From the NCBI RefSeq assembly GCF_022819385.1, contig NZ_CP089290.1, forward strand, positions 372,001 to 436,000: DNA of 64,000 bases, read 5' to 3'. The notes beneath the pieces were generated by a model, which worked only from the letters and a program-made list of their open reading frames with translations, searched no databases and was not told the DNA's origin. Positions 1-64,000 of the stretch are shown in pieces. Positions within the stretch are counted from its first letter, which is position 1, and the number at the start of each line of letters is the position of its first letter. The stretch is from Candidatus Nanosynbacter sp. HMT-352 (lineage in GTDB: Bacteria; Patescibacteriota; Saccharimonadia; Saccharimonadales; Saccharimonadaceae). The position numbers and the translations under genes are program-made.

Positions 1-1
1 G

Positions 2-646
2 ATTTTCAAGAAGATTCTGGCAATTGTTGCGCTTTGTGGTTTGGTGATGATTTTTACGTCGCCGCACCGAATCGAGCGCGTGATGACTTTCGTGCAAGGC
101 GATAGTCACAAAGGGACGAGCAGTCAGGAGAATAAGAATTATCACATCCAGCAGGCCAGGATTGCGATTGGTTCTGGCGGGCTTCTGGGGCTTGGAATTG
201 GTAAAAGCGTTCAGGCGACAGGATATCTTCCAGAGGCGACTAACGACTCAATTTTTGCCGTCATGGGAGAAACGTTTGGCTTTGTCGGCTTAATGGCTAT
301 ATTGGCGCTATTTACGGCATTATTATTGTCGATTTTGCATGTAGCCGCGAGACTTCCGAACGTGACGTTGCGGCTAATTGTGGCGGGAATTTTTGGCTGG
401 ATTGCTTCTCACGTGATACTGAATATCGCCGCAATGACAGGGTTGGCGCCGCTTACCGGAATTCCATTGCCATTATTAAGTTATGGCGGTACAAGTATGT
501 TATTTATCGCGGCAGCACTCGGTTTAGTTTTTCAAATTTCCAAATATACGTCACATAAAGCATTAGAGGAGGGTGAAAGTGGCCAAGATCTTAGCGGTCG
601 GCGGCGGCTCAGGCGGACACGTTACGCCAGTGGTAGCCGTATTTAG
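2..646 (+). CDS. ftsW: Cell division protein FtsW (SEDS family), 5' truncated
   Basis: The C-terminal part of a SEDS-family peptidoglycan glycosyltransferase of the septal machinery; the gene begins before the window and is open from base 2. Visible are the extracellular stretch with the conserved GDSHKGTSSQE-like segment, the QA-x-IAIGSGG-x-x-G block, several membrane helices, and the family signature PLPLLSYGGTS near the end. The reading frame runs about 70 bases into murG, an overlap that suggests translational coupling. The last 30 or so residues are basic and follow the final membrane helix. FtsW rather than RodA is inferred from the adjacent murG and ftsQ. Confidence 0.9.
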   Translation: MFKKILAIVALCGLVMIFTSPHRIERVMTFVQGDSHKGTSSQENKNYHIQQARIAIGSGGLLGLGIGKSVQATGYLPEATNDSIFAVMGETFGFVGLMAILALFTALLLSILHVAARLPNVTLRLIVAGIFGWIASHVILNIAAMTGLAPLTGIPLPLLSYGGTSMLFIAAALGLVFQISKYTSHKALEEGESGQDLSGRRRLRRTRYASGSRI

Positions 647-1742
647 AGAATTACAGAAAACTGGTGATCACGAGCTTCGTTTTTGGTGCGATAAAAAATT
701 TGGCGCCAGCGCGCGCGGTATTTTTGCTAAGTTCGATGAAAATATTCCGGTCGATTTGATTATTGCTGGAAAATTGCGTCGATATCACGGAAAAAGCATC
801 TCATTTCATCTGCATCCGTCAATTCTATTTCCAAATTTGCGCGACGGTTTTAAGGTGATGATTGGATTTTTCCAGAGTTTATTTAAGCTTATGAAGTGGC
901 GTCCAGACGTTATTTTTATTAAGGGCGGATATGTTTGTCTGCCGGTTGGCTATGCGGCTCGGCTATTAAGAATTCCGTTGGTTTTGCATGATTCTGACGC
1001 GCATCCAGGTTTGACGAATCGCTTGCTGAGCCCCTTCGCAAAAGCTATCGCCACGGGCGCGCCGCTTGAATATTACAATTATCCACCAGAAAAAGCTTCA
1101 TATGTTGGCATTCCAGTTGCGCCAGAATTCCATCCATATTCTGAGGCTGAGAGGAAAGAATTGAAGGAAAAATTAGGCTTTAATGTCAATAAACCGCTAG
1201 TTGTTATTACTGGCGGTGGACTCGGAGCCGGGCGAATTAATTCCGCGATTGTAGCAATTAGGGAAAATCTGCTTGCTGAGGCTTCGGTATTTTTGATATC
1301 GGGAAATCAGCAATATGAAGAAATTCTCGAGCAAACCGACGAGCGAGAAGGCTGGCGATTGCAGGCGTTTGTTCACAACGGAATGGCGGAAGTTTTGGCG
1401 GCGGCGGATATAGTCGTGACCAGGGCAGGGGCGACCACTCTTCTGGAATTGGCGGCGCTACATAAACCGACAATCATCATCCCTAATGGTCATTTGACGG
1501 GCGGGCATCAATTGAAAAACGCTAAGGTTTATCAGGACGCATTGGCGGCGTTGATAGTTTCCGAAGATGAGTTGGATAAGGACAACCAAATCTTGGCACG
1601 AAAAATAATTGGCGTATTAAAATCTCAGAAAATTCTTAAAGGTTTGGGCGATAACTTCGGTAAATTTGCCAAGCCAAACGCGGCTAAAGATATGGCGAAG
1701 ATTATTCTTACTACGGTGCGAAGGCAGGGTAGGCGAAAGTGA
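579..1742 (+). CDS. murG: UDP-GlcNAc:undecaprenyl-PP-MurNAc-pentapeptide GlcNAc transferase
   Basis: MurG converts lipid I to lipid II on the cytoplasmic face of the membrane. The N-terminal nucleotide-sugar motif GGGSGGH is seen within the first 15 residues, and the C-terminal donor-binding domain carries the G-GG-GA-R-N block, an RAGATTLLE stretch and IP-P-G--T--HQ. Two in-frame GTG codons compete (573 and 579). The AGGAGG at 567-572 touches the first but lies 6 bases before the second, so 579 is preferred (387 aa). The gene overlaps the end of ftsW and its stop overlaps the GTG of ftsQ in a GTGA arrangement, so the three genes form one operon. Confidence 0.93.
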   Translation: MAKILAVGGGSGGHVTPVVAVFRELQKTGDHELRFWCDKKFGASARGIFAKFDENIPVDLIIAGKLRRYHGKSISFHLHPSILFPNLRDGFKVMIGFFQSLFKLMKWRPDVIFIKGGYVCLPVGYAARLLRIPLVLHDSDAHPGLTNRLLSPFAKAIATGAPLEYYNYPPEKASYVGIPVAPEFHPYSEAERKELKEKLGFNVNKPLVVITGGGLGAGRINSAIVAIRENLLAEASVFLISGNQQYEEILEQTDEREGWRLQAFVHNGMAEVLAAADIVVTRAGATTLLELAALHKPTIIIPNGHLTGGHQLKNAKVYQDALAALIVSEDELDKDNQILARKIIGVLKSQKILKGLGDNFGKFAKPNAAKDMAKIILTTVRRQGRRK

Positions 1743-2653
1743 AATTCCCCTTCTCTAAGAAAAAGTCGGACGAGAATCTGAGTCGTCGAGAAATCGCGGC
1801 GCGTCGTCGAACCGAGAATTACGATGATTTGCCCGCCCAATCGTATCGTCGGAACAGGACGCTTAATAGCCGCCAAACGTCCTCTCCTTTGGAGACTTCT
1901 GAGAGGCTCGAGACTCACGAATTGGTGAAAAAACGTCGCCGTGTAATGCGGAAAATGCTTGCGACTGCGGTGAGTTTGCTTGTTGTGATATTTCTTTTGT
2001 TCCAATTGACAATCAATATTTCAATCCAAACTCCCGACGCAAAAAGTTCCAGCAACGCTAATAAATACGTGAGCGTTCTTAATGAATATTACAGCGCCCA
2101 TCCAGCGGAGAGGTTCCGGTTCTTCCTCAATAATAATGACCTAAAGCAATTCTTTTTACAGAAAGCTCCTGAGGTAAAAAACATTCGCGTGGAGGGAGAT
2201 TTTCTAGCGCGATCAGCTGTCAAGTTGACGTTTAGGCAGCCGGTGGCCCAGTGGTCTTCTGGGGATAAGATTTATTTTGTTGATGATAGCGGTGTTACTT
2301 TTGAACGGAATTATTTTGCCGCGCCTACGGTTGCTGTTCGTGATGAGAGTGGCCTACCGACTAGAGGTGGTCAAGAAGTTATCAATCGTCAATTCTTGAG
2401 CTTCCTTGGTCAAGCTGTGTCTGAATTTTCGCAGCATAAAATGAATGTTTCAGAGGTTATTCTGCCAGCTAATACTGTACGCCAAGTCTGGTTTAAGGTC
2501 GAGGGCAGGGAAACCCAGATTCGTATGACGGTAGATAGGTCTGCTCAAGCTCAGGTTAAACAGGCGATAGCTACTTTGAGTTATTTGGATAATAATGGCG
2601 CGAAGCCAGGGTATATAGACGTCAGGGTGGATCAGAGGTCGTTCTATAAGTAG
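1739..2653 (+). CDS. ftsQ: FtsQ/DivIB-type cell division protein
   Basis: A bitopic divisome protein of 304 aa. The first 65 residues are very rich in Arg, Lys and polar residues (cytoplasmic), followed by one membrane helix at about 66-88 (LATAVSLLVVIFLLFQL) and an extracytoplasmic part with a POTRA-like segment (VKNIRVEGDFLARSAVKLTFRQPVA) and the beta domain of FtsQ/DivIB. It starts at a GTG inside the last codons of murG. In most bacteria FtsQ links FtsB/FtsL to the septal synthase, which fits its place after ftsW and murG. No ftsA or ftsZ follows here. Sequence is diverged, as is normal for this family. Confidence 0.85.
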   Translation: MKFPFSKKKSDENLSRREIAARRRTENYDDLPAQSYRRNRTLNSRQTSSPLETSERLETHELVKKRRRVMRKMLATAVSLLVVIFLLFQLTINISIQTPDAKSSSNANKYVSVLNEYYSAHPAERFRFFLNNNDLKQFFLQKAPEVKNIRVEGDFLARSAVKLTFRQPVAQWSSGDKIYFVDDSGVTFERNYFAAPTVAVRDESGLPTRGGQEVINRQFLSFLGQAVSEFSQHKMNVSEVILPANTVRQVWFKVEGRETQIRMTVDRSAQAQVKQAIATLSYLDNNGAKPGYIDVRVDQRSFYK

Positions 2654-3419
2654 GGTGGTCAACTTCTCTTCTGGATAGAGTAAGTTCTCTTTTTGTTCTA
2701 TTTCTGTATGGCGTAGAAAATATATATAACAATATAAAAATATGCAAAAGTCAAATAATCGCAAAATGATAAGCTAGGGGAGTAGGGCAATAAAAATATA
2801 AAAATGTCAAATAATATAAAATGCATTGTGGAAAACTTAACGAGCTTACGGCGCGCATACTCAGAGTTTATATTGATGTAAAAATATCAATGTAGCACTC
2901 CGGCATGTATAGTGCTGGAATTAAAAAAATATTTTTTTAAGTTCGTATTTTGTTGGTGTAATTTTTTATAAAAGACGGTATGTTCTATGAGGTTGTGTAT
3001 AATAGAGAATCCCCTGGTCGAATTACTGGAAAAAAGTTCGTTTTTAAGGTGTTAGCGAATATATGTAGACATATGTATATTCATCTTTGTGCGGCATTTA
3101 TTATTGCGTAAAAGGTACATTGTGCGACATTAAAACTATATCTAAAACACGACTATTCCCATCGTCTTTCTTCGTGATAAATTTATCTCATCTTTACCAA
3201 ATCAACCCACTTGTCGTTTACTATTTTATAAACCGCCCTATTTTACTGGCTTGGTGCGTTTTATGTTGTGTATTGGTTTATCTGCATTGGCTCGGATTTA
3301 TAATTTATGTTTGTATTGCGCAAAATTTATCAATATAAATATTCAGCCGATTCGGCTTTATGTACGCTTAAAAATGACTAATAATTAGTTCGTATTTTGT
3401 TCTATTGTTTTTTTAATTG
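2654..3419. other. AT-rich intergenic region without a convincing gene
   Basis: About 766 bases between ftsQ and a minus-strand gene. It is strongly AT-rich with long A and T runs. A TATAAT lies at 2998-3003 without a good -35. The 15-base string at 2940-2954 recurs exactly at 3387-3401 in direct orientation. A short inverted repeat AGCCG-ATT-CGGCT sits at 3344-3356 and may be a weak terminator for either strand. The only open frame of note (3087-3338) has no ribosome binding site and an unlikely composition. No RNA family was recognised. Confidence 0.5.
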
Positions 3420-3929
3420 CTAATTTTGCGAAAGAGCTTGGGTGATTCTGTGCTTAATTATTTCACTGTTCCATTCGCCCGCCTTAAATCGCAGTAGGGG
3501 CATATTAGTGTTGGTCATGATCGAATTGACGAAATCATCGCGCGTTTTCCGATCGGGCTGATTGTGAGTACTATCATCAAGCTCAATAGCTATGAGGGGC
3601 TTCATATCATTGGTGCAAATTAGAAAATCTACAGATTTGCCGTTTATTTTCGCGAAAGCTGCTTTCCAACTTTGCCCTTTTATCTCGTGATCCAAAAACA
3701 TACTTAAATGAGCCTGAGGTATAATTACACATCCGTTTACCGCTTCGTGTAGTGTTTTATAAAACGATAATTCACTTGGCGTCATTGCACAAGATTTTTT
3801 GATGTATACATATTCTTTCTTTATTGGGGTTTTAATTGGGCTTGTGTCGCCGTCGGTCCCCTGCCTTGCTTTGATTGCCAGAAAAATAATTGCGGCGGCT
3901 ACTATAACTATAGATATAAGCGTTTCCAT
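3420..3929 (-). CDS. Membrane-anchored DUF2726 (nuclease-like fold) protein
   Basis: A 169-aa protein with one N-terminal membrane helix (residues 4-20) followed by a DUF2726 domain: MTPSELSFYKTL at the start, then VDFLICTNDMKPLIAIELDDSTH, a charged D-K--DDF segment and MPLLRF. The D-x-L-I...IELDD...pattern is the family core, and DUF2726 is related to restriction-endonuclease-like folds, so a nucleic-acid role is possible but unproven. It stands alone on the minus strand and faces an AT-rich gap downstream. No Shine-Dalgarno is seen; the upstream minus strand carries AT-rich promoter-like sequence. Function is not known. Confidence 0.7.
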   Translation of the reverse strand: METLISIVIVAAAIIFLAIKARQGTDGDTSPIKTPIKKEYVYIKKSCAMTPSELSFYKTLHEAVNGCVIIPQAHLSMFLDHEIKGQSWKAAFAKINGKSVDFLICTNDMKPLIAIELDDSTHNQPDRKTRDDFVNSIMTNTNMPLLRFKAGEWNSEIIKHRITQALSQN

Positions 3930-4027
3930 GAGATTAGTTTATCATATGTTGATAATAAATGCTTACGATTTTTAGGCTTTATCGTTGTGGTGATATAATA
4001 AGAGTGATAATTTTATCGGAGATATTT

Positions 4028-4585
4028 ATGGCTTTTTTAAATTATAATAAAGATGAAAAGTTAGAATTCAATTATAAGAGAGCGTGTGGATTGTGGCTAA
4101 TTGTAATAGCGGCGATTATTTCAATAGCTACTTTAGTAGGAGGAAAGCAAATAATAAATATGCAAATATTTAGTATTGGATATGTTATTAGTTTTTTCTC
4201 AATCAACATGAATAAAAAGGTGTTGAATAGGCTGTCTGATGGCCCTTCGAGTGAATTTCAAAAGAAAGTATCTTTATACGCCGTTATTTTATTATTTATC
4301 TTAATGGTTTTGCTGGGCGGGCCATTCTTTGCGACTGAAAATTGGAGATTGATTTGGCTTGGAGCGCTGATGGCAACCGCGCTACATTTTTTCCTGTATT
4401 ATTTTGTGCATGGAAAATCAATGATATATCTAGGTCTTATTTGCGCCATTAATATTTTTGTAGGATACATTTTTACCGATATCCCATTAGAGGTGATAGC
4501 ATATATTGACTCGGCAATTAAGCTTGTATTTGGAATATATTTACTATTTTTTTCAAAGCCGCCAAAAAAGGCACTTCGAAAATGA
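4028..4585 (+). CDS. DUF6609-like multi-pass membrane protein
   Basis: A 185-aa integral membrane protein with about six hydrophobic segments. The ATG at 4028 is preferred to an upstream ATG at 3959 because GGAGAT lies 4 bases ahead and a TATAAT-like box lies at about 3993-3998. The arrangement of residues (RACGLWLIVIAAIISIATLVGG near the N-terminus, WRLIWLGA--A-ALHF, FVHGK-MIYL in the middle) resembles, from memory, the DUF6609 family of Firmicutes membrane proteins of unknown function. Nothing in the neighbourhood indicates a role. AT-rich codon use suggests a transferred gene, but this is weak. Confidence 0.6.
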   Translation: MAFLNYNKDEKLEFNYKRACGLWLIVIAAIISIATLVGGKQIINMQIFSIGYVISFFSINMNKKVLNRLSDGPSSEFQKKVSLYAVILLFILMVLLGGPFFATENWRLIWLGALMATALHFFLYYFVHGKSMIYLGLICAINIFVGYIFTDIPLEVIAYIDSAIKLVFGIYLLFFSKPPKKALRK

Positions 4586-4906
4586 GGAGCCTTCATGCAG
4601 CCGTCTTCAAGAGGCGGAGTAGGTCAACATATTGTTATGATGTCAGCAGTTTCCTAATATTATACAGTTCTGGTGGTGTTTAAGGGTAATACATCAGTCA
4701 AAATAAAATAAGACAGCCCGCGTTGCTCTAACATAAGAGGGGCGCTGCTGTCTTACACTGCTATATTACTACGACCATCATTGAAAAATCAATAATATCG
4801 CCTTTCGCTATAATTCCCTAATAATCTAAATACCGATATTCCCTAAGAGCAGCCGCGTTTCACCTTTACTCCTGACGCTCTCTAGGGGTGATATAATTAC
4901 TATAAT
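4586..4906. other. Intergenic region between DUF6609-like gene and speD
   Basis: About 320 bases. It holds the hairpin at 4709-4755 and, at its right end, two TATAAT boxes (4892-4897 and 4901-4906) just ahead of speD. The minus strand between 4906 and 4756 carries an AGGAG followed by a GTG, but the frame closes after six codons, so no peptide gene is supported. A short minus-strand RNA ending at the hairpin is possible. Confidence 0.4.
4709..4755. terminator. Strong hairpin, terminator-like, probably minus strand
   Basis: TAAGACAGC at 4709-4717 pairs perfectly with GCTGTCTTA at 4747-4755, with inner CGC/GCG and CTCT/AGAG pairs. Read on the minus strand the stem is followed by TTTTATTTTG, so it would end minus-strand transcription from the 4760-4906 interval; it may also stop the plus-strand gene ending at 4585. 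The core AGCCCGC is shared with the hairpins at 20850 and 37444. Confidence 0.6.
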
Positions 4907-5254
4907 ATGTATGCATATGAGGTACAATCTATAACCATAAAAGCGAGCGAAGTTGATTCTGCTTTGCTTAATGATGCGGATGAGCTGCAGAAAATGTTAA
5001 GAAATGTTACGGAATTGGCGGGCTTGCATTCTTTGGAATCGGTAACGCATCAATTTTCTCCGCAAGGAATTAGCGCCGCTCTGCTTTTGTCGGAGTCGCA
5101 CATCGCGATTCATACGTGGCCGGAAAGCGGCGTGGCGTATATAGCGATGACAACTTGTAAAATGCTGGATGATGATAAATTGCAACAAATAAAAGAGTTG
5201 GTTGCACGGATGCTGGACGCGGAAAACATAATTATGAAAGAAATGACATTGTAA
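4907..5254 (+). CDS. speD: S-adenosylmethionine decarboxylase proenzyme (class 1B)
   Basis: A 115-aa pyruvoyl-dependent enzyme that makes decarboxylated SAM, the aminopropyl donor for polyamine synthesis. The autocleavage site is SES with the expected Glu63-Ser64 bond; downstream His69 (IHTWPE) and Cys84 (TTC) match the catalytic residues of the Bacillus/Thermotoga type. There is no Shine-Dalgarno. TATAAT at 4892-4897 ends 9 bases before the ATG, predicting a leaderless message. It is followed after 1 base by a DUF4178 gene and then speE, forming one operon. No ornithine or arginine decarboxylase is visible here, so the diamine acceptor may be scavenged. Confidence 0.92.
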   Translation: MYAYEVQSITIKASEVDSALLNDADELQKMLRNVTELAGLHSLESVTHQFSPQGISAALLLSESHIAIHTWPESGVAYIAMTTCKMLDDDKLQQIKELVARMLDAENIIMKEMTL

Positions 5255-5255
5255 G

Positions 5256-5942
5256 ATGAAACGAACCAAGGCGCGACTTAAAATTAACCAGATTTTGACC
5301 GGCAAGAAGACGAATTTGCGAGTTGTTGGCTGTTTGCTTTTTCGGGAATGGGATAAGAAAGATAAGCGATTTTACTACTGGGAAGAGTGGGAGATTACAG
5401 GGTTGGCTGATTATGATAGCTGGGTGGAATATGATCACAGCGATCAAACCGTTTCTTTGTACGAGCCGATTCGTTTCACCCAGGCAATTGACCCAACGCA
5501 ATTGAAAAAAGGTCAATCATTCACCGTTTCTGAACAGGACGGCAAGGATCACGTTGTAGTGGTTGACGAGGTTGGAATTGGTGAAATTATGAATATCAAG
5601 GGTAAAAATACGTATCAAGTTTTCCCGAAAGAACTGATGGCGTATGCTACTTTGAGGGATACTGGCGCGCCGAAAAACCGTCAGTTGATTACGATTGAGA
5701 AGTACAATAATCGCGAATATGATGCCTACCGCAAGGTTCAGCTGAGCGATAAAGAACAGAAGGAAATGTTCGGCAGGACCATTAAGCCGATTGACTGGAC
5801 GACGATTATAGTCATTGCCATATTTATCGCTATTATTTTGTTTGCATTCATCTTTGACAACAATTCCGACAGCAGTAATGGCGGAGGTCACGGCGGATCG
5901 CGCAGTGTTTACGGCGGCAGCAGCGGCGGGCTTGGTAAATAA
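5256..5942 (+). CDS. DUF4178 membrane protein of the polyamine cassette
   Basis: A 228-aa protein with an N-terminal DUF4178 domain (residues about 10-160; WEEWEITGLADYDSWVEYD is a typical core), one membrane helix at about 178-198, and a Gly/Ser/His-rich tail. DUF4178 genes are repeatedly found beside speD and speE in other bacteria, and this gene sits between them with 1 and 11 base gaps, so a supporting role in polyamine synthesis or membrane placement of the enzyme is inferred. The molecular role is unknown. Confidence 0.8.
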   Translation: MKRTKARLKINQILTGKKTNLRVVGCLLFREWDKKDKRFYYWEEWEITGLADYDSWVEYDHSDQTVSLYEPIRFTQAIDPTQLKKGQSFTVSEQDGKDHVVVVDEVGIGEIMNIKGKNTYQVFPKELMAYATLRDTGAPKNRQLITIEKYNNREYDAYRKVQLSDKEQKEMFGRTIKPIDWTTIIVIAIFIAIILFAFIFDNNSDSSNGGGHGGSRSVYGGSSGGLGK

Positions 5943-5953
5943 AAGGAGCTATA

Positions 5954-7480
5954 ATGTCACGATCAAGTACGAAAAAACGGGAGCAAATTGCTTTATTTGC
6001 GGCGGCGATTTTAGTAGCAATTGGCGGAATTATTTACGAGCTGATTTTAGGCGCGGCTGCGTCATATTTGGTGGGTGATTCGATTTTGAGCTTTAGTCTG
6101 GCAACTGGCGTGACGCTGTTCGGCATGGGAATTGGCTCGCTGCTGGTCAATTACATCAAGCTTCATCCAGCAACCAGCTTCGCAACGAACGAAATTATTC
6201 TGGGGCTAATTGGTGGAAATTCGGTGATGCTGATGTATTTGGGATTCGTTTTTACGCGTTCGCATTGGCTAATTTTTGCCGTCATAAGTCTGGCAATTGG
6301 TATTTGTATCGGGCTGGAAATTCCGCTTTTAATGAAAATGTTTCAGGAGTTCGGGTGCAAGTCTTCGGTGAAATTATTTAGCAAGATTTTAGCACTCGAT
6401 TATTTTGGGGCGCTAATTGCGTCGCTATTATTCCCGCTCGTTATGCTTCCGTATCTTGGTTTGATGCGCAGTGCGTATCTGGTGGCGGCTTTGAATATTG
6501 GCGTTGCGGTTCTGATTCTTAAGCAAATGAAAGCGTCGAAAATTGTGATGACAATTAGCGTTATTGCGACAATGTTGCTGGTGGGATTCTTTATTTTCGC
6601 GACAGAAATTGAGCACGGAATCGACAAGCGAACGTATAAAGATCCGGTGATGTGGCAGCAGCAGACGCCGTATCAGAAAATTGTCCTGACTAGATATAAG
6701 AATGACACGAGGTTGTTTTTGAATCGCAATCTGCAGTTTTCCAGCCTTGACGAAGCGCGTTATCACGAAACTCTGTCCGCTTCTGCTCTGTCTTCGGTCG
6801 CCAATCCGAAGCGTGTGCTGATTATGGGCGGCGGCGATGGCTTGTTGGCTCGGGACGTTTTGAAATATCCCAGTGTTGAGCATATTACGTTGGTTGATAT
6901 TGATGAGGTGATGACTAATCTGGCGAAAACTAATCATCTTCTCACCGATGTAAATCAGCGCTCGTTGCATGATCCGCGCGTTTCTATTGTCAATCAAGAC
7001 GCTTTCCAATTCGCCTTCTCTACCAAGGATAAATATGATGTCGTGCTGATTGATCTGGTGGATCCGTCGAATGAAAAATTAGCCAAGTTGTATTCCGAGC
7101 AATTATATCGTCAAATTGGCAATATTTTAACGGAGCGCGGAGTTATGGTGACACAGGCGACGTCTTCATTTTTCTCTCCGCACGCTTTTTATATGGTGGC
7201 AAACACCGTCAAATCGTCTCATCCAGAGCGATATGTGACGGCGTTTTCGATCAATGTGCCATCATTTGGTGAGTGGGGTTTTGTGATGTCTACGCCGCGA
7301 GTCGAGGTTGTGGCTAGTCAGCCATTACCGAAAAACCTACGATATCAAAACCAGAAACTACTCACCTTTCTGACTAAACAAAACGCCGTATCGGTGCCAT
7401 CTGGACCGACTTCTACGTTGGTTTCTCCGCGAATTACCGATGTTTACAATTCCGATATGCGCCAGTGGCGATACGAATAG
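5954..7480 (+). CDS. speE: Membrane-fused polyamine aminopropyltransferase (spermidine synthase-like)
   Basis: A 508-aa protein: about seven membrane helices in residues 12-215, then a spermidine-synthase-type SAM-fold domain (about 225-440) with RYHE (substrate region), the GGGDG nucleotide motif, LVDIDE, and a DLVDP segment in place of the usual catalytic D-S-x-DP. It transfers aminopropyl groups from decarboxylated SAM to a diamine. A good ribosome site, AAGGAG, lies 7 bases before the ATG, unlike leaderless neighbours, as expected for an internal operon gene. The fusion of a multi-pass domain is known in other bacteria; its role (anchoring or transport) is not established. Confidence 0.85.
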   Translation: MSRSSTKKREQIALFAAAILVAIGGIIYELILGAAASYLVGDSILSFSLATGVTLFGMGIGSLLVNYIKLHPATSFATNEIILGLIGGNSVMLMYLGFVFTRSHWLIFAVISLAIGICIGLEIPLLMKMFQEFGCKSSVKLFSKILALDYFGALIASLLFPLVMLPYLGLMRSAYLVAALNIGVAVLILKQMKASKIVMTISVIATMLLVGFFIFATEIEHGIDKRTYKDPVMWQQQTPYQKIVLTRYKNDTRLFLNRNLQFSSLDEARYHETLSASALSSVANPKRVLIMGGGDGLLARDVLKYPSVEHITLVDIDEVMTNLAKTNHLLTDVNQRSLHDPRVSIVNQDAFQFAFSTKDKYDVVLIDLVDPSNEKLAKLYSEQLYRQIGNILTERGVMVTQATSSFFSPHAFYMVANTVKSSHPERYVTAFSINVPSFGEWGFVMSTPRVEVVASQPLPKNLRYQNQKLLTFLTKQNAVSVPSGPTSTLVSPRITDVYNSDMRQWRYE

Positions 7481-7483
7481 TTT

Positions 7484-10132
7484 TTAGGCGGCGGTAGTGC
7501 TCTTTTTCCGTCGGCGGCGTCGTCTTTTTGGCGTGGCTGAAGCTAGCGGTGTAACTGTGTTGATTGCAGTTTCTGTAGGTGCATTATCATTGCCGCGAAT
7601 TTGCAGAACAACTTCGCCGTCGTTTGCTGCAGGTTGCGGCTTTTCCGGTTGGCTATTGACCACTGGAGCGTTGCTTACGGGCTGCGACTGAGGTTTGGCA
7701 GGCTGCTTTTTTTGGTTGCGGACAGGTTTTATTGCGGTATCAATTTCCTTCTCGACATCTTCCCTGTTTCGCGAATACATGCGACGCGAATGTTCAATAA
7801 TGTGCGGCGTGTTGTCGGCTTGGCTTGGCGGAAGTTCCAGTGTGCGAGCAGAAAACGCAGGAGTTTTCTCGCCGCCGATAACCATATTGACAACAAAATT
7901 ACGATTGTGCATTTGAAGTAGGTCGATTGCCTCGAAGTTCGGCTCGAATTGCTTGGCAAGAATCGGCGCATCGTCAGCGGAAACTCGGAAAGAAATCATG
8001 GTGCCGACGTTGCCGAAAACCGCATCGCGAACCGTGTCGCTCATCTGGGAAATGTACTGATTGGCAACGGTCAAGTTAAGGCCATATTTTCGAGCCTCAG
8101 ACAGAATAGTCGCAAATGAATCGGTGGCAAAGTTCTGGAACTCGTCGACGTAAAGATAGAATGGGCGGCGGTCGCGCACGTCAGGAATGTCACTTCGAGA
8201 CATGGCGGCAAGCTGAATTTTCGTAACCAAAAACGAACCGAGTATGGCGGCATTATCTTCACCGATAAGACCTTTGGACAGATTGACAATTAGAATCTTT
8301 CCTTCATCCATAATCTGGCGAATATTGAATGTGGATTTTGGCTGTCCGATGATGTTGCGGATGATTGGATTGGCAGTGAAAGCTCCGACTTTATTTAAGA
8401 CTGGCGCAATTGCCTCGGCGACAAACTTGTCATTCCAGCTGGCAAATTCGACATTCCAGAATTGCAAAACCACGGTGTCCTGGCAATAAGTCAGCGTTTC
8501 TTTTCGGAATTCCTTATCTGTTAGCATGCGAGTAATGTCGAGCATCGTCGCTTCTGGTCGGTCCAGCAAAGCCAGAATTGTATACCGCAAAATATACTCA
8601 AGCCGTGGCCCCCACGAATCGCCGAAAATACGCTTCAAAACGCCGATGATCTCTGACGAAATGTTGGTTTTCTGATTAGGGTTCGTGACTTCCAGCGGGT
8701 TGAATCCCAGAGGATACGCGGTGTCGGCTGGATTGAAATAGATCACGTCGTTCAATCGGCTGCCAGGGATAAATTTCATGTTGTTGATTGCGAAGTCGCC
8801 GTGCGGGTCGATGATGGCATATCCTTGATTATGGAAAATATCGCTTAAGGCGAAGAGCTCTAATAGTCCACTTTTTCCGGCGCCCGTTTGCCCGATTATG
8901 TAAACGTGGCGTGAGCGATCATAGCGTAACATGCCGAATTGGTGGCTGATGCCGCGGAAGTTGGTGACGCCAAAGGCAGAAATTTGGTCATCGTTGACAT
9001 CTTCTCCGGTTAAGACTGGCAATTTGGACGGCGGTTCTGCAGTTTTGGAGCTTGCCCAGACTATATTCGGCGTCTCGACGTTGGTGTGCGGCAAATGAAA
9101 AACTGACGCCAATTCTTCTATGTTTAAGATGAAGCCGTCGCCAATGAACGAACGCTTGCGATATTTATCAATAAATTCTTTACCAAACGCGCCCTTGACG
9201 GCGTGAAATCCGTTGAGATTTGTCGAGTTGAACTGCTTAAATGTGCCGACGAGTGCCTGCATGCGAAGCTTAGCGTTTGTCTGACTTTCGCCCATATAAA
9301 CCAAGCGAATTTTTACCTCGTAGCCGAGTTTTGTGGCCTTTTTCTCTGCTTCAGAAATGCGAGTTTTATCGCGATCTGACAGCTCAACGGCTGTCGATTG
9401 ATTTGCTCCCTGCTCTGGTGGTTGCCATAACGCGCCAAGTACGCCGATTAGCCATTGCATGCTGCCGCCGAATCCTGGCAAGGAGAACATTCGTCCGTTT
9501 TTTATACTATTTATGTATCGATCTGCGGCGTTTTGCCAGTCGTCAGGGATCGGTCTGACCAGTACCTGAATCCACAATTCCTCACCAGTGGTTTCCAATT
9601 TCGCCAGCGTGCCCGTAATGCCTGCCAGCGGGTCGACCTCGAAGTTTTGGAAGGTGCGAATCGGGAGAAACTCATCCGTGGTTAATGTCAATTCTGTCGA
9701 ATAAGCAACTTCGTGGTCACGCTCGTGCTCAGTGTAATCTTCGTCGGCTTGGTGAATTTGAACGGTTGGGTATTGAGAATAGATCTGTCCTTCGACGAAA
9801 CTTTGCAAGGTTTTTGGCACCCAAACGTAAAAGCGAATTTGCCCATTGACTGAGGCGATTTCAAAGCTGATATGCTCCTGGTGTCCGCCAGATAATCGCA
9901 ATTCTTTATTGTCGCGAAGAATTCCGTGCAGTGAAGCGAATAACTGCTCGGCGGCAAGCTCTTGCTTGTCGTTGGTGCGTGGGATTTCCAGAATCAAAAG
10001 TACGCTCTCAACTGGGGTGAAGTCTTCGATTTTCCGATAATTTCGCCACGTCAAAAACATCAGGACTGCCACGATTGGCATCCAAACGTACCATTGTAAT
10101 AACGTACCGATGATCCAAGAAATAATCTGCAT
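7484..10132 (-). CDS. VirD4/TraD/HerA-type coupling ATPase with membrane anchor
   Basis: An 882-aa protein with an N-terminal membrane helix (about 8-28), a large alpha/beta region, then a RecA-like ATPase: Walker A GQTGAGKSGLL at about 410, IIDPHGDF, and Walker B YLYVDEFQNF near 660, followed by the R-finger region. The C-terminus is a Pro/Gln-rich linker ending in a run of Arg and Lys. This domain order fits type IV secretion coupling proteins and HerA/DUF87 ATPases that move DNA or protein through the envelope. No other secretion genes lie next to it in this window. GATAAT ends 9 bases before the ATG on the minus strand, suggesting a leaderless mRNA. Confidence 0.82.
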   Translation of the reverse strand: MQIISWIIGTLLQWYVWMPIVAVLMFLTWRNYRKIEDFTPVESVLLILEIPRTNDKQELAAEQLFASLHGILRDNKELRLSGGHQEHISFEIASVNGQIRFYVWVPKTLQSFVEGQIYSQYPTVQIHQADEDYTEHERDHEVAYSTELTLTTDEFLPIRTFQNFEVDPLAGITGTLAKLETTGEELWIQVLVRPIPDDWQNAADRYINSIKNGRMFSLPGFGGSMQWLIGVLGALWQPPEQGANQSTAVELSDRDKTRISEAEKKATKLGYEVKIRLVYMGESQTNAKLRMQALVGTFKQFNSTNLNGFHAVKGAFGKEFIDKYRKRSFIGDGFILNIEELASVFHLPHTNVETPNIVWASSKTAEPPSKLPVLTGEDVNDDQISAFGVTNFRGISHQFGMLRYDRSRHVYIIGQTGAGKSGLLELFALSDIFHNQGYAIIDPHGDFAINNMKFIPGSRLNDVIYFNPADTAYPLGFNPLEVTNPNQKTNISSEIIGVLKRIFGDSWGPRLEYILRYTILALLDRPEATMLDITRMLTDKEFRKETLTYCQDTVVLQFWNVEFASWNDKFVAEAIAPVLNKVGAFTANPIIRNIIGQPKSTFNIRQIMDEGKILIVNLSKGLIGEDNAAILGSFLVTKIQLAAMSRSDIPDVRDRRPFYLYVDEFQNFATDSFATILSEARKYGLNLTVANQYISQMSDTVRDAVFGNVGTMISFRVSADDAPILAKQFEPNFEAIDLLQMHNRNFVVNMVIGGEKTPAFSARTLELPPSQADNTPHIIEHSRRMYSRNREDVEKEIDTAIKPVRNQKKQPAKPQSQPVSNAPVVNSQPEKPQPAANDGEVVLQIRGNDNAPTETAINTVTPLASATPKRRRRRRKKSTTAA

Positions 10133-10176
10133 TATGTGTAAATTATCTCACCTCTGAAAGAAGTTTGCAACTTAGC

Positions 10177-11229
10177 TTAAGCGGCTTCTTCAAAAACGTA
10201 TGTGGCTTTAGCGACGCGTTTGAATTGTGGCTTTGATTGAAGGTTTAATAGAATAGTAGTTTCCTTGACTTGTCGTTTGTCGAGGACTTGACGAACGATT
10301 TCATCGCGGTGAAGCGGAGTTTCGGAATTCTTCAAAATATCGGTAATGATATCTGCTACAGTTCCGCGGCTGTAGCCCCAGCTGGCAAGCGCGTAAATGC
10401 CGCGACCGATCAGAACAAAGCGCTTGTCTTTAATAAGTTCATTGTGAATTGCCTGCGTCGTGACGCTTCGGCGGTTAAATTCGCTGTCCCGAATTCCTTT
10501 GGCAATGTCGGAAAAATGCATCGGTGAGCCATTCGTGTCCAGAACAACGTAGATTTTATCGCGAATGTTCTTTGGGTTGACCGCTGGCCATTTGGCTAGT
10601 CCCCACTGATCGTTTAAGCTGGCTAATTTCTTACTAACAGTAGCCAAGGCTGCAATGTTTGAAGGATGTTCATAGTCCAATTTTTTGTGCAATTCTTCCG
10701 CGGTAACGGGTTCGCCGTGTTTTTTGATGGTCTTTACAACTTCTTCGACTCGTGCTCTGATTTGCTTTTCATTGCCGAGAGTGTCAATTGCTGCCGCTTG
10801 GTAATAATCGTCATTCTCTGTAACAATCGTGATGTTTTCTGCCAGCTCAGAAATAAACGCCACACGAGCGCGGTCAATTGCAGTAGCTTCTTTACCGAGG
10901 AAATGCGACGCCAAATCCTGCATGCGCGCAACTCGTCCCATCTCAGACAAACTCGAAGTGATTTCTTTTTCCATAGCAATAACCGAAGGAAGTTCTCCCT
11001 CGGCGACAGCTGCACGTAGACGTGTTAAGATTGCTTTTTCTAGCTGACGAACGCGCTCGCGAGTAATGCCGAACATATCGCCAATTAACTCTAACGTTTC
11101 TTTTCGGTCATACAAACCAAATCGTCGAGAAATAATTTCCTTCTCGCGCTCTTGCGGAATCTTAGAAATAATAGTATCGACGACAGAATTTAATTTGGCG
11201 CTTTGCTCGGTTTTTGCTGTCTCGCTCAT
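10177..11229 (-). CDS. Sigma-70 region 4 fused to HARE-HTH domains
   Basis: A 350-aa regulator. Residues about 10-72 match sigma-70 region 4.2 (REKEIISRRFGLYDRKETLELIG...ITRERVRQLE), the helix-turn-helix that reads -35 elements, but regions 2 and 3 are absent. Residues about 215-345 contain two winged-helix HARE-HTH units (RDKIYVVLDTNGSPMHFSDIA and ITDILKNSETPLHRDEIV), the fold of the RNA polymerase delta subunit. It cannot be a complete sigma factor; a role as polymerase-associated or promoter-binding regulator is inferred. Its own promoter at 11290-11318 is strong and resembles that of the RNA gene at 15.4 kb. Confidence 0.82.
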   Translation of the reverse strand: MSETAKTEQSAKLNSVVDTIISKIPQEREKEIISRRFGLYDRKETLELIGDMFGITRERVRQLEKAILTRLRAAVAEGELPSVIAMEKEITSSLSEMGRVARMQDLASHFLGKEATAIDRARVAFISELAENITIVTENDDYYQAAAIDTLGNEKQIRARVEEVVKTIKKHGEPVTAEELHKKLDYEHPSNIAALATVSKKLASLNDQWGLAKWPAVNPKNIRDKIYVVLDTNGSPMHFSDIAKGIRDSEFNRRSVTTQAIHNELIKDKRFVLIGRGIYALASWGYSRGTVADIITDILKNSETPLHRDEIVRQVLDKRQVKETTILLNLQSKPQFKRVAKATYVFEEAA

Positions 11230-11289
11230 GCTACTAGAAACATCCTCTCTGCCTCACCACAGGTTATATTGATTGAAAATATGTTTTTA

Positions 11290-11318
11290 ATTATACAATT
11301 GCATTTGACAAAAGTCAA
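11290..11318 (-). promoter_or_regulatory. Sigma-70 promoter with palindromic element for the sigma4-HARE gene
   Basis: On the minus strand TTGACT (11318-11313), a 17-base spacer and TATAAT (11295-11290). The spacer begins TTTGTCAAATG, so TTGAC and GTCAA form an inverted repeat overlapping the -35. The same block occurs in the promoter at 15442-15470. A leader of about 55 bases precedes the ATG at 11229. Confidence 0.75.
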
Positions 11319-11323
11319 TAGAT

Positions 11324-11358
11324 AAATGCCATAATTGCTGATATAAATTATAGCATTT
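11324..11358. terminator. AT-rich inverted repeat between topA and the sigma4-HARE gene
   Basis: AAATGC and ATAATT (11324-11336) pair with AATTAT and GCATTT (11346-11358). It lies downstream of topA and immediately upstream of the next promoter. No long T run follows, so it may be a weak terminator or a binding site. Confidence 0.4.
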
Positions 11359-11430
11359 ATTTTACGTTTTTTGCAATAGATTATATGAAGAGTTTTTATT
11401 ATCCGGAATTATTGGATAGTATGGAAAGCG

Positions 11431-13776
11431 CTATTTCTTTTTAGTGGATGTTTTGGTGGCTTTTTTAACTACGCGTTTGCGAGTTGGTTTCGCTGTTGTG
11501 GCGCTTAATAGCTCCAGAGCTTTTTCGTGAGTAATAGTTTTCGGATCCGTATCTTTAGGGATTTTGACATTTTTAGTGCCGTTGGTGATGTATGGACCGA
11601 ATCGTCCATTAAGAACTTTAACTCCATCCGGGAATTCGGCGATATTCTTAGCGGCTTCGGCTTCTAATTTGGCGGCGTAAAGTTCACGCGCTTTTTCTAA
11701 AGTAATGCTATGCGGATCTTCCGGCTTAATGGAAACGAACAATTTGCCAACTTGAATGTATGGACCGAATCGTCCAATATTCGCCTTAATATCTTGCCCG
11801 TCCTCTGTTTGTCCGACGATGCGTGGCAACTTGAACATTTCCAGTGCTTGCTCCAGAGTAACTGTCTCAATTTTCGTGCCCTTTGGCAGCGGCGCAAAAC
11901 GCGGCTTTTCGTCGCCGTCAGTTTCGCCAAGCTGTAACATTGGACCGAATCGCCCAAATCGCGCGATAATCGGTTTATTCGTCTTCGGGTCAATTCCCAC
12001 TTCGCGATTAGCACCGACTTTACTTCGGTCGATCCCGCCAGATTGCTCGATTAATTTATGGAAAGGCGTGTAAAATCCGTGCAGCATTGTGCTTTTTTCC
12101 AGATTAGCACCGGCAATTTTGTCAAATTCCGTCTCAACGTTGGCGGTGAAATCGTAATCGACAATTTGCGTAAAATGGTCCGTCAGGAAATCGGCAATCA
12201 GTTCGCCGCTTGGCGTTGGAATAAGCTTGCCGCGAGTTGAGCCAGTCTTTTCTTGAACAACATTTCGACTGACTTCCTCGCCGTTATAGTTCAGAACAAT
12301 TACATCACGCGGTTGACCTTCGCTGTCACCCTTTTCAACGTAGCCACGAGTCTGAATAGTGTCAATAATCGTAGCGTAAGTTGACGGACGTCCAATTCCA
12401 AGCTCCTCCAACTTCTTAACTAGCGAACCTTCGGTGTAGCGAGCTGGCGGTCTGGTGAATGTTTGACGAGCCGTAATATCGTGAGAATTGACTTCATCGC
12501 CAGACTGTAACTTCGGTAGAAGCTCATCTTTATTGCCACCGTAAACGCGCAAAAATCCATCAAATGTAATGACTTCGCCTTTTGCTTCAAACTGAGCGAG
12601 TTTTTTGCTCTTAGGTAAATTATCGCCTTTGATGTCAATTGTGATAGTCGTTTTTTCTAGCTTCGCTGGCGACATTTGCGACGCTAAAGTTCGGCGTCGA
12701 ATTAGGTCGTATAATTTCTGGTCATAGCTATTATTAGACGCGGTTTCCAGAGTGATGTCTGTCGGGCGAATGGCTTCGTGGGCTTCTTGGGCGGATGCGG
12801 ATTTGGTCTTAAATTTGCGAACCGTTGAGTAATCTGGACCGTAAAGACGCTTGATAAAATCGGTGGCCGCCGCGATGGCTTGACCGCTCAAATTTACGGA
12901 GTCGGTACGCATATAGGTGATTTTTCCGTCTTGGTATAATTTTTGTGCCGAGGCCATGGTTGCTTTGGAGCTGAAACCAAGTTTAGAGTTGGCTTCCTGT
13001 TGCAGGGTTGAAGTGGTAAATGGCGCCGCTGGATTTCTGGTCCCAGGAGTTTTTGAGATATCGCTAACAATAAATTCGGCAGGTTTCAGGCTATTTAAGA
13101 ACTTGTTCGCCGCTTCTTCTGTATCGAATTTTTGATTAAGCTCGGCCTTGAATTCTTGATTGTCGTGAATAAAAATGGCAGTAATTTTAAACTGAGAATT
13201 GCCCTCAAACTTCATAATTTCTCGTTCGCGCTCGACTAGCAATCGCACTGCTGGACTCTGAACGCGACCAGCCGATTTTCCGCCAGGAACTTTCTGCCAG
13301 ACGACTGGGCTGAGCTCAAAACCAACCAGTCGGTCAAGGATTTGCCTGGCTTGTTGCGCCTGAACCAAATTCATATCCACGGTTCGCGGATTCTTAATTG
13401 CGTTGGTTATGGCGTCTTTGGTGATCTCATGAAAAACAATTCGCTTAGTTGTTTCAATAGGAAGATCCAACACCTTACACAAATGCCAAGCAATGGCCTC
13501 CCCTTCGCGGTCTTCATCGGTTGCGAGCCAAACATTTTCCTTGCCAACTGCCTTGACATTTCTCTTTAGTTCGGTGATAACTTTCTTTTTTTCAGGATCA
13601 ACTTCATAGATTGCGAAAAAATCGTTAGCCACGTCAATCGGCGGCGTTCCATCCTTCGTCTTTTTAACGATCGAGCGAATATGCCCCACGCTGGACAGGA
13701 CGTGAAAATCCTTGCCGAGATATTTCTCGATGGTTTTAGCTTTGGCTGGTGACTCGACGATAACGAGATTTTTCAT
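11431..13776 (-). CDS. topA: DNA topoisomerase I
   Basis: A 781-aa type IA topoisomerase that relaxes negative supercoils. The TOPRIM domain opens with VIVESPAKAKTIEKYLG and contains DEDREGEAIAWH; the active-site tyrosine lies in ITYMRTDSVNLS. Instead of zinc fingers the C-terminus has repeated R-GRFGP--Q/-G units (topoisomerase C-terminal repeats) and a Lys-rich tail. TATAAT at 13790-13785 ends 8 bases before the ATG with no Shine-Dalgarno, so the message is probably leaderless. Confidence 0.95.
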   Translation of the reverse strand: MKNLVIVESPAKAKTIEKYLGKDFHVLSSVGHIRSIVKKTKDGTPPIDVANDFFAIYEVDPEKKKVITELKRNVKAVGKENVWLATDEDREGEAIAWHLCKVLDLPIETTKRIVFHEITKDAITNAIKNPRTVDMNLVQAQQARQILDRLVGFELSPVVWQKVPGGKSAGRVQSPAVRLLVEREREIMKFEGNSQFKITAIFIHDNQEFKAELNQKFDTEEAANKFLNSLKPAEFIVSDISKTPGTRNPAAPFTTSTLQQEANSKLGFSSKATMASAQKLYQDGKITYMRTDSVNLSGQAIAAATDFIKRLYGPDYSTVRKFKTKSASAQEAHEAIRPTDITLETASNNSYDQKLYDLIRRRTLASQMSPAKLEKTTITIDIKGDNLPKSKKLAQFEAKGEVITFDGFLRVYGGNKDELLPKLQSGDEVNSHDITARQTFTRPPARYTEGSLVKKLEELGIGRPSTYATIIDTIQTRGYVEKGDSEGQPRDVIVLNYNGEEVSRNVVQEKTGSTRGKLIPTPSGELIADFLTDHFTQIVDYDFTANVETEFDKIAGANLEKSTMLHGFYTPFHKLIEQSGGIDRSKVGANREVGIDPKTNKPIIARFGRFGPMLQLGETDGDEKPRFAPLPKGTKIETVTLEQALEMFKLPRIVGQTEDGQDIKANIGRFGPYIQVGKLFVSIKPEDPHSITLEKARELYAAKLEAEAAKNIAEFPDGVKVLNGRFGPYITNGTKNVKIPKDTDPKTITHEKALELLSATTAKPTRKRVVKKATKTSTKKK

Positions 13777-13821
13777 AACTTTATATTATAACAAATCACT
13801 ATGTAGCTACAATAACAATCT

Positions 13822-14529
13822 CTATTGACGGCTAGATTCTCCAATGCGACCAAGTAGTGCCGCTATTCCAAGACTGCGATCAACTCCCGTATTTTGGTGC
13901 TTTTCTGGGTTGTGGTTATTGCCGCTTGCTCGTCTGATATAGCTTGCTGTCGATAGTATCGCAGGAATTATAGCAGTTGCCGCCGCCAGCCCACCTAGTG
14001 CCCTGACTGTGTTGCTAGTTTTTCTTAAGCCGTGCAGCTCAGCAAATTTACCGGCAGAATATAATATTAGAGATGTAACTTCCATGGCCATGGCTATCTT
14101 GCCACTTTTTTCAGGCGCCTGTGACATGTCGGGGTTGTCTATATGAGTTTTTATTGAACACGCTGCATTGATAGCGTTAGACGCGGCAAAGCCACCAAGT
14201 ACCAATTTTGGAGCTGTGCCTGCGTTATACATGTTCCATATAGTACAGAATACTTTGATTTTATCTCCAGTATGGTCAACAATTTTGCCTAGTTTAGTTT
14301 CTCCTCCAGTTGCCCTGGCTAGTTTGCCGTCTAGCGCATCCATTACACTGCCAATAACGAAAGTGGCAAATCCTTTAAATGTAGTAGGGTCCTTTATCCC
14401 AATGCACGCAGCGGCAGTTCCGATGAGGCTAAGTAGCGTTGGGGGTATGCCTTCTATACTGAAAAAGGGCTCTTCTCTTTTTTTGTCTGTAATGTCATTT
14501 TCTGGATGTAAACTGTCGGGGCTTCTCAT
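13822..14529 (-). CDS. CDP-alcohol phosphatidyltransferase family protein
   Basis: A 235-aa membrane enzyme. The full family signature D-x2-DG-x2-AR-x8-G-x3-D-x3-D is present with D64, D67, G68, A71, R72, G81, D85 and D89. Hydrophobic helices flank it. Members join a CDP-activated lipid to an alcohol such as glycerol-3-phosphate, serine or inositol; which alcohol is used cannot be told from this sequence. It sits between dprA and topA on the same strand. Patescibacteria often lack full lipid synthesis, so a scavenging or remodelling role is possible (inference). Confidence 0.82.
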   Translation of the reverse strand: MRSPDSLHPENDITDKKREEPFFSIEGIPPTLLSLIGTAAACIGIKDPTTFKGFATFVIGSVMDALDGKLARATGGETKLGKIVDHTGDKIKVFCTIWNMYNAGTAPKLVLGGFAASNAINAACSIKTHIDNPDMSQAPEKSGKIAMAMEVTSLILYSAGKFAELHGLRKTSNTVRALGGLAAATAIIPAILSTASYIRRASGNNHNPEKHQNTGVDRSLGIAALLGRIGESSRQ

Positions 14530-14551
14530 AAAGTAGCATTATATAATAAAA

Positions 14552-15421
14552 CTACCGTAACGTCCAGTTGTTCGCCCCGAGAGGTTTGATAACACCGTTG
14601 ATTTCTAGCATTGTAAGCGCCGTGGCAAAATCTGATGCGGATAATCCTGATTTTTGTTGAATTTCGTCGCCGTCACGCAGCCCTTCTGAGATGAGTTTTA
14701 TGATAATAGCTTCTTCAATTGTTGCGCTGGCTGCTAATTCTTGGCCGTTGTCTTTTTGTAATCTCTCTGGCGCGATGATTGATAAAACATCGTCGGCGTC
14801 TGTCACCAAATACGCCCCTTGTTTTAATAAAGTATTACAACCCGCCGACAGTGGGCTGGTTATGTTTCCGGGAACTACAAACAAATCTCTTCCCTGATTA
14901 AGTGCATGCGAGGCGGTGTTTAGTGTGCCGCTTCGCTCGGCGGCTTCAGTGATGATAATGCCATCTGCCAGCCCACTAACCAGCCGATTGCGCTCCAGAA
15001 AACTCCAACGATTGACTATTTTATTATCGCCCTTCATCCATTCTGAAACGACCGCGCCACCCTGCTTTATGATGCTCATGGCTAGTTGATAATTGGTCCG
15101 CGGTGAAATATCAGGAAGCTCGTTTGGGACGACCGCCACGACCGTTCCGCCAGCTTCAATTGCAGCTTTTTGGGCAATGCAATCCACGCCTAGCGCCAAC
15201 CCGCTCACGATTACACATCCGGCTTTTGCCAGATCTGTTGCTAATCGCTCGGTCACTTCTTTTCCGTAGGCAGACGGCTTGCGGGACCCGACGATTGATA
15301 CGACGGGCGCGCTTACTTCTGGCAATTTTCCCATATAACATAAGCTTTTTGGTGGATTGGCAATATGCGCTAATCTCTGGGAGAAAATATGTTCATCTGG
15401 TGTAATTCTATTGATTTCCAT
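14552..15421 (-). CDS. dprA: DNA processing protein DprA
   Basis: A 289-aa RecA loader acting on incoming single-stranded DNA in natural transformation. The Rossmann-fold core shows SIVGSRKPSAYG, SGLALGVD--A, and GTLNTASHALNQGR-VFVVPG-like motifs, then a C-terminal winged-helix segment. The ATG at 15421 is preferred to an in-frame ATG at 15448: the extra N-terminal residues are unlike the family and would overlap the divergent promoter at 15442-15470. Presence of dprA agrees with the known natural competence of Saccharibacteria. Confidence 0.9.
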   Translation of the reverse strand: MEINRITPDEHIFSQRLAHIANPPKSLCYMGKLPEVSAPVVSIVGSRKPSAYGKEVTERLATDLAKAGCVIVSGLALGVDCIAQKAAIEAGGTVVAVVPNELPDISPRTNYQLAMSIIKQGGAVVSEWMKGDNKIVNRWSFLERNRLVSGLADGIIITEAAERSGTLNTASHALNQGRDLFVVPGNITSPLSAGCNTLLKQGAYLVTDADDVLSIIAPERLQKDNGQELAASATIEEAIIIKLISEGLRDGDEIQQKSGLSASDFATALTMLEINGVIKPLGANNWTLR

Positions 15422-15441
15422 AAAAAATGTGGTAAAAAGTA

Positions 15442-15470
15442 TTGACACTTTGTCAAATGTTTGCTATAAT
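15442..15470 (+). promoter_or_regulatory. Perfect sigma-70 promoter driving an RNA gene
   Basis: TTGACA (15442-15447), 17-base spacer, TATAAT (15465-15470), a consensus promoter and the strongest on the plus strand here. TTGACA-CTT-TGTCAA forms a perfect inverted repeat across the -35, and TTTGTCAAATG is shared with the promoter at 11290-11318, suggesting a common regulator. Transcription should start near 15477, divergent from dprA. Confidence 0.8.
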
Positions 15471-15476
15471 CAAGGA

Positions 15477-15790
15477 CGATTGGTTAAGTAATCATTAACC
15501 AAACGCACCTTATACCCCCTATTCTAACTATATGTTAGGTTGCGCGCAATGGCATTAAGTATTCTTACCCTCCACTTTTTGCGGTTCAACGTTACGCGCA
15601 TACTAACCCCTTTAACTGCCCTTTTTCAAAGGCGACATCCGTTAAGGCGAGCACTAATTGGTGTTGATAATAGTCAGGCGCGGACTTTTGGAGTTTTAGT
15701 CGCGACGCTTCGCTGATACGGTAGCTCGGGTGGGTTGAAGGGTAAAAAAGCGTCAGGTGATGCCCACCCTTACCTGGCGCTTTTTTGTTG
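15477..15790 (+). ncRNA. Structured noncoding RNA of unknown family
   Basis: About 315 bases between a consensus promoter and a strong terminator. Visible helices are TTGGTTAA/TTAACCAA close to the 5' end; TGCGCG plus AATG (15541-15551) with CGTT plus CGCGCA (15590-15600); TTAAC...GTTAA enclosing a GCC-TTT/AAA-GGC hairpin near 15620-15650; GTCAG-CG/CGCTGAT enclosing CGC-GACT/AGTC-GCG near 15675-15715; and the terminator. GGGTGGG (15728-15734) can also pair with CCCACCC (15763-15769) in the terminator loop, a pseudoknot. No RNase P, tmRNA, SRP or 6S signature was found. A 55-codon frame from 15549 lacks a ribosome site and is thought to be chance. Confidence 0.7.
15744..15790 (+). terminator. 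Intrinsic terminator of the RNA gene
   Basis: A 15-base-pair stem, AAAAAAGCGTCAGGT (15744-15758) with ACCTGGCGCTTTTTT (15772-15786), with one G-T pair and a T run on the plus strand. The A-rich left arm means it can also end the minus-strand fur transcript. Confidence 0.85.
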
Positions 15791-15797
15791 GGAAAAA

Positions 15798-16211
15798 TTA
15801 TTTATTTTCTATAATATGTCGGCACTTTTCGCAAATACCTTCCAGCTCAAAGTGGTGTTTTGTGACTATGAAATTATGTTTTTTACCAATGAGATCTATG
15901 AGTTTTTCGAGTTCTTGCGATTGTATAGGTTCGGCATTTTGACAATTGATGCAGTAGAGATGGTGGTGATGTGGTATAAAAGGTTCCGCTAACTCGTAAT
16001 AATTCTTCCAGCCAATAGTTATGGTGTTTATAATGTTCAAATTATCGAACATCAGTAGCGTGCGGTAAATGCTGGCGCGGTTAATGTTTTTGCAGTTTTT
16101 TGCAATATCACCAACCGTAAGAGGCACATCTGAATTTCGCAGGATGTCAAATACTTGCTGGCGAGGTTTTGTCAGGCGAAGATTGTGGCGTTCAAATATT
16201 TCATTTAGCAT
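15798..16211 (-). CDS. Fur/Zur-family metal-responsive repressor
   Basis: A 137-aa regulator with a winged-helix N-terminus (LTKPRQQVFDIL, recognition helix NRASIYRTL) and the dimerisation/metal domain: HHHH at 81-84, CINC at 87-90, HH at 119-120 and CEKC at 127-130. The two CxxC pairs form the structural zinc site. It lies at the end of a minus-strand run behind a YraQ-type permease and its TIGR03943 partner, so it probably controls them. Whether it senses iron, zinc or peroxide cannot be told. Confidence 0.88.
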   Translation of the reverse strand: MLNEIFERHNLRLTKPRQQVFDILRNSDVPLTVGDIAKNCKNINRASIYRTLLMFDNLNIINTITIGWKNYYELAEPFIPHHHHLYCINCQNAEPIQSQELEKLIDLIGKKHNFIVTKHHFELEGICEKCRHIIENK

Positions 16212-16258
16212 AGTGCTATTAATAGTTTATAACTTATTGCAACAAGTGTGCAATAGAC

Positions 16259-16993
16259 TTATATTCCGAGCAATTCATAAGGATATTTGGGTTGGCTGAT
16301 TTTTGTGATATGCGCGTCGGTTATGACGTATTCAGCTTGACTATTAACGATTTTTTGCGACAATTTACCCTTGACGATTAGCCATGTTCCATCTGGGTAG
16401 TCTGTCGAAAAGTTTTTCTCGACCAGGATTTTCATAGGCACGCTGTCAACAGTGCAGCAACTTATAACGTATCTGACAATATTGAAGTAATTATAGCCGT
16501 AGTTTTTTAACAGATCATTTGAAACGAAGCCAGTTATGGTGATGTCTTTGCCGTTAAAATAAGCGGTTTCTTTGCAGGAATTTATTGCGGTTTTCCAGCG
16601 ATTTATTGAGATTGTAGAAGAGTTCTCTTTCGGTTGAGGTGTTTCGCAACGACTTTCGGGCTCAATAATCATAGGACTTTCTTTTTGAGCAAGGCTACTC
16701 GGAGAGAGCGGTTTTGGCGGAAATATATATCCGACTGATAATATAATTATCGCAAAATAAGATATCGGGGTAATTTTTTTCAAGCTAATTCTAGATTTGT
16801 CTTTTGCGGGTTTATTTTTTAATTGCAACATTATATCAATAAGCAAAAGTATAACGCCGATTGCGCTAATTACGACCGCGAATGTGTGATAGCGTGGATG
16901 AACGTAAAAGCCGAGTTGGTCGCGCCAAGCTAATAGCAAAATATATGCGCAAACGACAATTCCGCCAATTGATTTTGCAAGGTTAGCGTACAT
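16259..16993 (-). CDS. TIGR03943-family putative permease subunit
   Basis: A 244-aa protein with about three N-terminal membrane helices and an extracytoplasmic C-terminal part containing an OB-like segment (ITGFVSND, then WLIVKGKLSQK). TIGR03943/YcgQ proteins are found next to a DUF318 permease as a putative two-part complex, and here the start overlaps the end of such a permease by 11 bases. ATG 16993 is preferred to 17017 because it gives the usual short N-terminus before the first helix. Substrate unknown; the Fur-family neighbour suggests metal-linked control. Confidence 0.78.
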   Translation of the reverse strand: MYANLAKSIGGIVVCAYILLLAWRDQLGFYVHPRYHTFAVVISAIGVILLLIDIMLQLKNKPAKDKSRISLKKITPISYFAIIILSVGYIFPPKPLSPSSLAQKESPMIIEPESRCETPQPKENSSTISINRWKTAINSCKETAYFNGKDITITGFVSNDLLKNYGYNYFNIVRYVISCCTVDSVPMKILVEKNFSTDYPDGTWLIVKGKLSQKIVNSQAEYVITDAHITKISQPKYPYELLGI

Positions 16994-18026
16994 ATAAATT
17001 AACTCCCAGTCCGACAATTAGAGATAAGAAGAATACAGTTAAGGTAATTGTTGCAATAAATTTCCAGCGAAAAGTTGTTTTTAATAGCGTAATCATTTTT
17101 ATGTCTATCATCGGTCCGAATAGTAAGAAAGATAAAATTGAGCCTGTCGTGAAATTTCGCACGTAAGCTAATGCAAAGAACGCGTCGATGCTGGAGCATA
17201 TCGAAATGATGAAACTTAGCGTGATCATGGATATGACTGATAAGAAAATGTCGCCGCCGACGGCGTTTATTATGAATCGCGGAACGAAGATTTGTGTGGC
17301 AGCTGCGATGCTAGCACCTAAGACCAACATAGTAAATAATTGCCAGAATTCATTACGTGATGAGCTGAATAGGTTTGGCAATTTCGAACCGTGATTATGA
17401 GGGTGGCAAAGTTTTTCAAACTCTGGATTGACAATGGAATCTTCCTTAAAAAATCCGACGATAAAAGCGGTTATTTGTACGATAATTAGTGCAAAAATAA
17501 TTCGCCACCAAACCATTCGGGCGTCAAAGCTGAAGGCGGTCATGGTTGAAATTATGGTTATCGGGTTTATGATTGGCGCGGCGAAAAGAAAGCTAATAAC
17601 GTCGGCAGGTTTCAGTCCATTTGCTATTAAGCTGCGTGCAATTGGTACGTTACCACATTCGCACACGGGTAAAATTAGCCCGATCATAGAGAGCACAATT
17701 CGTCGAAGAAAGGCGTTTTTTGGCAATATTTTGAAAACGTCTTTTGATGATAAAAAGTATCTGATAAGCGCGGATATGATAATTCCTAAAATTAAGAATG
17801 GGACCGCCTCGACAATTACGCTTAGCGTCAGCGTGATGAAATCTTGTAATGACGGAAGTAATTTATTGCACCATTCTGCAAATTCTCCGTTTAATAACAT
17901 GACGCCGAATCGTGAGCTGAATTGATAAATAGAAATTATAAGGGCGCCAAAAACCACCCAACCGATCAATTCGCTGTTGGCTGATAAAAACTTTTTTATG
18001 CGACCATCTGGCGATTTTTGTGCCAT
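16983..18026 (-). CDS. YraQ/DUF318 (ArsP-like) permease
   Basis: A 347-aa integral membrane protein with eight or more helices. The motif PVCECGNVPIARSL in the first half and FLFAAPIINPITI are hallmarks of the permease family UPF0718/DUF318, some members of which export organoarsenicals or other metal compounds. It is followed, with overlap, by its TIGR03943 partner and then a Fur-family gene. TATAAT (18039-18034) ends 7 bases before the ATG. It is divergent from the DUF475 gene with only about 40 bases between starts. Confidence 0.85.
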   Translation of the reverse strand: MAQKSPDGRIKKFLSANSELIGWVVFGALIISIYQFSSRFGVMLLNGEFAEWCNKLLPSLQDFITLTLSVIVEAVPFLILGIIISALIRYFLSSKDVFKILPKNAFLRRIVLSMIGLILPVCECGNVPIARSLIANGLKPADVISFLFAAPIINPITIISTMTAFSFDARMVWWRIIFALIIVQITAFIVGFFKEDSIVNPEFEKLCHPHNHGSKLPNLFSSSRNEFWQLFTMLVLGASIAAATQIFVPRFIINAVGGDIFLSVISMITLSFIISICSSIDAFFALAYVRNFTTGSILSFLLFGPMIDIKMITLLKTTFRWKFIATITLTVFFLSLIVGLGVNLYVR

Positions 18027-18067
18027 ATATAAAATTATACTCCATGCTTATGCTATACTAAATCAAT

Positions 18068-19189
18068 ATGAAGCATCTTTTACATTCACATCATCCGTTT
18101 CGGATTTTCTGGTTTTCGGTCCTATTGACCTTAGGTCTGGGCAGTTTGATTTTTAGCCATATGGGCGTTAGCGGTCTTTGGCTATTCACTATTTTGGTGG
18201 TTTTGGAAGTTACGTTTAGCTTCGACAACGCGGTGATAAATAGCAAGGTTTTGGCGGGAATGAGTCAAATCTGGCAGAAAGTCTTCCTGACGGCTGGTAT
18301 ATTTGTGGCGGTGTTTGTTGTTCGATTTATATTGCCAATTGCTATTGTGATGATTGCGAGCGGCCACGGATTTATGGATGTTGTTAATCTGGCGCTACAT
18401 AAACCTGTTGAGTACGGCAAAATCCTGCACGAGGCGTCGCCGATGATTGACGCATTTGGCGGTGCGTTTTTGATTATGATTGGGCTTAGCTATTTTATCG
18501 ATTACAACAAGCGTGTTCACTGGATGCGACATGTTGAGCCGATTTTGGCGAAGGCTGGGCGATTTGAGAATTTTAAGGTGTGTATAATGCTTAGCGTGGC
18601 GGCTGTTTTGTATTTTACGGTCGAGGCGCCGCATAAATCTTTGGTGTTGATTTCGGCAGTGCTTGGAATTGTGCTGCATATTGGGTTGGAACTATTTGGG
18701 TCATTTTTCCATGAAGATGACGCAAAATCCGTTAAGATTAAAACTGGCTGGGCGGCGTTTGCTAGCTTGCTATATTTGGAAATTTTGGACGCCAGCTTTA
18801 GCTTTGACGGTGTGATTGGTGCGTTCGCTATTACCAACAGCGTGCTATTAATCGTGGCTGGACTGGGCGCTGGAGCAATTTGGGTTCGATCACTAACCGT
18901 ATATTTATTGCGAACAGGCGCGCTTAGCAAATATAAATATCTGGAAAATGGCGCTCACTGGGCAATTATGGCGCTCGGCGTGATGATGATTGCCAAATTA
19001 TTCCACTTGGAATTGCCGGAATGGGCGACGGGCGGCTTGGGCTTATTGTTCGTGAGTTTGGCGGTCGGCAGCAGCATATTGGAGGCTCGATCGATCAATC
19101 TGCAAGAAGCTGCGGCTGTGAAATTACATCAAGCCGAAGAGCAATTGAAGAGCGGCGCTTCAAAAATTGTGCCGCGAAAACGACGCTAG
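18068..19189 (+). CDS. DUF475/TerC-type membrane protein
   Basis: A 373-aa multi-pass protein of the TerC superfamily. Two FSFDNAV/FSFDGV motifs (VTFSFDNAVINSKVL near residue 50 and LDASFSFDGVIGAF in the second half) carry the acidic residues expected to bind metal, and nine or so hydrophobic helices are visible. TerC-like proteins have been linked to manganese efflux and to metalation of exported enzymes. TATACT (18054-18059) ends 8 bases before the ATG. The C-terminal 25 residues are basic and soluble. Confidence 0.85.
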   Translation: MKHLLHSHHPFRIFWFSVLLTLGLGSLIFSHMGVSGLWLFTILVVLEVTFSFDNAVINSKVLAGMSQIWQKVFLTAGIFVAVFVVRFILPIAIVMIASGHGFMDVVNLALHKPVEYGKILHEASPMIDAFGGAFLIMIGLSYFIDYNKRVHWMRHVEPILAKAGRFENFKVCIMLSVAAVLYFTVEAPHKSLVLISAVLGIVLHIGLELFGSFFHEDDAKSVKIKTGWAAFASLLYLEILDASFSFDGVIGAFAITNSVLLIVAGLGAGAIWVRSLTVYLLRTGALSKYKYLENGAHWAIMALGVMMIAKLFHLELPEWATGGLGLLFVSLAVGSSILEARSINLQEAAAVKLHQAEEQLKSGASKIVPRKRR

Positions 19190-19196
19190 AATCTGT

Positions 19197-19757
19197 TTAA
19201 TATTTTATACTGAACGGCTCGATAGTTCCGTTGATGAATTTCTCGATCAAATTAATTGATTCGGGTAATATCCAGCTTTGGAGAATCTTTTGCTCGTCTG
19301 AGTTGAATTTACCCAGGACAAAATCTACGTCACCAACTTGGCGCCTAAGCAAATTATCTGTGCCAATACGAATATGCCAAAAGTCTGATCCGACGTGAGA
19401 GTGGAGCGACTTTAATCCATTACTGCCCGCGTCTCGACCGCCTTTGCGGGTTCGAATTTTACCAAAATCCAGCGCCGTGTCGTCGTGAATAATTAGTAAA
19501 TCGTCCAATGTCAATTTGTAAAAATCTAAGATTGCTCGGGCGGAAATTCCGACCTCGTTGTAAAAAGTAGTTGGCTTAACTAGTAGGATTTTTTCTCCGG
19601 AAATATTGAGTTCAGTGATATCGGCGGAAAACTTCGGCTTATTTGAAAAGGTTTTCCCCTGTTCTGACGCAAATTTATCAATAGCCAAAAACCCAGCATT
19701 ATGCCTCGTGTTTGTGTATTTTTCGCCTGGATTTCCCAACGCTAAGATGACTTTCAT
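19197..19757 (-). CDS. pth: Peptidyl-tRNA hydrolase
   Basis: A 186-aa enzyme that releases peptides from prematurely dropped peptidyl-tRNA. The N-terminus LGNPG--Y--TRHNAGF contains the catalytic His, and LLI-HDD--LDFGK-R-RKGG--AGHNGL-like motifs follow, with AGSNGLKS here. It converges with the DUF475 gene, 7 bases apart. TATACT (19769-19764) ends 6 bases before the ATG. Confidence 0.95.
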   Translation of the reverse strand: MKVILALGNPGEKYTNTRHNAGFLAIDKFASEQGKTFSNKPKFSADITELNISGEKILLVKPTTFYNEVGISARAILDFYKLTLDDLLIIHDDTALDFGKIRTRKGGRDAGSNGLKSLHSHVGSDFWHIRIGTDNLLRRQVGDVDFVLGKFNSDEQKILQSWILPESINLIEKFINGTIEPFSIKY

Positions 19758-19800
19758 AGACTTAGTATATCACCTTGTGAAAATGACGTATAATAAGCAT

Positions 19801-20769
19801 ATGGCAAAGCGTGACGATGATTTGGAATTTAGCATTAATGCGCCGTTTGATGATGGGCGAGCGATTATCGATAAAGTTCCGCTATATTTGGTGAATGGGT
19901 CGCTGGGCGCTGGGAAAACTAGTGTCCTTGAGTTCTTATTGCAACAAAGTGACTATAAGGGCTCTCGGGTGATTGAGAATGAATATGCTAATGAAAACGT
20001 TGACGGTTATCGATTGGAGAAATTGGCGGATATTGTGACGACTTTGGCTGGTGATTGTGTTTGTTGTTCGTCAAAGCATGCATTGACGCGAATGCTACTC
20101 GACTTTTGTCGCAATTCCCCCACCCCAGTGTTTATTGAGGCGACTGGTGTGGCGCGAACGATAAATTTGGTCGAGAAGTTGATTAATGCACAAATATTCA
20201 ATAAGTACGAGTTGGCGCAGAGTTTTTACGTTATTGATGCATATGAGATTTTACGTGGAATTGAGCCGGCGCATGAAATTGAGTTGCAAGCGGCGGACAT
20301 GATTTTAGTGACCAAAGAAGATTTGCTAAGTGACGACGAGCGATTGCAATACGAATCCAAGCTGAACTCCCTGCCTTACGGAAAAATATTGAGCGCGCCA
20401 CGAGGTAAATTTGATATCAATAAAATGACGACGCCGTCGGGACTACTAACGTTTTTTGATACATACGATGGCGAGTTGGTCGTGCCGGATAATCCGACGT
20501 ATGCTGTGCTGGATGTTTCTGGTATGAAAATTGCTGCGTCGACTCTGGAAAAAATTTGGCCAGAACTTTTTGGCGCTTATAAACTTAGGCGAATGAAGGG
20601 CTGTTTTATTGACGATAATGGCGCGCGGCATCATTTGGAGGCAACGGAAAATCAGATTCAAATAGCTAATTCTGCGGCGGAAGAGCCAGCAAAAATTGTG
20701 CTAATTGGTGAACGTGCGGACGAAATTACGCGTGAAGTTTTGTCGGCGCAATTGATGATGTTTGAATAA
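19801..20769 (+). CDS. CobW/COG0523-family G3E GTPase
   Basis: A 322-aa putative metallochaperone GTPase. Walker A is GSLGAGKT at residues 33-40, the metal-binding CxCC motif is C86-V-C88-C89 in GDCVCCS, and the T-K-D guanine motif appears in the middle (TKED). The usual GCxCC has D in place of G before the first Cys. The ATG at 19801 is chosen over far-upstream in-frame codons because TATAAT (19789-19794) ends 6 bases ahead and similarity starts there. Partner protein and metal are unknown; no zinc enzyme paralog is beside it. Confidence 0.85.
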   Translation: MAKRDDDLEFSINAPFDDGRAIIDKVPLYLVNGSLGAGKTSVLEFLLQQSDYKGSRVIENEYANENVDGYRLEKLADIVTTLAGDCVCCSSKHALTRMLLDFCRNSPTPVFIEATGVARTINLVEKLINAQIFNKYELAQSFYVIDAYEILRGIEPAHEIELQAADMILVTKEDLLSDDERLQYESKLNSLPYGKILSAPRGKFDINKMTTPSGLLTFFDTYDGELVVPDNPTYAVLDVSGMKIAASTLEKIWPELFGAYKLRRMKGCFIDDNGARHHLEATENQIQIANSAAEEPAKIVLIGERADEITREVLSAQLMMFE

Positions 20770-20849
20770 AAGTTCGCTTTCGTCGTTTCCGACTCATCAG
20801 CATAGACACGTATCTATGAAGCGAATACAGCTAAGATTCGTTATAAAAG

Positions 20850-20925
20850 AAAATAGCCCGCTCGAAAACGTGCTCAAGCCGAAAACTGGATTCAATATTG
20901 AGTCTATTTTCGAGCGAGCTATTTT
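20850..20925 (-). terminator. Long hairpin terminator of the 20935 gene
   Basis: Nineteen-base arms at 20850-20868 and 20907-20925 pair with a single mismatch; on the minus strand the stem is followed by TCTTTTATAA. It lies just after the stop of the minus-strand gene at 20935 and can also stop the plus-strand CobW transcript. It contains the AGCCCGC core also present at 4716 and 37452. Confidence 0.8.
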
Positions 20926-20934
20926 CGAGCAGGC

Positions 20935-21180
20935 TTACGCCTGACTATCAGTAGGAGGGTTGTCCCTCTTGCCGTTGCACCAGATGCGCCGCCACGCAGC
21001 GGCTCCGGCTGTTCCAGCTCCGACAACTGCTCCGATTGGAGCAGTTGTGGCAACGGGAGCTCCCGCCGCCTTACCAATGAGTCCTCCTACGAGGGCTCCT
21101 GTAAGTCCTCCTGCCACGGCGGACCCGATAGTCACGCCAATGGCTGCGAGCAGCATGAGTTTGAGGAATCCTTCCAGCAT
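20935..21180 (-). CDS. Small Gly/Ala-rich membrane protein, cassette gene
   Basis: An 81-aa protein with a single long Gly/Ala-rich hydrophobic region (residues 5-60: glycine-zipper-like repeats such as GGLTGALVGGLIG) and a short charged tail (RRIWCNGKRDN). Such sequences resemble glycine-zipper membrane proteins. A good Shine-Dalgarno GGAAGGA (21194-21188) stands 7 bases before the ATG, and an 83-base leader with a GGAGGA/TCCTCC hairpin precedes it. Codons are GC-rich compared with neighbours. Promoter and terminator are dedicated to this gene. Function unknown. Confidence 0.75.
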   Translation of the reverse strand: MLEGFLKLMLLAAIGVTIGSAVAGGLTGALVGGLIGKAAGAPVATTAPIGAVVGAGTAGAAAWRRIWCNGKRDNPPTDSQA

Positions 21181-21269
21181 GGGACTGTCCTTCCAGTTGG
21201 GCGGAGGATTTATTTTCCTCCAACGATGTGTCGAATTTGACGCAAGCTAACACATTGTGAAAGCTAATA

Positions 21270-21298
21270 TATATATCACTAATAGAACAAAATGTCAA
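21270..21298 (-). promoter_or_regulatory. Sigma-70 promoter of the 20935 cassette
   Basis: Minus strand TTGACA (21298-21293), 17-base spacer, TATATA (21275-21270). Transcription should start near 21263, giving an 83-base leader with a hairpin at 21203-21221. Confidence 0.7.
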
Positions 21299-21321
21299 TA
21301 GATTTTGTCAAAAATGTGGTA

Positions 21322-22755
21322 TTATATGTCTTTTTCAGCGTTTTTGGCCTGCTTGTAGGCTTTGGTGACTGGCGCCAGACCGCGCGCAACGCGTTCACGA
21401 TTGGCTTTTAATTGCTTTTCATCGCGGAAAGACATTTTAATCGGAGTTCCTGCAAAATTGAAAGCTTCACGTAAAGTTCGCTCCAAATAACGCTTGTAGC
21501 TCCAGTGGACAAATTTCAGATTGCTGCCATATATAACAAACCACGGCGGAGCAACGTCAGTCTGGACAATGTAGCGCAGCTTCGGGTGCGAGTTTTTCAG
21601 ACCAGCTGGCGGATGTGCGGCGATGGCTTTCTGTAAAATGTCGTTTAAGGCGCGAGTTTTACATTCTTGGCGACGACGCTTATAAATATCAAGCGCTAGG
21701 TCGAATAACTTAGCGACATTCTGCCCCGTGACGGAAGAAGTGAATATCAATGGCGCGTACGGCGTGAACTTGAAATTATAGCTGATTTGTGGCGCGATTT
21801 CATCATGAGTATAAGCGTCTTTACCTTCGACGGAGTCCCATTTGCTGACGACCAGAACAAGCCCCTTGCCCGCTTCGTCAATAATTCCAGCTAGGCGCTG
21901 ATCCAATTGAACGTTAAGCTCATTGACGTCCATAAGAAGCAGACAAACGTCGGCTTCGTTGATGGCTTGCATGGTGCGAAGAACTGAGAACTTTTCAATT
22001 CCCGTTTCTTGCTTTCCTTGGCGGCGAATTCCAGCGGTGTCGAGCAGTTCAATCGTCTGACTGTGATAACGAACTTGAACGCGGTTTACGTCGCGAGTTG
22101 TGCCGGCGACGTTGGCGACGATGGCTTGCTGCTTGCCCGCTAAGGTATTGAATAGATTACTCTTGCCGACGTTTGGGCGACCGATTAGCGCGACGCGAAT
22201 AATGTCATCAGGTGCGGTTTCGGTGGCTGGCGGAATAAGTTCGGCGATGCTATCGAGAAGCTCCGAAATGCCGATGCTGTGTTCTGCAGAAGTTTTTATG
22301 ATGTTTTTAATGCCGAGTCGCTTGAATTCGTCGATAGGAAGAGAGCCTTTTAAGTCTGCTTTATTTGCGATTAGAATGACTGGCTTGCCACTTTTTAGAG
22401 CCTTTTTGGCCAATTGTCGATCAGCGTCAGAAGGATAAACAGTGGAGTCGACTGTTACGAGGATTACATCGGCAGCGGCAGACGCGTCAGCAATTTGGTC
22501 CTGAATGGTTGCCTCAAATTCGTCCTCAGCAGTCTTCAATCCAGCTGTGTCGATGAGCCAAAATTGCGAATAGTTATCTGACGGCGCAGAATCTACGTTG
22601 CGTCGTTTGTACGAAACTTTACTAACGACGTTGTCGCGTGTCGTGCCGGCTTCCCTGGCGACTATGGCCGTGCGAGAGCGCGTCAAGCGATTAAATAGTG
22701 AGCTTTTGCCGACGTTGGCTTGCCCGATTATGGCGACTGTTGGTAATTTAGACAT
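21322..22755 (-). CDS. der: Ribosome-assembly GTPase Der (EngA)
   Basis: A 477-aa protein with two tandem GTPase domains, each with GxxNVGKSxLFN (residues about 10 and 205), DTAG(L/I) switch II, and NKAD or SKWD specificity motifs, followed by a KH-like domain. It acts in 50S subunit maturation. TATAAT (22769-22764) ends 8 bases before the ATG. Length and motif order are typical. Confidence 0.95.
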   Translation of the reverse strand: MSKLPTVAIIGQANVGKSSLFNRLTRSRTAIVAREAGTTRDNVVSKVSYKRRNVDSAPSDNYSQFWLIDTAGLKTAEDEFEATIQDQIADASAAADVILVTVDSTVYPSDADRQLAKKALKSGKPVILIANKADLKGSLPIDEFKRLGIKNIIKTSAEHSIGISELLDSIAELIPPATETAPDDIIRVALIGRPNVGKSNLFNTLAGKQQAIVANVAGTTRDVNRVQVRYHSQTIELLDTAGIRRQGKQETGIEKFSVLRTMQAINEADVCLLLMDVNELNVQLDQRLAGIIDEAGKGLVLVVSKWDSVEGKDAYTHDEIAPQISYNFKFTPYAPLIFTSSVTGQNVAKLFDLALDIYKRRRQECKTRALNDILQKAIAAHPPAGLKNSHPKLRYIVQTDVAPPWFVIYGSNLKFVHWSYKRYLERTLREAFNFAGTPIKMSFRDEKQLKANRERVARGLAPVTKAYKQAKNAEKDI

Positions 22756-22775
22756 GATTATATATTATAGCAGTT

Positions 22776-23282
22776 TTAAGACATTTTGGCGAGCACGCTA
22801 TTTATATAAGCCTCGCACGGACGAATTATTTTCAGGAAATCCGTAAAATAGTTCGGGTTGTTTTCTGTTGTAAACTCTTTAGACTTGGCTACGACTAGTT
22901 TGTACTCCTCGTCCTCACTATTATATTCCCTGGCATAATTGTGAATGTAGGCCTTTGGAGATTCTTCGTTAATTGGATTTGGGTAAAGTGTTATGTAATA
23001 ATTTTCTTTAGGGTTATTTATGCAGTAGTAAACGTTATTATCGCCATCTTCGAACGCTACGGATATAGGATATTTAAATTTCGTAGTATGTTTCTCAACC
23101 TCTTTAATAAGTTCGATGTAAGCGTAGATTTGGTTTTCTAGGAGTTTTGGTAAAATCTTGGACTTATCCTTCTCATAGAACAGTTCATATATAGTATTCG
23201 ACCTTTCTTCCTTAAGGTTGCATACGACTGCTCTTAGTTTTTCTGAGGGCAAGGGCTTAGATTCGCGTCCTAGCGTTTCCAT
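22776..23282 (-). CDS. Hypothetical protein, charged, no recognised domain
   Basis: A 168-aa soluble protein without signal peptide or membrane helix. It is rich in Glu, Lys, Asn and Tyr and predicted mixed alpha/beta (for example ISVAFEDGDNNVYYCINN). It does not match a family I recognise. It lies 20 bases upstream of der on the same strand but has its own AT-rich upstream region. AT-rich codon use resembles that of the other orphan genes at 3420 and 27188. Confidence 0.55.
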   Translation of the reverse strand: METLGRESKPLPSEKLRAVVCNLKEERSNTIYELFYEKDKSKILPKLLENQIYAYIELIKEVEKHTTKFKYPISVAFEDGDNNVYYCINNPKENYYITLYPNPINEESPKAYIHNYAREYNSEDEEYKLVVAKSKEFTTENNPNYFTDFLKIIRPCEAYINSVLAKMS

Positions 23283-23365
23283 TTTGCAATTACACTTTCT
23301 ATTAAATTTAGCATAAAAGCTATATTACAATATTTAACGTAAAATGTAAATAGTCGCGGAGTAAA

Positions 23366-24073
23366 TTATGAATTCATGAATTTCTCTTCTCGCCATTCGC
23401 CTCTTTTGAGGTCGCCGAGCGAATAATTGCCAAAGTTTGTTCTGTGGAGTTTTTTAACAGTGTAGCCTAACGCATCGAAAGTTCGCCGAATTTGACGATT
23501 TCTTCCCTCGCTCATTTCCACTATCCAGCGATAATCATCGCCTTCGTGTTGTCTTTCTAGCGTCAATTGACTGCGTCCGTCAGGAAGCTGTACACCAAAA
23601 TCATTGATCATTTGGCGATGTAGAGGTTGCAATGGCTGGTCGATTGTAACGAGATATCGCTTAATCTTATAAAACGACGGATGTGTCATGCTGTGAGCAA
23701 AATCGCCGTCGTTCGTCATGAGAATCAGCCCAGAACTGTCTTTATCCAGGCGACCAACGGGTTTTAAGTGGTGAAGATTCTTCGGTAGTAATTTATAGAT
23801 TGTCGGAACGCCGCCCTGAGAAGCGCGCGAACAAAGATATCCAGTTGGCTTGTGTAGGATGATGAGCTGTTTGGATTGCAATTCTAGCAATTTGCCGTTA
23901 TAGGAAATTTTATTTGCGTCAGAAATTTGTTGACCCAATCTGGCGGGCTGACCGTCAACGATAATCTTTCCCTTCTCTATCAATTCGTCGGCCTTCCGCC
24001 TGGAAACACCCAAGCACAGCGCCACGAATTTATTGAGGCGCCAAGATTCTTGCTTTGTGTCTGGGTTTATCAT
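23366..24073 (-). CDS. RluB/RsuA-family pseudouridine synthase
   Basis: A 235-aa enzyme: an N-terminal S4 RNA-binding domain (LNKFVALCLGVSRRKADELIEKGKI) and the catalytic domain with GRLDKDSSGL, where Asp is the nucleophile, and a EGRNRQIRR motif near the C-terminus. These enzymes modify 23S or 16S rRNA. The ATG overlaps the stop of the upstream response-regulator gene by 4 bases, so the two are co-translated. Confidence 0.88.
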   Translation of the reverse strand: MINPDTKQESWRLNKFVALCLGVSRRKADELIEKGKIIVDGQPARLGQQISDANKISYNGKLLELQSKQLIILHKPTGYLCSRASQGGVPTIYKLLPKNLHHLKPVGRLDKDSSGLILMTNDGDFAHSMTHPSFYKIKRYLVTIDQPLQPLHRQMINDFGVQLPDGRSQLTLERQHEGDDYRWIVEMSEGRNRQIRRTFDALGYTVKKLHRTNFGNYSLGDLKRGEWREEKFMNS

Positions 24074-25092
24074 TGTTGCGGATTTATCGGTGGAAATTGT
24101 GGTGACTGAGGTTCTGATGGTTGATGTGGAATGTTTTGCTCCTGAGGCTGTGCTTGGACCTGAGGTATTACGCTAGCTTGCTCAATAGGATTTGGTGCTA
24201 GCTGTTGTGGCTGAGGCGTTGGAATTGGCTGAGGTGTTGGAGCTTGCGCTGGTTGAGGCTCTGGAGTTGGTTGAGAAATTCTCTGCGTATTGTCTAATTC
24301 TTCTGCCATAAGCTTGGAAATATCTACAGAATTCTGAGAATCATCAGCTGGTAAAGGTTGAATAATGCGATCACCAAGCCCTGAAGGTCGCGGCGCAGGT
24401 GATGAAAATGGCGCCATAGGCTGCGGCAGAGTTGTCGGCTGAGGCTGAGGTATTGGAATTGATTGCGGTGCTGGAGCTTGCGCTGGTTGAGGTAGCGGTT
24501 GCGGCGCTGGAGCGAATACCTGTTGCGGGTGTTGTTGCGTAAGCGGATTTACTACAGAAGCTGTTGGCGTTGCAGCGGGGGCGGCTGGTTGCGGCGACAA
24601 TGAAGAAATATCAGGTCTAGTAACTGGCTGCGGCGCTGCTGGAGTTGGCTGAGGTGTTGGAGCGACTGGCTCATATGTATGAGCTGGTTGTGAAACTGGC
24701 ACTGGATTTGTGCCGACTCCCGGAAGATCTCCCAAGGTTTCGTGAACTGCTCTCACAACGTCCTCTATTCCTACCTGAGATTTCACCAGGTATTTATCAG
24801 CACCAAGCTGCTCGCCACGCTTTCTCTGATCCTCTGAGGATAGCGCGGTCATAATAATAACTTTAACGTCTTTTGTTTCTGTCGTTGAGCGTAAAATATC
24901 CAGCATATCAAAGCCAGAGATTTTTGGCATCATCACGTCGCTTAAAATTAATCGCGGACGTTCTTTAATTGCCATGGCTAGAGCTTCTTCTCCGTCGCCC
25001 GCCGAAACGATATCGTAGCCCTCCGCCAAAAGTCGTACACCGTAAATTTCGCGTAAACTTTTGTCGTCCTCAACCAATAAAATTTTTGTCAT
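24070..25092 (-). CDS. Response regulator receiver with long Pro/Gln-rich tail
   Basis: A 340-aa protein. Residues 1-120 form a CheY-like receiver: EDD at the acidic pocket, phospho-acceptor Asp in LILSDVMMPK, T in IIMTAL and K in DKYLVKS. The remaining 220 residues are low-complexity Pro, Gln and Ala with no DNA-binding domain, ending a few residues before the pseudouridine synthase. TATAGT ends 8 bases before the ATG. It lies 52 bases downstream of a histidine kinase which is its probable partner. Output is likely by protein interaction. Confidence 0.85.
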   Translation of the reverse strand: MTKILLVEDDKSLREIYGVRLLAEGYDIVSAGDGEEALAMAIKERPRLILSDVMMPKISGFDMLDILRSTTETKDVKVIIMTALSSEDQRKRGEQLGADKYLVKSQVGIEDVVRAVHETLGDLPGVGTNPVPVSQPAHTYEPVAPTPQPTPAAPQPVTRPDISSLSPQPAAPAATPTASVVNPLTQQHPQQVFAPAPQPLPQPAQAPAPQSIPIPQPQPTTLPQPMAPFSSPAPRPSGLGDRIIQPLPADDSQNSVDISKLMAEELDNTQRISQPTPEPQPAQAPTPQPIPTPQPQQLAPNPIEQASVIPQVQAQPQEQNIPHQPSEPQSPQFPPINPQQ

Positions 25093-25144
25093 ATGTTTAT
25101 ACTATACTGAAGTTTTGACAAAAAATCCATAGTTCTTATGGCTA

Positions 25145-27127
25145 TTATTCGCGACCAGGAATTGATAATTGCTGGCGTTTTCGTCGCAATTCTTCCTCAA
25201 TTTCAGCCAGCGTCGGCTCGGAAGAATTTCTGGCTGGTTGTGGAATTTCTGGCTGGGTCGTCGGGATTGCGGGTGTGGTTGGATCTGGATTTTCTGGAGT
25301 TGCGATTGCTACTGGGTCTAAATCGACAATTTCGCTATTATTTTCAGTTGTGATATCTTCCGCCTTCTCTTCTGCGGCAATTTCAGTTTCTTCTGGAACG
25401 GTAGAATCTGGCGTTTTATCTTCGGACTTTTTGGTTTCTGCAGATTCCAAGCGTTGTTTTGCGTCCGAACTATTCATGCGAGGAATTTCCAGATAGAACG
25501 TACTTCCCTCTTTATATTTGCTTTCAACTCGCAAGTTTCCAGACATCGCCTCGGCTAAACGACGGCTCAAATATAGCCCCAAGCCAGTTCCGCCAATTTC
25601 TCGCGTGTCAGAATTGTCCACCCGATAAAATTTCTGGAATAAATGCGGAATATCTTCGGCTGGAATGCCAATGCCGCTATCTTTCACGCTTACAGAAATC
25701 TGTTTATCGTCGCCGGTAATATTGACGACAACTTCGCCCGACGGCGTATACTTGATGGCATTTTCAATCAAATTGCTGACAACTTCCCTAAAATGGTCAG
25801 GGTCAATATTGGCATAAAAAATCGGCTGCAATGACTTCTCCTTACCTTCATCAATTATGTCTGGCATAAAGATGTAATTGAGCTGCTTTTCGCTAGCTTT
25901 TGTCGCCAAACCGTCAAAAATATCCTTCAAAAATTCGTTTACGTTGATGATCTTCGGGTTGTTTTTCATTCGCCCGTCTTCAACTTTGCTGATATCGAGG
26001 AGATCTTGGAATAACCGTCCCAGATGTTGCGCCGATTCGTGAGCCTTGGTGATGAAGTCGCGGGCTTTCTCGTCGATGTGAGCGGTGGCTGGATTTAACG
26101 CCAGACCCAAATAGCCCTCAATTGACGCAACTGGCGTACGCATCTCGTGGCTGGCGGTGGAAATGAATTCGGCTTGCTCGCGCTCCTCGGCTTTTTCTTT
26201 GGTGATGTCGCGGAAAACTACGATGATTCCTTCGCCGTCCGTGCCGACTGGAGAGCTGACGATTGACACTAAAATGCGTTTTTCGGAGCTGGTCAATAGG
26301 AATAATTTATCGTTATGAGTTGGCTGGTTTTTTGATAAAGATTGAGCTATTGGATTTTCGAGGTCTTCTACGTCTTTTCCGTCTGAGGTGACGAGTTTTA
26401 AGACGCTTTTCCAGTTAAGCCCGAGTGCGTCGCCTTGGTCCCAGCCGATGATTTGTTGGGCGGATGGGTTTATCAATTCAATGTTGCCGTCTTTGGAAAT
26501 AGCCAAAACGCCGTCGTCGATGGCATTAATCACTACGTCAGATTTGTTCTCAACCGCGGAAAGTCTATTCTCCAGATTGGACGTATTGTCATCAGTTTTT
26601 TGGCGGCGAATCCATAGAACAAGGCTAAAAATCAAAGGCAAAAATCCGAAGAAGAGGTAGCCGATGATGAATTGTATGTTTATTCCCTGTTGAATGCTGG
26701 TGGCTATAATCTGCAAAATAACCAAAAGTCCCATTATTCCTAAGATTATTGCGCCGAAAAATCCTGCAAAAATTGCCACGATAATCCACATAACTAGGAA
26801 TGGTGAAACGACTCCGCCGCTGGTAATTATGGTGGTTGCGGCGACAGCGACGGTTAACAAATACACGAAAATTCCTATTCCAGTTTCGTGTTTTCTGGGA
26901 AGCCAAAAACATAAAATCAGCACAATTAAGCTGCCAATTCCTGCTACGCCAGCCGCCAAATCTGAGACAGATAATCCGATTGGCAATTGATAGCCGGTCG
27001 GTATAAATCGCGCCCATGCGTATAAAAGAATGATTGTGAAACAACTCAGTAATGCCACTTCACACAATCTCCTTAGCCAAAATCTGGAAATTGCGTGAGG
27101 CTTAAAGTAAATCCCGCCCTTTTTCAT
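25145..27127 (-). CDS. Membrane sensor histidine kinase with PAS domain
   Basis: A 660-aa kinase: about six membrane helices (residues 15-205), a PAS domain (about 225-340), HisKA with phospho-acceptor STASHEMRTPVASIEGYL, and HATPase with N, G1 (DSGIGIP) and G2 (GTGLGLYLS) boxes. A Glu/Pro-rich tail of 100 residues follows. The ATG at 27127 is preferred to upstream codons: the extra residues are not membrane-like and CATAAT ends 6 bases before 27127. The signal is unknown. Confidence 0.87.
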   Translation of the reverse strand: MKKGGIYFKPHAISRFWLRRLCEVALLSCFTIILLYAWARFIPTGYQLPIGLSVSDLAAGVAGIGSLIVLILCFWLPRKHETGIGIFVYLLTVAVAATTIITSGGVVSPFLVMWIIVAIFAGFFGAIILGIMGLLVILQIIATSIQQGINIQFIIGYLFFGFLPLIFSLVLWIRRQKTDDNTSNLENRLSAVENKSDVVINAIDDGVLAISKDGNIELINPSAQQIIGWDQGDALGLNWKSVLKLVTSDGKDVEDLENPIAQSLSKNQPTHNDKLFLLTSSEKRILVSIVSSPVGTDGEGIIVVFRDITKEKAEEREQAEFISTASHEMRTPVASIEGYLGLALNPATAHIDEKARDFITKAHESAQHLGRLFQDLLDISKVEDGRMKNNPKIINVNEFLKDIFDGLATKASEKQLNYIFMPDIIDEGKEKSLQPIFYANIDPDHFREVVSNLIENAIKYTPSGEVVVNITGDDKQISVSVKDSGIGIPAEDIPHLFQKFYRVDNSDTREIGGTGLGLYLSRRLAEAMSGNLRVESKYKEGSTFYLEIPRMNSSDAKQRLESAETKKSEDKTPDSTVPEETEIAAEEKAEDITTENNSEIVDLDPVAIATPENPDPTTPAIPTTQPEIPQPARNSSEPTLAEIEEELRRKRQQLSIPGRE

Positions 27128-27187
27128 GCTTTTATTATGGCGAATTTTCAGAAAAATCTCAAGTGATAAATGTGGTATAGTAACTCT

Positions 27188-27688
27188 ATGAATCATGATC
27201 AGCATAATGACCAAAGTAACAATCCCGACGTAAGCAATGCGCCAGTCTATGACAGCACAGAGAAAAAGAGAGCCTTTAAGCGTGTTATGCTCTTTTCTTT
27301 AATGTTTACCATTATTACGCTAGTAGGAAATTACGTTTCAATGCGAGGATCGACAGGACCGTATAACATACACGTTTCTTTTTTGATATTAGCCATTTCA
27401 AACGCATCGATGATGCTCTCCCCGTTGCTAATTATTTTTATGATTAGGTGGTACAAGAGGGGTTATTATCAGAATATTAACAAGATGGTAAATGATAGTC
27501 CAAAAGCGGCAATCCACTCTTCTGTACTGTCGGCAATAATTTTTGCGGCGCTTTGGGTATATGGTAAACTTGTGTCGATAGATATTCTAATACTTTTTCC
27601 TGTAATCATCTTCCCTGTTGCGTTATTGACTATCTATTTATTGCCGATAATTGATGTGATATTATATGGATATGATAGGCATAAATAA
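27188..27688 (+). CDS. Small multi-pass membrane protein, paralog of the next gene
   Basis: A 166-aa protein with an Asn/Gln-rich soluble N-terminus (about 25 residues) and four hydrophobic helices. No family recognised. ATG 27188 is favoured because TATAGT (27176-27181) ends 6 bases before it. The layout (short NDQ-rich head, then four helices) is repeated in the next two frames, so the pair probably arose by duplication. Confidence 0.6.
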   Translation: MNHDQHNDQSNNPDVSNAPVYDSTEKKRAFKRVMLFSLMFTIITLVGNYVSMRGSTGPYNIHVSFLILAISNASMMLSPLLIIFMIRWYKRGYYQNINKMVNDSPKAAIHSSVLSAIIFAALWVYGKLVSIDILILFPVIIFPVALLTIYLLPIIDVILYGYDRHK

Positions 27689-27775
27689 AAAAATAATGAA
27701 CTTTAATAATACTGATTCCTTTATTAATTGCGATAGGATAATAATTTGAAAATATAATAGTCGGGAGAATGATTT

Positions 27776-28045
27776 ATGAATAATGATCAATATAATAATC
27801 AAAACAACCTTACGGATAACGCGCCAATCGCTTCACCTGGAACTGAAGATATGAAGAAGCAATTAACTTTTACGGAAGCTCCAGCTGTTGCAGAGCCCTT
27901 GCCTACTGCAGTCACGAATAAAAATATGACTAAAGACAGGACTATTATGCTGACGGTGTTTTTTGTAATCGTGAGTTTTGTGACAATTGCGCCAGTACTC
28001 AGTAAACATTTTGCCGCAGCCTTTTTAGTGTGGCATATGTTATGA
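27776..28045 (+). CDS. Membrane protein fragment, N-terminal part of a split paralog
   Basis: An 89-aa frame beginning MNNDQYNNQNN, a near copy of the opening of the gene at 27188. It has one full helix (about 55-75) and stops soon after at a TGA inside the second hydrophobic region. TATAAT (27753-27758) and GGGAGAA (27763) precede the ATG. The stop overlaps the ATG of the next frame (ATGA), so either a frameshift split one gene or the two parts are translated in coupled fashion. Confidence 0.5.
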   Translation: MNNDQYNNQNNLTDNAPIASPGTEDMKKQLTFTEAPAVAEPLPTAVTNKNMTKDRTIMLTVFFVIVSFVTIAPVLSKHFAAAFLVWHML

Positions 28046-28428
28046 TGCCAGATCTCATACGTGACATTTTTATAATTTATAACCTAGCATTGTCGCTTAT
28101 TATGATTAAGATGTGTGTATTTAGGCAATATTGGGCAACAAATGAAGTACTAGGGCGGGTCTCAAAAATAATTATTTTGCTGATATGTATGATATTTACA
28201 TTTGTGTTTGCGTCCTCACTCTATGATTATAAGATTGATTCTATAAACAATAGTGATTCCATAATAATTGTAAGCAAGGATAGTGATAGGGCGCTTGCGG
28301 TTTTTTCTACCGCAATGACGACGCCAACAATATTTATAAACTTATATATTGTTATTCTTACAATTTACTTTTCTTGGGCTATGCTGTCTTATCATAAAAA
28401 GTCGACGTCTAACATAGGGAAAAAGTAG
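28042..28428 (+). CDS. Membrane protein fragment, C-terminal part of a split paralog
   Basis: A 128-aa frame with three hydrophobic helices, in the +2 frame relative to the preceding 89-aa frame. Together the two have the four-helix plan of the protein at 27188. Its ATG at 28042 overlaps the preceding stop, and a GTG at 28030 is also in frame. A single base change near 28030-28045 would restore one 215-residue protein. Confidence 0.5.
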   Translation: MMPDLIRDIFIIYNLALSLIMIKMCVFRQYWATNEVLGRVSKIIILLICMIFTFVFASSLYDYKIDSINNSDSIIIVSKDSDRALAVFSTAMTTPTIFINLYIVILTIYFSWAMLSYHKKSTSNIGKK

Positions 28429-28449
28429 ACAAGTCTTCCCTTTCCATGG

Positions 28450-28455
28450 TATAAT
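28450..28455 (+). promoter_or_regulatory. -10 box of tRNA-Glu
   Basis: TATAAT 12 bases before the mature 5' end of the tRNA, giving a very short precursor leader. Confidence 0.6.
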
Positions 28456-28467
28456 CCATGGAGTTAC

Positions 28468-28542
28468 GGCCCTATCGTCTAGCGGTTAGGACACCAGGTT
28501 CTCATCCTGGCAACCCGGGTTCGATTCCCGGTGGGGTCACCA
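28468..28542 (+). tRNA. tRNA-Glu (anticodon CTC), CCA encoded
   Basis: A full cloverleaf: acceptor arms at 28468-28474 and 28532-28538 pair with two G-T pairs; the anticodon stem CCAGG/CCTGG encloses TTCTCAT with anticodon CTC; the T arm reads CCGGG-TTCGATT-CCCGG. The 3' CCA is encoded. A small hairpin with a T run follows at 28556-28580. gltX is found 3 kb downstream. Confidence 0.95.
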
Positions 28543-28555
28543 AGAATGTCATTTT

Positions 28556-28581
28556 AGAGTCCGTAAGAGGCTCTTTTTTAT
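28556..28581 (+). terminator. Terminator after tRNA-Glu
   Basis: AGAG-CC and GG-CTCT arms around a GTAAGA loop followed by a run of six T residues. Confidence 0.65.
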
Positions 28582-28656
28582 TGTCTTGAATCATTTACAG
28601 TTCAGATATTCTAGGTGAATATCCTCAGCTTCATTTTTTATTGCGTCAAAATATTT

Positions 28657-29037
28657 TTAGTCATCGCTACTCATCTGCTTGACGACATCTATCAAATTCC
28701 GCGGCGTAATGTCAGCCTTAATTAGATATCCGTCAACACGACTCATGACGGATTTTCGTGAAGCCTCATCCTGCTCAAAATTGGTCATAATCAGAATCTT
28801 ACTATTCGGAACCAAATCGACATTATTATTTCTCAGTGCGTCTAAAATCTGGTCACCGCGTTGCTCTGGTAGCATCAAATCTAAGATTATCAAGTCAAAG
28901 TTCTGGTTGCGTGCCGCCACTAGCCCGTCATTCCCGTCAACCACCCACGTCACGTCATATCCCGCTTTTTGCAGACTTCTGACGTACATTTCGCCAATAA
29001 ATCGGTCGTCTTCCACGCATAAAATTGTCTTTATCAT
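28657..29037 (-). CDS. Single-domain response regulator
   Basis: A 126-aa CheY-like receiver with EDD in the acidic pocket, phospho-acceptor Asp in LIILDLMLPEQRG, T in ILIMTNF and K in GYLIKADI. No output domain. It starts 8 bases after the histidine kinase gene with AGGAGG just ahead of the ATG, so the two are one operon and a signalling pair. How it acts is unknown; single-domain regulators often act on motility, polarity or another kinase. Confidence 0.88.
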   Translation of the reverse strand: MIKTILCVEDDRFIGEMYVRSLQKAGYDVTWVVDGNDGLVAARNQNFDLIILDLMLPEQRGDQILDALRNNNVDLVPNSKILIMTNFEQDEASRKSVMSRVDGYLIKADITPRNLIDVVKQMSSDD

Positions 29038-29045
29038 AATTCCTC

Positions 29046-30572
29046 CTAGCCCTTATACATAGCGTGATTTTTTATCCAGCCGCCGCCCTTTCGTATCAAT
29101 TGATTATTCAGCTGTCCGTCTTCTAGCAATTTATCTTTAACTGTAGCATAAATTGGCAAAGTGAACGAAAATACCGAGCCTTCGTTTTCGCGAGATCGAG
29201 CGATTATCGAGCCGCCGTGAGATTCGACAAAAGCTTTGCAGATGTAAAGCCCGATTCCCGTCCCGGCCACAGCCTCGCGTGATCTGTGCGATCGATAGAA
29301 TTTGTGGAACAAATTGTCCACGACATTTGCTGGCATACCAATTCCATTATCGGCGACGGACACTTCCACGAAGTCGCCTTTTTTTTCTGCGGAAACGGTT
29401 ACGGACCCGCCCTCAAAACTGTACTTAATGGCATTGTCAATTAGATTACCAATCACTTCCCCGATACTTCCGTGATCAGCGGCTACTGTCGGCAGATCAT
29501 CTGGAATATTGACGCTGAGCATTCTGTGTTGAGTCGAGGCGCGAAGTTGCATATCGTCAGCAATCGAGGCGTAAATATTGGCGACAGTGTCTTCCAGAAG
29601 ATAAACCTTCAAGTGATGCCTATCATATCTGGCAACGTTAAGAATGTTGTCTATATAGCTAGATAAGCGGTTGGACGAAACAACTAACCTATCAAGAAGT
29701 TGCCTTTCATCGCCCTGCAGGCGTCCAGCAAACTCTTCGTTGATAATGTCCAGATATCCACGAATAACTGTAATCGGTCCGCGGAGTTCGTGAGCGGCAA
29801 ATGAGATGAAATTGAGGTCCTCTTCTTCTGGCAAATATCCTTCAGACTTGTCGATGAGAAAAATGACAGTTTCGGCGGCGGCGCCTTTCTCAAACGACAC
29901 GATGATGTCGAATATTCGTGTTTTTTGGACGATATCAGGGTTGGTGCTAATGCGCTGCCAACGGCGCTCGGCTTTAATTTTCTCATTGGAGATTTCGTGA
30001 AGCCAATCGTAAATGCTTGGTTCGTTTAGAAAATCAAGCGCCAGAAAATCCTCGCCTTTTGCGTTCCTGGAAATCGGGGCGGCGGAATTGGCGAAGATAA
30101 TCTTCTGATTGGAATTAAGAATCACGACGCCAGTGCTGGCTTGATTTAGAGCTTGAGTGAGCGGGATTTTTGGCTTGTCGTTGTCGCTAGCTGGTTTTTG
30201 CTCTGGCTGATAATCGCCATAAATTGCCTGAAGCGCCGTCTTAAATCCAGTTTTTTCGTAGCGTTTATCGTTAGGATTTGGCGGAGTGTCGGTGGTCAGT
30301 TCGCCAATTTTATGAGAAAGCGCCGCCAGAATTTTATTAAGCGGTGCGGCGATGATTTTAACGATAGAAATTGAAAATAGGATTTGCAAGATGGCGGTAA
30401 TTAAAATGATAATCCAAAAATTTAGCTGGAATATGGAAATTGCCGTGAAATGGAGTGCGATTCCCAGTCCTAATATGATGCAGGCGCTCGCTGATAATAG
30501 GACTAATATGACTTTTCGGTAATAATATTGTTTGTACTCGCGCAAAGTTTTAGATGCCGGATCTATTGCCAT
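29046..30572 (-). CDS. Membrane sensor histidine kinase
   Basis: A 508-aa kinase with two N-terminal membrane helices (about 20-70), a PAS-like segment (about 150-240), HisKA with FAAHELRGPITVIRGYL and a HATPase domain with GNLIDNAIKYS, DNGIGMP and GTGIGLYICK. The ATG at 30572 is chosen because a GGAAGGGG ribosome site lies about 10 bases ahead; the start overlaps the end of the DUF3048 gene by 10 bases. Its partner is the receiver protein at 28657. Confidence 0.86.
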   Translation of the reverse strand: MAIDPASKTLREYKQYYYRKVILVLLSASACIILGLGIALHFTAISIFQLNFWIIILITAILQILFSISIVKIIAAPLNKILAALSHKIGELTTDTPPNPNDKRYEKTGFKTALQAIYGDYQPEQKPASDNDKPKIPLTQALNQASTGVVILNSNQKIIFANSAAPISRNAKGEDFLALDFLNEPSIYDWLHEISNEKIKAERRWQRISTNPDIVQKTRIFDIIVSFEKGAAAETVIFLIDKSEGYLPEEEDLNFISFAAHELRGPITVIRGYLDIINEEFAGRLQGDERQLLDRLVVSSNRLSSYIDNILNVARYDRHHLKVYLLEDTVANIYASIADDMQLRASTQHRMLSVNIPDDLPTVAADHGSIGEVIGNLIDNAIKYSFEGGSVTVSAEKKGDFVEVSVADNGIGMPANVVDNLFHKFYRSHRSREAVAGTGIGLYICKAFVESHGGSIIARSRENEGSVFSFTLPIYATVKDKLLEDGQLNNQLIRKGGGWIKNHAMYKG

Positions 30573-31669
30573 GAAACACTTCCCCTTCCTGGCGTGAAGG
30601 CTGCAATCCATGTTTGTCCGCGATTTAAGGCGACGTCTTTTCCGGATTCGTCTGTCAATTTAAGTGGCGAATTTATGTCCGCTTTTGACCAAGTGGCAGT
30701 GGCGACTGTGCCGTTTTGGAAAATGTAAGCTTTGCCGGATCCTGTCGTTTTGATGTCTTCGTAGCCATCGTAATTTTGAGCCCGAGCTTCAACGCCAACT
30801 TCCATAGCTATGACAGTGTTTGGAGCAATTTGCCCATCTTCCCTGTCGGTATGTGGCGCGCCAGCCATGCTCCTAAGGTAAGAATTTGACGCCTTGTCGT
30901 AAGTGTATGAGGTGTTGTAGAGTGAGCCGCTGAGGTTTATGTTTACAGATGTGGCGTTTGGCGATTCAACAGGCTTGCCGTCTGCTCGCGCGAAGCTGGT
31001 GAATCCGGAATTGTTATAGCCTTTTGCGCTGTTCAATTGGTCAAGTTTTTCTCCTGAAGTATAGACGTTGTGCGGCGCGTAGCGGTCGCGAGATCTCCAA
31101 TACGATCCGTCGTTAAAGAACTGGTCGATGTCGCGATAATTACCGTTTCTGACTTGGGATAAAGCGTTTGGACTTCCGCCAACGTGCGCGATTGACGCCT
31201 GATACGGCGCCGCCCAGCTCAAATAGTACAATCTCAAGCTTCGCACTGGACCAATTAGCGCCGGCTTTTCTCCCTGGTACAGGGCCAAAAACCTAGTAAT
31301 TCCGCCCTCTGCCACGGCTTCATAAACCACGCCAGCTTTCTTCAGTCCTGACTGCGGTCTGGCGGCTGGACTATTCTCAATCATCACGCCAGTTACAGGC
31401 AACTTCGCGGCGGCTTCGTTCGCGATTTCCATTCCAGTCAATGGCGAATAAAACTTCTTCGGCGCAGGTTTTTTGGCTGGCAATTTCAGTTCCACGCTAG
31501 CGGCCTGCTCGTATTTTATGGAATGAATTGCAATTATGAAAACTCCAGCAATAACCGTCGCACTCACCACGAGCACGATCGCCAGAATATGCTTTTTTAT
31601 CCATTCTTTGAACGACTCCCAACGAGCGTTCTTTTTTTGTCCTGATTTATCTATTTTTTCAACATTCAT
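30563..31669 (-). CDS. DUF3048 (YerB-like) membrane-anchored surface protein
   Basis: A 368-aa protein with a membrane helix at about 29-50 and an extracytoplasmic DUF3048 domain: PVTGVMIENSPAARPQSGL, VYEAVAEGGITRFLALY, GPVRSLR and R---PHNVY. DUF3048 proteins are exported in Firmicutes (YerB) with no assigned enzyme activity. It is followed by a kinase-regulator pair in the same operon. TATACT ends 10 bases before the ATG. Confidence 0.87.
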   Translation of the reverse strand: MNVEKIDKSGQKKNARWESFKEWIKKHILAIVLVVSATVIAGVFIIAIHSIKYEQAASVELKLPAKKPAPKKFYSPLTGMEIANEAAAKLPVTGVMIENSPAARPQSGLKKAGVVYEAVAEGGITRFLALYQGEKPALIGPVRSLRLYYLSWAAPYQASIAHVGGSPNALSQVRNGNYRDIDQFFNDGSYWRSRDRYAPHNVYTSGEKLDQLNSAKGYNNSGFTSFARADGKPVESPNATSVNINLSGSLYNTSYTYDKASNSYLRSMAGAPHTDREDGQIAPNTVIAMEVGVEARAQNYDGYEDIKTTGSGKAYIFQNGTVATATWSKADINSPLKLTDESGKDVALNRGQTWIAAFTPGRGSVSWQ

Positions 31670-31707
31670 GCTTATGCTTAGTATAGCATTTTCGGCGCAC
31701 GAATAAA

Positions 31708-33153
31708 CTATTTTTGTAGATAATTATCGATTCTTTGCAGAGTTTTTTCTTTGCCAATCAGTGCCAATGTGTCGTTAAGTTGCGGACTAAACGGCGCCCA
31801 CGTCGTCACAATTCTCACCAGACTAAACAAAATCCCCGGCTTCTGCCCCGTCGTTTCTAGTAATTCATTAAGGCAATTCTGAATTGTTTCTGGCGTCCAA
31901 TCTGTAATTTTCTCGAATTCTTGGCGCGCAATTGACAATAAATCTCGTCGTTCGTCGTCGGTCAATTTGCGAAGTTGCTTATTTCCGTCAATCAATTCCG
32001 TGTCAATTTCAGGCTCGACGAAGAAATAACTTGTTAATTTTGGCAAATCTTGCAGTGTCTTCAAGCGGTCTTGCGCCAATTCCAGAACGCACTTTTTATA
32101 AGATTCGTCGGCGTTTTTGGCTTCTTCGCCCCAGAATGATTGGCAGCGAGAATAAAGATCGTCCAAGCTAAGTGAGCGAATCCATTGACCGTTCAGCCAA
32201 ATGAGTCGTTGTTCGTCAAATCGCGCGCCAGATTTTTGAACGCGATCAAGCGAGAACTTTTCAATCAGCTCGGCTTTACTGAAAATTTCCTGTTCCGTGC
32301 CGTCATTCCAGCCAAGTTGCGCTAAGAAATTAAGCATCGCTTCCGGCAAAATTCCCTCTGATCGATATTCAGTTACGCTTTTAGCGCCGTCACGCTTGCC
32401 AAGTTTTTTATTTCCCGATGGCGCCATAATGTGTGGCACGTGCGCCAGAATCGGCGGCGTAATTTTAAGCGCTTCGTAAAGCGACAGATATTTAGGTGTA
32501 CTGGCAATATATTCCGAGCCGCGGATCACGTGCGTGACTTGCATTTCGAAATCGTCAATGATGTGTGCGAAATTGTAGGTTGGCAGACCGTCCGCTTTGA
32601 TCAGAATGAAATCGTCCAAAGCTTCTGGGCCGGCCGACAATTCGCCCATAACGGCATCTTTCCAAGAATATCGCTTAATTTCCGGAACTTTGAAGCGCAG
32701 CGGCATTCCAAGTTGCCACTCTGGCGGATTTTCTGGACGATGGTCGCGATATAAAAATGCTCGTTTTTCAGCTTTGGCTTTGTCGCGGAAAACTTGCACT
32801 TCTTCGGGTGTGTACGGATCGGCGTAAGCTAGCCCTTCGCTAATCATTTTCTTTGCCCACTTTATGTAAATGTCGCGACGATCTGTCTGGTGATATGGAC
32901 CAAAATTGCCAGACTCTTCTTTTGGATTGTTAAGAATTGGTCCTTCATCCCAATTTAGTCCTAGCCAATTTAAGGTCTCCAAAATCATTTCTTCCGCGCC
33001 TTCAACGAACCGAGCTTGGTCCGTGTCTTCAATGCGTAAGATGAAATCTCCCTGATGCGCCCTGGCAACAAGGTATGTGTATAGCGCGGTGCGGACGTTG
33101 CCTAAGTGAATATAGCCAGTCGGACTTGGCGCAAAACGAGTTCTAATAGTCAT
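31708..33153 (-). CDS. gltX: Glutamyl-tRNA synthetase
   Basis: A 481-aa class I synthetase: the HIGH-type motif is SPTGYIHLGN near the N-terminus and the KMSKS-type motif is KKLGKRDGA in the middle. It charges tRNA-Glu, encoded 3 kb away, and in many bacteria with GatCAB also tRNA-Gln. TATAAT (33165-33160) ends 6 bases before the ATG and no ribosome site is present. Confidence 0.96.
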   Translation of the reverse strand: MTIRTRFAPSPTGYIHLGNVRTALYTYLVARAHQGDFILRIEDTDQARFVEGAEEMILETLNWLGLNWDEGPILNNPKEESGNFGPYHQTDRRDIYIKWAKKMISEGLAYADPYTPEEVQVFRDKAKAEKRAFLYRDHRPENPPEWQLGMPLRFKVPEIKRYSWKDAVMGELSAGPEALDDFILIKADGLPTYNFAHIIDDFEMQVTHVIRGSEYIASTPKYLSLYEALKITPPILAHVPHIMAPSGNKKLGKRDGAKSVTEYRSEGILPEAMLNFLAQLGWNDGTEQEIFSKAELIEKFSLDRVQKSGARFDEQRLIWLNGQWIRSLSLDDLYSRCQSFWGEEAKNADESYKKCVLELAQDRLKTLQDLPKLTSYFFVEPEIDTELIDGNKQLRKLTDDERRDLLSIARQEFEKITDWTPETIQNCLNELLETTGQKPGILFSLVRIVTTWAPFSPQLNDTLALIGKEKTLQRIDNYLQK

Positions 33154-33182
33154 GAGTAAATTATAGCACGTTATCTGATGAG

Positions 33183-34205
33183 TTACAGACTAGTGGCAAT
33201 TTTTTCAATTTGGCTGCTTGAGAGGTTTGCGTCGCCGCTGATTTGATATAAAATTCCGCCGTTCACCCAAGCCGCTTCTTTCCCGCCACTGTAAATTGTC
33301 AATCCGTCGATCATCGTGGTGTTTGGATTCTTGTGCTTTTCAGAGAAAAATTCTTTCACTGCTGACGAATTCCAGCCGCTTTTTTGCTGGGTTATGGTGT
33401 ATCCTGAGCTTCCGTCGGCGTAGGCGTATTTCATAGAGACCTCGCCCGATTTGAATTTGATAGGTCCATTCAGCGCGTAGCCGTCTGGCCTATAGCCTGG
33501 ATATTTGGCATCAATTCCTGATTGAACGGCTGCCATTTTTATGGAGATATTTGGCATACTCAGATATGTTAAATAGCCACCGAGTAGCATCACCGCAAAT
33601 CCCACGGAAAACGTATTCAACCAACGCAAGGCACCGCCCTTTTTCTGGCGTCGACGTGCTTTTTTATTGCTGATAATTTCATTCGACAAGGCTTTTTCGA
33701 TCGCTTCGTTTTTCAATTGATGAGCGGTTTTTGCGACTGGTTTTTCTATTTTTTGCGGAGCGACGGCGACAAGCGGATTGTTATTCATGGCCAGAGGCTG
33801 GCGTTCTTTTCGCAACTTAGTGTTGACGCTAAGAGGTCTTTGTTGAGCGCGACGAGTAACGGGGTGAGTTTCGGTCGGGCGGTTAATAGCAATTTTCTGA
33901 GGAGCCGGTTTGCTGACAATTGGCGTAGAAAACTTCTTCACGGCGACATGTTGCTTCACGTCGACGCGAGCTTTCTGGGGCTTGGCGGCCAATGGCGTAC
34001 GCTGTGGCATTTTAACGTGCCGACGATTCAACGTGCTGGATTTCTGAACGTGTGCGGCGTGAATATTTGATACAGATGTACCGCGCCTACCGATTGATTG
34101 TTCTTTTTCTATTTCAGATTTTTCAATCTTAATATCATCCATTACCATTCCGGTAATAGTATTGTAAGCTCGTCCATTGATAACCACGTAGTTTTTACTT
34201 GCCAT
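33183..34205 (-). CDS. Membrane protein with DUF4367-like extracytoplasmic domain
   Basis: A 340-aa protein: a 190-residue basic, low-complexity cytoplasmic region (ending KKARRRQKKGG), one membrane helix (about 197-218), then an outer domain containing YTITQQKSGW, TIYSGGKEAAWVNGG and ILYQISGDANLSS, which resembles DUF4367. The start is supported by an AGGGGGATTA ribosome site and a TATAAT about 40 bases upstream, making it one of the few leadered genes. Role unknown; it lies beside PEGA and sortase genes. Confidence 0.65.
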   Translation of the reverse strand: MASKNYVVINGRAYNTITGMVMDDIKIEKSEIEKEQSIGRRGTSVSNIHAAHVQKSSTLNRRHVKMPQRTPLAAKPQKARVDVKQHVAVKKFSTPIVSKPAPQKIAINRPTETHPVTRRAQQRPLSVNTKLRKERQPLAMNNNPLVAVAPQKIEKPVAKTAHQLKNEAIEKALSNEIISNKKARRRQKKGGALRWLNTFSVGFAVMLLGGYLTYLSMPNISIKMAAVQSGIDAKYPGYRPDGYALNGPIKFKSGEVSMKYAYADGSSGYTITQQKSGWNSSAVKEFFSEKHKNPNTTMIDGLTIYSGGKEAAWVNGGILYQISGDANLSSSQIEKIATSL

Positions 34206-34294
34206 TAATCCCCCTAATGTTTATTCCTATATATTATAGTACAAATCGCCTAAGGTTTTTTCAAGTGTAAAAATATGTTATAATTTTCGTAATT

Positions 34295-35791
34295 ATGTAC
34301 CAGAAAAAGAATCGCACTAAAGAGCTCGCGCGGCGGACCTTTGTGTACACGCTGATGACATTATCACTTATAATTCTTCTTACGTTTTTGACGTTTAGGA
34401 TGCTCGGCTATACGTTTGATCCAAATACGAAAGAATTGCAACAAACTGGACTTGTCCAATACGAATCACATCCTGGCGGGGCGCTGGTTTATGTTGACGA
34501 TATGGAGCTGCGCCGCACTCCGACGAAAAGCACCGTTCTTCCTGGTAAACACACTTTTTCGATGAAATTGGATAAATACGAACCGTGGCAAAAAACGTTG
34601 AATATCAAGTCCGATACCGTTACGAATTTGAATTACGCCAGACTGATTCCGACGAAACGCGAAACCACCGAAGTAAAAACGTTTGACTCATTGCAATCTG
34701 TTTCTCTGTCGCCAGCTGGTAATTTCTTGATGGGATTTGGCGTTAAGGATAAAACTCCGATTCTGACAATTGGCGACATTCGCGACACGAACAAAGATAA
34801 GGAAAAGTTCACGGAGCATGCATTAAGCACGAGCGTTTTGGCTGGCTATTCCCTGTCTTCTGACAATCATACGTTTACTGTGTCGGAGTGGGACCGCGAT
34901 TCTCGTTATGCGCTAGTGAAGCATTCGTATCCGGTAGAAAATAATGCTACGGGCGTGCAATGGTTGGTTTTTGATAGAGAAAATCCAGAGAAAATTACCG
35001 ACGTAACGGCGATGACTGGTTTTGCAATTAAGCAAATCAGCTTTGCGGGAACTGGCGCGCACACGGTTTACGCCTTGCAGGAAACTGGCGAATTGAGGCG
35101 AGTTGACCTTGATAGCTCGACAATTTCTAGCCCAATTTTGACTGGCGTCGAATCTTTCAAGCTTTACGGCGACGATCGTTTGTCCTACCTGGCTGTTATT
35201 GACGGTAAAAAAGTGGCAGGAATTTGGAAACGAGATTGGAAAGAGCCGTTTGTGATTGGCACTTTTGCTACTAATTCTACCCCAGTAATTCGAACTTCTC
35301 GCTATTTCAATAAAGACACTGTAGTCTTGGTTGATGGCAAAAATATGACAATTTACAGAGGCGAAATTTCGGATTCTAAGGACCGCCAAAAAGAGTTCTT
35401 GAAAACGGCGAAGATTATTAAGACTGATAATGTGATCACGAACATAACGATAGACAATGCTGGGCGATTTATCGTAACACAAAACGGCGCGGTACTGCAG
35501 ACTTACGATTTGGAGCGTAAAGAATTGTCGAGCGCGTTTAACATCGGCGTGGCGCAGGAAGTGAAGTGGCTTGACAACTTCTATATTCGTAGCGTTTCTG
35601 CGTCGGGAAAAATGGAGATTCGCGAATTTGACGGCACGAACGCTCATACGCTGATAAGCGTTAAGCCTGGTTTGGATTCTGTTCTGTCCTCGAACCAGCG
35701 ATACGTTTATGGATTGACGACCAACGCTTCTGGAAAAATTGTCCTGAGTAAAATGAATATGGACAATGGTTCGATTGGGCTATTTAATTAA
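34295..35791 (+). CDS. PEGA-domain surface protein with beta-propeller-like C-terminus
   Basis: A 498-aa protein with one N-terminal membrane helix (about 18-40), a PEGA domain (YESHPGGALVYVDDMEL, LPGKHTFSMKLDKYEPW) and about 400 residues of repeated beta strands that look like a WD40-like or propeller fold. PEGA domains occur in surface-exposed proteins. TATAAT (34279-34284) ends 10 bases before the ATG. It converges with the sortase gene, 9 bases apart. Confidence 0.78.
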   Translation: MYQKKNRTKELARRTFVYTLMTLSLIILLTFLTFRMLGYTFDPNTKELQQTGLVQYESHPGGALVYVDDMELRRTPTKSTVLPGKHTFSMKLDKYEPWQKTLNIKSDTVTNLNYARLIPTKRETTEVKTFDSLQSVSLSPAGNFLMGFGVKDKTPILTIGDIRDTNKDKEKFTEHALSTSVLAGYSLSSDNHTFTVSEWDRDSRYALVKHSYPVENNATGVQWLVFDRENPEKITDVTAMTGFAIKQISFAGTGAHTVYALQETGELRRVDLDSSTISSPILTGVESFKLYGDDRLSYLAVIDGKKVAGIWKRDWKEPFVIGTFATNSTPVIRTSRYFNKDTVVLVDGKNMTIYRGEISDSKDRQKEFLKTAKIIKTDNVITNITIDNAGRFIVTQNGAVLQTYDLERKELSSAFNIGVAQEVKWLDNFYIRSVSASGKMEIREFDGTNAHTLISVKPGLDSVLSSNQRYVYGLTTNASGKIVLSKMNMDNGSIGLFN

Positions 35792-35800
35792 ATAGCTAAT

Positions 35801-37204
35801 TTATCGACCGCCGAATAATTTCTCAAGCAAAGTCGGCTCAGGTTTTCCTGGGATATTTGATTTGTTGCTTTGTTGCTGATTTGAGCTGGATTCTGAAGTC
35901 GCGGTGGCTTTGCTTGGGTCTGGGCTGATTTGTTCTGCGAAGATAAGAAGTCGCTTTTCTGCGGTTCCTAAAGGCACGCAACTTACAAGTGTCAGCATTG
36001 GTTTATCTGTGTTAATCTGAACTTTTGAAACTTCGGTCGGCATAACAACTTCTGTTGAGGTTATCTTATAGGTATAGCGTTTCCCGTTGTAATTCATGTA
36101 AATAATATCGCCCTTGACCAACTTTTCATTCTGAGCAAAAACGAATTTATAATCGCCACCAGCAAAAGCGTCGTTACTGGAGTGGGCGGCAAATACGGCA
36201 TTTCCGACTTCGCCCGGCACGGCACTGGCGCCAGGAATTGAAAAGTGAGCTACTCCCTTCTCCATGGCTTTTGATTGCGATTTCGTGTCGCTGGCGGCAC
36301 CGTAAATAACTGGCGCGTCAACGTTAATCTTTGGAATAATAATCCTAGGCTCGGGTCCGACAGTTACGTCGGTGGAGGCGTCAACGATGATGTTTTGCGG
36401 GTTAATTGCGCCAGGTGTTGTGTAAGCTGCGACCGCGCCGAAAATAACGCGGTTATATTGCAAAAACATGAAGACTAATAACACCGATAATCCAGCAATC
36501 GCCGGAACAAAATGCCGGGATTTTTTCACCTTATTTGCGGAGTCGCGAACCTTTTGCTGAATTTGACTGCGAAGTTCTTTTATGGCTGCTTTTTGTGGGT
36601 CCAGAGGCTCGTCTGCGCTGACTACGGGCGTGATATTCTGATTTTCCTTCGTCAATCGAGAAATTTCACGGTTTTTTGCCGCAATGTCGCCAGCATAGTA
36701 ACGCTCGTAATACATCTGATAATATTTCTGCCAAGCACTGTGATATTGCTTCCATTGGTCGGCTGAAACTTGAGTGTGAATGGCTGAATTTTGAGTTTGA
36801 GTGGTTTGGTTTGCGGAAGCGGAATTGCTAATTTGTGGATTTGACTGAATCTGGGTTTGGGCAATTGGCGTTGTCCTCATAGCGTGATTGACGGTGTCTT
36901 TTTTCGGCTCTGGCTGTGGTGTTGTTAAAGCTTGCTGAGGCTCGGCTATTTGTGTCTTAGGCTGTTCTGATCGGACTTCGGGTTTTGGTTGTAATTGAGC
37001 GGAAAATGGTTGCGTCCGAGGCTTTTCTGGTGTGGAATTTTGCTCTTCTGTTCTGGAATAAATAGCGTCAAGTTGCCCACGAATAACATCAGCAGCGGCA
37101 TTTCGTGAGGCTGCTGAGTCGCGAGTTGGCGGCGTGAGAGATCGGCGCTGATCTGATACCGGCATGCCCACTCGACCGTTTGATTGATCATCCGTCGGAT
37201 ACAT
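35801..37204 (-). CDS. Sortase (class D/E-like) with long low-complexity N-terminus
   Basis: A 467-aa protein: 200 residues rich in Gln, Pro, Thr and Ser, one membrane helix (about 225-245) and a sortase domain. Catalytic His is in FAAHSSNDAF, Cys in TLVSC, and Arg in EKRLLIFAEQ. Sortases join surface proteins to the wall or to pilins. No clear LPxTG substrate or pilin cluster is visible in this window. TATAAT ends 10 bases before the ATG. Confidence 0.85.
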   Translation of the reverse strand: MYPTDDQSNGRVGMPVSDQRRSLTPPTRDSAASRNAAADVIRGQLDAIYSRTEEQNSTPEKPRTQPFSAQLQPKPEVRSEQPKTQIAEPQQALTTPQPEPKKDTVNHAMRTTPIAQTQIQSNPQISNSASANQTTQTQNSAIHTQVSADQWKQYHSAWQKYYQMYYERYYAGDIAAKNREISRLTKENQNITPVVSADEPLDPQKAAIKELRSQIQQKVRDSANKVKKSRHFVPAIAGLSVLLVFMFLQYNRVIFGAVAAYTTPGAINPQNIIVDASTDVTVGPEPRIIIPKINVDAPVIYGAASDTKSQSKAMEKGVAHFSIPGASAVPGEVGNAVFAAHSSNDAFAGGDYKFVFAQNEKLVKGDIIYMNYNGKRYTYKITSTEVVMPTEVSKVQINTDKPMLTLVSCVPLGTAEKRLLIFAEQISPDPSKATATSESSSNQQQSNKSNIPGKPEPTLLEKLFGGR

Positions 37205-37273
37205 AACTTATTTCATTATACGTCAAATTGATATCAAATAAAAGTCGTGCTTGTGAGAAATTGCTAGTTGTGT

Positions 37274-37279
37274 TACAAT
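37274..37279 (+). promoter_or_regulatory. -10 box of tRNA-Leu
   Basis: TACAAT about 28 bases before the mature tRNA 5' end. Confidence 0.5.
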
Positions 37280-37307
37280 CATACGGTAGCTTGGAGCGTT
37301 CTCTTGT

Positions 37308-37394
37308 GCCGCGGTGGCGGAATTGGTAGACGCGCTAGACTCAAAATCTGGTGAGCAATAGCTCGTGCCGGTTCAAGTCCGGCCCGCGGTACCA
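37308..37394 (+). tRNA. tRNA-Leu (anticodon CAA), CCA encoded
   Basis: A class II tRNA of 87 bases. The acceptor GCCGCGG (37308-37314) pairs with CCGCGGT (37384-37390); the anticodon loop CTCAAAA contains CAA; a long variable arm (GGTGAGCAATAGCTC) and a GGTTCAAGTCC T arm follow. The 3' CCA is encoded. A CGTCC/GGGCG hairpin with seven T residues follows at 37408-37437. Confidence 0.95.
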
Positions 37395-37407
37395 GAGGCA
37401 GCTTCAG

Positions 37408-37437
37408 GTGATAATCGTCCGTTTTGGGCGATTTTTT
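37408..37437 (+). terminator. Terminator after tRNA-Leu
   Basis: ATCGTCC and GGGCGAT pair around GTTTT and are followed by a T run on the plus strand. Confidence 0.75.
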
Positions 37438-37443
37438 TATGCA

Positions 37444-37517
37444 AAGAAAACAGCCCGCAGAAAGGCGCTACCGAGGCTTTATAGCCTTCCAGGCGAGCTG
37501 TTTTCTTCCTGCGGGCT
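37444..37517 (-). terminator. Compound hairpin terminator with alternative pairings
   Basis: AAGAAAACAGC (37444-37454) pairs with GCTGTTTTCTT (37497-37507), and AGCCCGCAG (37452-37460) pairs with CTGCGGGCT (37509-37517). The left arms share bases so the two stems compete. An inner AGGCT/AGCCT hairpin lies near 37473-37488. On the minus strand the second stem is followed by GTTTTCTTTG. It ends the small gene at 37518. Confidence 0.75.
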
Positions 37518-37730
37518 TTATTGCCCTCCTCTATGCATCCCTACACTCAACAACAAGAATGCATATCCAGTGAATCCCCCTCCCAGTGATCCAATGAGAA
37601 TTGCGGGGATGAGGTCGGTTTGTAGCAGAAGTGCTATTATCGCTCCGACTAGGACTCCTGCTAGGGCGGGGATGATGATGATCACGATAACCGTGATAAT
37701 CATGATGAATACGACCCAGATTTTTTTCAT
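37518..37730 (-). CDS. Small two-helix membrane protein, cassette gene
   Basis: A 70-aa protein that is nearly all hydrophobic: helix 1 at about 3-27 (IMIITVIVIIIIPALAG), helix 2 at about 35-60 with a GSLGGGF turn, and a short His/Arg tail. The ATG at 37730 is chosen over 37757 because AAAGGAAG stands 6 bases before it, and the CACTTC/GAAGTG hairpin overlaps that site. A 75-base leader with a CTTTCGCC/GGCGAAAG hairpin and its own promoter and terminator make a stand-alone cassette like that at 20935. Function unknown. Confidence 0.72.
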   Translation of the reverse strand: MKKIWVVFIMIITVIVIIIIPALAGVLVGAIIALLLQTDLIPAILIGSLGGGFTGYAFLLLSVGMHRGGQ

Positions 37731-37811
37731 GACACTTCCTTTCAAGAAGTGCTTCACTCACGACTAAGGGCTACTTTCGCCCTTGACAAGTCGCGGCGAA
37801 AGCTTGTTACT

Positions 37812-37840
37812 ATAATACAACTAATTGTACGTAATGTCAA
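37812..37840 (-). promoter_or_regulatory. Sigma-70 promoter of the 37518 cassette
   Basis: Minus strand TTGACA (37840-37835), 17-base spacer, TATTAT (37817-37812). Predicted start near 37805. Confidence 0.7.
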
Positions 37841-37858
37841 GTGGATATTTATGCGAGG

Positions 37859-38650
37859 CTACATTTTGCAAATAGCGGTGCTGATTGCTGCCAGTGGCGC
37901 TTTCGGCGACCAAATCAAGTAGCTTGCGGCGCGGGCGCCGACGTTTCCCCGCCAAATTGCCATTGGTGCGTCCCATTTTTGGGTGACGACTTCTCCGCTG
38001 TGAGCGATTATTAAATTGTCGGCATGAAAAACGCAAATTGTTACGGGATATGTGATGGTGAATTTGTGAAGCGCTTCGACGAGTTGCGATAATTGAATGC
38101 TGAACGTAATCATTTTTGGATAAAAAATTGCGCGGAATATTTTCTGAACTTGCGCCAGACTTGCTACGAAAACCACGTGCGGATTGTCCAGAATTTCCTG
38201 AAAACTATTTTGTACAAGGTCAATCGCGTCTCGCGTCAGCACGACGGGAATTTCTGACTTTTTGATCAATTCTTCGTAGACAATTGCCGTCTGACTATTC
38301 CGTCCAGCGTCGCCGCATAATAGCAATACGTCCGCCCATCTTTCCAACGCCAAAGTTTCAGTGAGCGCTTCGTTTGCCAGGCTTCCTGATTGGTTTGTCG
38401 GTGCGAATAACACGTCGGTCATATTCGCGGGAACATTTTTTTTCAAGGCGTCAGGCAGTAAAACGCGAGCCTCGCCCACGCCAGTTTTAAGGGATTCTTG
38501 GTAACTTTCTGCCACCGCCAAAAAGCCTAATTTGTTGCCGCCGATAATTCCCAATTTCCCTGCTTGGTCGCGTCGTTCTGGCTTATTCCATTCGACATCT
38601 GGAAAAAGTGGCTTCCCTGGTTCTTGTTTTTGCCAAAATTTCATATCCAT
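37859..38650 (-). CDS. Diverged NnrD-like (NAD(P)H-hydrate dehydratase/ribokinase fold) protein
   Basis: A 263-aa protein whose middle (RRDQAGKLGIIGGNKLGFLAVAES, then GEARVLLPDAL) resembles the start of ADP-dependent NAD(P)H-hydrate dehydratase, a repair enzyme of the ribokinase superfamily. The usual C-terminal GSGDVLAG catalytic motif is not seen; the matching place reads RGNVGARAASY, so activity may be lost or altered. The ATG overlaps the xthA stop (TAATG), so it is translated with exonuclease III. Confidence 0.55.
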   Translation of the reverse strand: MDMKFWQKQEPGKPLFPDVEWNKPERRDQAGKLGIIGGNKLGFLAVAESYQESLKTGVGEARVLLPDALKKNVPANMTDVLFAPTNQSGSLANEALTETLALERWADVLLLCGDAGRNSQTAIVYEELIKKSEIPVVLTRDAIDLVQNSFQEILDNPHVVFVASLAQVQKIFRAIFYPKMITFSIQLSQLVEALHKFTITYPVTICVFHADNLIIAHSGEVVTQKWDAPMAIWRGNVGARAASYLIWSPKAPLAAISTAICKM

Positions 38651-39450
38651 TACAAATTTACCTCAATACTCACCGGACAATGATCGCTGCCCATTTGTTT
38701 TGGATGAATTTGCGGATTAGTAACGCGATTTGCAATTTCACGCGACGCCAGCCAATAGTCAATCCGCCAACCGACATTTCGCGCCCTGGCATTCGCCCAA
38801 TGCGTCCACCAAGTGTACGCGCCAGTTTTTTCAGGGAAAGCCGCCCGGAAAGTGTCTGTAAAACCAGCGTCCAAATAGTTCTGAAAACCTTCCCGTTCTT
38901 CGTCGGTGAAGCCATGTTTGCCGACGTTGGGTTTTGGATTTGCCAAGTCAATTTCTTGATGCGCCACGTTCATATCGCCACAATAAAGGACTGGCTTTGA
39001 CAATTCCAGCTCTTCCAGATAAGCCAACACCGCCTTGTCCCATTTTTTATATCGTAAATCCAATCGGCTTAAATCACCCTTTGAATTCGGAGTATAGCAA
39101 TTGACAACCCAAAAATCGTCAAACTCGGCGGTGATGATTCGTCCTTCGTCAGCAGGATTGCCATACTTATCACCAGTTAGGTCGAATCTTTCAATTATAT
39201 TTTGTGGAAATCCATTATACCAATTGAGCGGTGGGATTTTTGAGAAAATTGCCGTACCAGAATAGCCTTTTTTGGTAGCGGAATAGAAATGCTCGTGATA
39301 ATTCGGCAGGTCAATTTCAACTTGATCTCGTGTGGCTTTGGTTTCTTGTAGGCATAAAATATCTGGATTGTACGTGTCGATGAACTTCGCGAATTCACCT
39401 TTATTGATGACCGCGCGAATACCATTTACGTTCCAAGAGAAAAGCTTCAT
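38650..39450 (-). CDS. xthA: Exodeoxyribonuclease III
   Basis: A 266-aa EEP-family nuclease acting at abasic sites in base-excision repair. Motifs: SWNVNGIRAV, LQETKA (metal-binding Glu), GDMNVAH, and the final SDHCPVS with catalytic Asp-His. TATAAT (39462-39457) ends 6 bases before the ATG. Downstream gene overlaps by 1 base. Confidence 0.95.
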   Translation of the reverse strand: MKLFSWNVNGIRAVINKGEFAKFIDTYNPDILCLQETKATRDQVEIDLPNYHEHFYSATKKGYSGTAIFSKIPPLNWYNGFPQNIIERFDLTGDKYGNPADEGRIITAEFDDFWVVNCYTPNSKGDLSRLDLRYKKWDKAVLAYLEELELSKPVLYCGDMNVAHQEIDLANPKPNVGKHGFTDEEREGFQNYLDAGFTDTFRAAFPEKTGAYTWWTHWANARARNVGWRIDYWLASREIANRVTNPQIHPKQMGSDHCPVSIEVNL

Positions 39451-39486
39451 AATTTTATTATACCGTGATGATATAATTTAATGAAT

Positions 39487-40290
39487 ATGCTACCAATGTA
39501 CGATAAGTTTTTGGGCGAAATATCAAGCGACTTCATGGACGTCGGAGGCGTGAAAACTGCTTATTATTTTTATCAAGGCGGCTCGAAGAAAACTATTTTG
39601 CTAATTCATGGCATTGGTGGCGATTTTCACGGAATGATTCCGCTGGCTTATCACCTGAAAAATGACGCGAATTTGGTGTTTGTTGACTTGCCTTCTCACG
39701 GCAGAAGTCAATTGATAAAAGATATGAAAATGAGCGACGTTGAAAATTGGGCGATGAATTTGATGTCGGCTTTTGACAGTAAAGGCGTGTCAATTGACGA
39801 GGTTGTTGCTCATTCGCTTGGATGTTTGGCGGCAAATAAAATGCAATGCCAGAAAATTTGGTACATCAGTCCTCCGATGAAAACTTCGGTTATGTCGAGA
39901 ATTTCCTCGTCGTTCTTTTATCGCACTCGTCGGGCGAATCAATATATTTATTTGAACTATTATTTTTCGGTGTTCCGTGGGCTGTGTTTGGTGAATAATA
40001 GACAGAAAAATGTCGTGGATTTGATACGGTGGCTGACGAAAAATACGCGAGTAACGCGGCGGCAATATTTGGAGCAATCGAAAATTGCGCGGGATATTTC
40101 TCGGAGTAAAAAAATTATTATTTCTGAGCGCGAATTTACGGGATTGATAGTTGGGCGACGAGACAAGATTTCGCTTCCTGTGAATGCAGCCGATGGTGTA
40201 AAAATTGATAAATTTGTGGAGCTTGATACGGGGCATTTGTCGGTGTTGGATAGTCCAGAACTGGTTGCCGAATTGATATTGACGGAATAA
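39487..40290 (+). CDS. Alpha/beta hydrolase
   Basis: A 267-aa alpha/beta-hydrolase: oxyanion segment LLIHGIGGDFHG, DLPSHGRS, nucleophile Ser in AHSLGC, and a His near the C-terminus in DTGHLSVLDSPE. Of two close ATGs, 39487 is favoured since TATAAT (39472-39477) ends 9 bases before it. The next genes encode two glycosyltransferases in the same direction, each with its own -10 box. Substrate unknown. Confidence 0.8.
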   Translation: MLPMYDKFLGEISSDFMDVGGVKTAYYFYQGGSKKTILLIHGIGGDFHGMIPLAYHLKNDANLVFVDLPSHGRSQLIKDMKMSDVENWAMNLMSAFDSKGVSIDEVVAHSLGCLAANKMQCQKIWYISPPMKTSVMSRISSSFFYRTRRANQYIYLNYYFSVFRGLCLVNNRQKNVVDLIRWLTKNTRVTRRQYLEQSKIARDISRSKKIIISEREFTGLIVGRRDKISLPVNAADGVKIDKFVELDTGHLSVLDSPELVAELILTE

Positions 40291-40310
40291 TTATTTGCTA
40301 TACTGTAGAT

Positions 40311-41333
40311 ATGAGTAAGAAAGACGATAAAAAACTAATTGTTGATATGATTTCTGAGAGCGAATTCACTGTTCAGGGTCATGGTGTGCATACGGCTTAT
40401 AAGGAGATTACGGACGCGCTGCGTAAAAGAAAAGATATTGATATTGAAGTGAATTCTGATCGTCCCGCTGACATTATCCATATCCAGACTATGGGTTTGT
40501 ATTCGTTTCGGCATTTGATGAAAAAAAGTGGCAAGAAAGTTGTTTCCGCTCACATTGTGCCGGATAGTTTTATCGGTTCGATTAAAGGCGCGAAATATTG
40601 GAAGCCTTTAGGTCGAGCGTGGCTGAAATTCTTTTATAAAAAGGCTGATTTGGTTTTAGCTTGCTCTGGTATGGTTGCTGATGAGTTGATAAATGATATG
40701 CACGTGCCAAAGACGAAAGTTCTTTACAATACGATAAATATGTCGAGATATAAGCATTCTGCTGCGGAGAAAAAGTCGGCTCGGAAGAAGCTTGGCTTGA
40801 AAGATAGCGATTTTGTAGTGATGGGAAATGGTCAAGTTCAGCCACGAAAGCGTTTGGATATTTTAATAAAAGCTGCCAAAGAAATGCCAGATGTGAAGTT
40901 TTTCTGGGTGGGAGGAATTCCGTTTAAGAATTTGGGTGCAGATTATAACGCCATGCAAAATATGATAAAAAATGCGCCGAATAATCTCACTGTAACTGGT
41001 GTGATACCTCTGGAGAATGTTCGTGACTATTATGTCGCTGCCGACGTTTTTGTTCTGCCAGCTATGCAGGAAAATCATCCTATGTGCGTCTTGGAGGCGG
41101 CTGGCGCTGGCTTGCCGATCATTCTGCGCGACATTCCGCAATATAACGACACATTTAAGGGCGACGCTGTTATGGCGAAAACGGACGATGAGTTCTTGGA
41201 GTTGATCAGTAAATTGCGCAAAGATAAGAAAGCCTATAAGAAAGCGCAACTTGGTGCTGAGAAAATTGCCAAACGTTTTGACAGTAGTGCTGGCGCCGAG
41301 CGCTTGGTTGAATTTTATCGATCGCTGATATAA
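40311..41333 (+). CDS. GT4-family glycosyltransferase, possibly glycolipid second-sugar enzyme
   Basis: A 340-aa GT-B enzyme. The N-terminus SESEFTVQGHGVHTAYKE resembles the acceptor-binding part of glucosyl-diacylglycerol glucosyltransferases, and the C-terminal donor motif ENHPMCVLEAAGAGLPIIL carries the E-x7-E signature of GT4. It is paired with a second GT4 gene, as alpha-monoglucosyl and diglucosyl-diacylglycerol synthases often are; a role in membrane glycolipids is therefore inferred. TATACT (40299-40304) ends 6 bases before the ATG. Confidence 0.78.
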   Translation: MSKKDDKKLIVDMISESEFTVQGHGVHTAYKEITDALRKRKDIDIEVNSDRPADIIHIQTMGLYSFRHLMKKSGKKVVSAHIVPDSFIGSIKGAKYWKPLGRAWLKFFYKKADLVLACSGMVADELINDMHVPKTKVLYNTINMSRYKHSAAEKKSARKKLGLKDSDFVVMGNGQVQPRKRLDILIKAAKEMPDVKFFWVGGIPFKNLGADYNAMQNMIKNAPNNLTVTGVIPLENVRDYYVAADVFVLPAMQENHPMCVLEAAGAGLPIILRDIPQYNDTFKGDAVMAKTDDEFLELISKLRKDKKAYKKAQLGAEKIAKRFDSSAGAERLVEFYRSLI

Positions 41334-41352
41334 ATGGTATAATGAGGACATT

Positions 41353-42651
41353 ATGAGGATAGGACTTTTTACGGACAGCTACAGGCCGTCCATTAACGGT
41401 ATCGTTTACGTTGTTGAATCATTAAAGCGCGAGCTGGAAGCTTTGGGGCATGAGGTTTATGTTTTTTGCCCAGCAAAGTCTATTAGTCCGTCCAAGCAAG
41501 CCGAACTTCTTCACGAAGATGAAAATAGTCGAATAATTCGTTTTCGTTCAATTACAGGCGCGTTTTTTGATGATTACGACACGTCGGTATTCTTCCCTCC
41601 CGTAGTGCAGCGTCAAATTGCTAATATGCATCTGGACATTGTTCATATTTTTACGCCGTCGCAAATTGGGCTATTGGGCGTGAAGGCAGCGAAGAAAAAT
41701 AATATTCCTTTGATTATCCAACATTGTACGGATCTGTACGAATTCGTCGATCATTATCCTGCGGTTTTGCCAGGAGTTTTGGTGTTGGCGGGAGTGGTTT
41801 TTCCATTGTCGGTAAAATTGAATGGACAGGATTTGCTGGAAGTTGCCAAGCTTTATCGTCCGCGTAGTGGTGTAACGAAATGGAATAAAGATATAATTGA
41901 GCGTGTTATTACTATTTTATACAGCAAGGCGGATGCGGTGATTGCCTTGTCGCGTAAAAGTCGTGATCAATTGGAATCTTGGCAGACTGAAGATTACGCG
42001 TACGATGTTACTTTAATACCAAACGGCGTGAATGCTCTTCCGCGGGCAAGCGCGAAACGAGTTGCGGAATTTCGCGAGCAATGGGGTCTTGATGAAAAAG
42101 ATGAAGTGTTTGGCTTTGTGGGGCGTTTGGGCGAGGAAAAGAATTTGCCAATTTTGATTCAGGCGTTTAGCGAGTTTATTGCCGAAGCTCGTCCGAAATC
42201 GAAGCTATTGTTTGTCGGTGATTTTGAATATCGAAAGACTTTGGAGAAAATGGCAGCCGAGACGGATTTTGCGGATAGGATTATATTTACTGGCGCTATG
42301 CCACGAGAAGATTTGGGCGTGGCGTATAAAGTGATGAATGTGTTTACTTTTCCTTCGCTTAAAGATACGCAAGGCTGGGTTCTTCATGAAGCCGCTCACG
42401 CTGGAAAGCCGATTGTTATTATTGACAAGGAAGTTTCAGAGGTCGTGAAGGACGGAGTTAATGGATATTTTGCGGAGAATAATCCAGAAAGTGTCGCAGA
42501 AAAAGTAATCGCAATTCTAAAAAGCCCGAAGAAGCAAGCAGAATTTAGTGCTGAAAGTAAAAAATTAGCCAACAAGTTTACGGAGCGAAGTCAAGTGAAA
42601 AAGCTCGAAAAGCTTTATCAAAAGCTAATTGACGCGCGCGAAAATCAATAA
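41353..42651 (+). CDS. GT4-family glycosyltransferase, possibly monoglucosyl-diacylglycerol synthase
   Basis: A 432-aa GT-B enzyme starting MRIGLFTDSYRPSINGIVY, with -HIFTPSQIGLLG--A, VGRLGEEKN and the donor-site block EAAHAGKPIV. It resembles 1,2-diacylglycerol 3-glucosyltransferases (alpha-MGS) and PimB/MgtA-like enzymes. Internal hydrophobic stretch (PGVLVLAGVVFPLSV, about 140-155) may touch the membrane. TATAAT (41338-41343) ends 9 bases before the ATG. Confidence 0.8.
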   Translation: MRIGLFTDSYRPSINGIVYVVESLKRELEALGHEVYVFCPAKSISPSKQAELLHEDENSRIIRFRSITGAFFDDYDTSVFFPPVVQRQIANMHLDIVHIFTPSQIGLLGVKAAKKNNIPLIIQHCTDLYEFVDHYPAVLPGVLVLAGVVFPLSVKLNGQDLLEVAKLYRPRSGVTKWNKDIIERVITILYSKADAVIALSRKSRDQLESWQTEDYAYDVTLIPNGVNALPRASAKRVAEFREQWGLDEKDEVFGFVGRLGEEKNLPILIQAFSEFIAEARPKSKLLFVGDFEYRKTLEKMAAETDFADRIIFTGAMPREDLGVAYKVMNVFTFPSLKDTQGWVLHEAAHAGKPIVIIDKEVSEVVKDGVNGYFAENNPESVAEKVIAILKSPKKQAEFSAESKKLANKFTERSQVKKLEKLYQKLIDARENQ

Positions 42652-42680
42652 ATTCTGAGCCCAGTTCGTAGTTAATGCGA

Positions 42681-43157
42681 TTATCTATTAGAGATAAGTC
42701 GCCTGGTTTCTCGGTCTTGGTCGCGGCGCTTGATGGTTTGGCGCTTGTCGTAATTTTTCTTACCTTTTCCGAGCGCAATTACAATTTTAATGAATTTTCC
42801 GTTGGTCAATAATTTGGTCGGGATGATTGTCATTCCCTGTTTTTTGGCTTCTGTAAAATTGGACAATTGTTTTTTACTTACCAATAATTTCCGCGCCGAA
42901 GTGTCGACTGAACGGCTATTTGCTTCTCCGCGAACATTTAATCGCAGCGAAAAGCTGGCGTTATTTAGCCACAATTCGCCGTTTCTTAAGCTAACAAATG
43001 AGCCCTTAAGCTGGACGTGACCTTCTCTGGCGGCTCGCACTTCCATTCCAGTTAAAACCAAGCCAGCTACAATTTCTTCGCCAAGTTCATAATCAAACCG
43101 TGCGCGACGATTGATGATATTTTGCGTAGTTGGTTTTTTGGCTTTTAGCTTTGACAT
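42681..43157 (-). CDS. smpB: SsrA-binding protein SmpB
   Basis: A 158-aa partner of tmRNA in ribosome rescue. Typical motifs: YELGEEIVAGLVLTGMEVRAAREG, LKGSFV, a central KLLVSKKQ and a basic C-terminal tail (GKGKKNYDKRQTIKRRDQDR) that enters the decoding site. TATAAT (43170-43165) ends 7 bases before the ATG. Its presence implies a tmRNA gene in the genome; none was proven here. Confidence 0.95.
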   Translation of the reverse strand: MSKLKAKKPTTQNIINRRARFDYELGEEIVAGLVLTGMEVRAAREGHVQLKGSFVSLRNGELWLNNASFSLRLNVRGEANSRSVDTSARKLLVSKKQLSNFTEAKKQGMTIIPTKLLTNGKFIKIVIALGKGKKNYDKRQTIKRRDQDRETRRLISNR

Positions 43158-43246
43158 GGATTATATTATAGCAAAACTTAACGCGACAGTATATTTAGGC
43201 TAGTTTGGTGCGGCTGAAATGTGACTTATGTTACAATATCTCAAGC

Positions 43247-44905
43247 ATGATAGCCGACATTCACATTACTGAAAAAAGTTTTGGCGATAAGACGTTGATG
43301 AAAGACGTCAAGTTTAGTGTGGACGACGGCGAGAAAGTCGGTGTGGTTGGACGCAACGGCGTCGGTAAGTCGACGCTGTTTGGAATATTGAGCGGAAAAG
43401 ACACTGATTATACTGGCGAGGTTGTTTTTCGGCGCGGCATTACGGTTGCAACTACCGCCCAGGAGCATCACGGTTTGGGTGAGCAAACGGTCATGGTGTA
43501 CATTCTTAGTGGACTTCCGGAATATCCTGAATTAAAGAAAATTATCGATGAATATCCACTAACCATGGGCGACAATATGCGAAAAATTGAGGAATATACG
43601 CAAGCTTTGGAGCGATTTGACCAAAAAGGATTTTATCAAGTTGAAGAGAAAATTGATCGCGAGTTGATAAATTTTCAGCTTGCAGGTTTTGGTGATCGGA
43701 AGATTTCTTCCCTGTCTGGCGGTCAAAAAAGACTGGTGGAAATTGTTAAAATTATGCACTCAGAGGCGCATTTGGCGCTGATTGACGAGCCGACCAACCA
43801 CATGGATTATGTGGCGAAACAGCAGTTTATTGACTGGATGAATTCTCAGCCACATCAAGCGATGCTAATCATTACGCATGATCGCGATGTGCTTGGGCAA
43901 GTTGATCGAATAGTTGAGATTAAGGACGGTCAAGCCGTGAGCTATCGTGGAAATTACGACGCGTATTTGAAGCAGAACGCGCAAGCCACGACGGCTGGAA
44001 TGAATAATTTTGAGCAGATTGAGAAGCGAATTGTTAACCTGAAACAAAAAGTTTTGGACTATCAAAGGCTTAAGGAAAAGTCGCGAAATCCCGGCACGAT
44101 TCAGAAATTTAAGCGGCTAGAGAACGAGGCGCGAGCGGAGCTGGCGGAATTGTCAGAAATGGAAAAGCCGACGTTTTGGATTGATAAGGAATCTGCTAGT
44201 CAATTGGATTATAAATCCGCCGAGCGTTACGGAAAATTCAAGTCGCGTAATATTCGCCTGAGTATGAAAGATGCTTCCAGTCGCAGTCAACACGTGTTGG
44301 TTCGAGCGGAAAATGTGGCGGTTGGGATTGGTGAGTGGATATTGTTTGAGGACGTGAATATTGATTTGCGCGAAGGTGAAGCGATTGAAATTAGAGGTCG
44401 CAATGGCGCTGGTAAGACCACGTTGATTCGGATGATTCTGGCGTCGGGCAAGAGTTTTGATGGCGGTCCTGTTCTTTATTCTGGCGATATTTTCCTTGAT
44501 CCGCAGGTTCGAATTGGCGTTTATGAGCAAGAAATTGACGAGCGATATCTGTCTGATCCGCTAGAAAAAGCGATTGAAAAATTGTATATGAGTCGCGATT
44601 TGTCGATTTCTGATACGAAAATTCGGCAACTTTTGGCTGACTATTTGTTCACGGACGCTGATCGGATGACGCCGCTGGCTCGCTTGTCTGGCGGTCAAAA
44701 GGCGCGTTTTCAGATTATTGCTATGCTGGCGAATGACCCACAACTGCTGATTTTAGACGAGCCGACGAATCACTTAGACCTGCCGAGTATTGAAGAATTG
44801 GAAACGGCGTTGGCCAAATATTCCGGCGCGATTCTTTACGTCAGCCACGATAATTATTTCCGCGAAAAACTTGGCGGAAAAGTTGTGCAAATTGGCGCAG
44901 AATAA
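43247..44905 (+). CDS. ABC-F family ATPase (translation factor-like)
   Basis: A 552-aa protein with two ABC domains and no membrane helices: Walker A GRNGVGKST and GRNGAGKTT, signatures SLSGGQK and RLSGGQKA, and a linker rich in charged residues between (PtIM-like). ABC-F proteins bind the ribosomal E site or protect against antibiotics. The start at 43247 (MIADIHITEKSFG) is preferred to 43205 since TACAAT (43232-43237) ends 9 bases before it and similarity begins there. Confidence 0.9.
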   Translation: MIADIHITEKSFGDKTLMKDVKFSVDDGEKVGVVGRNGVGKSTLFGILSGKDTDYTGEVVFRRGITVATTAQEHHGLGEQTVMVYILSGLPEYPELKKIIDEYPLTMGDNMRKIEEYTQALERFDQKGFYQVEEKIDRELINFQLAGFGDRKISSLSGGQKRLVEIVKIMHSEAHLALIDEPTNHMDYVAKQQFIDWMNSQPHQAMLIITHDRDVLGQVDRIVEIKDGQAVSYRGNYDAYLKQNAQATTAGMNNFEQIEKRIVNLKQKVLDYQRLKEKSRNPGTIQKFKRLENEARAELAELSEMEKPTFWIDKESASQLDYKSAERYGKFKSRNIRLSMKDASSRSQHVLVRAENVAVGIGEWILFEDVNIDLREGEAIEIRGRNGAGKTTLIRMILASGKSFDGGPVLYSGDIFLDPQVRIGVYEQEIDERYLSDPLEKAIEKLYMSRDLSISDTKIRQLLADYLFTDADRMTPLARLSGGQKARFQIIAMLANDPQLLILDEPTNHLDLPSIEELETALAKYSGAILYVSHDNYFREKLGGKVVQIGAE

Positions 44906-44907
44906 AA

Positions 44908-44934
44908 ATTTTCCGCCAGAATTTGACGGAAAAT
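44908..44934. terminator. Bidirectional terminator between ABC-F and glutaredoxin genes
   Basis: ATTTTCCG (44908-44915) pairs with CGGAAAAT (44927-44934) in a short hairpin between two converging genes. Confidence 0.6.
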
Positions 44935-44955
44935 CTTGAATCGTTCTTAAGAAAA

Positions 44956-45243
44956 TTAGTCAGACAATAAGCCGTTTTTTCGTAGCAAATCTTGTAGTTT
45001 CGGTCGATCAAAACCAAGCACTAATTCTCCGTTAATATCCGTTACCGGCACGCCTTGGAAATTGCCACCGTTTTTATTTAGTAGCTCCTCTTTTGCGCCA
45101 GGATCAGCCTCGATATCTTTGGAAACAAAGTCAATTCCCAGCTTCTTCAGCCATTCCATTTCCGTGTGGCAAAACGCGCACCAGCTAGTGTTGTACACGA
45201 CAACTTTTGTGTCTTGATGGTTGTTCGTTGTGTCTTCGCTCAT
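44956..45243 (-). CDS. Glutaredoxin-family protein
   Basis: A 95-aa thioredoxin-fold protein with active-site C22-AF-C25 (SWCAFC), the cis-proline segment GVPVTDI and a C-terminal DRPKLQDLL helix. It may reduce protein disulfides or act as a NrdH-like redoxin. Neighbour upstream is a small cysteine-pair protein on the same strand. Confidence 0.85.
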   Translation of the reverse strand: MSEDTTNNHQDTKVVVYNTSWCAFCHTEMEWLKKLGIDFVSKDIEADPGAKEELLNKNGGNFQGVPVTDINGELVLGFDRPKLQDLLRKNGLLSD

Positions 45244-45291
45244 ATATTCCCCTATTTAATAACATTTCCAATTATAGCATAACGGTTACGT

Positions 45292-45516
45292 CTATTTAGA
45301 ATTCTTCGACGTCAAATGCCAATTTTTGCACCATTCGCAGTGATATATATCAATCGACAAATTCGGGTTTGCTAATTCTTGGATTTCTGCTGCTTGGCGG
45401 GCTTTTATCTCTGTTGAGAAGCGACGTTTCTTCTGGCAATTAGCCAACCCTGAAATTGACATCAATGATGTTTTTGGGGCTTTTTGACTATTTTTTGAAT
45501 AATTTCGCCGTGGCAT
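45292..45516 (-). CDS. Small putative zinc-ribbon protein
   Basis: A 74-aa basic protein. One Cys (LANCQKKRRFST) and a C-EW-C pair followed by NWHLTS give a Cys/His set that could hold zinc; the pattern KRRF-T--EA--A...YHCEWCKNWHLTS is like small phage and host zinc-ribbon proteins. TATACT ends 10 bases before the ATG. Its function is unknown. Divergent from the ATP synthase operon. Confidence 0.6.
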   Translation of the reverse strand: MPRRNYSKNSQKAPKTSLMSISGLANCQKKRRFSTEIKARQAAEIQELANPNLSIDIYHCEWCKNWHLTSKNSK

Positions 45517-45541
45517 CTTGCAAAATAGTATAACAGATTGA

Positions 45542-45547
45542 TATAGT
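45542..45547 (+). promoter_or_regulatory. -10 box of the ATP synthase operon
   Basis: TATAGT ending 8 bases before the first ATG of the operon, predicting a leaderless first gene. Confidence 0.5.
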
Positions 45548-45555
45548 GGAAAGTA

Positions 45556-45816
45556 ATGGTAAAAGAAACTGACATTTCGGCTAATGATACAGGCAATTCT
45601 GGTGCGATGATGATTTTGGCAAGGACGATGATTGGTACAATGTGGCGAATGTTTTTGCCAACAATTGGCTTGACTTTGTTGGGGTTGTGGCTGGATAATG
45701 TCAGCGGAATGAAGATGAGATGGTTACTTGCTGGAATTATTTCTGGCGCGATTATCTCAGTGACTCTCGTAGCTTTGCAAATTGCTAAAATTAAACAGCA
45801 GGAGTTGAAGAAATGA
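45556..45816 (+). CDS. AtpZ/AtpI-like small membrane protein
   Basis: An 86-aa protein with two helices (about 27-47 and 55-77), standing first in the ATP synthase operon in the place of atpI/atpZ. In other bacteria these assist c-ring assembly or conduct Mg2+/Ca2+. No Shine-Dalgarno; TATAGT ends 8 bases upstream. Its last codons overlap the atpB start (ATGA). Confidence 0.75.
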   Translation: MVKETDISANDTGNSGAMMILARTMIGTMWRMFLPTIGLTLLGLWLDNVSGMKMRWLLAGIISGAIISVTLVALQIAKIKQQELKK

Positions 45817-46649
45817 TTAATTATATGGCAAGTGCTGGTCCGCATATTTCAGTAAAGGTTGACGAAGTTTTCAATGTTGCTGGCATATCTATTACGAATT
45901 CACACTTGATGGGATTCTTGGGATTGATCGTACTAGTGTGGGCAATGTTCCGTACTCGTGCGGCAGTTTTAGGTAAAAAGAAACATAATTTTATCACAAG
46001 GCTAATTCAGTGGACGTTCGACGGACTTTATAATACGGTTTGCCAAGTTATTCCAGACCAAAAATGGGCGCATAAAGTTGCTCCGCTTTGTATTACGTTG
46101 TTTTTCTTTATCGTTGCGCAGTACTGGCTGGGGCTTTTGCCGATCGTTGGTCCAATCACAATTGGCGAGCATCACACTCCTCTGTTTCGCGGTGGCGTGG
46201 CAGATCTTAATATGACTTTCGGTTTGGCAATTGTAACGATTGTCGCGGCTCAGATTTATGCATTTAAGTATTTGGGTTTTAAGGGCAATTTGGGGCGATA
46301 TTTTGTTAACCCACTGCGTGATCCTATTATGTCATTTGTCGGAATTTTAGAGCTGGTGGCAGAGTTTTCGCGAATGTTGGGGCTGAGTTTCCGTTTGTTT
46401 GGTAATGTTTTGGCTGGCGAAATTCTCTTGGCAATTATCGCTTATATGACGAAGTTTTTGTCGCCCGTAGCTCTGCAGCCGTTCTATTTCTTTGAGTTGT
46501 TTATAGGCGGTATTCAGGCGTATATTTTCTTTATGTTGTCAACTGTGTTTATTTCCCTGGGGCTGGCTCACCATGATTCACACGAGCCAATTGATGAAGT
46601 TCACTCCTCTGCTGAAACTAATAAATTAGCGACATCAGAGAGTGATTAA
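45813..46649 (+). CDS. atpB: ATP synthase Fo subunit a
   Basis: A 278-aa membrane subunit forming the proton half-channels. Five to six helices; the essential Arg lies in the fourth-helix block LSFRLFGNVLAGEILL, and the C-terminal helix has FELFIGGIQAYIFFMLS. GGAGTTGAAG precedes the ATG. A His-rich C-terminal tail (HHDSHEP) is present. It overlaps the preceding gene by 4 bases. Confidence 0.95.
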   Translation: MINYMASAGPHISVKVDEVFNVAGISITNSHLMGFLGLIVLVWAMFRTRAAVLGKKKHNFITRLIQWTFDGLYNTVCQVIPDQKWAHKVAPLCITLFFFIVAQYWLGLLPIVGPITIGEHHTPLFRGGVADLNMTFGLAIVTIVAAQIYAFKYLGFKGNLGRYFVNPLRDPIMSFVGILELVAEFSRMLGLSFRLFGNVLAGEILLAIIAYMTKFLSPVALQPFYFFELFIGGIQAYIFFMLSTVFISLGLAHHDSHEPIDEVHSSAETNKLATSESD

Positions 46650-46685
46650 ATTAGGTAATAATTAATTAAAAGGAGAATATTAACC

Positions 46686-46898
46686 ATGGAAGCATTATCA
46701 TTCACACTTACCTACGCAATCCCAGCTGCATTTGCTGCAATCGGTGCCGCAATCGTTGGCGCAGCAGCTATGAACGCCGCTGGTCGTAACCCAGAAAAAA
46801 TCAACGACCTACGCACAATGATGATTTTGGGTATTTCATTCATCGACGCTATTGCTATTATCGGTTTCGTCGCAGCAATCGTCGGCAAAGTTATGTAG
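46686..46898 (+). CDS. atpE: ATP synthase Fo subunit c
   Basis: A 70-aa hairpin of two helices with a GRNPE polar loop. The ion-binding carboxylate is Asp in GISFIDAIAIIGF rather than the Glu common elsewhere, and no Na+-type Gln/Ser-Thr set is seen, so proton use is likely. Preceded by AAAGGAG. Codons are more GC-rich and biased than neighbours, typical of a highly expressed gene. Confidence 0.95.
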   Translation: MEALSFTLTYAIPAAFAAIGAAIVGAAAMNAAGRNPEKINDLRTMMILGISFIDAIAIIGFVAAIVGKVM

Positions 46899-46913
46899 TT
46901 TTCGGAGTAAATT

Positions 46914-47456
46914 GTGGAGAAAATATTAACACAATTTGCCAATTCTGGCGCATCGGAAAAAGCTGGTTTGTTTGATTCGCTAGGTATTGATTGGGCGCTG
47001 TTGGCGTTTCAGACGGTAGCATTTTTAATCTTGCTATTTGTTCTTCGCAAGTTTGTCTATCCGCCAATGATGGAAATGCTCGTCAAGCGAGAAAAAGACC
47101 TGAAGGCGGCTGACGCGGCGGCAAAATCTGCCAAGGAAAATGCCGACCGAGCTGAAGAAATGACCGCCGAAATGATGCGAAAAGCGCGAGCGCAAGCTAG
47201 CGACATCGTGGCGTCTGCTCGAGAAGAAGCGACCGAAGTCGTTGAAGAAGCGGCTAAAAAAGCGACTGCCAAATCTGAAGCTTTGATTAAAGAAGCGCAT
47301 AATACGATTGCTCAAGAAATTGAAAACGCTAAGAAAGATCTGCACAATTCGACATTAGAGTTGGTGGCTGAAGCGACTGGCAAGGTTTTGGGCGAGAAAA
47401 TTGATGCGAAGAAAGATACAAAGCTGATTTCGGAAGCGCTTGAGGAGGCTGAATAG
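46914..47456 (+). CDS. atpF: ATP synthase subunit b
   Basis: A 180-aa stator subunit with one helix (about 27-47, WALLAFQTVAFLILLFVLRKFVY) and a long Ala/Glu/Lys coiled coil. Start is GTG at 46914 with GGAG ahead. The next gene starts directly after its stop. Confidence 0.92.
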   Translation: MEKILTQFANSGASEKAGLFDSLGIDWALLAFQTVAFLILLFVLRKFVYPPMMEMLVKREKDLKAADAAAKSAKENADRAEEMTAEMMRKARAQASDIVASAREEATEVVEEAAKKATAKSEALIKEAHNTIAQEIENAKKDLHNSTLELVAEATGKVLGEKIDAKKDTKLISEALEEAE

Positions 47457-47855
47457 ATGAGATTAGTGTCCAGGAGAAAGTTGGCAAAGTACGCAGCTGA
47501 ACAAATTTTAGCTGGCAATGACGCGGTGTTGGAAGAAATTGCTGGTCTTTTGATTTACGAAAAGCACGAACGTGAAGTTGATTTGTTGGTGCGAGATATT
47601 GAGGCAGAATTGGCTGAGAACGGTGAGATTGTGGCGTCGGTCGAGAGTGCGAGAGCGCTTGATGACAGCACAAGGCGTAAAATAGAGCAATTTCTGGCGA
47701 CTGCGGCGAGCGGTAAAAATAGCAAGCCAAAAGTGTCGCTAAGAGAATCAATTGACCCGACGTTGATTGGCGGATTTAAGCTACAGACGCCGACCGCAAC
47801 ACTGGACGCAACTGTTTCGAAGAAGTTAAACGACTTGCGGGCGAAGAAAATCTAG
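47457..47855 (+). CDS. atpH: ATP synthase subunit delta (short)
   Basis: A 132-aa stator protein. The C-terminal part [30 protein letters not shown] matches the conserved end of delta, but the N-terminal helical domain is only about 60 residues, some 45 short of the usual 175-180 aa protein. Gene order (between atpF and atpA) and the C-terminal motif give the identity. GGAGG stands in the end of atpF. Confidence 0.85.
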
Positions 47856-47863
47856 GAGGAAAA

Positions 47864-49390
47864 ATGAGCAAGATTGATGTGACAGAATTAGCCAAAAGCC
47901 TGCGGGAAAAAATCGCGCAGCTGGAGGCGACAGAAGGTTTAGAAGATACTGGCGTGGTTATTCGCGTTGGTGATGGCGTGGCTTGGGTGCATGGTCTAAG
48001 TAGCGCTGGCTATAGTGAAGTGCTGGAAATTGAAACTGACGGCGATACGGTTGAGGCGTTTGCCCTGAACTTGATGGAAGATGAAATTGGCGCGGTGATT
48101 CTTGGCGGTGAAGATAAAGTTAAGGCTGGTGCCAGCGTTCGCCGCAAAGGTTCGGTGCTAGACGTTCCTGTCGGCGAAGAATTATTAGGTCGAGTGGTCG
48201 ATCCGCTAGGTCGACCTCTTGACGATGGTCCAGCGATTAAAACGAAGAAACGTGGTTTAATTGAGCGTCCTGCTATTGGTGTGATGGGCCGTAAGTCGGT
48301 TCACGAACCTCTGATGACTGGTATTATGTCGATTGACGCGATGTTCCCGATCGGTCGTGGTCAGCGTGAGCTTATCATTGGTGACCGCCAGACTGGTAAG
48401 ACGGCAATTGCTATCGATACGATGATCAACCAGGCTCGTCAAAAAACTGGCGTGGTGAACGTTTATGTGGCGATTGGTCAGAAATTATCGAAGATCGCTC
48501 GATTGGTCGACCGACTGAAAGAAGAAGGTGTGATGGATCAAACGATCATCGTCGCAACCAGCCCGTCCGATGCTGCCTCCCTGCTTTATTTGGCGCCTTA
48601 CGCTGGTACTGCCATGGGAGAATACTTCCGAGATAACGGCGGTCACGCATTGATGATTTATGACGATTTGACCAAGCATGCAGTGGCTTACCGACAGATG
48701 TCACTATTGTTGCGCCGTCCACCAGGACGTGAAGCTTATCCAGGTGATGTCTTCTATTTACATTCACGACTATTGGAGCGTTCGGCTAAATTGTCTGATG
48801 AACTTGGCGCGGGAAGTTTGACGGCTCTGCCAATTATTGAAACGCAGGCTGGCGACATTTCCGCTTACATTCCGACCAACGTGATTTCTATTACCGACGG
48901 TCAGATTTTCCTGGAAACCGACTTGTTCTATCAAGGCATTCGCCCAGCCATCTCAGCCGGTCTATCAGTTTCTCGTGTTGGTGGCGCAGCTCAGACGAAA
49001 GCCGTTAAATCTGTCGGCGGAAACTTGAAGCTTGGTCTTTCTCAGTTCCGCGAATTGGCGTCATTTGCTCAATTTGGCTCAGACCTTGACGACGCAACAA
49101 AGGCTCAAATTGACCGCGGTCAGCGACTCACTGAACTTCTGAAGCAGCCACAATATCAACCAATGAGCGTTTGGGAGCAATTTGTCAGTATTCACGCGGT
49201 GACTGGCGGTATGTTTGACGAAGTTCCAGTTTCTAAGATTAAGGATGCGCAGTCTGCCCTATTGACTTATCTCTGGAAAAACTCTAAAGATGCTATGCGT
49301 GAACTAAACAAGGGCGACAAGCCTTCGGATGAGCAATTGAAATTGATTGACGAAGCTACGAAAGAAATAGCGAAAGGATTTGAGGAGTAA
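47864..49390 (+). CDS. atpA: ATP synthase subunit alpha
   Basis: A 508-aa subunit with Walker [11 protein letters not shown], the LLYLAPYAG and [25 protein letters not shown] motifs and the catalytic-site Arg. Length and order normal. AGGAGG 5-6 bases before the ATG. Confidence 0.97.
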
Positions 49391-49393
49391 TTC

Positions 49394-51723
<2,330 letters not shown>

Positions 51724-51725
51724 TC

Positions 51726-52151
51726 ATGAAATTGTCATTAGTCACACTTGTCGGTACTAAGGTTGACGAAGAAGTTTATTCGGTGTCAATTCCGACTACT
51801 GACGGCGAAATTTCCGTTTTCCCAAGCCATGAGCCGCTAGTGACGATTGCACGGGACGGCGTAATTACCGTGCGTCGACATAAAGAAGATTCCGATAATC
51901 AGTTGGAATATTTCGCAATCTCTGGTGGTGTGGTAAAAATTGACTATTCGTCGGTGCAAATTTTGGTTGATGAAGCTGATCACGGTGATGACATCATCGA
52001 GGCGGAAACTCAGAAGGCTCTGGAGCGTGCTATTAAGGCGCGTGATGAGGCTGGCGATCAAGTTGAGCGCGAGAAAGCCAAGCAGCTTATCGATCGTCAT
52101 ATGGTGCGCTTGAAGGTTGCTGATCTTCATAGACGTAAGCGACGACGCTAG
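51726..52151 (+). CDS. atpC: ATP synthase subunit epsilon
   Basis: A 141-aa rotor protein with the N-terminal beta sandwich (LVTLVGTKVDEEVYSVSIPTTDGEISVFPSHEPLVT) and C-terminal helices rich in charged residues that may inhibit hydrolysis. Last gene of the operon, 2 bases after atpD. Confidence 0.92.
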   Translation: MKLSLVTLVGTKVDEEVYSVSIPTTDGEISVFPSHEPLVTIARDGVITVRRHKEDSDNQLEYFAISGGVVKIDYSSVQILVDEADHGDDIIEAETQKALERAIKARDEAGDQVEREKAKQLIDRHMVRLKVADLHRRKRRR

Positions 52152-52166
52152 GATTTAATGTACGAC

Positions 52167-52202
52167 AATAAGATCTCCCGTTATCAGGAGGTCTTATTTT
52201 GT
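52167..52202 (+). terminator. Terminator of the ATP synthase operon
   Basis: A 12-base-pair stem, 52167-52178 with 52187-52198, loop CGTTATCA, followed by TTTTG. One G-T pair. Confidence 0.9.
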
Positions 52203-52239
52203 CTTTATAATCGCAATCCGGTGATATGGTGGCTACGAT

Positions 52240-53013
52240 CTAGTAGTCGGAGAGGAATGATTTTATAGAACCTATTCCTTTCCTATGTAGCAAGGATTCT
52301 TCTTGTTCTGAGACAATTTTATAAAGAGGCTGTATGAATAATTTTCTAAATTGGCGGCCCGTAATCCCTTGTTTTGCGAGATCTTCGTAATAAGTCTCCA
52401 TAGTTCTGTAGACCACGTCACCTTCATCCAGACTTCGAACCGATCTTTGGTCATCTATTAATAGTGCGCCCTTGTGGCTACGTATATGTTTAGTATCAAA
52501 TGTTGCACATATTAATCCGTAAGCGCCCAAAATTTCGGTTATTTCTACCAGTCCGCTGAGATATTCTTCTGCTTTTTCGTCTTCTGCTTTTCTGTCACTT
52601 GTGATACCAAATTTATCATAATAACTTGCAGTGTCAGGTGCGGAACTCCAAACAACGATGCTAGAACCCAACACTCCTAGTGCTTTAATGACGCGCACTC
52701 GAGATTGCTCTGAATTAAGTTTTGTTACCTCTTGTGATCTCTTTCTTATCTTATCTAGCCCATAAGGATCAAAGTAAGGATCGGAAGAGAAATCGACCTC
52801 TAACTGGTCACCATTGTTTGGCAATATTAGGATTCCAGGTGTTTTTGACTCATCGTCTTTTATCGTTTGTGTGTCATTCCGGATTACTATTCTTGATTCT
52901 GGAGTTAATTCTTCAGGTGTTTTATGAAACAAAGCTATAGTATTGCCTGTAGGAGTGTCTTCGTAGCCATTGTTCTCTGGCAGATATATCGCTTCAGTAG
53001 GTAAATCTAACAT
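52240..53013 (-). CDS. Hypothetical soluble protein
   Basis: A 257-aa acidic protein. Residues 1-100 are rich in Pro, Asn and Thr; a weakly hydrophobic patch (ALGVLGSSIVVWSSAP) lies near 112-127; the C-terminal half is alpha-helical. A Thr-Phe-Asp-x-Lys-His and DDQR---SLDEGDVVYRTMETYYEDL stretch is noted, but no family is recognised. It is downstream of dus on the same strand. Confidence 0.55.
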   Translation of the reverse strand: MLDLPTEAIYLPENNGYEDTPTGNTIALFHKTPEELTPESRIVIRNDTQTIKDDESKTPGILILPNNGDQLEVDFSSDPYFDPYGLDKIRKRSQEVTKLNSEQSRVRVIKALGVLGSSIVVWSSAPDTASYYDKFGITSDRKAEDEKAEEYLSGLVEITEILGAYGLICATFDTKHIRSHKGALLIDDQRSVRSLDEGDVVYRTMETYYEDLAKQGITGRQFRKLFIQPLYKIVSEQEESLLHRKGIGSIKSFLSDY

Positions 53014-53037
53014 TTATTATTTTTTATACCATAATAA

Positions 53038-53988
53038 CTATACTTTTTCAAGCAGTTGGCGGACTTCATCAGTCGTCGTGGTGTGCATCAATTTCTCCCG
53101 AAGTTCCTTTGCGCCGTCAAAATCGCGAATATAAATCTTGAAAAAACGTTTTAGAGTTTCAAAAGGTCGCCCTAAAGTCGGCTGATAAGAATCAAACAAA
53201 TCCAAGTGATAATTAAGGAGCGCTAACAGTTCTTCCTTGTGATTATCTGCGTCAGTTTTCGATTCGCGGAAGCAGAACGGATCACTGAAAACACCTCGCC
53301 CGATCATAATTCCATTCACGCCAGGATGTTTTCTGGCAATTTCCAGCCCATGTTCTCGGTCGCGAATGTCGCCGTTGATAGTCAGGAGCGTTTGCGGGGC
53401 AATTTCATCGCGCAACTTAACAATCTCGTCAATCAATTCATAATGCGCCGCAACTTTGCTCATCTCTTTTTTTGTACGCAGATGAATCGTCAAGTTCACG
53501 ATGTCTTGTTTGAGAATTGTCGTCAGCCACTCTCGCCATTCATCGACGTAAGTATATCCCAGCCGAGTTTTTACGCTAACAGGCAATCCAGATTTTTTGG
53601 CGGCGTCAATTGCAGCTATCGCTATGTCAGGTTGGCGGATCAGAGCCGCACCGCCGCTTTTAATCGCAGACTTGGCGGGACAACCCATATTGATATCAAT
53701 TCCGTTAAAACCAAGTTCCGCGCAGTGCTTCGCGAAAGCTTCCATATCCCCTGGCTCGCCACCCCAAATTTGCGCAATCAGTGGCTGCTCATCGTCGGTT
53801 TTAACTAGTCGCCCAGCTATGGCCTTATCGCCAGCATGCACCCAGCCGGTAGCATTTGCGAACTCGGTGAAAAATATATCTGGCGCGCCAGCCTGTTTCA
53901 CGACATGGCGAAACACGACGTCGGTGACGGCTTCCATTGGTGCCAAGATGAAAAATGGCTGCGGTAAATTATTCCAAAATGATGTCAT
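53038..53988 (-). CDS. dus: tRNA-dihydrouridine synthase
   Basis: A 316-aa FMN enzyme of TIM-barrel fold: LAPMEAVTD at the N-terminus, GIDINMGCPAK with the catalytic Cys, SVKTRLGY, and GVNGIMIGRGVFSDPF near the phosphate site. TAAAAT ends 7 bases before the ATG. Confidence 0.93.
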   Translation of the reverse strand: MTSFWNNLPQPFFILAPMEAVTDVVFRHVVKQAGAPDIFFTEFANATGWVHAGDKAIAGRLVKTDDEQPLIAQIWGGEPGDMEAFAKHCAELGFNGIDINMGCPAKSAIKSGGAALIRQPDIAIAAIDAAKKSGLPVSVKTRLGYTYVDEWREWLTTILKQDIVNLTIHLRTKKEMSKVAAHYELIDEIVKLRDEIAPQTLLTINGDIRDREHGLEIARKHPGVNGIMIGRGVFSDPFCFRESKTDADNHKEELLALLNYHLDLFDSYQPTLGRPFETLKRFFKIYIRDFDGAKELREKLMHTTTTDEVRQLLEKV

Positions 53989-54018
53989 CTCTGTTATTTT
54001 ATCACAAAAAAGGAAAAA

Positions 54019-54042
54019 CCCTATCTCACCATTGAGATAGGG
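54019..54042 (-). terminator. Terminator at the left end of the 54-kb RNA-like region
   Basis: CCCTATCTC (54019-54027) pairs with GAGATAGGG (54034-54042). On the minus strand it is followed by TTTTTCC-TTTTTT, so it ends minus-strand transcription coming from 54.8 kb before the dus promoter. Confidence 0.8.
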
Positions 54043-54244
54043 GATGGCGGGCTCAAGCGGTTCTGCTCGGAGTAATTCTCAACGTCGAGAAAAACTGCCA
54101 CGAGTGAATCTCGCGAACCCGTAAGATTGGGAAACATCAATACTTCCACGTGCCGGCTCACGTTGCTAGACGTCATTGTCTAGCGGGGAGTATTGATGAA
54201 CCTGAACGCCGCTAGGCGCTTGCGGCGTTGTGTCTCAGGTTTTT
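54043..54244 (+). ncRNA. Candidate structured RNA ending in a plus-strand terminator
   Basis: About 200 bases between the terminator at 54019-54042 and a second one. CATCAATACT pairs with AGTATTGATG around 54136-54197, enclosing a GCTAGAC/GTCTAGC hairpin. The 3' end at 54199-54244 is a composite stem AACCTGA-ACGCCGC/GCGGCGT-TCAGGTT followed by five T residues on the plus strand. No promoter of good quality is seen upstream, so direction is not certain. Size is like 6S RNA but no known family pattern was recognised. Confidence 0.4.
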
Positions 54245-54255
54245 CGATTGCCGGA

Positions 54256-54342
54256 TGGCGGACATGGAGGGAGTCGAACCCACTTATCAACCGCTACTCC
54301 ATTTTCACAACAAAGCGGCGGGATTTTTCCAGAATCATGTCC
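54256..54342 (-). tRNA. tRNA-like element (degenerate tRNA-Ser or tmRNA 3' end)
   Basis: On the minus strand CATGTCC-G-CCA at 54266-54256 follows a TTCGACT T loop with a GTGGG/CCCTC stem (one mismatch), exactly as in a tRNA or tmRNA 3' end. GGACATG at 54342-54336 is a perfect 7-base partner for the acceptor. The 87-base span, G at the discriminator, a 13-base variable region and a possible TGA anticodon in a T-G-rich stem all point to serine tRNA, but the D arm is poor and the conserved T8 and T33 are missing. It may be a decayed tRNA-Ser or part of a larger RNA. Confidence 0.35.
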
Positions 54343-54460
54343 TTTGATTCTTTTCCGGATTACCGGTCGGCGAATCAAGCCGAGGGCGGACAGACGCCCT
54401 CTGCTGACGCGGAGTCAGCGGTTTCGGGGTCGCACAAGCCCCGACTGCCAAAGAAAAAGA

Positions 54461-54637
54461 CTACCAGTGGAGCTTCCTGGGACGGTCGCTCTGACCGGTG
54501 GCTGCGTTTTCCGCGGCCTGCTTGTCCAGAACCGTCGCGTACAGACGGTCCAGAGTGGACTTTTCGGCGCCGTTTCTGACAGCGGACTCGTAGTCCTGCT
54601 GCGCGCGGCGGCGTGCGTCAGTTTGGTTTCCAGCCAA
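54461..54637 (-). CDS. Possible small GC-rich gene (TTG start)
   Basis: A 58-codon frame reading LAGNQTDARRRAQQDYESAV... to RPRKLHW. A Shine-Dalgarno-like GAGGGGGTGA lies 7 bases before the TTG. The product would be a charged amphipathic helix and third codon positions are mostly G or C, as in the 58263 gene. Against it, the same bases form several perfect hairpins (for example GGACT-ACG-AGTCC), as expected for an RNA gene, and the start codon is weak. Confidence 0.35.
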   Translation of the reverse strand: MAGNQTDARRRAQQDYESAVRNGAEKSTLDRLYATVLDKQAAENAATGQSDRPRKLHW

Positions 54638-54679
54638 GGGTTTTCACCCCCTCTCCGCCGCGGTTGCGGCGATAGAAAA

Positions 54680-54767
54680 GAGCTAACTTACCCTTTCAGC
54701 CCATGCTTTTGTGCGAAGCATGGTCAGGACTTGACGCCATTTGCGGCATCTTGTCGAGAGTTAGCTC
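54680..54767 (-). promoter_or_regulatory. Structured 5' leader element
   Basis: GAGCTAACT and AGTTAGCTC (54680-54688 and 54759-54767) close an 88-base multibranch element containing an 8-base-pair hairpin CCATGCTT/AAGCATGG (54701-54708 with 54716-54723) and a GCC/GGC hairpin. On the minus strand the closing stem is followed by TTTTC. TATAAT at 54790-54785 lies about 15 bases ahead on the minus strand. It could be a riboswitch-like leader of the downstream frame. No known riboswitch was recognised. Confidence 0.4.
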
Positions 54768-54834
54768 CGTGAACAAAAGCGTTTATTATAATAACACTAA
54801 TTATAAAAAAATGCAACAATATACCAGAATATTT

Positions 54835-57800
54835 TTATATTTCGCCCGCCAGCAGGTCTTTTTCGAATTGCAACATTCCCTTATAATCCGCCGAATAGTC
54901 AGAAATATCCGGCAGATCTAACGTGGTAATTTTTCGCCAAATAATCTCAATCAGTTGCGTAAATTCAGTCAGCTCTTCTCTGGAGAATGTATCTTCCAAG
55001 CTAAGAATATCGCCAGTCTTCATGTCTGGCTCGACAAATTGCAGTCGCCCGCCAGTAAACGTGAAATTGCTATAATCTCGTGAATGCTCGACCAGTAGCT
55101 GATAGAACATCAATTGCTGACGATATTTATGAAGTTTGATTTTTTCGTAATCAGCCGAGCCTTTCCAGGAATGCGCTGGCTTGCCAGTTTTATAATCCGT
55201 TACGAAGATGGTTTTGTTTTGCTTATCGATGTCGACAACGTCAAGTTTACCGGTCAATCTGACGTTATCTATAATTACGCCTTGGTTTGAAAAGTCCAAT
55301 TCCGCCAAGTCCGTGTCGTGAAAATCCGAAGATTTGGCGTTTAAGAACGCGGTCAAAGCTGACTTCCCTTTATCCAAATACAACTGAAAATCGTCCGCTG
55401 GCAAATGTTGGCTCTCGAGGGATTTTTGGAAGAATTGGAGGATTTGTTCGGTGCTTGGCAATTGATGATCGGCACTGAATAAGCAATGTGCTTGCTGAAG
55501 GCTGCTGTGAATCGCGGTTCCGTAAGCTGCGGCGGAATTTTTGGCGGATGGAAAATGAAGTAAATTGTTCAATAAGAAATTCTGCGGTCCGCCACGTGAA
55601 ACGTCGAGGAAATTATTCAAATGCGTCGCGGAAAGCTTGTATGTTTCTAGTGCTGGCGCCAATAAATCCTTTAATTCCGGAATAATCGGCGAAGTTAGTC
55701 GCGTCGTCCAGTCGGTTTCAGCGAGTTCAATTTGTTCAGCTGGATCATCGCTGGTTGGAATGATGGTTGGTGTGCAATTCGTCAAGAAACTGGCGATTAT
55801 CGTGTCGCTACCAGAATCGTTGGTTTGGGAATAAGTCATGGTCAATGTGGTTTTGGCGCGAGTCATCGCCACGAAAAACAGCCGAAGTCGCTCGTCGTAA
55901 GTGGCGCCCGCTGGCTGAAGTTGGAGATTTGCGGGATATCGGATAGCTCGGCTGCGTGAACGAACCTTCTCGCCCCAAGCGCTGTCAATTGCCCCGATCA
56001 CGAAAACGTGCGGAAATTCCAGGCCTTTGGATTTATGAGCGGTCATCAAATTTATAGCGCCGCTGAGTGAACTTGCGTGCGTGCGAATTTGCGTTAAGCG
56101 AGTTTTTGTCGAAATGTGCAGGTCAATAAACTCCAAAAAGTCTTCCAGTGTTGGATTTTTATCGGTGATTCGATCGCGAAGTTTTTGACGCAAAGTGCGC
56201 AAACTTTCCAGAATTGTCAGATATGCTTCTGGGTTTTTATCTAGCTTTTCTGGCGAGAAATAGAAATTGGCGAGAGAATTGACCTGGAGGTCGCCGCTTT
56301 CGTCATTAGTTAAGCCTAATAAATTGTCTAATTGCTCTTCCAACGGCAGATTCGGCACGTCCTTAGCGCGCTCCAAAAGCCACTCCGCAAATCCCTTAAA
56401 TACGCTATTCGCCAGCATACTTTCCAGCCATAATTGCCGATTTTTGTAAGCTTGAAGGCTCAATTTCCAGATGTCCAGCGCAGAAAATCCAAACGCTGGA
56501 TGAGCCGTAATTTCCGGTAGTAGACTATTGGCAACGTCCAAATTATTCTGGCTAATCGCCACGATAGTTCGCGCTAATTTGTCCAGAATCTGAATTATAT
56601 CTTGCTCCAAAATATCGTCGTGACGCTCGTAATTGACAAAAAGATTTTCTTTATAAAGATGCGGAAGAATTTCAATGAGTTCTTTATGGTGGCGCGCAAT
56701 AATCGTGATGTTTTCTGGTTTCTCGCCATTTTTTATCAGCTCGGCAATTTGTTTGGCAATTCCCGCTCGCTCTTCGCTAACAGATGAGAATTCTTGGATT
56801 TCGACTTTTGAGCCTTCGCTATTTGCGTGTGCGGTCAATTGTTTTGATAGCCCGTCAATTGTGTTTTCCAATCGATCCGCGCCTTGGGTGATAACGTCCC
56901 GCGCCGATGATAAAATGTTTTCGGCGGAACGATAATTGTCGGTCAAAACGATAATTTTTGGGTCGTGATAATGCTGGCGGAAACGCTGGATGTTGCCCAC
57001 GTCTGCGCCTTGGAAGCTGAAGATTGCTTGGTCGTCATCGCCGACCGCCATGATATTTGGATTATCGTCGTTCTCGCTGGTCAAATTGAACAATAATCGT
57101 AATTGCGCCAAGTTCGTGTCCTGGAACTCGTCGACCATGATGAATTGGAATTGTTCTTGGAGATTTGCACGCAGTTCTGGGTGAGATTCGCAGGCTTGAA
57201 TAACAGATAAAATCATATCGTCGTAATCAAATAACGAGCGCTCGGACAGAATATTTACGTACTTTTCGTAAACGTCAATTGCGGCAGATAATTTTTCTGC
57301 GGCGGTAAAATCTTTCAGGACAAATTCGCCATTGGCATTTTTTTCGCACCATTTATTTTTCCAAGCAGTCAGCGGCTTGGTTGAGTTTTCGTCAATTGCT
57401 TCTTGAGTGGCATGCACGATGCTCAGCGCCAAAACGTTGGCGTATGGCGTGATTGAGGCCGGCAATTTTGAGTTTTTCTCGTCAGGGTTTTTGGCGGCTA
57501 AATTGGCAATTTTCTCAGCTATCGGCGCAAACATTTCGATCGTCTTTTTCGATATTTTGGTGGAAAATACTTGCTGAATGTCTGGTGCAATTTCGGCGAT
57601 TGTGCTTTGATTGTCCTCAATAATTGCCCGTAATTCTGACGGCGTTAAGCCGCTTTGCTTGAACTCGGAAATGATGCGGATGAGTTCCTTGATATAGACA
57701 AATTCCCCGTTATTTTTCGCGCTTAATGGATTTCGCCAATCAAGTCCTTCGAGTATTCCAGAGATAATTTGATATTGCGTCAATTCGTCAACCGGCTGAG

Positions 57801-58131
57801 CGTCGGCGCCACGGAAAAAATACTCGCGATGTTGATTGATGATTTCTGTGCCGAAGCTGTGGAACGTGTGAATCGCAATTTTATACGCGTCCTCACCGAT
57901 AATCTGGCGAAGTCGTTGGCGCATATTTGTGGCGCCACTTTCGGTAAACGTTAGACATAAAATACTGTTCGGTAAAGTGTCGGTCTGTTTCAGGATTTGG
58001 GCGGTGCGCATACTTAGAAGCTCGGTTTTCCCCGTTCCTGGCCCAGCAATTACCAAAAGCGATCCGTGAATGTAGTCGACTGCTTGTCGTTGATTATCGT
58101 TTAATTTAGCGTAACGAGTATTGAAATCCAT
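54835..58131 (-). CDS. UvrD/Rep-type helicase with C-terminal RecB-like nuclease domain
   Basis: A 1098-aa superfamily 1A helicase: Walker A VIAGPGTGKTELL near residue 33, Walker B VDEFQDTNLAQ, GDDDQAIFSFQGAD, the motif V-VI block LMTAHKSKGLEFPHV and VAMTRAK. The C-terminal 250 residues contain a PD-(D/E)xK-like nuclease: GKLDVVD then VTDYKTGKP. The layout is like AddA/RecB or Pif-like repair helicases; no AddB partner is adjacent. TAAAAT ends 6 bases before the ATG. Confidence 0.9.
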   Translation of the reverse strand: MDFNTRYAKLNDNQRQAVDYIHGSLLVIAGPGTGKTELLSMRTAQILKQTDTLPNSILCLTFTESGATNMRQRLRQIIGEDAYKIAIHTFHSFGTEIINQHREYFFRGADAQPVDELTQYQIISGILEGLDWRNPLSAKNNGEFVYIKELIRIISEFKQSGLTPSELRAIIEDNQSTIAEIAPDIQQVFSTKISKKTIEMFAPIAEKIANLAAKNPDEKNSKLPASITPYANVLALSIVHATQEAIDENSTKPLTAWKNKWCEKNANGEFVLKDFTAAEKLSAAIDVYEKYVNILSERSLFDYDDMILSVIQACESHPELRANLQEQFQFIMVDEFQDTNLAQLRLLFNLTSENDDNPNIMAVGDDDQAIFSFQGADVGNIQRFRQHYHDPKIIVLTDNYRSAENILSSARDVITQGADRLENTIDGLSKQLTAHANSEGSKVEIQEFSSVSEERAGIAKQIAELIKNGEKPENITIIARHHKELIEILPHLYKENLFVNYERHDDILEQDIIQILDKLARTIVAISQNNLDVANSLLPEITAHPAFGFSALDIWKLSLQAYKNRQLWLESMLANSVFKGFAEWLLERAKDVPNLPLEEQLDNLLGLTNDESGDLQVNSLANFYFSPEKLDKNPEAYLTILESLRTLRQKLRDRITDKNPTLEDFLEFIDLHISTKTRLTQIRTHASSLSGAINLMTAHKSKGLEFPHVFVIGAIDSAWGEKVRSRSRAIRYPANLQLQPAGATYDERLRLFFVAMTRAKTTLTMTYSQTNDSGSDTIIASFLTNCTPTIIPTSDDPAEQIELAETDWTTRLTSPIIPELKDLLAPALETYKLSATHLNNFLDVSRGGPQNFLLNNLLHFPSAKNSAAAYGTAIHSSLQQAHCLFSADHQLPSTEQILQFFQKSLESQHLPADDFQLYLDKGKSALTAFLNAKSSDFHDTDLAELDFSNQGVIIDNVRLTGKLDVVDIDKQNKTIFVTDYKTGKPAHSWKGSADYEKIKLHKYRQQLMFYQLLVEHSRDYSNFTFTGGRLQFVEPDMKTGDILSLEDTFSREELTEFTQLIEIIWRKITTLDLPDISDYSADYKGMLQFEKDLLAGEI

Positions 58132-58148
58132 AGTTTTATTTTACCATG

Positions 58149-58177
58149 TTGACTAGTTTTAATAGAGCGTGTAATAT
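58149..58177 (+). promoter_or_regulatory. Sigma-70 promoter of the secreted-protein cassette
   Basis: TTGACT (58149-58154), 17-base spacer, TAATAT (58172-58177). The 80-base leader contains a GCTAAGG/CCTTAGC hairpin (58214-58220 with 58232-58238). Confidence 0.7.
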
Positions 58178-58262
58178 TAGGGTATCGTGCTAGTTCCTTG
58201 CGCGTTTCAGTTAGCTAAGGGACGCACAGTACCTTAGCGATTTCTATCCTGGAAGGAGAATC

Positions 58263-58607
58263 ATGAGCAAGAGGATTATTTCCGTACTTGCCATCGTCAT
58301 GCTCGCCGCTGGGTCGCTATTCGTGACTCAGAGTAGCGCCAAGGCATATCCTGGCAACTGCTATGCGGAAGTGACGCCTGACCTCAGAGGGCACGCTAGC
58401 TGTCATTCCGGCACGGGGTATTACCGTGTTAGTGTCAGTTGCGCAGCAGTCTGGACGTTTGGATATGCCTTTGGGGTGTATAGCCCCTGGGTTGCCGTAG
58501 GGTCCAGGAATGACGAAGCCTGGGCGTCGTGTCCTCCTGGAGCGTGGCTGTGGAAGCCTGCTGGACAGGCTCGCTATTACGCGTTCCTCGAGAGGAGAAA
58601 TCCCTGA
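58263..58607 (+). CDS. Secreted small cysteine-rich protein, actinobacterial-like
   Basis: A 114-aa protein with a clear Sec signal peptide (KR, hydrophobic core LAIVMLAAGSLFV, cleavage likely after AKA at about 29). The mature part has four Cys (NCY, SCH, SCA, SCP), enough for two disulfides, and many aromatic residues. The pattern GTGYYRVSV-C...W---GS---AW--CP-G recalls, from memory, small secreted proteins of Actinobacteria. GGAAGGAG stands 4 bases before the ATG. Codons are clearly GC-richer than neighbours. It has a private promoter, structured leader and a 16-base-pair terminator. A role outside the cell, perhaps towards the host, is inferred. Confidence 0.75.
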   Translation: MSKRIISVLAIVMLAAGSLFVTQSSAKAYPGNCYAEVTPDLRGHASCHSGTGYYRVSVSCAAVWTFGYAFGVYSPWVAVGSRNDEAWASCPPGAWLWKPAGQARYYAFLERRNP

Positions 58608-58611
58608 GATG

Positions 58612-58647
58612 AGCCTCAGAGTCGCTCTTTGGAGCGACTCTGAGGCT
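58612..58647 (+). terminator. Perfect 16-base-pair terminator
   Basis: 58612-58627 pairs without mismatch with 58632-58647 around a TTTG loop; an AT-rich tract with a run of six T residues follows. It ends the 58263 cassette. Confidence 0.85.
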
Positions 58648-58679
58648 AAGATTTATAATATTTTTTAAGGAGGGCGTAA

Positions 58680-58997
58680 ATGAAAAACTTAAAAAAGATA
58701 AGATTTAGTCATATATATATGTTTGTGCTGACAATTGCGTTGATTTTTCTGAGTTATCAAGTCTACTGGCTGAATGAAAAAGAATATCGAAGATCAGTCC
58801 AGTCCTCTATCGATTATCTTGAAAACGCCCAAAGCATTAAGCGACTTGAGTTTTGTGTTAATCATGCCATTAAAGATTGTACTGAAGAAAATGTCGACGC
58901 TTGGAATGAAAAACATCCAGAAGACGCGTTTAAGGGTAAAAGCCACTTGGATATTTCCCGTCAAGCAGTTGAATCGACCAGGCAGTCTGGTTATTAG
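58680..58997 (+). CDS. Small single-helix membrane protein
   Basis: A 105-aa protein with one N-terminal helix (about 10-30, IYMFVLTIALIFLSYQVYWL) and a charged soluble C-terminal part with two Cys (EFCVNHAIKDC). AAGGAGGG lies 6 bases before the ATG and TATAAT at about 58653, so it is a leadered gene like its upstream neighbour. No family recognised. Confidence 0.6.
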   Translation: MKNLKKIRFSHIYMFVLTIALIFLSYQVYWLNEKEYRRSVQSSIDYLENAQSIKRLEFCVNHAIKDCTEENVDAWNEKHPEDAFKGKSHLDISRQAVESTRQSGY

Positions 58998-59052
58998 ATT
59001 TCACATCTTTGCCATCTCGCACACCTCATAAAAAAATGGTAAAATATTATCT

Positions 59053-59541
59053 ATGAATAAGGCGACGTACGACGAGCTGGCGCTGGAGCGAATTGCTAAG
59101 GAAAAATTTGGTTTTCCAATTGATGTTCAATCGATAATTTTGTGGCACGCCGATGTTAGTCGCACGGCTAAGGCGTCGGTGTTTTTGACGAATAAAAAGC
59201 AGTTGATGATGTATTTGGAAGCGACTTCGCCGTTGATTTTATCTGACGTTAAAAAGATAATTTCACGAATGGGTATGCGTGCGGAATTATTTCTTCCGCC
59301 AAAAGGTCAGCCGCGATATTTTGAAGACATCGGCAAGCGCAAATTCCGTGAAGTTTTTCCTGGAAGAAAGCACGTTACGGATGAAGATTTGCATTTTTAT
59401 AAAACTTTGGCGCCGTATAATCCTGCCTTGGTTTTGATTTCTGAAGTGAAAAATGGCGAGATATATCAATTCGATTCTGACGCGTACGGAAATTGGCGAG
59501 TCGGCGCGAGGTTTAGTTATAGAAGGATTCGTACAAGTTAA
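59053..59541 (+). CDS. Hypothetical protein translated with the P-type ATPase
   Basis: A 162-aa soluble basic protein, mixed alpha/beta, no signal or helix of membrane type. Notable segments are QSIILWHADVSRTAKASVFLT and GMRAELFLPPKGQPRYFEDIG. No family recognised, though it looks folded and conserved. TAAAAT (59040-59045) ends 7 bases before the ATG; the stop overlaps the start of the P-type ATPase by one base, suggesting a shared job. Confidence 0.6.
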   Translation: MNKATYDELALERIAKEKFGFPIDVQSIILWHADVSRTAKASVFLTNKKQLMMYLEATSPLILSDVKKIISRMGMRAELFLPPKGQPRYFEDIGKRKFREVFPGRKHVTDEDLHFYKTLAPYNPALVLISEVKNGEIYQFDSDAYGNWRVGARFSYRRIRTS

Positions 59542-61853
59542 TGCGCGACTATTTGGATATTATTAAGCGAAATTTGCTTTCACCTATTGTTGTGGTGATT
59601 TTTCTGCTGGCTGGTGCGCTGGTTTACGTTCGAGAATATCGTGACGCATGGTTTATCTCGGTGGTGATTGTCGTGAACTCGACGATTGGCATTATTCAGG
59701 AGTTAAGGGCTAAGCGAGTTTTACGTCAATTGGAACTGATGAGCGCGCCGAAAGCTCGATTGTTAAAAGATGGAAATGTTGCCGAGGTCGGTTATGATGA
59801 GCTTAAAATTGGCGATGAAATTCTTATTCAGGCTGGCGATGAATTGCCGGCGGACGCGAAAGTTATTGAGTCAAAAGGATTGGAGCTGAATGAAAGTATG
59901 TTGACTGGCGAGTCTGCGTCGATTGAGAAAAAGGATGGCGATGTTGTGCTGGCGGCGACGACGGTTCTGGCTGGCGAAGGTACAGCGCGAGTAATTGCGA
60001 TTGGCGACGACACGAAAGCTGGCGCGATTAGCCAAGTCCTGAAGCGTTACAAACCAGAACTCACGCCTCTTCAATTAGCGATTTGGCGCGCAATTTACTT
60101 CTTGACTTACGGCGCAATTGTCCTGTCGCTACTTATTGCTATTGTCTATTATTTCTCTGGCGATAATGTCGTCGTTATCTTAAAAACCATCACTTCGGCG
60201 GCGGTTACGGTCGTGCCGGAAGGTTTATTGTTGGCAAGCTCTCTGCTTTTGGCGTTCGGTTCACTGAGACTAGCCCAGGCGAAAGTCTTGCCGCAGAAAT
60301 TGTCAGCAATTGAAGCCATGGCACTTTTGAATTTGCTGGCCGTAGATAAAACAGGCACCTTGACTAGTGATGAAGTTACGCTTGAAAAAGTCGTGGCTTT
60401 CGGTGATAAGATTGGCTATTCGGAAACTGACATCGCCAGTTTTGCGGCGTTAATTGCTCATGAAACCAGCGGCGGAAATATCACTGGCCGTGCAATTTTG
60501 GCGGAAGCTACGTCGCCAAAAAATACGAAAGTTTTGGAGGTGATGGCGTTTTCGTCGGCGCGTAAAATGGCTGGCGTGAGAGCGAATATTGACGGCGAAA
60601 TTCGGACTTTGATGATGGGCGCGCCAGAGTTTGTGTCGAAGTTGGCGCCGGTAGATGAGGAGACTCAGAAGAAGCTGAACGATTGGGCTGACAATGGTTT
60701 GCGCGTGTTGATGTTGGCTGAATTTTCGGACGATAAAACCAAATTGAAGGACTTGAAAAATGGCTCTGGAACGGCAATTGGCGCGGTTATTCTGCGCAAT
60801 TCTCTGCGCCATGGTGTTGTTGAAACGGTGGATTTTTTGCAGCGCCAAGGTGTAACTATTCGCGTAATCTCTGGTGATAATCCGCGCACAGTTCAATACA
60901 TCGCTAAGGAGGCTGGAATTAAACATCCAGAAAAGGCGATTTTAGGCGAGGATTTGGCGGCGCTTAGCGAAGATGAATTTAATAAAGCGGCTGACACTTA
61001 CACGATTTTTGCCAGAGTCTTGCCAGACCAAAAAGAGCGTTTAATAAACAGATTCCAACAATCCGGAAAATTCACTGGCATGGTCGGCGACGGCGTAAAC
61101 GACGCTTTGGCGCTGAAAAAGGCTGACCTCGGTGTGGCGATGTACGCTGGTGCGCCGGCTTCCCGTCGAGTTTCTGACATTATATTGCTCAATAATTCGT
61201 TCACTTCTCTGCCGATGGGAATGAAATTGGGCAATCAAATCATGCAAGCAATCGAAGTCATCGCTGTTCTGTTTTTCCATAAAATTATTTACGGCGTGAC
61301 GCTTCTCCTTGCGACGATTCTCATCAATATGAATTATCCGTATTCGCCGCGCCACATTACATTTATGAATATTTTTCTGGTGACGATGCCGACCCTTATG
61401 TGGACGCTGTTTCCGCCAGTGCCGAAGCATCGAATAAATCCAAAGCGATTTTGGCACGATACTTTGCTGGCTGTTACACCGATTGCTTTAATTACTGGCG
61501 CGACTGTCGCGTTCACCTATTGGATTACCTCTGTTATGTTCCCTGGTCACGCCGCTGAAGTCGCAACGATGACCGTACTTACCGCGACTTTGTTTGGCGT
61601 ATATTTGGTGTTCTTGGTGGGAATTATGCTGGACGTAGCTATCGATAAATCCGCCAAGCGCGCTCGTCTGCTTTATCTTCTGTCGGTGATTATCGTGGCA
61701 GCTGGAAGCTTTGGCTTTGGTTTCCTGCGCGATTTCTTCGACTTTACCGTGCCGAATTTGTTCATAATGTGGCCAGCTGCTGGCGCAATTGTCGTAGCGA
61801 TGTTAGCCCAGCTATTCATTGCTCGCTGGGCTGGTCGACGAATTGTTCAGTAA
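59541..61853 (+). CDS. Cation-translocating P-type ATPase (CtpE/P2-like)
   Basis: A 770-aa pump with MLTGES in the actuator domain, the phosphorylation motif DKTGTLTSDE, MVGDGVNDALALKKADLGVAM in the hinge, and PEGLLLASS in helix 4, as in calcium-type and CtpE-like pumps. No N-terminal metal-binding domain. About eight to ten membrane helices. The N-terminus is short (the first helix starts at residue 13). Ion not proven; calcium is the likeliest by the PEGL motif. Confidence 0.87.
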   Translation: MRDYLDIIKRNLLSPIVVVIFLLAGALVYVREYRDAWFISVVIVVNSTIGIIQELRAKRVLRQLELMSAPKARLLKDGNVAEVGYDELKIGDEILIQAGDELPADAKVIESKGLELNESMLTGESASIEKKDGDVVLAATTVLAGEGTARVIAIGDDTKAGAISQVLKRYKPELTPLQLAIWRAIYFLTYGAIVLSLLIAIVYYFSGDNVVVILKTITSAAVTVVPEGLLLASSLLLAFGSLRLAQAKVLPQKLSAIEAMALLNLLAVDKTGTLTSDEVTLEKVVAFGDKIGYSETDIASFAALIAHETSGGNITGRAILAEATSPKNTKVLEVMAFSSARKMAGVRANIDGEIRTLMMGAPEFVSKLAPVDEETQKKLNDWADNGLRVLMLAEFSDDKTKLKDLKNGSGTAIGAVILRNSLRHGVVETVDFLQRQGVTIRVISGDNPRTVQYIAKEAGIKHPEKAILGEDLAALSEDEFNKAADTYTIFARVLPDQKERLINRFQQSGKFTGMVGDGVNDALALKKADLGVAMYAGAPASRRVSDIILLNNSFTSLPMGMKLGNQIMQAIEVIAVLFFHKIIYGVTLLLATILINMNYPYSPRHITFMNIFLVTMPTLMWTLFPPVPKHRINPKRFWHDTLLAVTPIALITGATVAFTYWITSVMFPGHAAEVATMTVLTATLFGVYLVFLVGIMLDVAIDKSAKRARLLYLLSVIIVAAGSFGFGFLRDFFDFTVPNLFIMWPAAGAIVVAMLAQLFIARWAGRRIVQ

Positions 61854-61859
61854 ATATTT

Positions 61860-62981
61860 TTAATTTTCTTTGACTATCTTCTTTGTGGACTGTATTTTCT
61901 CGTCCGCATAAAGAACCACGTCTTTTATAACTAGTTTTTGTACGGCAGAAATAAGGAGTTCCATATAAGAAAAATCTATTTTTCCGTCTTTTGTTGGAAG
62001 TTGCATTTTGAAATTAAAACTCTGGGAGCTTCTAAGTTTTTTGCCGTATGAATATTTTCCAAGTAATGTTTTTTCCATGGCAGTTGTAAGATATAACATC
62101 GCTTCTTTAGAATATTGAGTTTTGTCGTTCCAGTATACGCCAGTGTCATCTCCAGCGCCAAAATCGTAACTTCTATAAAAGCTATTACCAAAAATATCTA
62201 TGGTGATAGAATTTTTAGGGAATAAGGCTATAGGATTTGAAATGTACCCAACAACTCCCGTATTGGTTCTACCCGACATAACGAAAGGTATATTGCCAGC
62301 AATTTGATCGTCCTTTTTCAGTCGCCTACCTTGCTTGATTTTATCGAAAATGTCCTTGAATTTGCATTCACCAAACATTATGCTGCCATAAGCGTCTAAT
62401 GATTCTTTCTCTTCACTAGACAATTCGTAATTGTCTAGTCCGCTTACCGTCAGGTAAGCGGAAAGTTCGCGTATACGCTCCTCTTCGAGTTCGCGTATAC
62501 AATCGTCCATAAATTCAAAATCTATTTTTCCATCTTTTGTTGGAAGTTGGATGAATTCTTTTTTTACCTTTTCCCAACCCGCCTTATCAGTCCACGCAAA
62601 GTTGCCATATATAGACTTCGCGATTGCGCCTGTTAAAAATAAATATTGATTATCATTAGGTATGTATTCCTCTTTAAACGATATAGCGTATGCATCTTGC
62701 AACACTGTAAATTCTTTATTCTGGTAAAAAGTCGCTCCCGTATTTGCTCCATTTGCAGAAATAGAGATTACATTCTTTAATATAGTGGCATTATCTCTAG
62801 GAGCATAATTGTTAAGACCTTGGTTTTCAATACCCGCAGTCAAAACAGGAAGAGTAAACTCTGCTATTTTTTTTGGCGATAAATCGCCTACCTTCATCTT
62901 TAAATTGTTCGTTTTTAATTTCTCAAACAAATCCCCGATTCTATACTCGCCCCACTGAACGTCTTTAAGCTTTTTGTTCAG
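61860..62981 (-). CDS. hsdS: Type I restriction-modification specificity subunit HsdS
   Basis: Two target-recognition domains separated by conserved helices; LPTKDGKIDF occurs at the end of each. The frame is open upstream of the first common start codon (TTG 62930), and the residues there (LNKKLKDVQWGEYRIGDLFEKL) are a typical HsdS N-terminus, so the real start is probably the CTG at 62981, 9 bases after the hsdM stop (373 aa). A 33-base direct repeat (61971-62003 and 62517-62549, one mismatch) codes the repeated LPTKDGKIDF, and perfect palindromes lie at 62415-62439, 62441-62460 and 62469-62478 between the domains. It converges with the P-type ATPase. Confidence 0.85.
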   Translation of the reverse strand: MNKKLKDVQWGEYRIGDLFEKLKTNNLKMKVGDLSPKKIAEFTLPVLTAGIENQGLNNYAPRDNATILKNVISISANGANTGATFYQNKEFTVLQDAYAISFKEEYIPNDNQYLFLTGAIAKSIYGNFAWTDKAGWEKVKKEFIQLPTKDGKIDFEFMDDCIRELEEERIRELSAYLTVSGLDNYELSSEEKESLDAYGSIMFGECKFKDIFDKIKQGRRLKKDDQIAGNIPFVMSGRTNTGVVGYISNPIALFPKNSITIDIFGNSFYRSYDFGAGDDTGVYWNDKTQYSKEAMLYLTTAMEKTLLGKYSYGKKLRSSQSFNFKMQLPTKDGKIDFSYMELLISAVQKLVIKDVVLYADEKIQSTKKIVKEN

Positions 62982-62989
62982 TGAGGAAT

Positions 62990-64000
62990 CTATTTTCCCA
63001 GGCGATTGTCCTCGCTCTCATTTTTAATCAAGCTTGACACTTCCCACGCCAGATAGTCAGCCACGGTCTTTTTAAAGTCCTCTAGCGTCGGTCTTGTGTC
63101 TATTGGCGCCGTCTGATTCCAGTCTGAGCCGTTTTCTGGGTCAATGTGTCCTTCGTAATATTCTTTTTCCGTAAAGATATTTAGCTTACTCTTTCCGAAT
63201 CGCACAAGGTCTACTACTTCCTGGTATCTTTCTTTTGCCCTGTCGGTATCTCTTAGATTTACACTAGCCTTTTTCCTGTTGGTCCTTGTGTAGCCGTCGT
63301 TTGAAAAGTCTATGAATTTAACAACTTCGTCTCTTTGGTGCGCTTCTCCCGCCCTAAACACGTATATATTTGTCTGTACGCTTGATTTCCCAACGAATAA
63401 ATCTATAGGCATTTTAATACTTGCAAGTAGTGTATTCTTCGTAAGAATCTTCTTATTGAGTTCCTTTGCTTTTCCACTACCTGCTGAATTTTGAATGATA
63501 ATGGCTGCGTATCCTCTGTTCATCATGGAAAGCGCTTTTTCTACGAAAATCATTCCATTGCCCTCTGCTGAATAAGGTGGATTAAGCACAAAGGCGGTTG
63601 CTGGGAATTTTTCATCCGTTTTGCCGAAACCGTATTTACCATCAAAATCAAGAAGTGAATCTTTATTTAAGATGTTTGAACTTCCATCTCCCATGAGTAT
63701 CATGTTTAAGATTGCAAGCATATAGATATTTGACAATACCTCTAGTCCCAAAAGCTGCTCTGCTTTTATTTTGAGTTGTTTTTGTTCTAACTCTAATGGA
63801 GATGTTATTTTTGCTTTTGCGTCTATAATCATCTCGTTCATTGCGGCAACAAGTAGTCCTGCACTTCCTGTCGCAAAGTCCCAAACATAGCTGTCTTTAT
63901 CTACCCTTGCTAGTTTTACTAAAAGATTAGCGACATAAGACGGCGTTAACACTACGTCATTTAGCTTATCTTGCGTAAAGCCGAGCCACGAGTACATTTC
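62990..64000 (-). CDS. hsdM: Type I DNA methyltransferase subunit HsdM, 5' truncated
   Basis: The last 336 codons of an N6-adenine methylase; the gene starts beyond the window. Motif I is DFATGSAGLLVA and the catalytic motif IV is NPPYS. It is followed by hsdS in the same direction. hsdR is not in the window. Together they would methylate, and with HsdR cut, a bipartite site. Confidence 0.92.
   Translation of the reverse strand, partial: EMYSWLGFTQDKLNDVVLTPSYVANLLVKLARVDKDSYVWDFATGSAGLLVAAMNEMIIDAKAKITSPLELEQKQLKIKAEQLLGLEVLSNIYMLAILNMILMGDGSSNILNKDSLLDFDGKYGFGKTDEKFPATAFVLNPPYSAEGNGMIFVEKALSMMNRGYAAIIIQNSAGSGKAKELNKKILTKNTLLASIKMPIDLFVGKSSVQTNIYVFRAGEAHQRDEVVKFIDFSNDGYTRTNRKKASVNLRDTDRAKERYQEVVDLVRFGKSKLNIFTEKEYYEGHIDPENGSDWNQTAPIDTRPTLEDFKKTVADYLAWEVSSLIKNESEDNRLGK

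Follow-up and report, generated by a model that had tools for sequence, protein, structure and literature searches.

Several large structured RNAs with unknown or partly known function have been described in bacteria, among them OLE, raiA, ROOL and GOLLD. The RNA reported here resembles them in that it stands alone, extends over hundreds of nucleotides, is highly structured and is limited to one lineage, but it differs in that its terminator loop is kept as a probable pseudoknot element. Further likenesses exist to RNase P RNA, which is of similar size and has paired distant segments, and to tmRNA, which is of similar size and pseudoknotted; however, a separate RNase P RNA exists in these bacteria and a separate tmRNA is found in 53 of 61 genomes. 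6S RNA, which binds RNA polymerase and templates a product RNA, is comparable as the concept of a stable constitutive RNA, whereas the RNA investigated here is longer, comprises multiple domains and gives no 6S match. In the literature on noncoding RNA of Saccharibacteria, Patescibacteria and Nanosynbacter, none is described in the titles and abstract openings listed; one complete genome is reported with two ncRNAs (PMC8830319).

An autonomous RNA gene with a consensus promoter

We analyzed a window of 64,000 nt from Candidatus Nanosynbacter sp. HMT-352. The RNA is encoded by an autonomous plus-strand unit (window positions 15442-15787) located between a divergent dprA and a convergent fur gene (Table 1). 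An earlier note on this DNA had read a TTGACA-17-TATAAT promoter and a T-run terminator from the sequence, and both readings proved correct: the promoter agrees with every consensus letter and carries a TG ahead of the -10 element, and in the MFE fold the terminator forms a stem of 18 bp capped by a loop of 9 nt, the 3' side of the stem continuing into six T. A terminator scan with a loop limit of 8 did not have this 9-nt-loop hairpin among its plus-strand entries.

When we compared 80 RNAs, the promoter spacing was 17 in 76 and 16 in 4 of them, and the TG ahead of the -10 element was present in all 80; because the 80 RNAs were excised by a TTGAC...TA...T pattern, independent evidence is limited to the TG and the narrow range of spacings. 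From this near-consensus extended -10 promoter we predict that the RNA is transcribed and constitutively expressed. A palindrome, TTGACn5GTCAA, lies over the -35 element in 34 of 76 promoters and is a possible operator. In the window (15442-15459) the GTCAA is located at 15455-15459, with a spacing shorter than in this palindrome.

Table 1. Positions of the RNA, its structural elements and the flanking genes in the window
Feature	Position	Strand	Details
dprA, divergent neighbour	14552..15421	-	Pfam PF02481; ATG at 15421, 21 bp from -35
A-rich stretch, possible UP element	15431..15441	+	consensus 'aaa.gt.TTGAC' in a MAFFT alignment of 81 sequences
Promoter TTGACA-N17-TATAAT, extended -10	15442..15470	+	12/12 consensus letters; -35 TTGACA 15442-15447, 17-nt spacer, TG 15462-15463, -10 TATAAT 15465-15470
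RNA, 311 nt	15477..15787	+	ends predicted from promoter and terminator
Helix H1, 5' hairpin	15477..15505	+	15477-15487 with 15495-15505; two-sided changes in 8/10 pairs; 83.9% of cells paired
Conserved segment ACCUUAUACCCC, unpaired in the model	15507..15518	+	exact in 65/80 RNAs
P2	15524..15538	+	CUAAC 15524-15528 with GUUAG 15534-15538; alternative to the P3 base
Helix P3	15534..15607	+	15534-15551 with 15590-15607; two-sided changes in 11/15 pairs; 94.8% paired
UACCCUCCAC near the P3 tip	15566..15575	+	exact in 72/80 RNAs
Helix P4, closes the 3' domain	15608..15742	+	15608-15617 with 15733-15742; 98.5% of cells paired
Variable 3' domain, long form in the window	15618..15727	+	
Putative pseudoknot	15728..15769	+	GGGUG 15728-15732 with CACCC 15765-15769 of the terminator loop
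Terminator	15748..15786	+	stem 15748-15760 with 15770-15782; loop UGCCCACCC 15761-15769; T run
fur, convergent neighbour, rarely conserved	15798..16211	-	Pfam PF01475

Homologues and distribution

A search with DprA led to a close record, OX335598.1 (Candidatus Saccharibacteria bacterium, genome G001), in which the RNA is located at C1:195952-196307. Between the window RNA and its G001 counterpart (L001), 2 of 311 positions are changed, compared to 39 of 290 third codon positions between the two dprA genes (94% identical), so that the RNA changes more slowly than its neighbours. Using blastn, we found a match at E<=0.1 in 117 of 150 relatives of G001, some of them short or weak. Iterated nhmmer detected the RNA in the window and in 89 of 90 loci around blastn matches (none in L090), a fraction that gives no prevalence because the loci were chosen by similarity. 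The relatives share the promoter, the helices and the invariant segments, and the family has a length of about 250-400 nt.

Prevalence was determined with covariance models at a threshold of E<=0.001 per genome and with strict filters. The model of the 5' domain (R1) matches 208 and the model of the 3' module (R2) 340 of 392 genomes of the class (Saccharibacteria), with one match in nearly every matching genome and two in a few. The 184 class genomes without an R1 match and the 52 without an R2 match cannot be equated with absence of the RNA, because relatives of G001 were the source of both models and the filters were strict. In an even draw of 379 genomes of the phylum, R1 matches 24 and R2 33; all matching genomes are also in the class sample, and no match was found outside the class among the 379. 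Within the sample, the RNA is restricted to the class. Phage and plasmid collections contain no match to it. One pattern led to two contigs in IMG/VR, where the remainder of the RNA is missing and neither nhmmer nor tblastn with DprA gives a match, and we took this finding as chance.

Gene neighbourhood

We found dprA near the RNA in 75 of 90 matches, corresponding to 71 of 85 distinct ones, and in 69 of these 85 it is the opposite-strand 5' neighbour. Among 65 later loci, several of which share genomes, a divergent dprA is present in 53 and by the same test in none of the other 12. The fur gene is near the RNA in 8 of 90 matches and 7 of 85 distinct ones, and we discarded a fur linkage on this count. 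The earlier note had implied a link of the RNA to the dprA-fur interval, which did not hold: dprA is usual, fur is incidental and the RNA is also found without an adjacent dprA. Fifteen of the 90 matches have no dprA beside the RNA; in three of them (L004, L056 and L069) the locus starts at the end of a contig on the dprA side, and L025 and L044 are one place, which leaves 11 matches without an adjacent dprA. At L044 (= L025) and L091 the divergent position is taken by topA, which Pfam identifies as a DNA topoisomerase gene. A peptidyl-tRNA hydrolase, whose protein cluster contains 16 flanking proteins, lies 3' of the RNA at L027; among the clustered loci the 3' neighbours vary in kind and strand. 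With no conserved co-directional downstream gene, and with fur on the opposite strand in the window, the RNA does not have the arrangement of a cis-regulatory leader.

The frequent neighbourhood of dprA would fit a cis element for this gene, in which transcription from the promoter of the RNA, 21 bp from the dprA start, would occlude the promoter of dprA or the RNA would pair with a dprA leader, and the possible operator described above would fit as well. However, RNAs complete with promoter and terminator also occur without an adjacent dprA, and the selection on internal helices and loops (see below) would be superfluous for occlusion or plain antisense pairing. We therefore regard a cis element for dprA as unlikely.

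Conserved helices and C-rich segments

The 311-nt transcript, closed at both ends by hairpins, has an MFE of -104 kcal/mol (z = -3.86), and 0 of 100 shuffles are equally stable. For comparison among homologues we defined a set of 81 sequences, from which repeats (L002, L018, L025, L030, L031) and truncated loci (L004, L056, L069, L093) were removed, and a set of 74 sequences for a tree-based test, taken from the 80 RNAs, which leaves out L065, L068, L073, L075, L077 and L084, as their 5' part is unaligned. Alignments A1 and A2 contain 53 of the 74 sequences (5' domain of 135-170 nt, <90% identical), A2 being a MAFFT alignment built without structure, and A3 contains 68 of 82 pieces of 72 nt. 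On A2, 87.1% of the cells are paired compared to 36.4-47.4% in slid-partner controls. Two-sided changes occur in 42 of 64 pairs on A2, which was matched by 0 of 500 shuffles, a control that kinship among the sequences can beat even without structure. The tree-based covariation test is stricter and passes only 3 of 31,878 column pairs at E<=0.05. Two of these belong to the terminator and the third to P3, and they are paired in 74, 74 and 68 of the 74 sequences. The terminator, P3, H1 and P4 account for 17 of the 30 top-ranked pairs in this test, and the remaining ones involve mostly columns from the variable stretch. RNAalifold on A1 recovered P3 de novo, with 11 of 15 pairs compensatory; H1 was not recovered in that run.

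The stable helices that the earlier note had claimed within about 315 bases are thus borne out by fold energy, homologues and covariation. It had also looked to an alignment of orthologues for covariation, and compensatory changes are indeed many in H1, P3 and the upper terminator stem (9 of 10 pairs with two-sided changes) and few in P4, where 3 of 10 pairs show two-sided changes and 4 of 10 are invariant. A small hairpin drawn at the P3 tip shows poor pairing, with 31.4% and 13.5% of cells paired, and the lowest part of the terminator as aligned reaches only 65.4%, perhaps owing to register shifts between sequences.

Besides the helices, two C-rich segments are conserved for which the molecule offers no clear internal partner, namely ACCUUAUACCCC after H1 and CCCUCC near the P3 tip, the latter invariant across the 53 aligned sequences. 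In partner tests on 75 of the 80 RNAs, cis complements of ACCUUAUACCCC were not above chance (5-mers in 38 of 75, 39.9 expected; 6-mers in 8, 11.5 expected). For the P3-tip segment the 5-mers were not above chance either (23 of 75, 24.6 expected) and the 6-mers slightly above it (11 of 75, 6.1 expected); a contact between the P3 tip and the 3' domain was not retained on these values. We also rejected a switch in which ACCUUAUACCCC would replace the 5' strand of P4: P4 reads CCCUUUGAC in seven RNAs and ACCUUAUACCCC is unchanged in six of them (not exact in L088), so that it does not follow the change in P4.

Such segments would be expected of a trans-acting antisense regulator of many mRNAs, in which CCCUCC and ACCUUAUACCCC could pair with Shine-Dalgarno regions, by analogy with the staphylococcal RNAs whose UCCC loops pair with these regions. 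In our judgement, however, a regulator of this type would not usually show strict class-wide conservation over several hundred nucleotides, and we consider this explanation improbable.

The terminator loop and its partner

The terminator combines a freely varying stem with a conserved loop: TGCCCACCC is found in 88 of 90 matches, with a variant in L060 and a match in the 5' part alone, near a contig end, in L093. This is the fairer count, because the set of 80 RNAs required the loop TGCCCACCC and the promoter, which dropped L060, so that loop identity within that set is partly by construction. The bases on either side of the loop change in concert (GA/TT in 69, GG/CC in 9 and two others; n = 80). 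In L085 (755-1092), noted alongside the GG/CC flanks, P4 and the terminator are separated by an insert.

The earlier note had located GGGTGGG at 15728-15734 and CCCACCC at 15763-15769, where both are indeed found, and had proposed that they pair. The GGGUG-CACCC pairing is present in 95.8% of cells, with zero covariation. A 5-mer complementary to UGCCCACCC occurs in the 3' domain of all 75 RNAs tested (39.9 expected) and a 6-mer complement of the terminator loop in 73 of 75 (11.7 expected), counts that are descriptive only because the shuffle was mononucleotide and the sequences are related. The partner, GGUGGG, is located just 5' of the P4 3' strand, upstream in the 3' domain, or at both sites; in the short forms of this domain, which carry GAGGUGGGUCAC or GAGGUGGGUCGC and make up 33 of the 80 RNAs, the upstream site is the hairpin GUGAGGUGGGUCAC. 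A search for strict GGTGGG in the 80 RNAs found it at the strand only in 36, in the hairpin only in 22, at both in 17 and at neither in 5; by eye, L054 and L029 of these five have GTGGG, L017 and L019 have GGGTGG and L098 is a pattern miss. A complementary 5-mer in 75 of 75 RNAs at one of two places argues for a pseudoknot with the terminator loop, which we consider supported, not proven: the mobile partner motif speaks for the proposed interaction, whereas the particular pairing put forward shows no covariation.

Known RNA families and protein frames

A search of the whole window at Rfam gathering scores yielded two tRNAs only, and nothing in Rfam 15 exceeded its cut-off on the RNA in the window, in region 15300-15900 or in 8 homologous loci. 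There is therefore no sign of membership in families of the OLE, raiA, ROOL and GOLLD type as Rfam holds them. At E<=10, region 15300-15900 gave four sub-threshold matches, of which the best, Atu_C9 (E 0.0023; 20.8 bits, cut-off 40), lies on the opposite strand over the terminator and the fur end; the low-stringency matches in this region and in the homologues are scattered and all sub-threshold, and they were dismissed. The earlier note had recognized no signature of RNase P, tmRNA, SRP or 6S, and the Rfam-wide search agrees. RNase P RNA (RF00010) and tmRNA (RF00023) give no match here and have separate genes over cut-off in 57 and 53 of 61 genomes, respectively (in G001 at C1:59527-59868 and C1:62640-63039), and ARAGORN found no tmRNA within the window.

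The 6S model (RF00013) is over cut-off in 0 of 61 genomes, which says little because it finds only 5 of 14 controls. Of the SRP RNA models (RF00169 and RF01854), the small one is over cut-off in 0 of 31 genomes, with one weak match (controls 12 of 14), and the large one in 0 of 31 (controls 9 of 14). The RNA might thus be a divergent 6S or SRP RNA missed by the Rfam models. However, neither matches here even at E<=10, and the Ffh M domain (PF02978, SRP_SPB) was found in 0 of 31 relatives of G001 compared to 14 of 14 controls, so that an SRP RNA would be without its usual partner. SRP subunits are mentioned as missing from many CPR bacteria (PMC8080830). Two weak 6S candidates, moreover, sit near RNase P instead, and altogether it is very unlikely that the RNA is a divergent 6S or SRP RNA. 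These candidates, L035 1501-1652 with 39.5 bits and L036 1501-1654 with 32.4 bits, stay below the cut-off of 46.4 bits; in two genomes they are found no more than 1 kb from the gene for RNase P RNA, possibly as a divergent 6S RNA of this group.

That there is no convincing protein frame, as the earlier note had claimed, was confirmed in 60 RNAs with all three anchors: taken modulo 3, the anchor distances occupy all nine classes, and the longest stop-free stretch has a median of 55.5 aa compared to 56.5 aa in shuffles. A small protein gene or dual-function RNA, suggested by a 58-aa frame (15540-15716) that is clearly alike in L005-L007, can hardly be upheld, as the frame has only weaker partial matches elsewhere, the stop-free lengths are shuffle-like and the anchor distances are not multiples of three.

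A housekeeping-type RNA as the favoured explanation

Promoter and terminator, covarying helices and the lack of a conserved frame characterize a stand-alone structured noncoding RNA, and we are almost certain that it represents a real RNA family. The claim of a new, lineage-specific structured RNA is supported by the homologues, the covariation and the Rfam negatives, new meaning here a family without detected relatives, whose broad kind is familiar. The further label 'regulatory' is unproven, and a housekeeping role fits at least as well, because the RNA is present in most of the class, nearly always with one match per genome, and is strongly conserved. Where a noncoding RNA is retained throughout a bacterial class, its promoter strict and its loops invariant, its task is usually a basic one, and the conservation of this RNA likewise suggests a basic cellular role. 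With moderate confidence we favour a housekeeping-type structured RNA that would be stable and act in trans.

As a housekeeping-type RNA, it would be driven constitutively by the near-consensus extended -10 promoter, with H1 sealing the 5' end and the terminator hairpin the 3' end. The terminator loop would be locked by the pseudoknot onto the GGUGGG segment of the 3' domain, which would give the terminator a second role within the structure of the mature RNA. ACCUUAUACCCC and the CCCUCC at the P3 tip would probably form the surface that a protein or a second RNA contacts. A bolder version, which we put forward only tentatively, is that the RNA founds a class of housekeeping RNP RNAs, ancestral to this class of ultrasmall bacteria and characteristic of it, that took over a general function and uses the terminator loop as a core tertiary contact as well; its setting would be a lineage without detected Ffh or SRP RNA and in which 6S RNA is not recognized. 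The host bacteria have very small genomes, and genetic methods and published Tn-seq (PMC10633639) have recently become available for them, so that the function of the RNA is directly testable. In that Tn-seq study, on Southlakia epibionticum, dprA did not belong to the genes required for fitness.

A minor element is P2, whose complement was found in 45 of 70 RNAs compared to 19.4 expected, with a pattern that cut some segments at a later GUUAR; several of the longer inserts between the P2 halves fold as hairpins. The GUUAG at 15534-15538 has competing complements, the upstream CUAAC (P2) and the downstream 15603-15607 (P3 base), and this alternative pairing may represent either an intermediate in folding or a switch.
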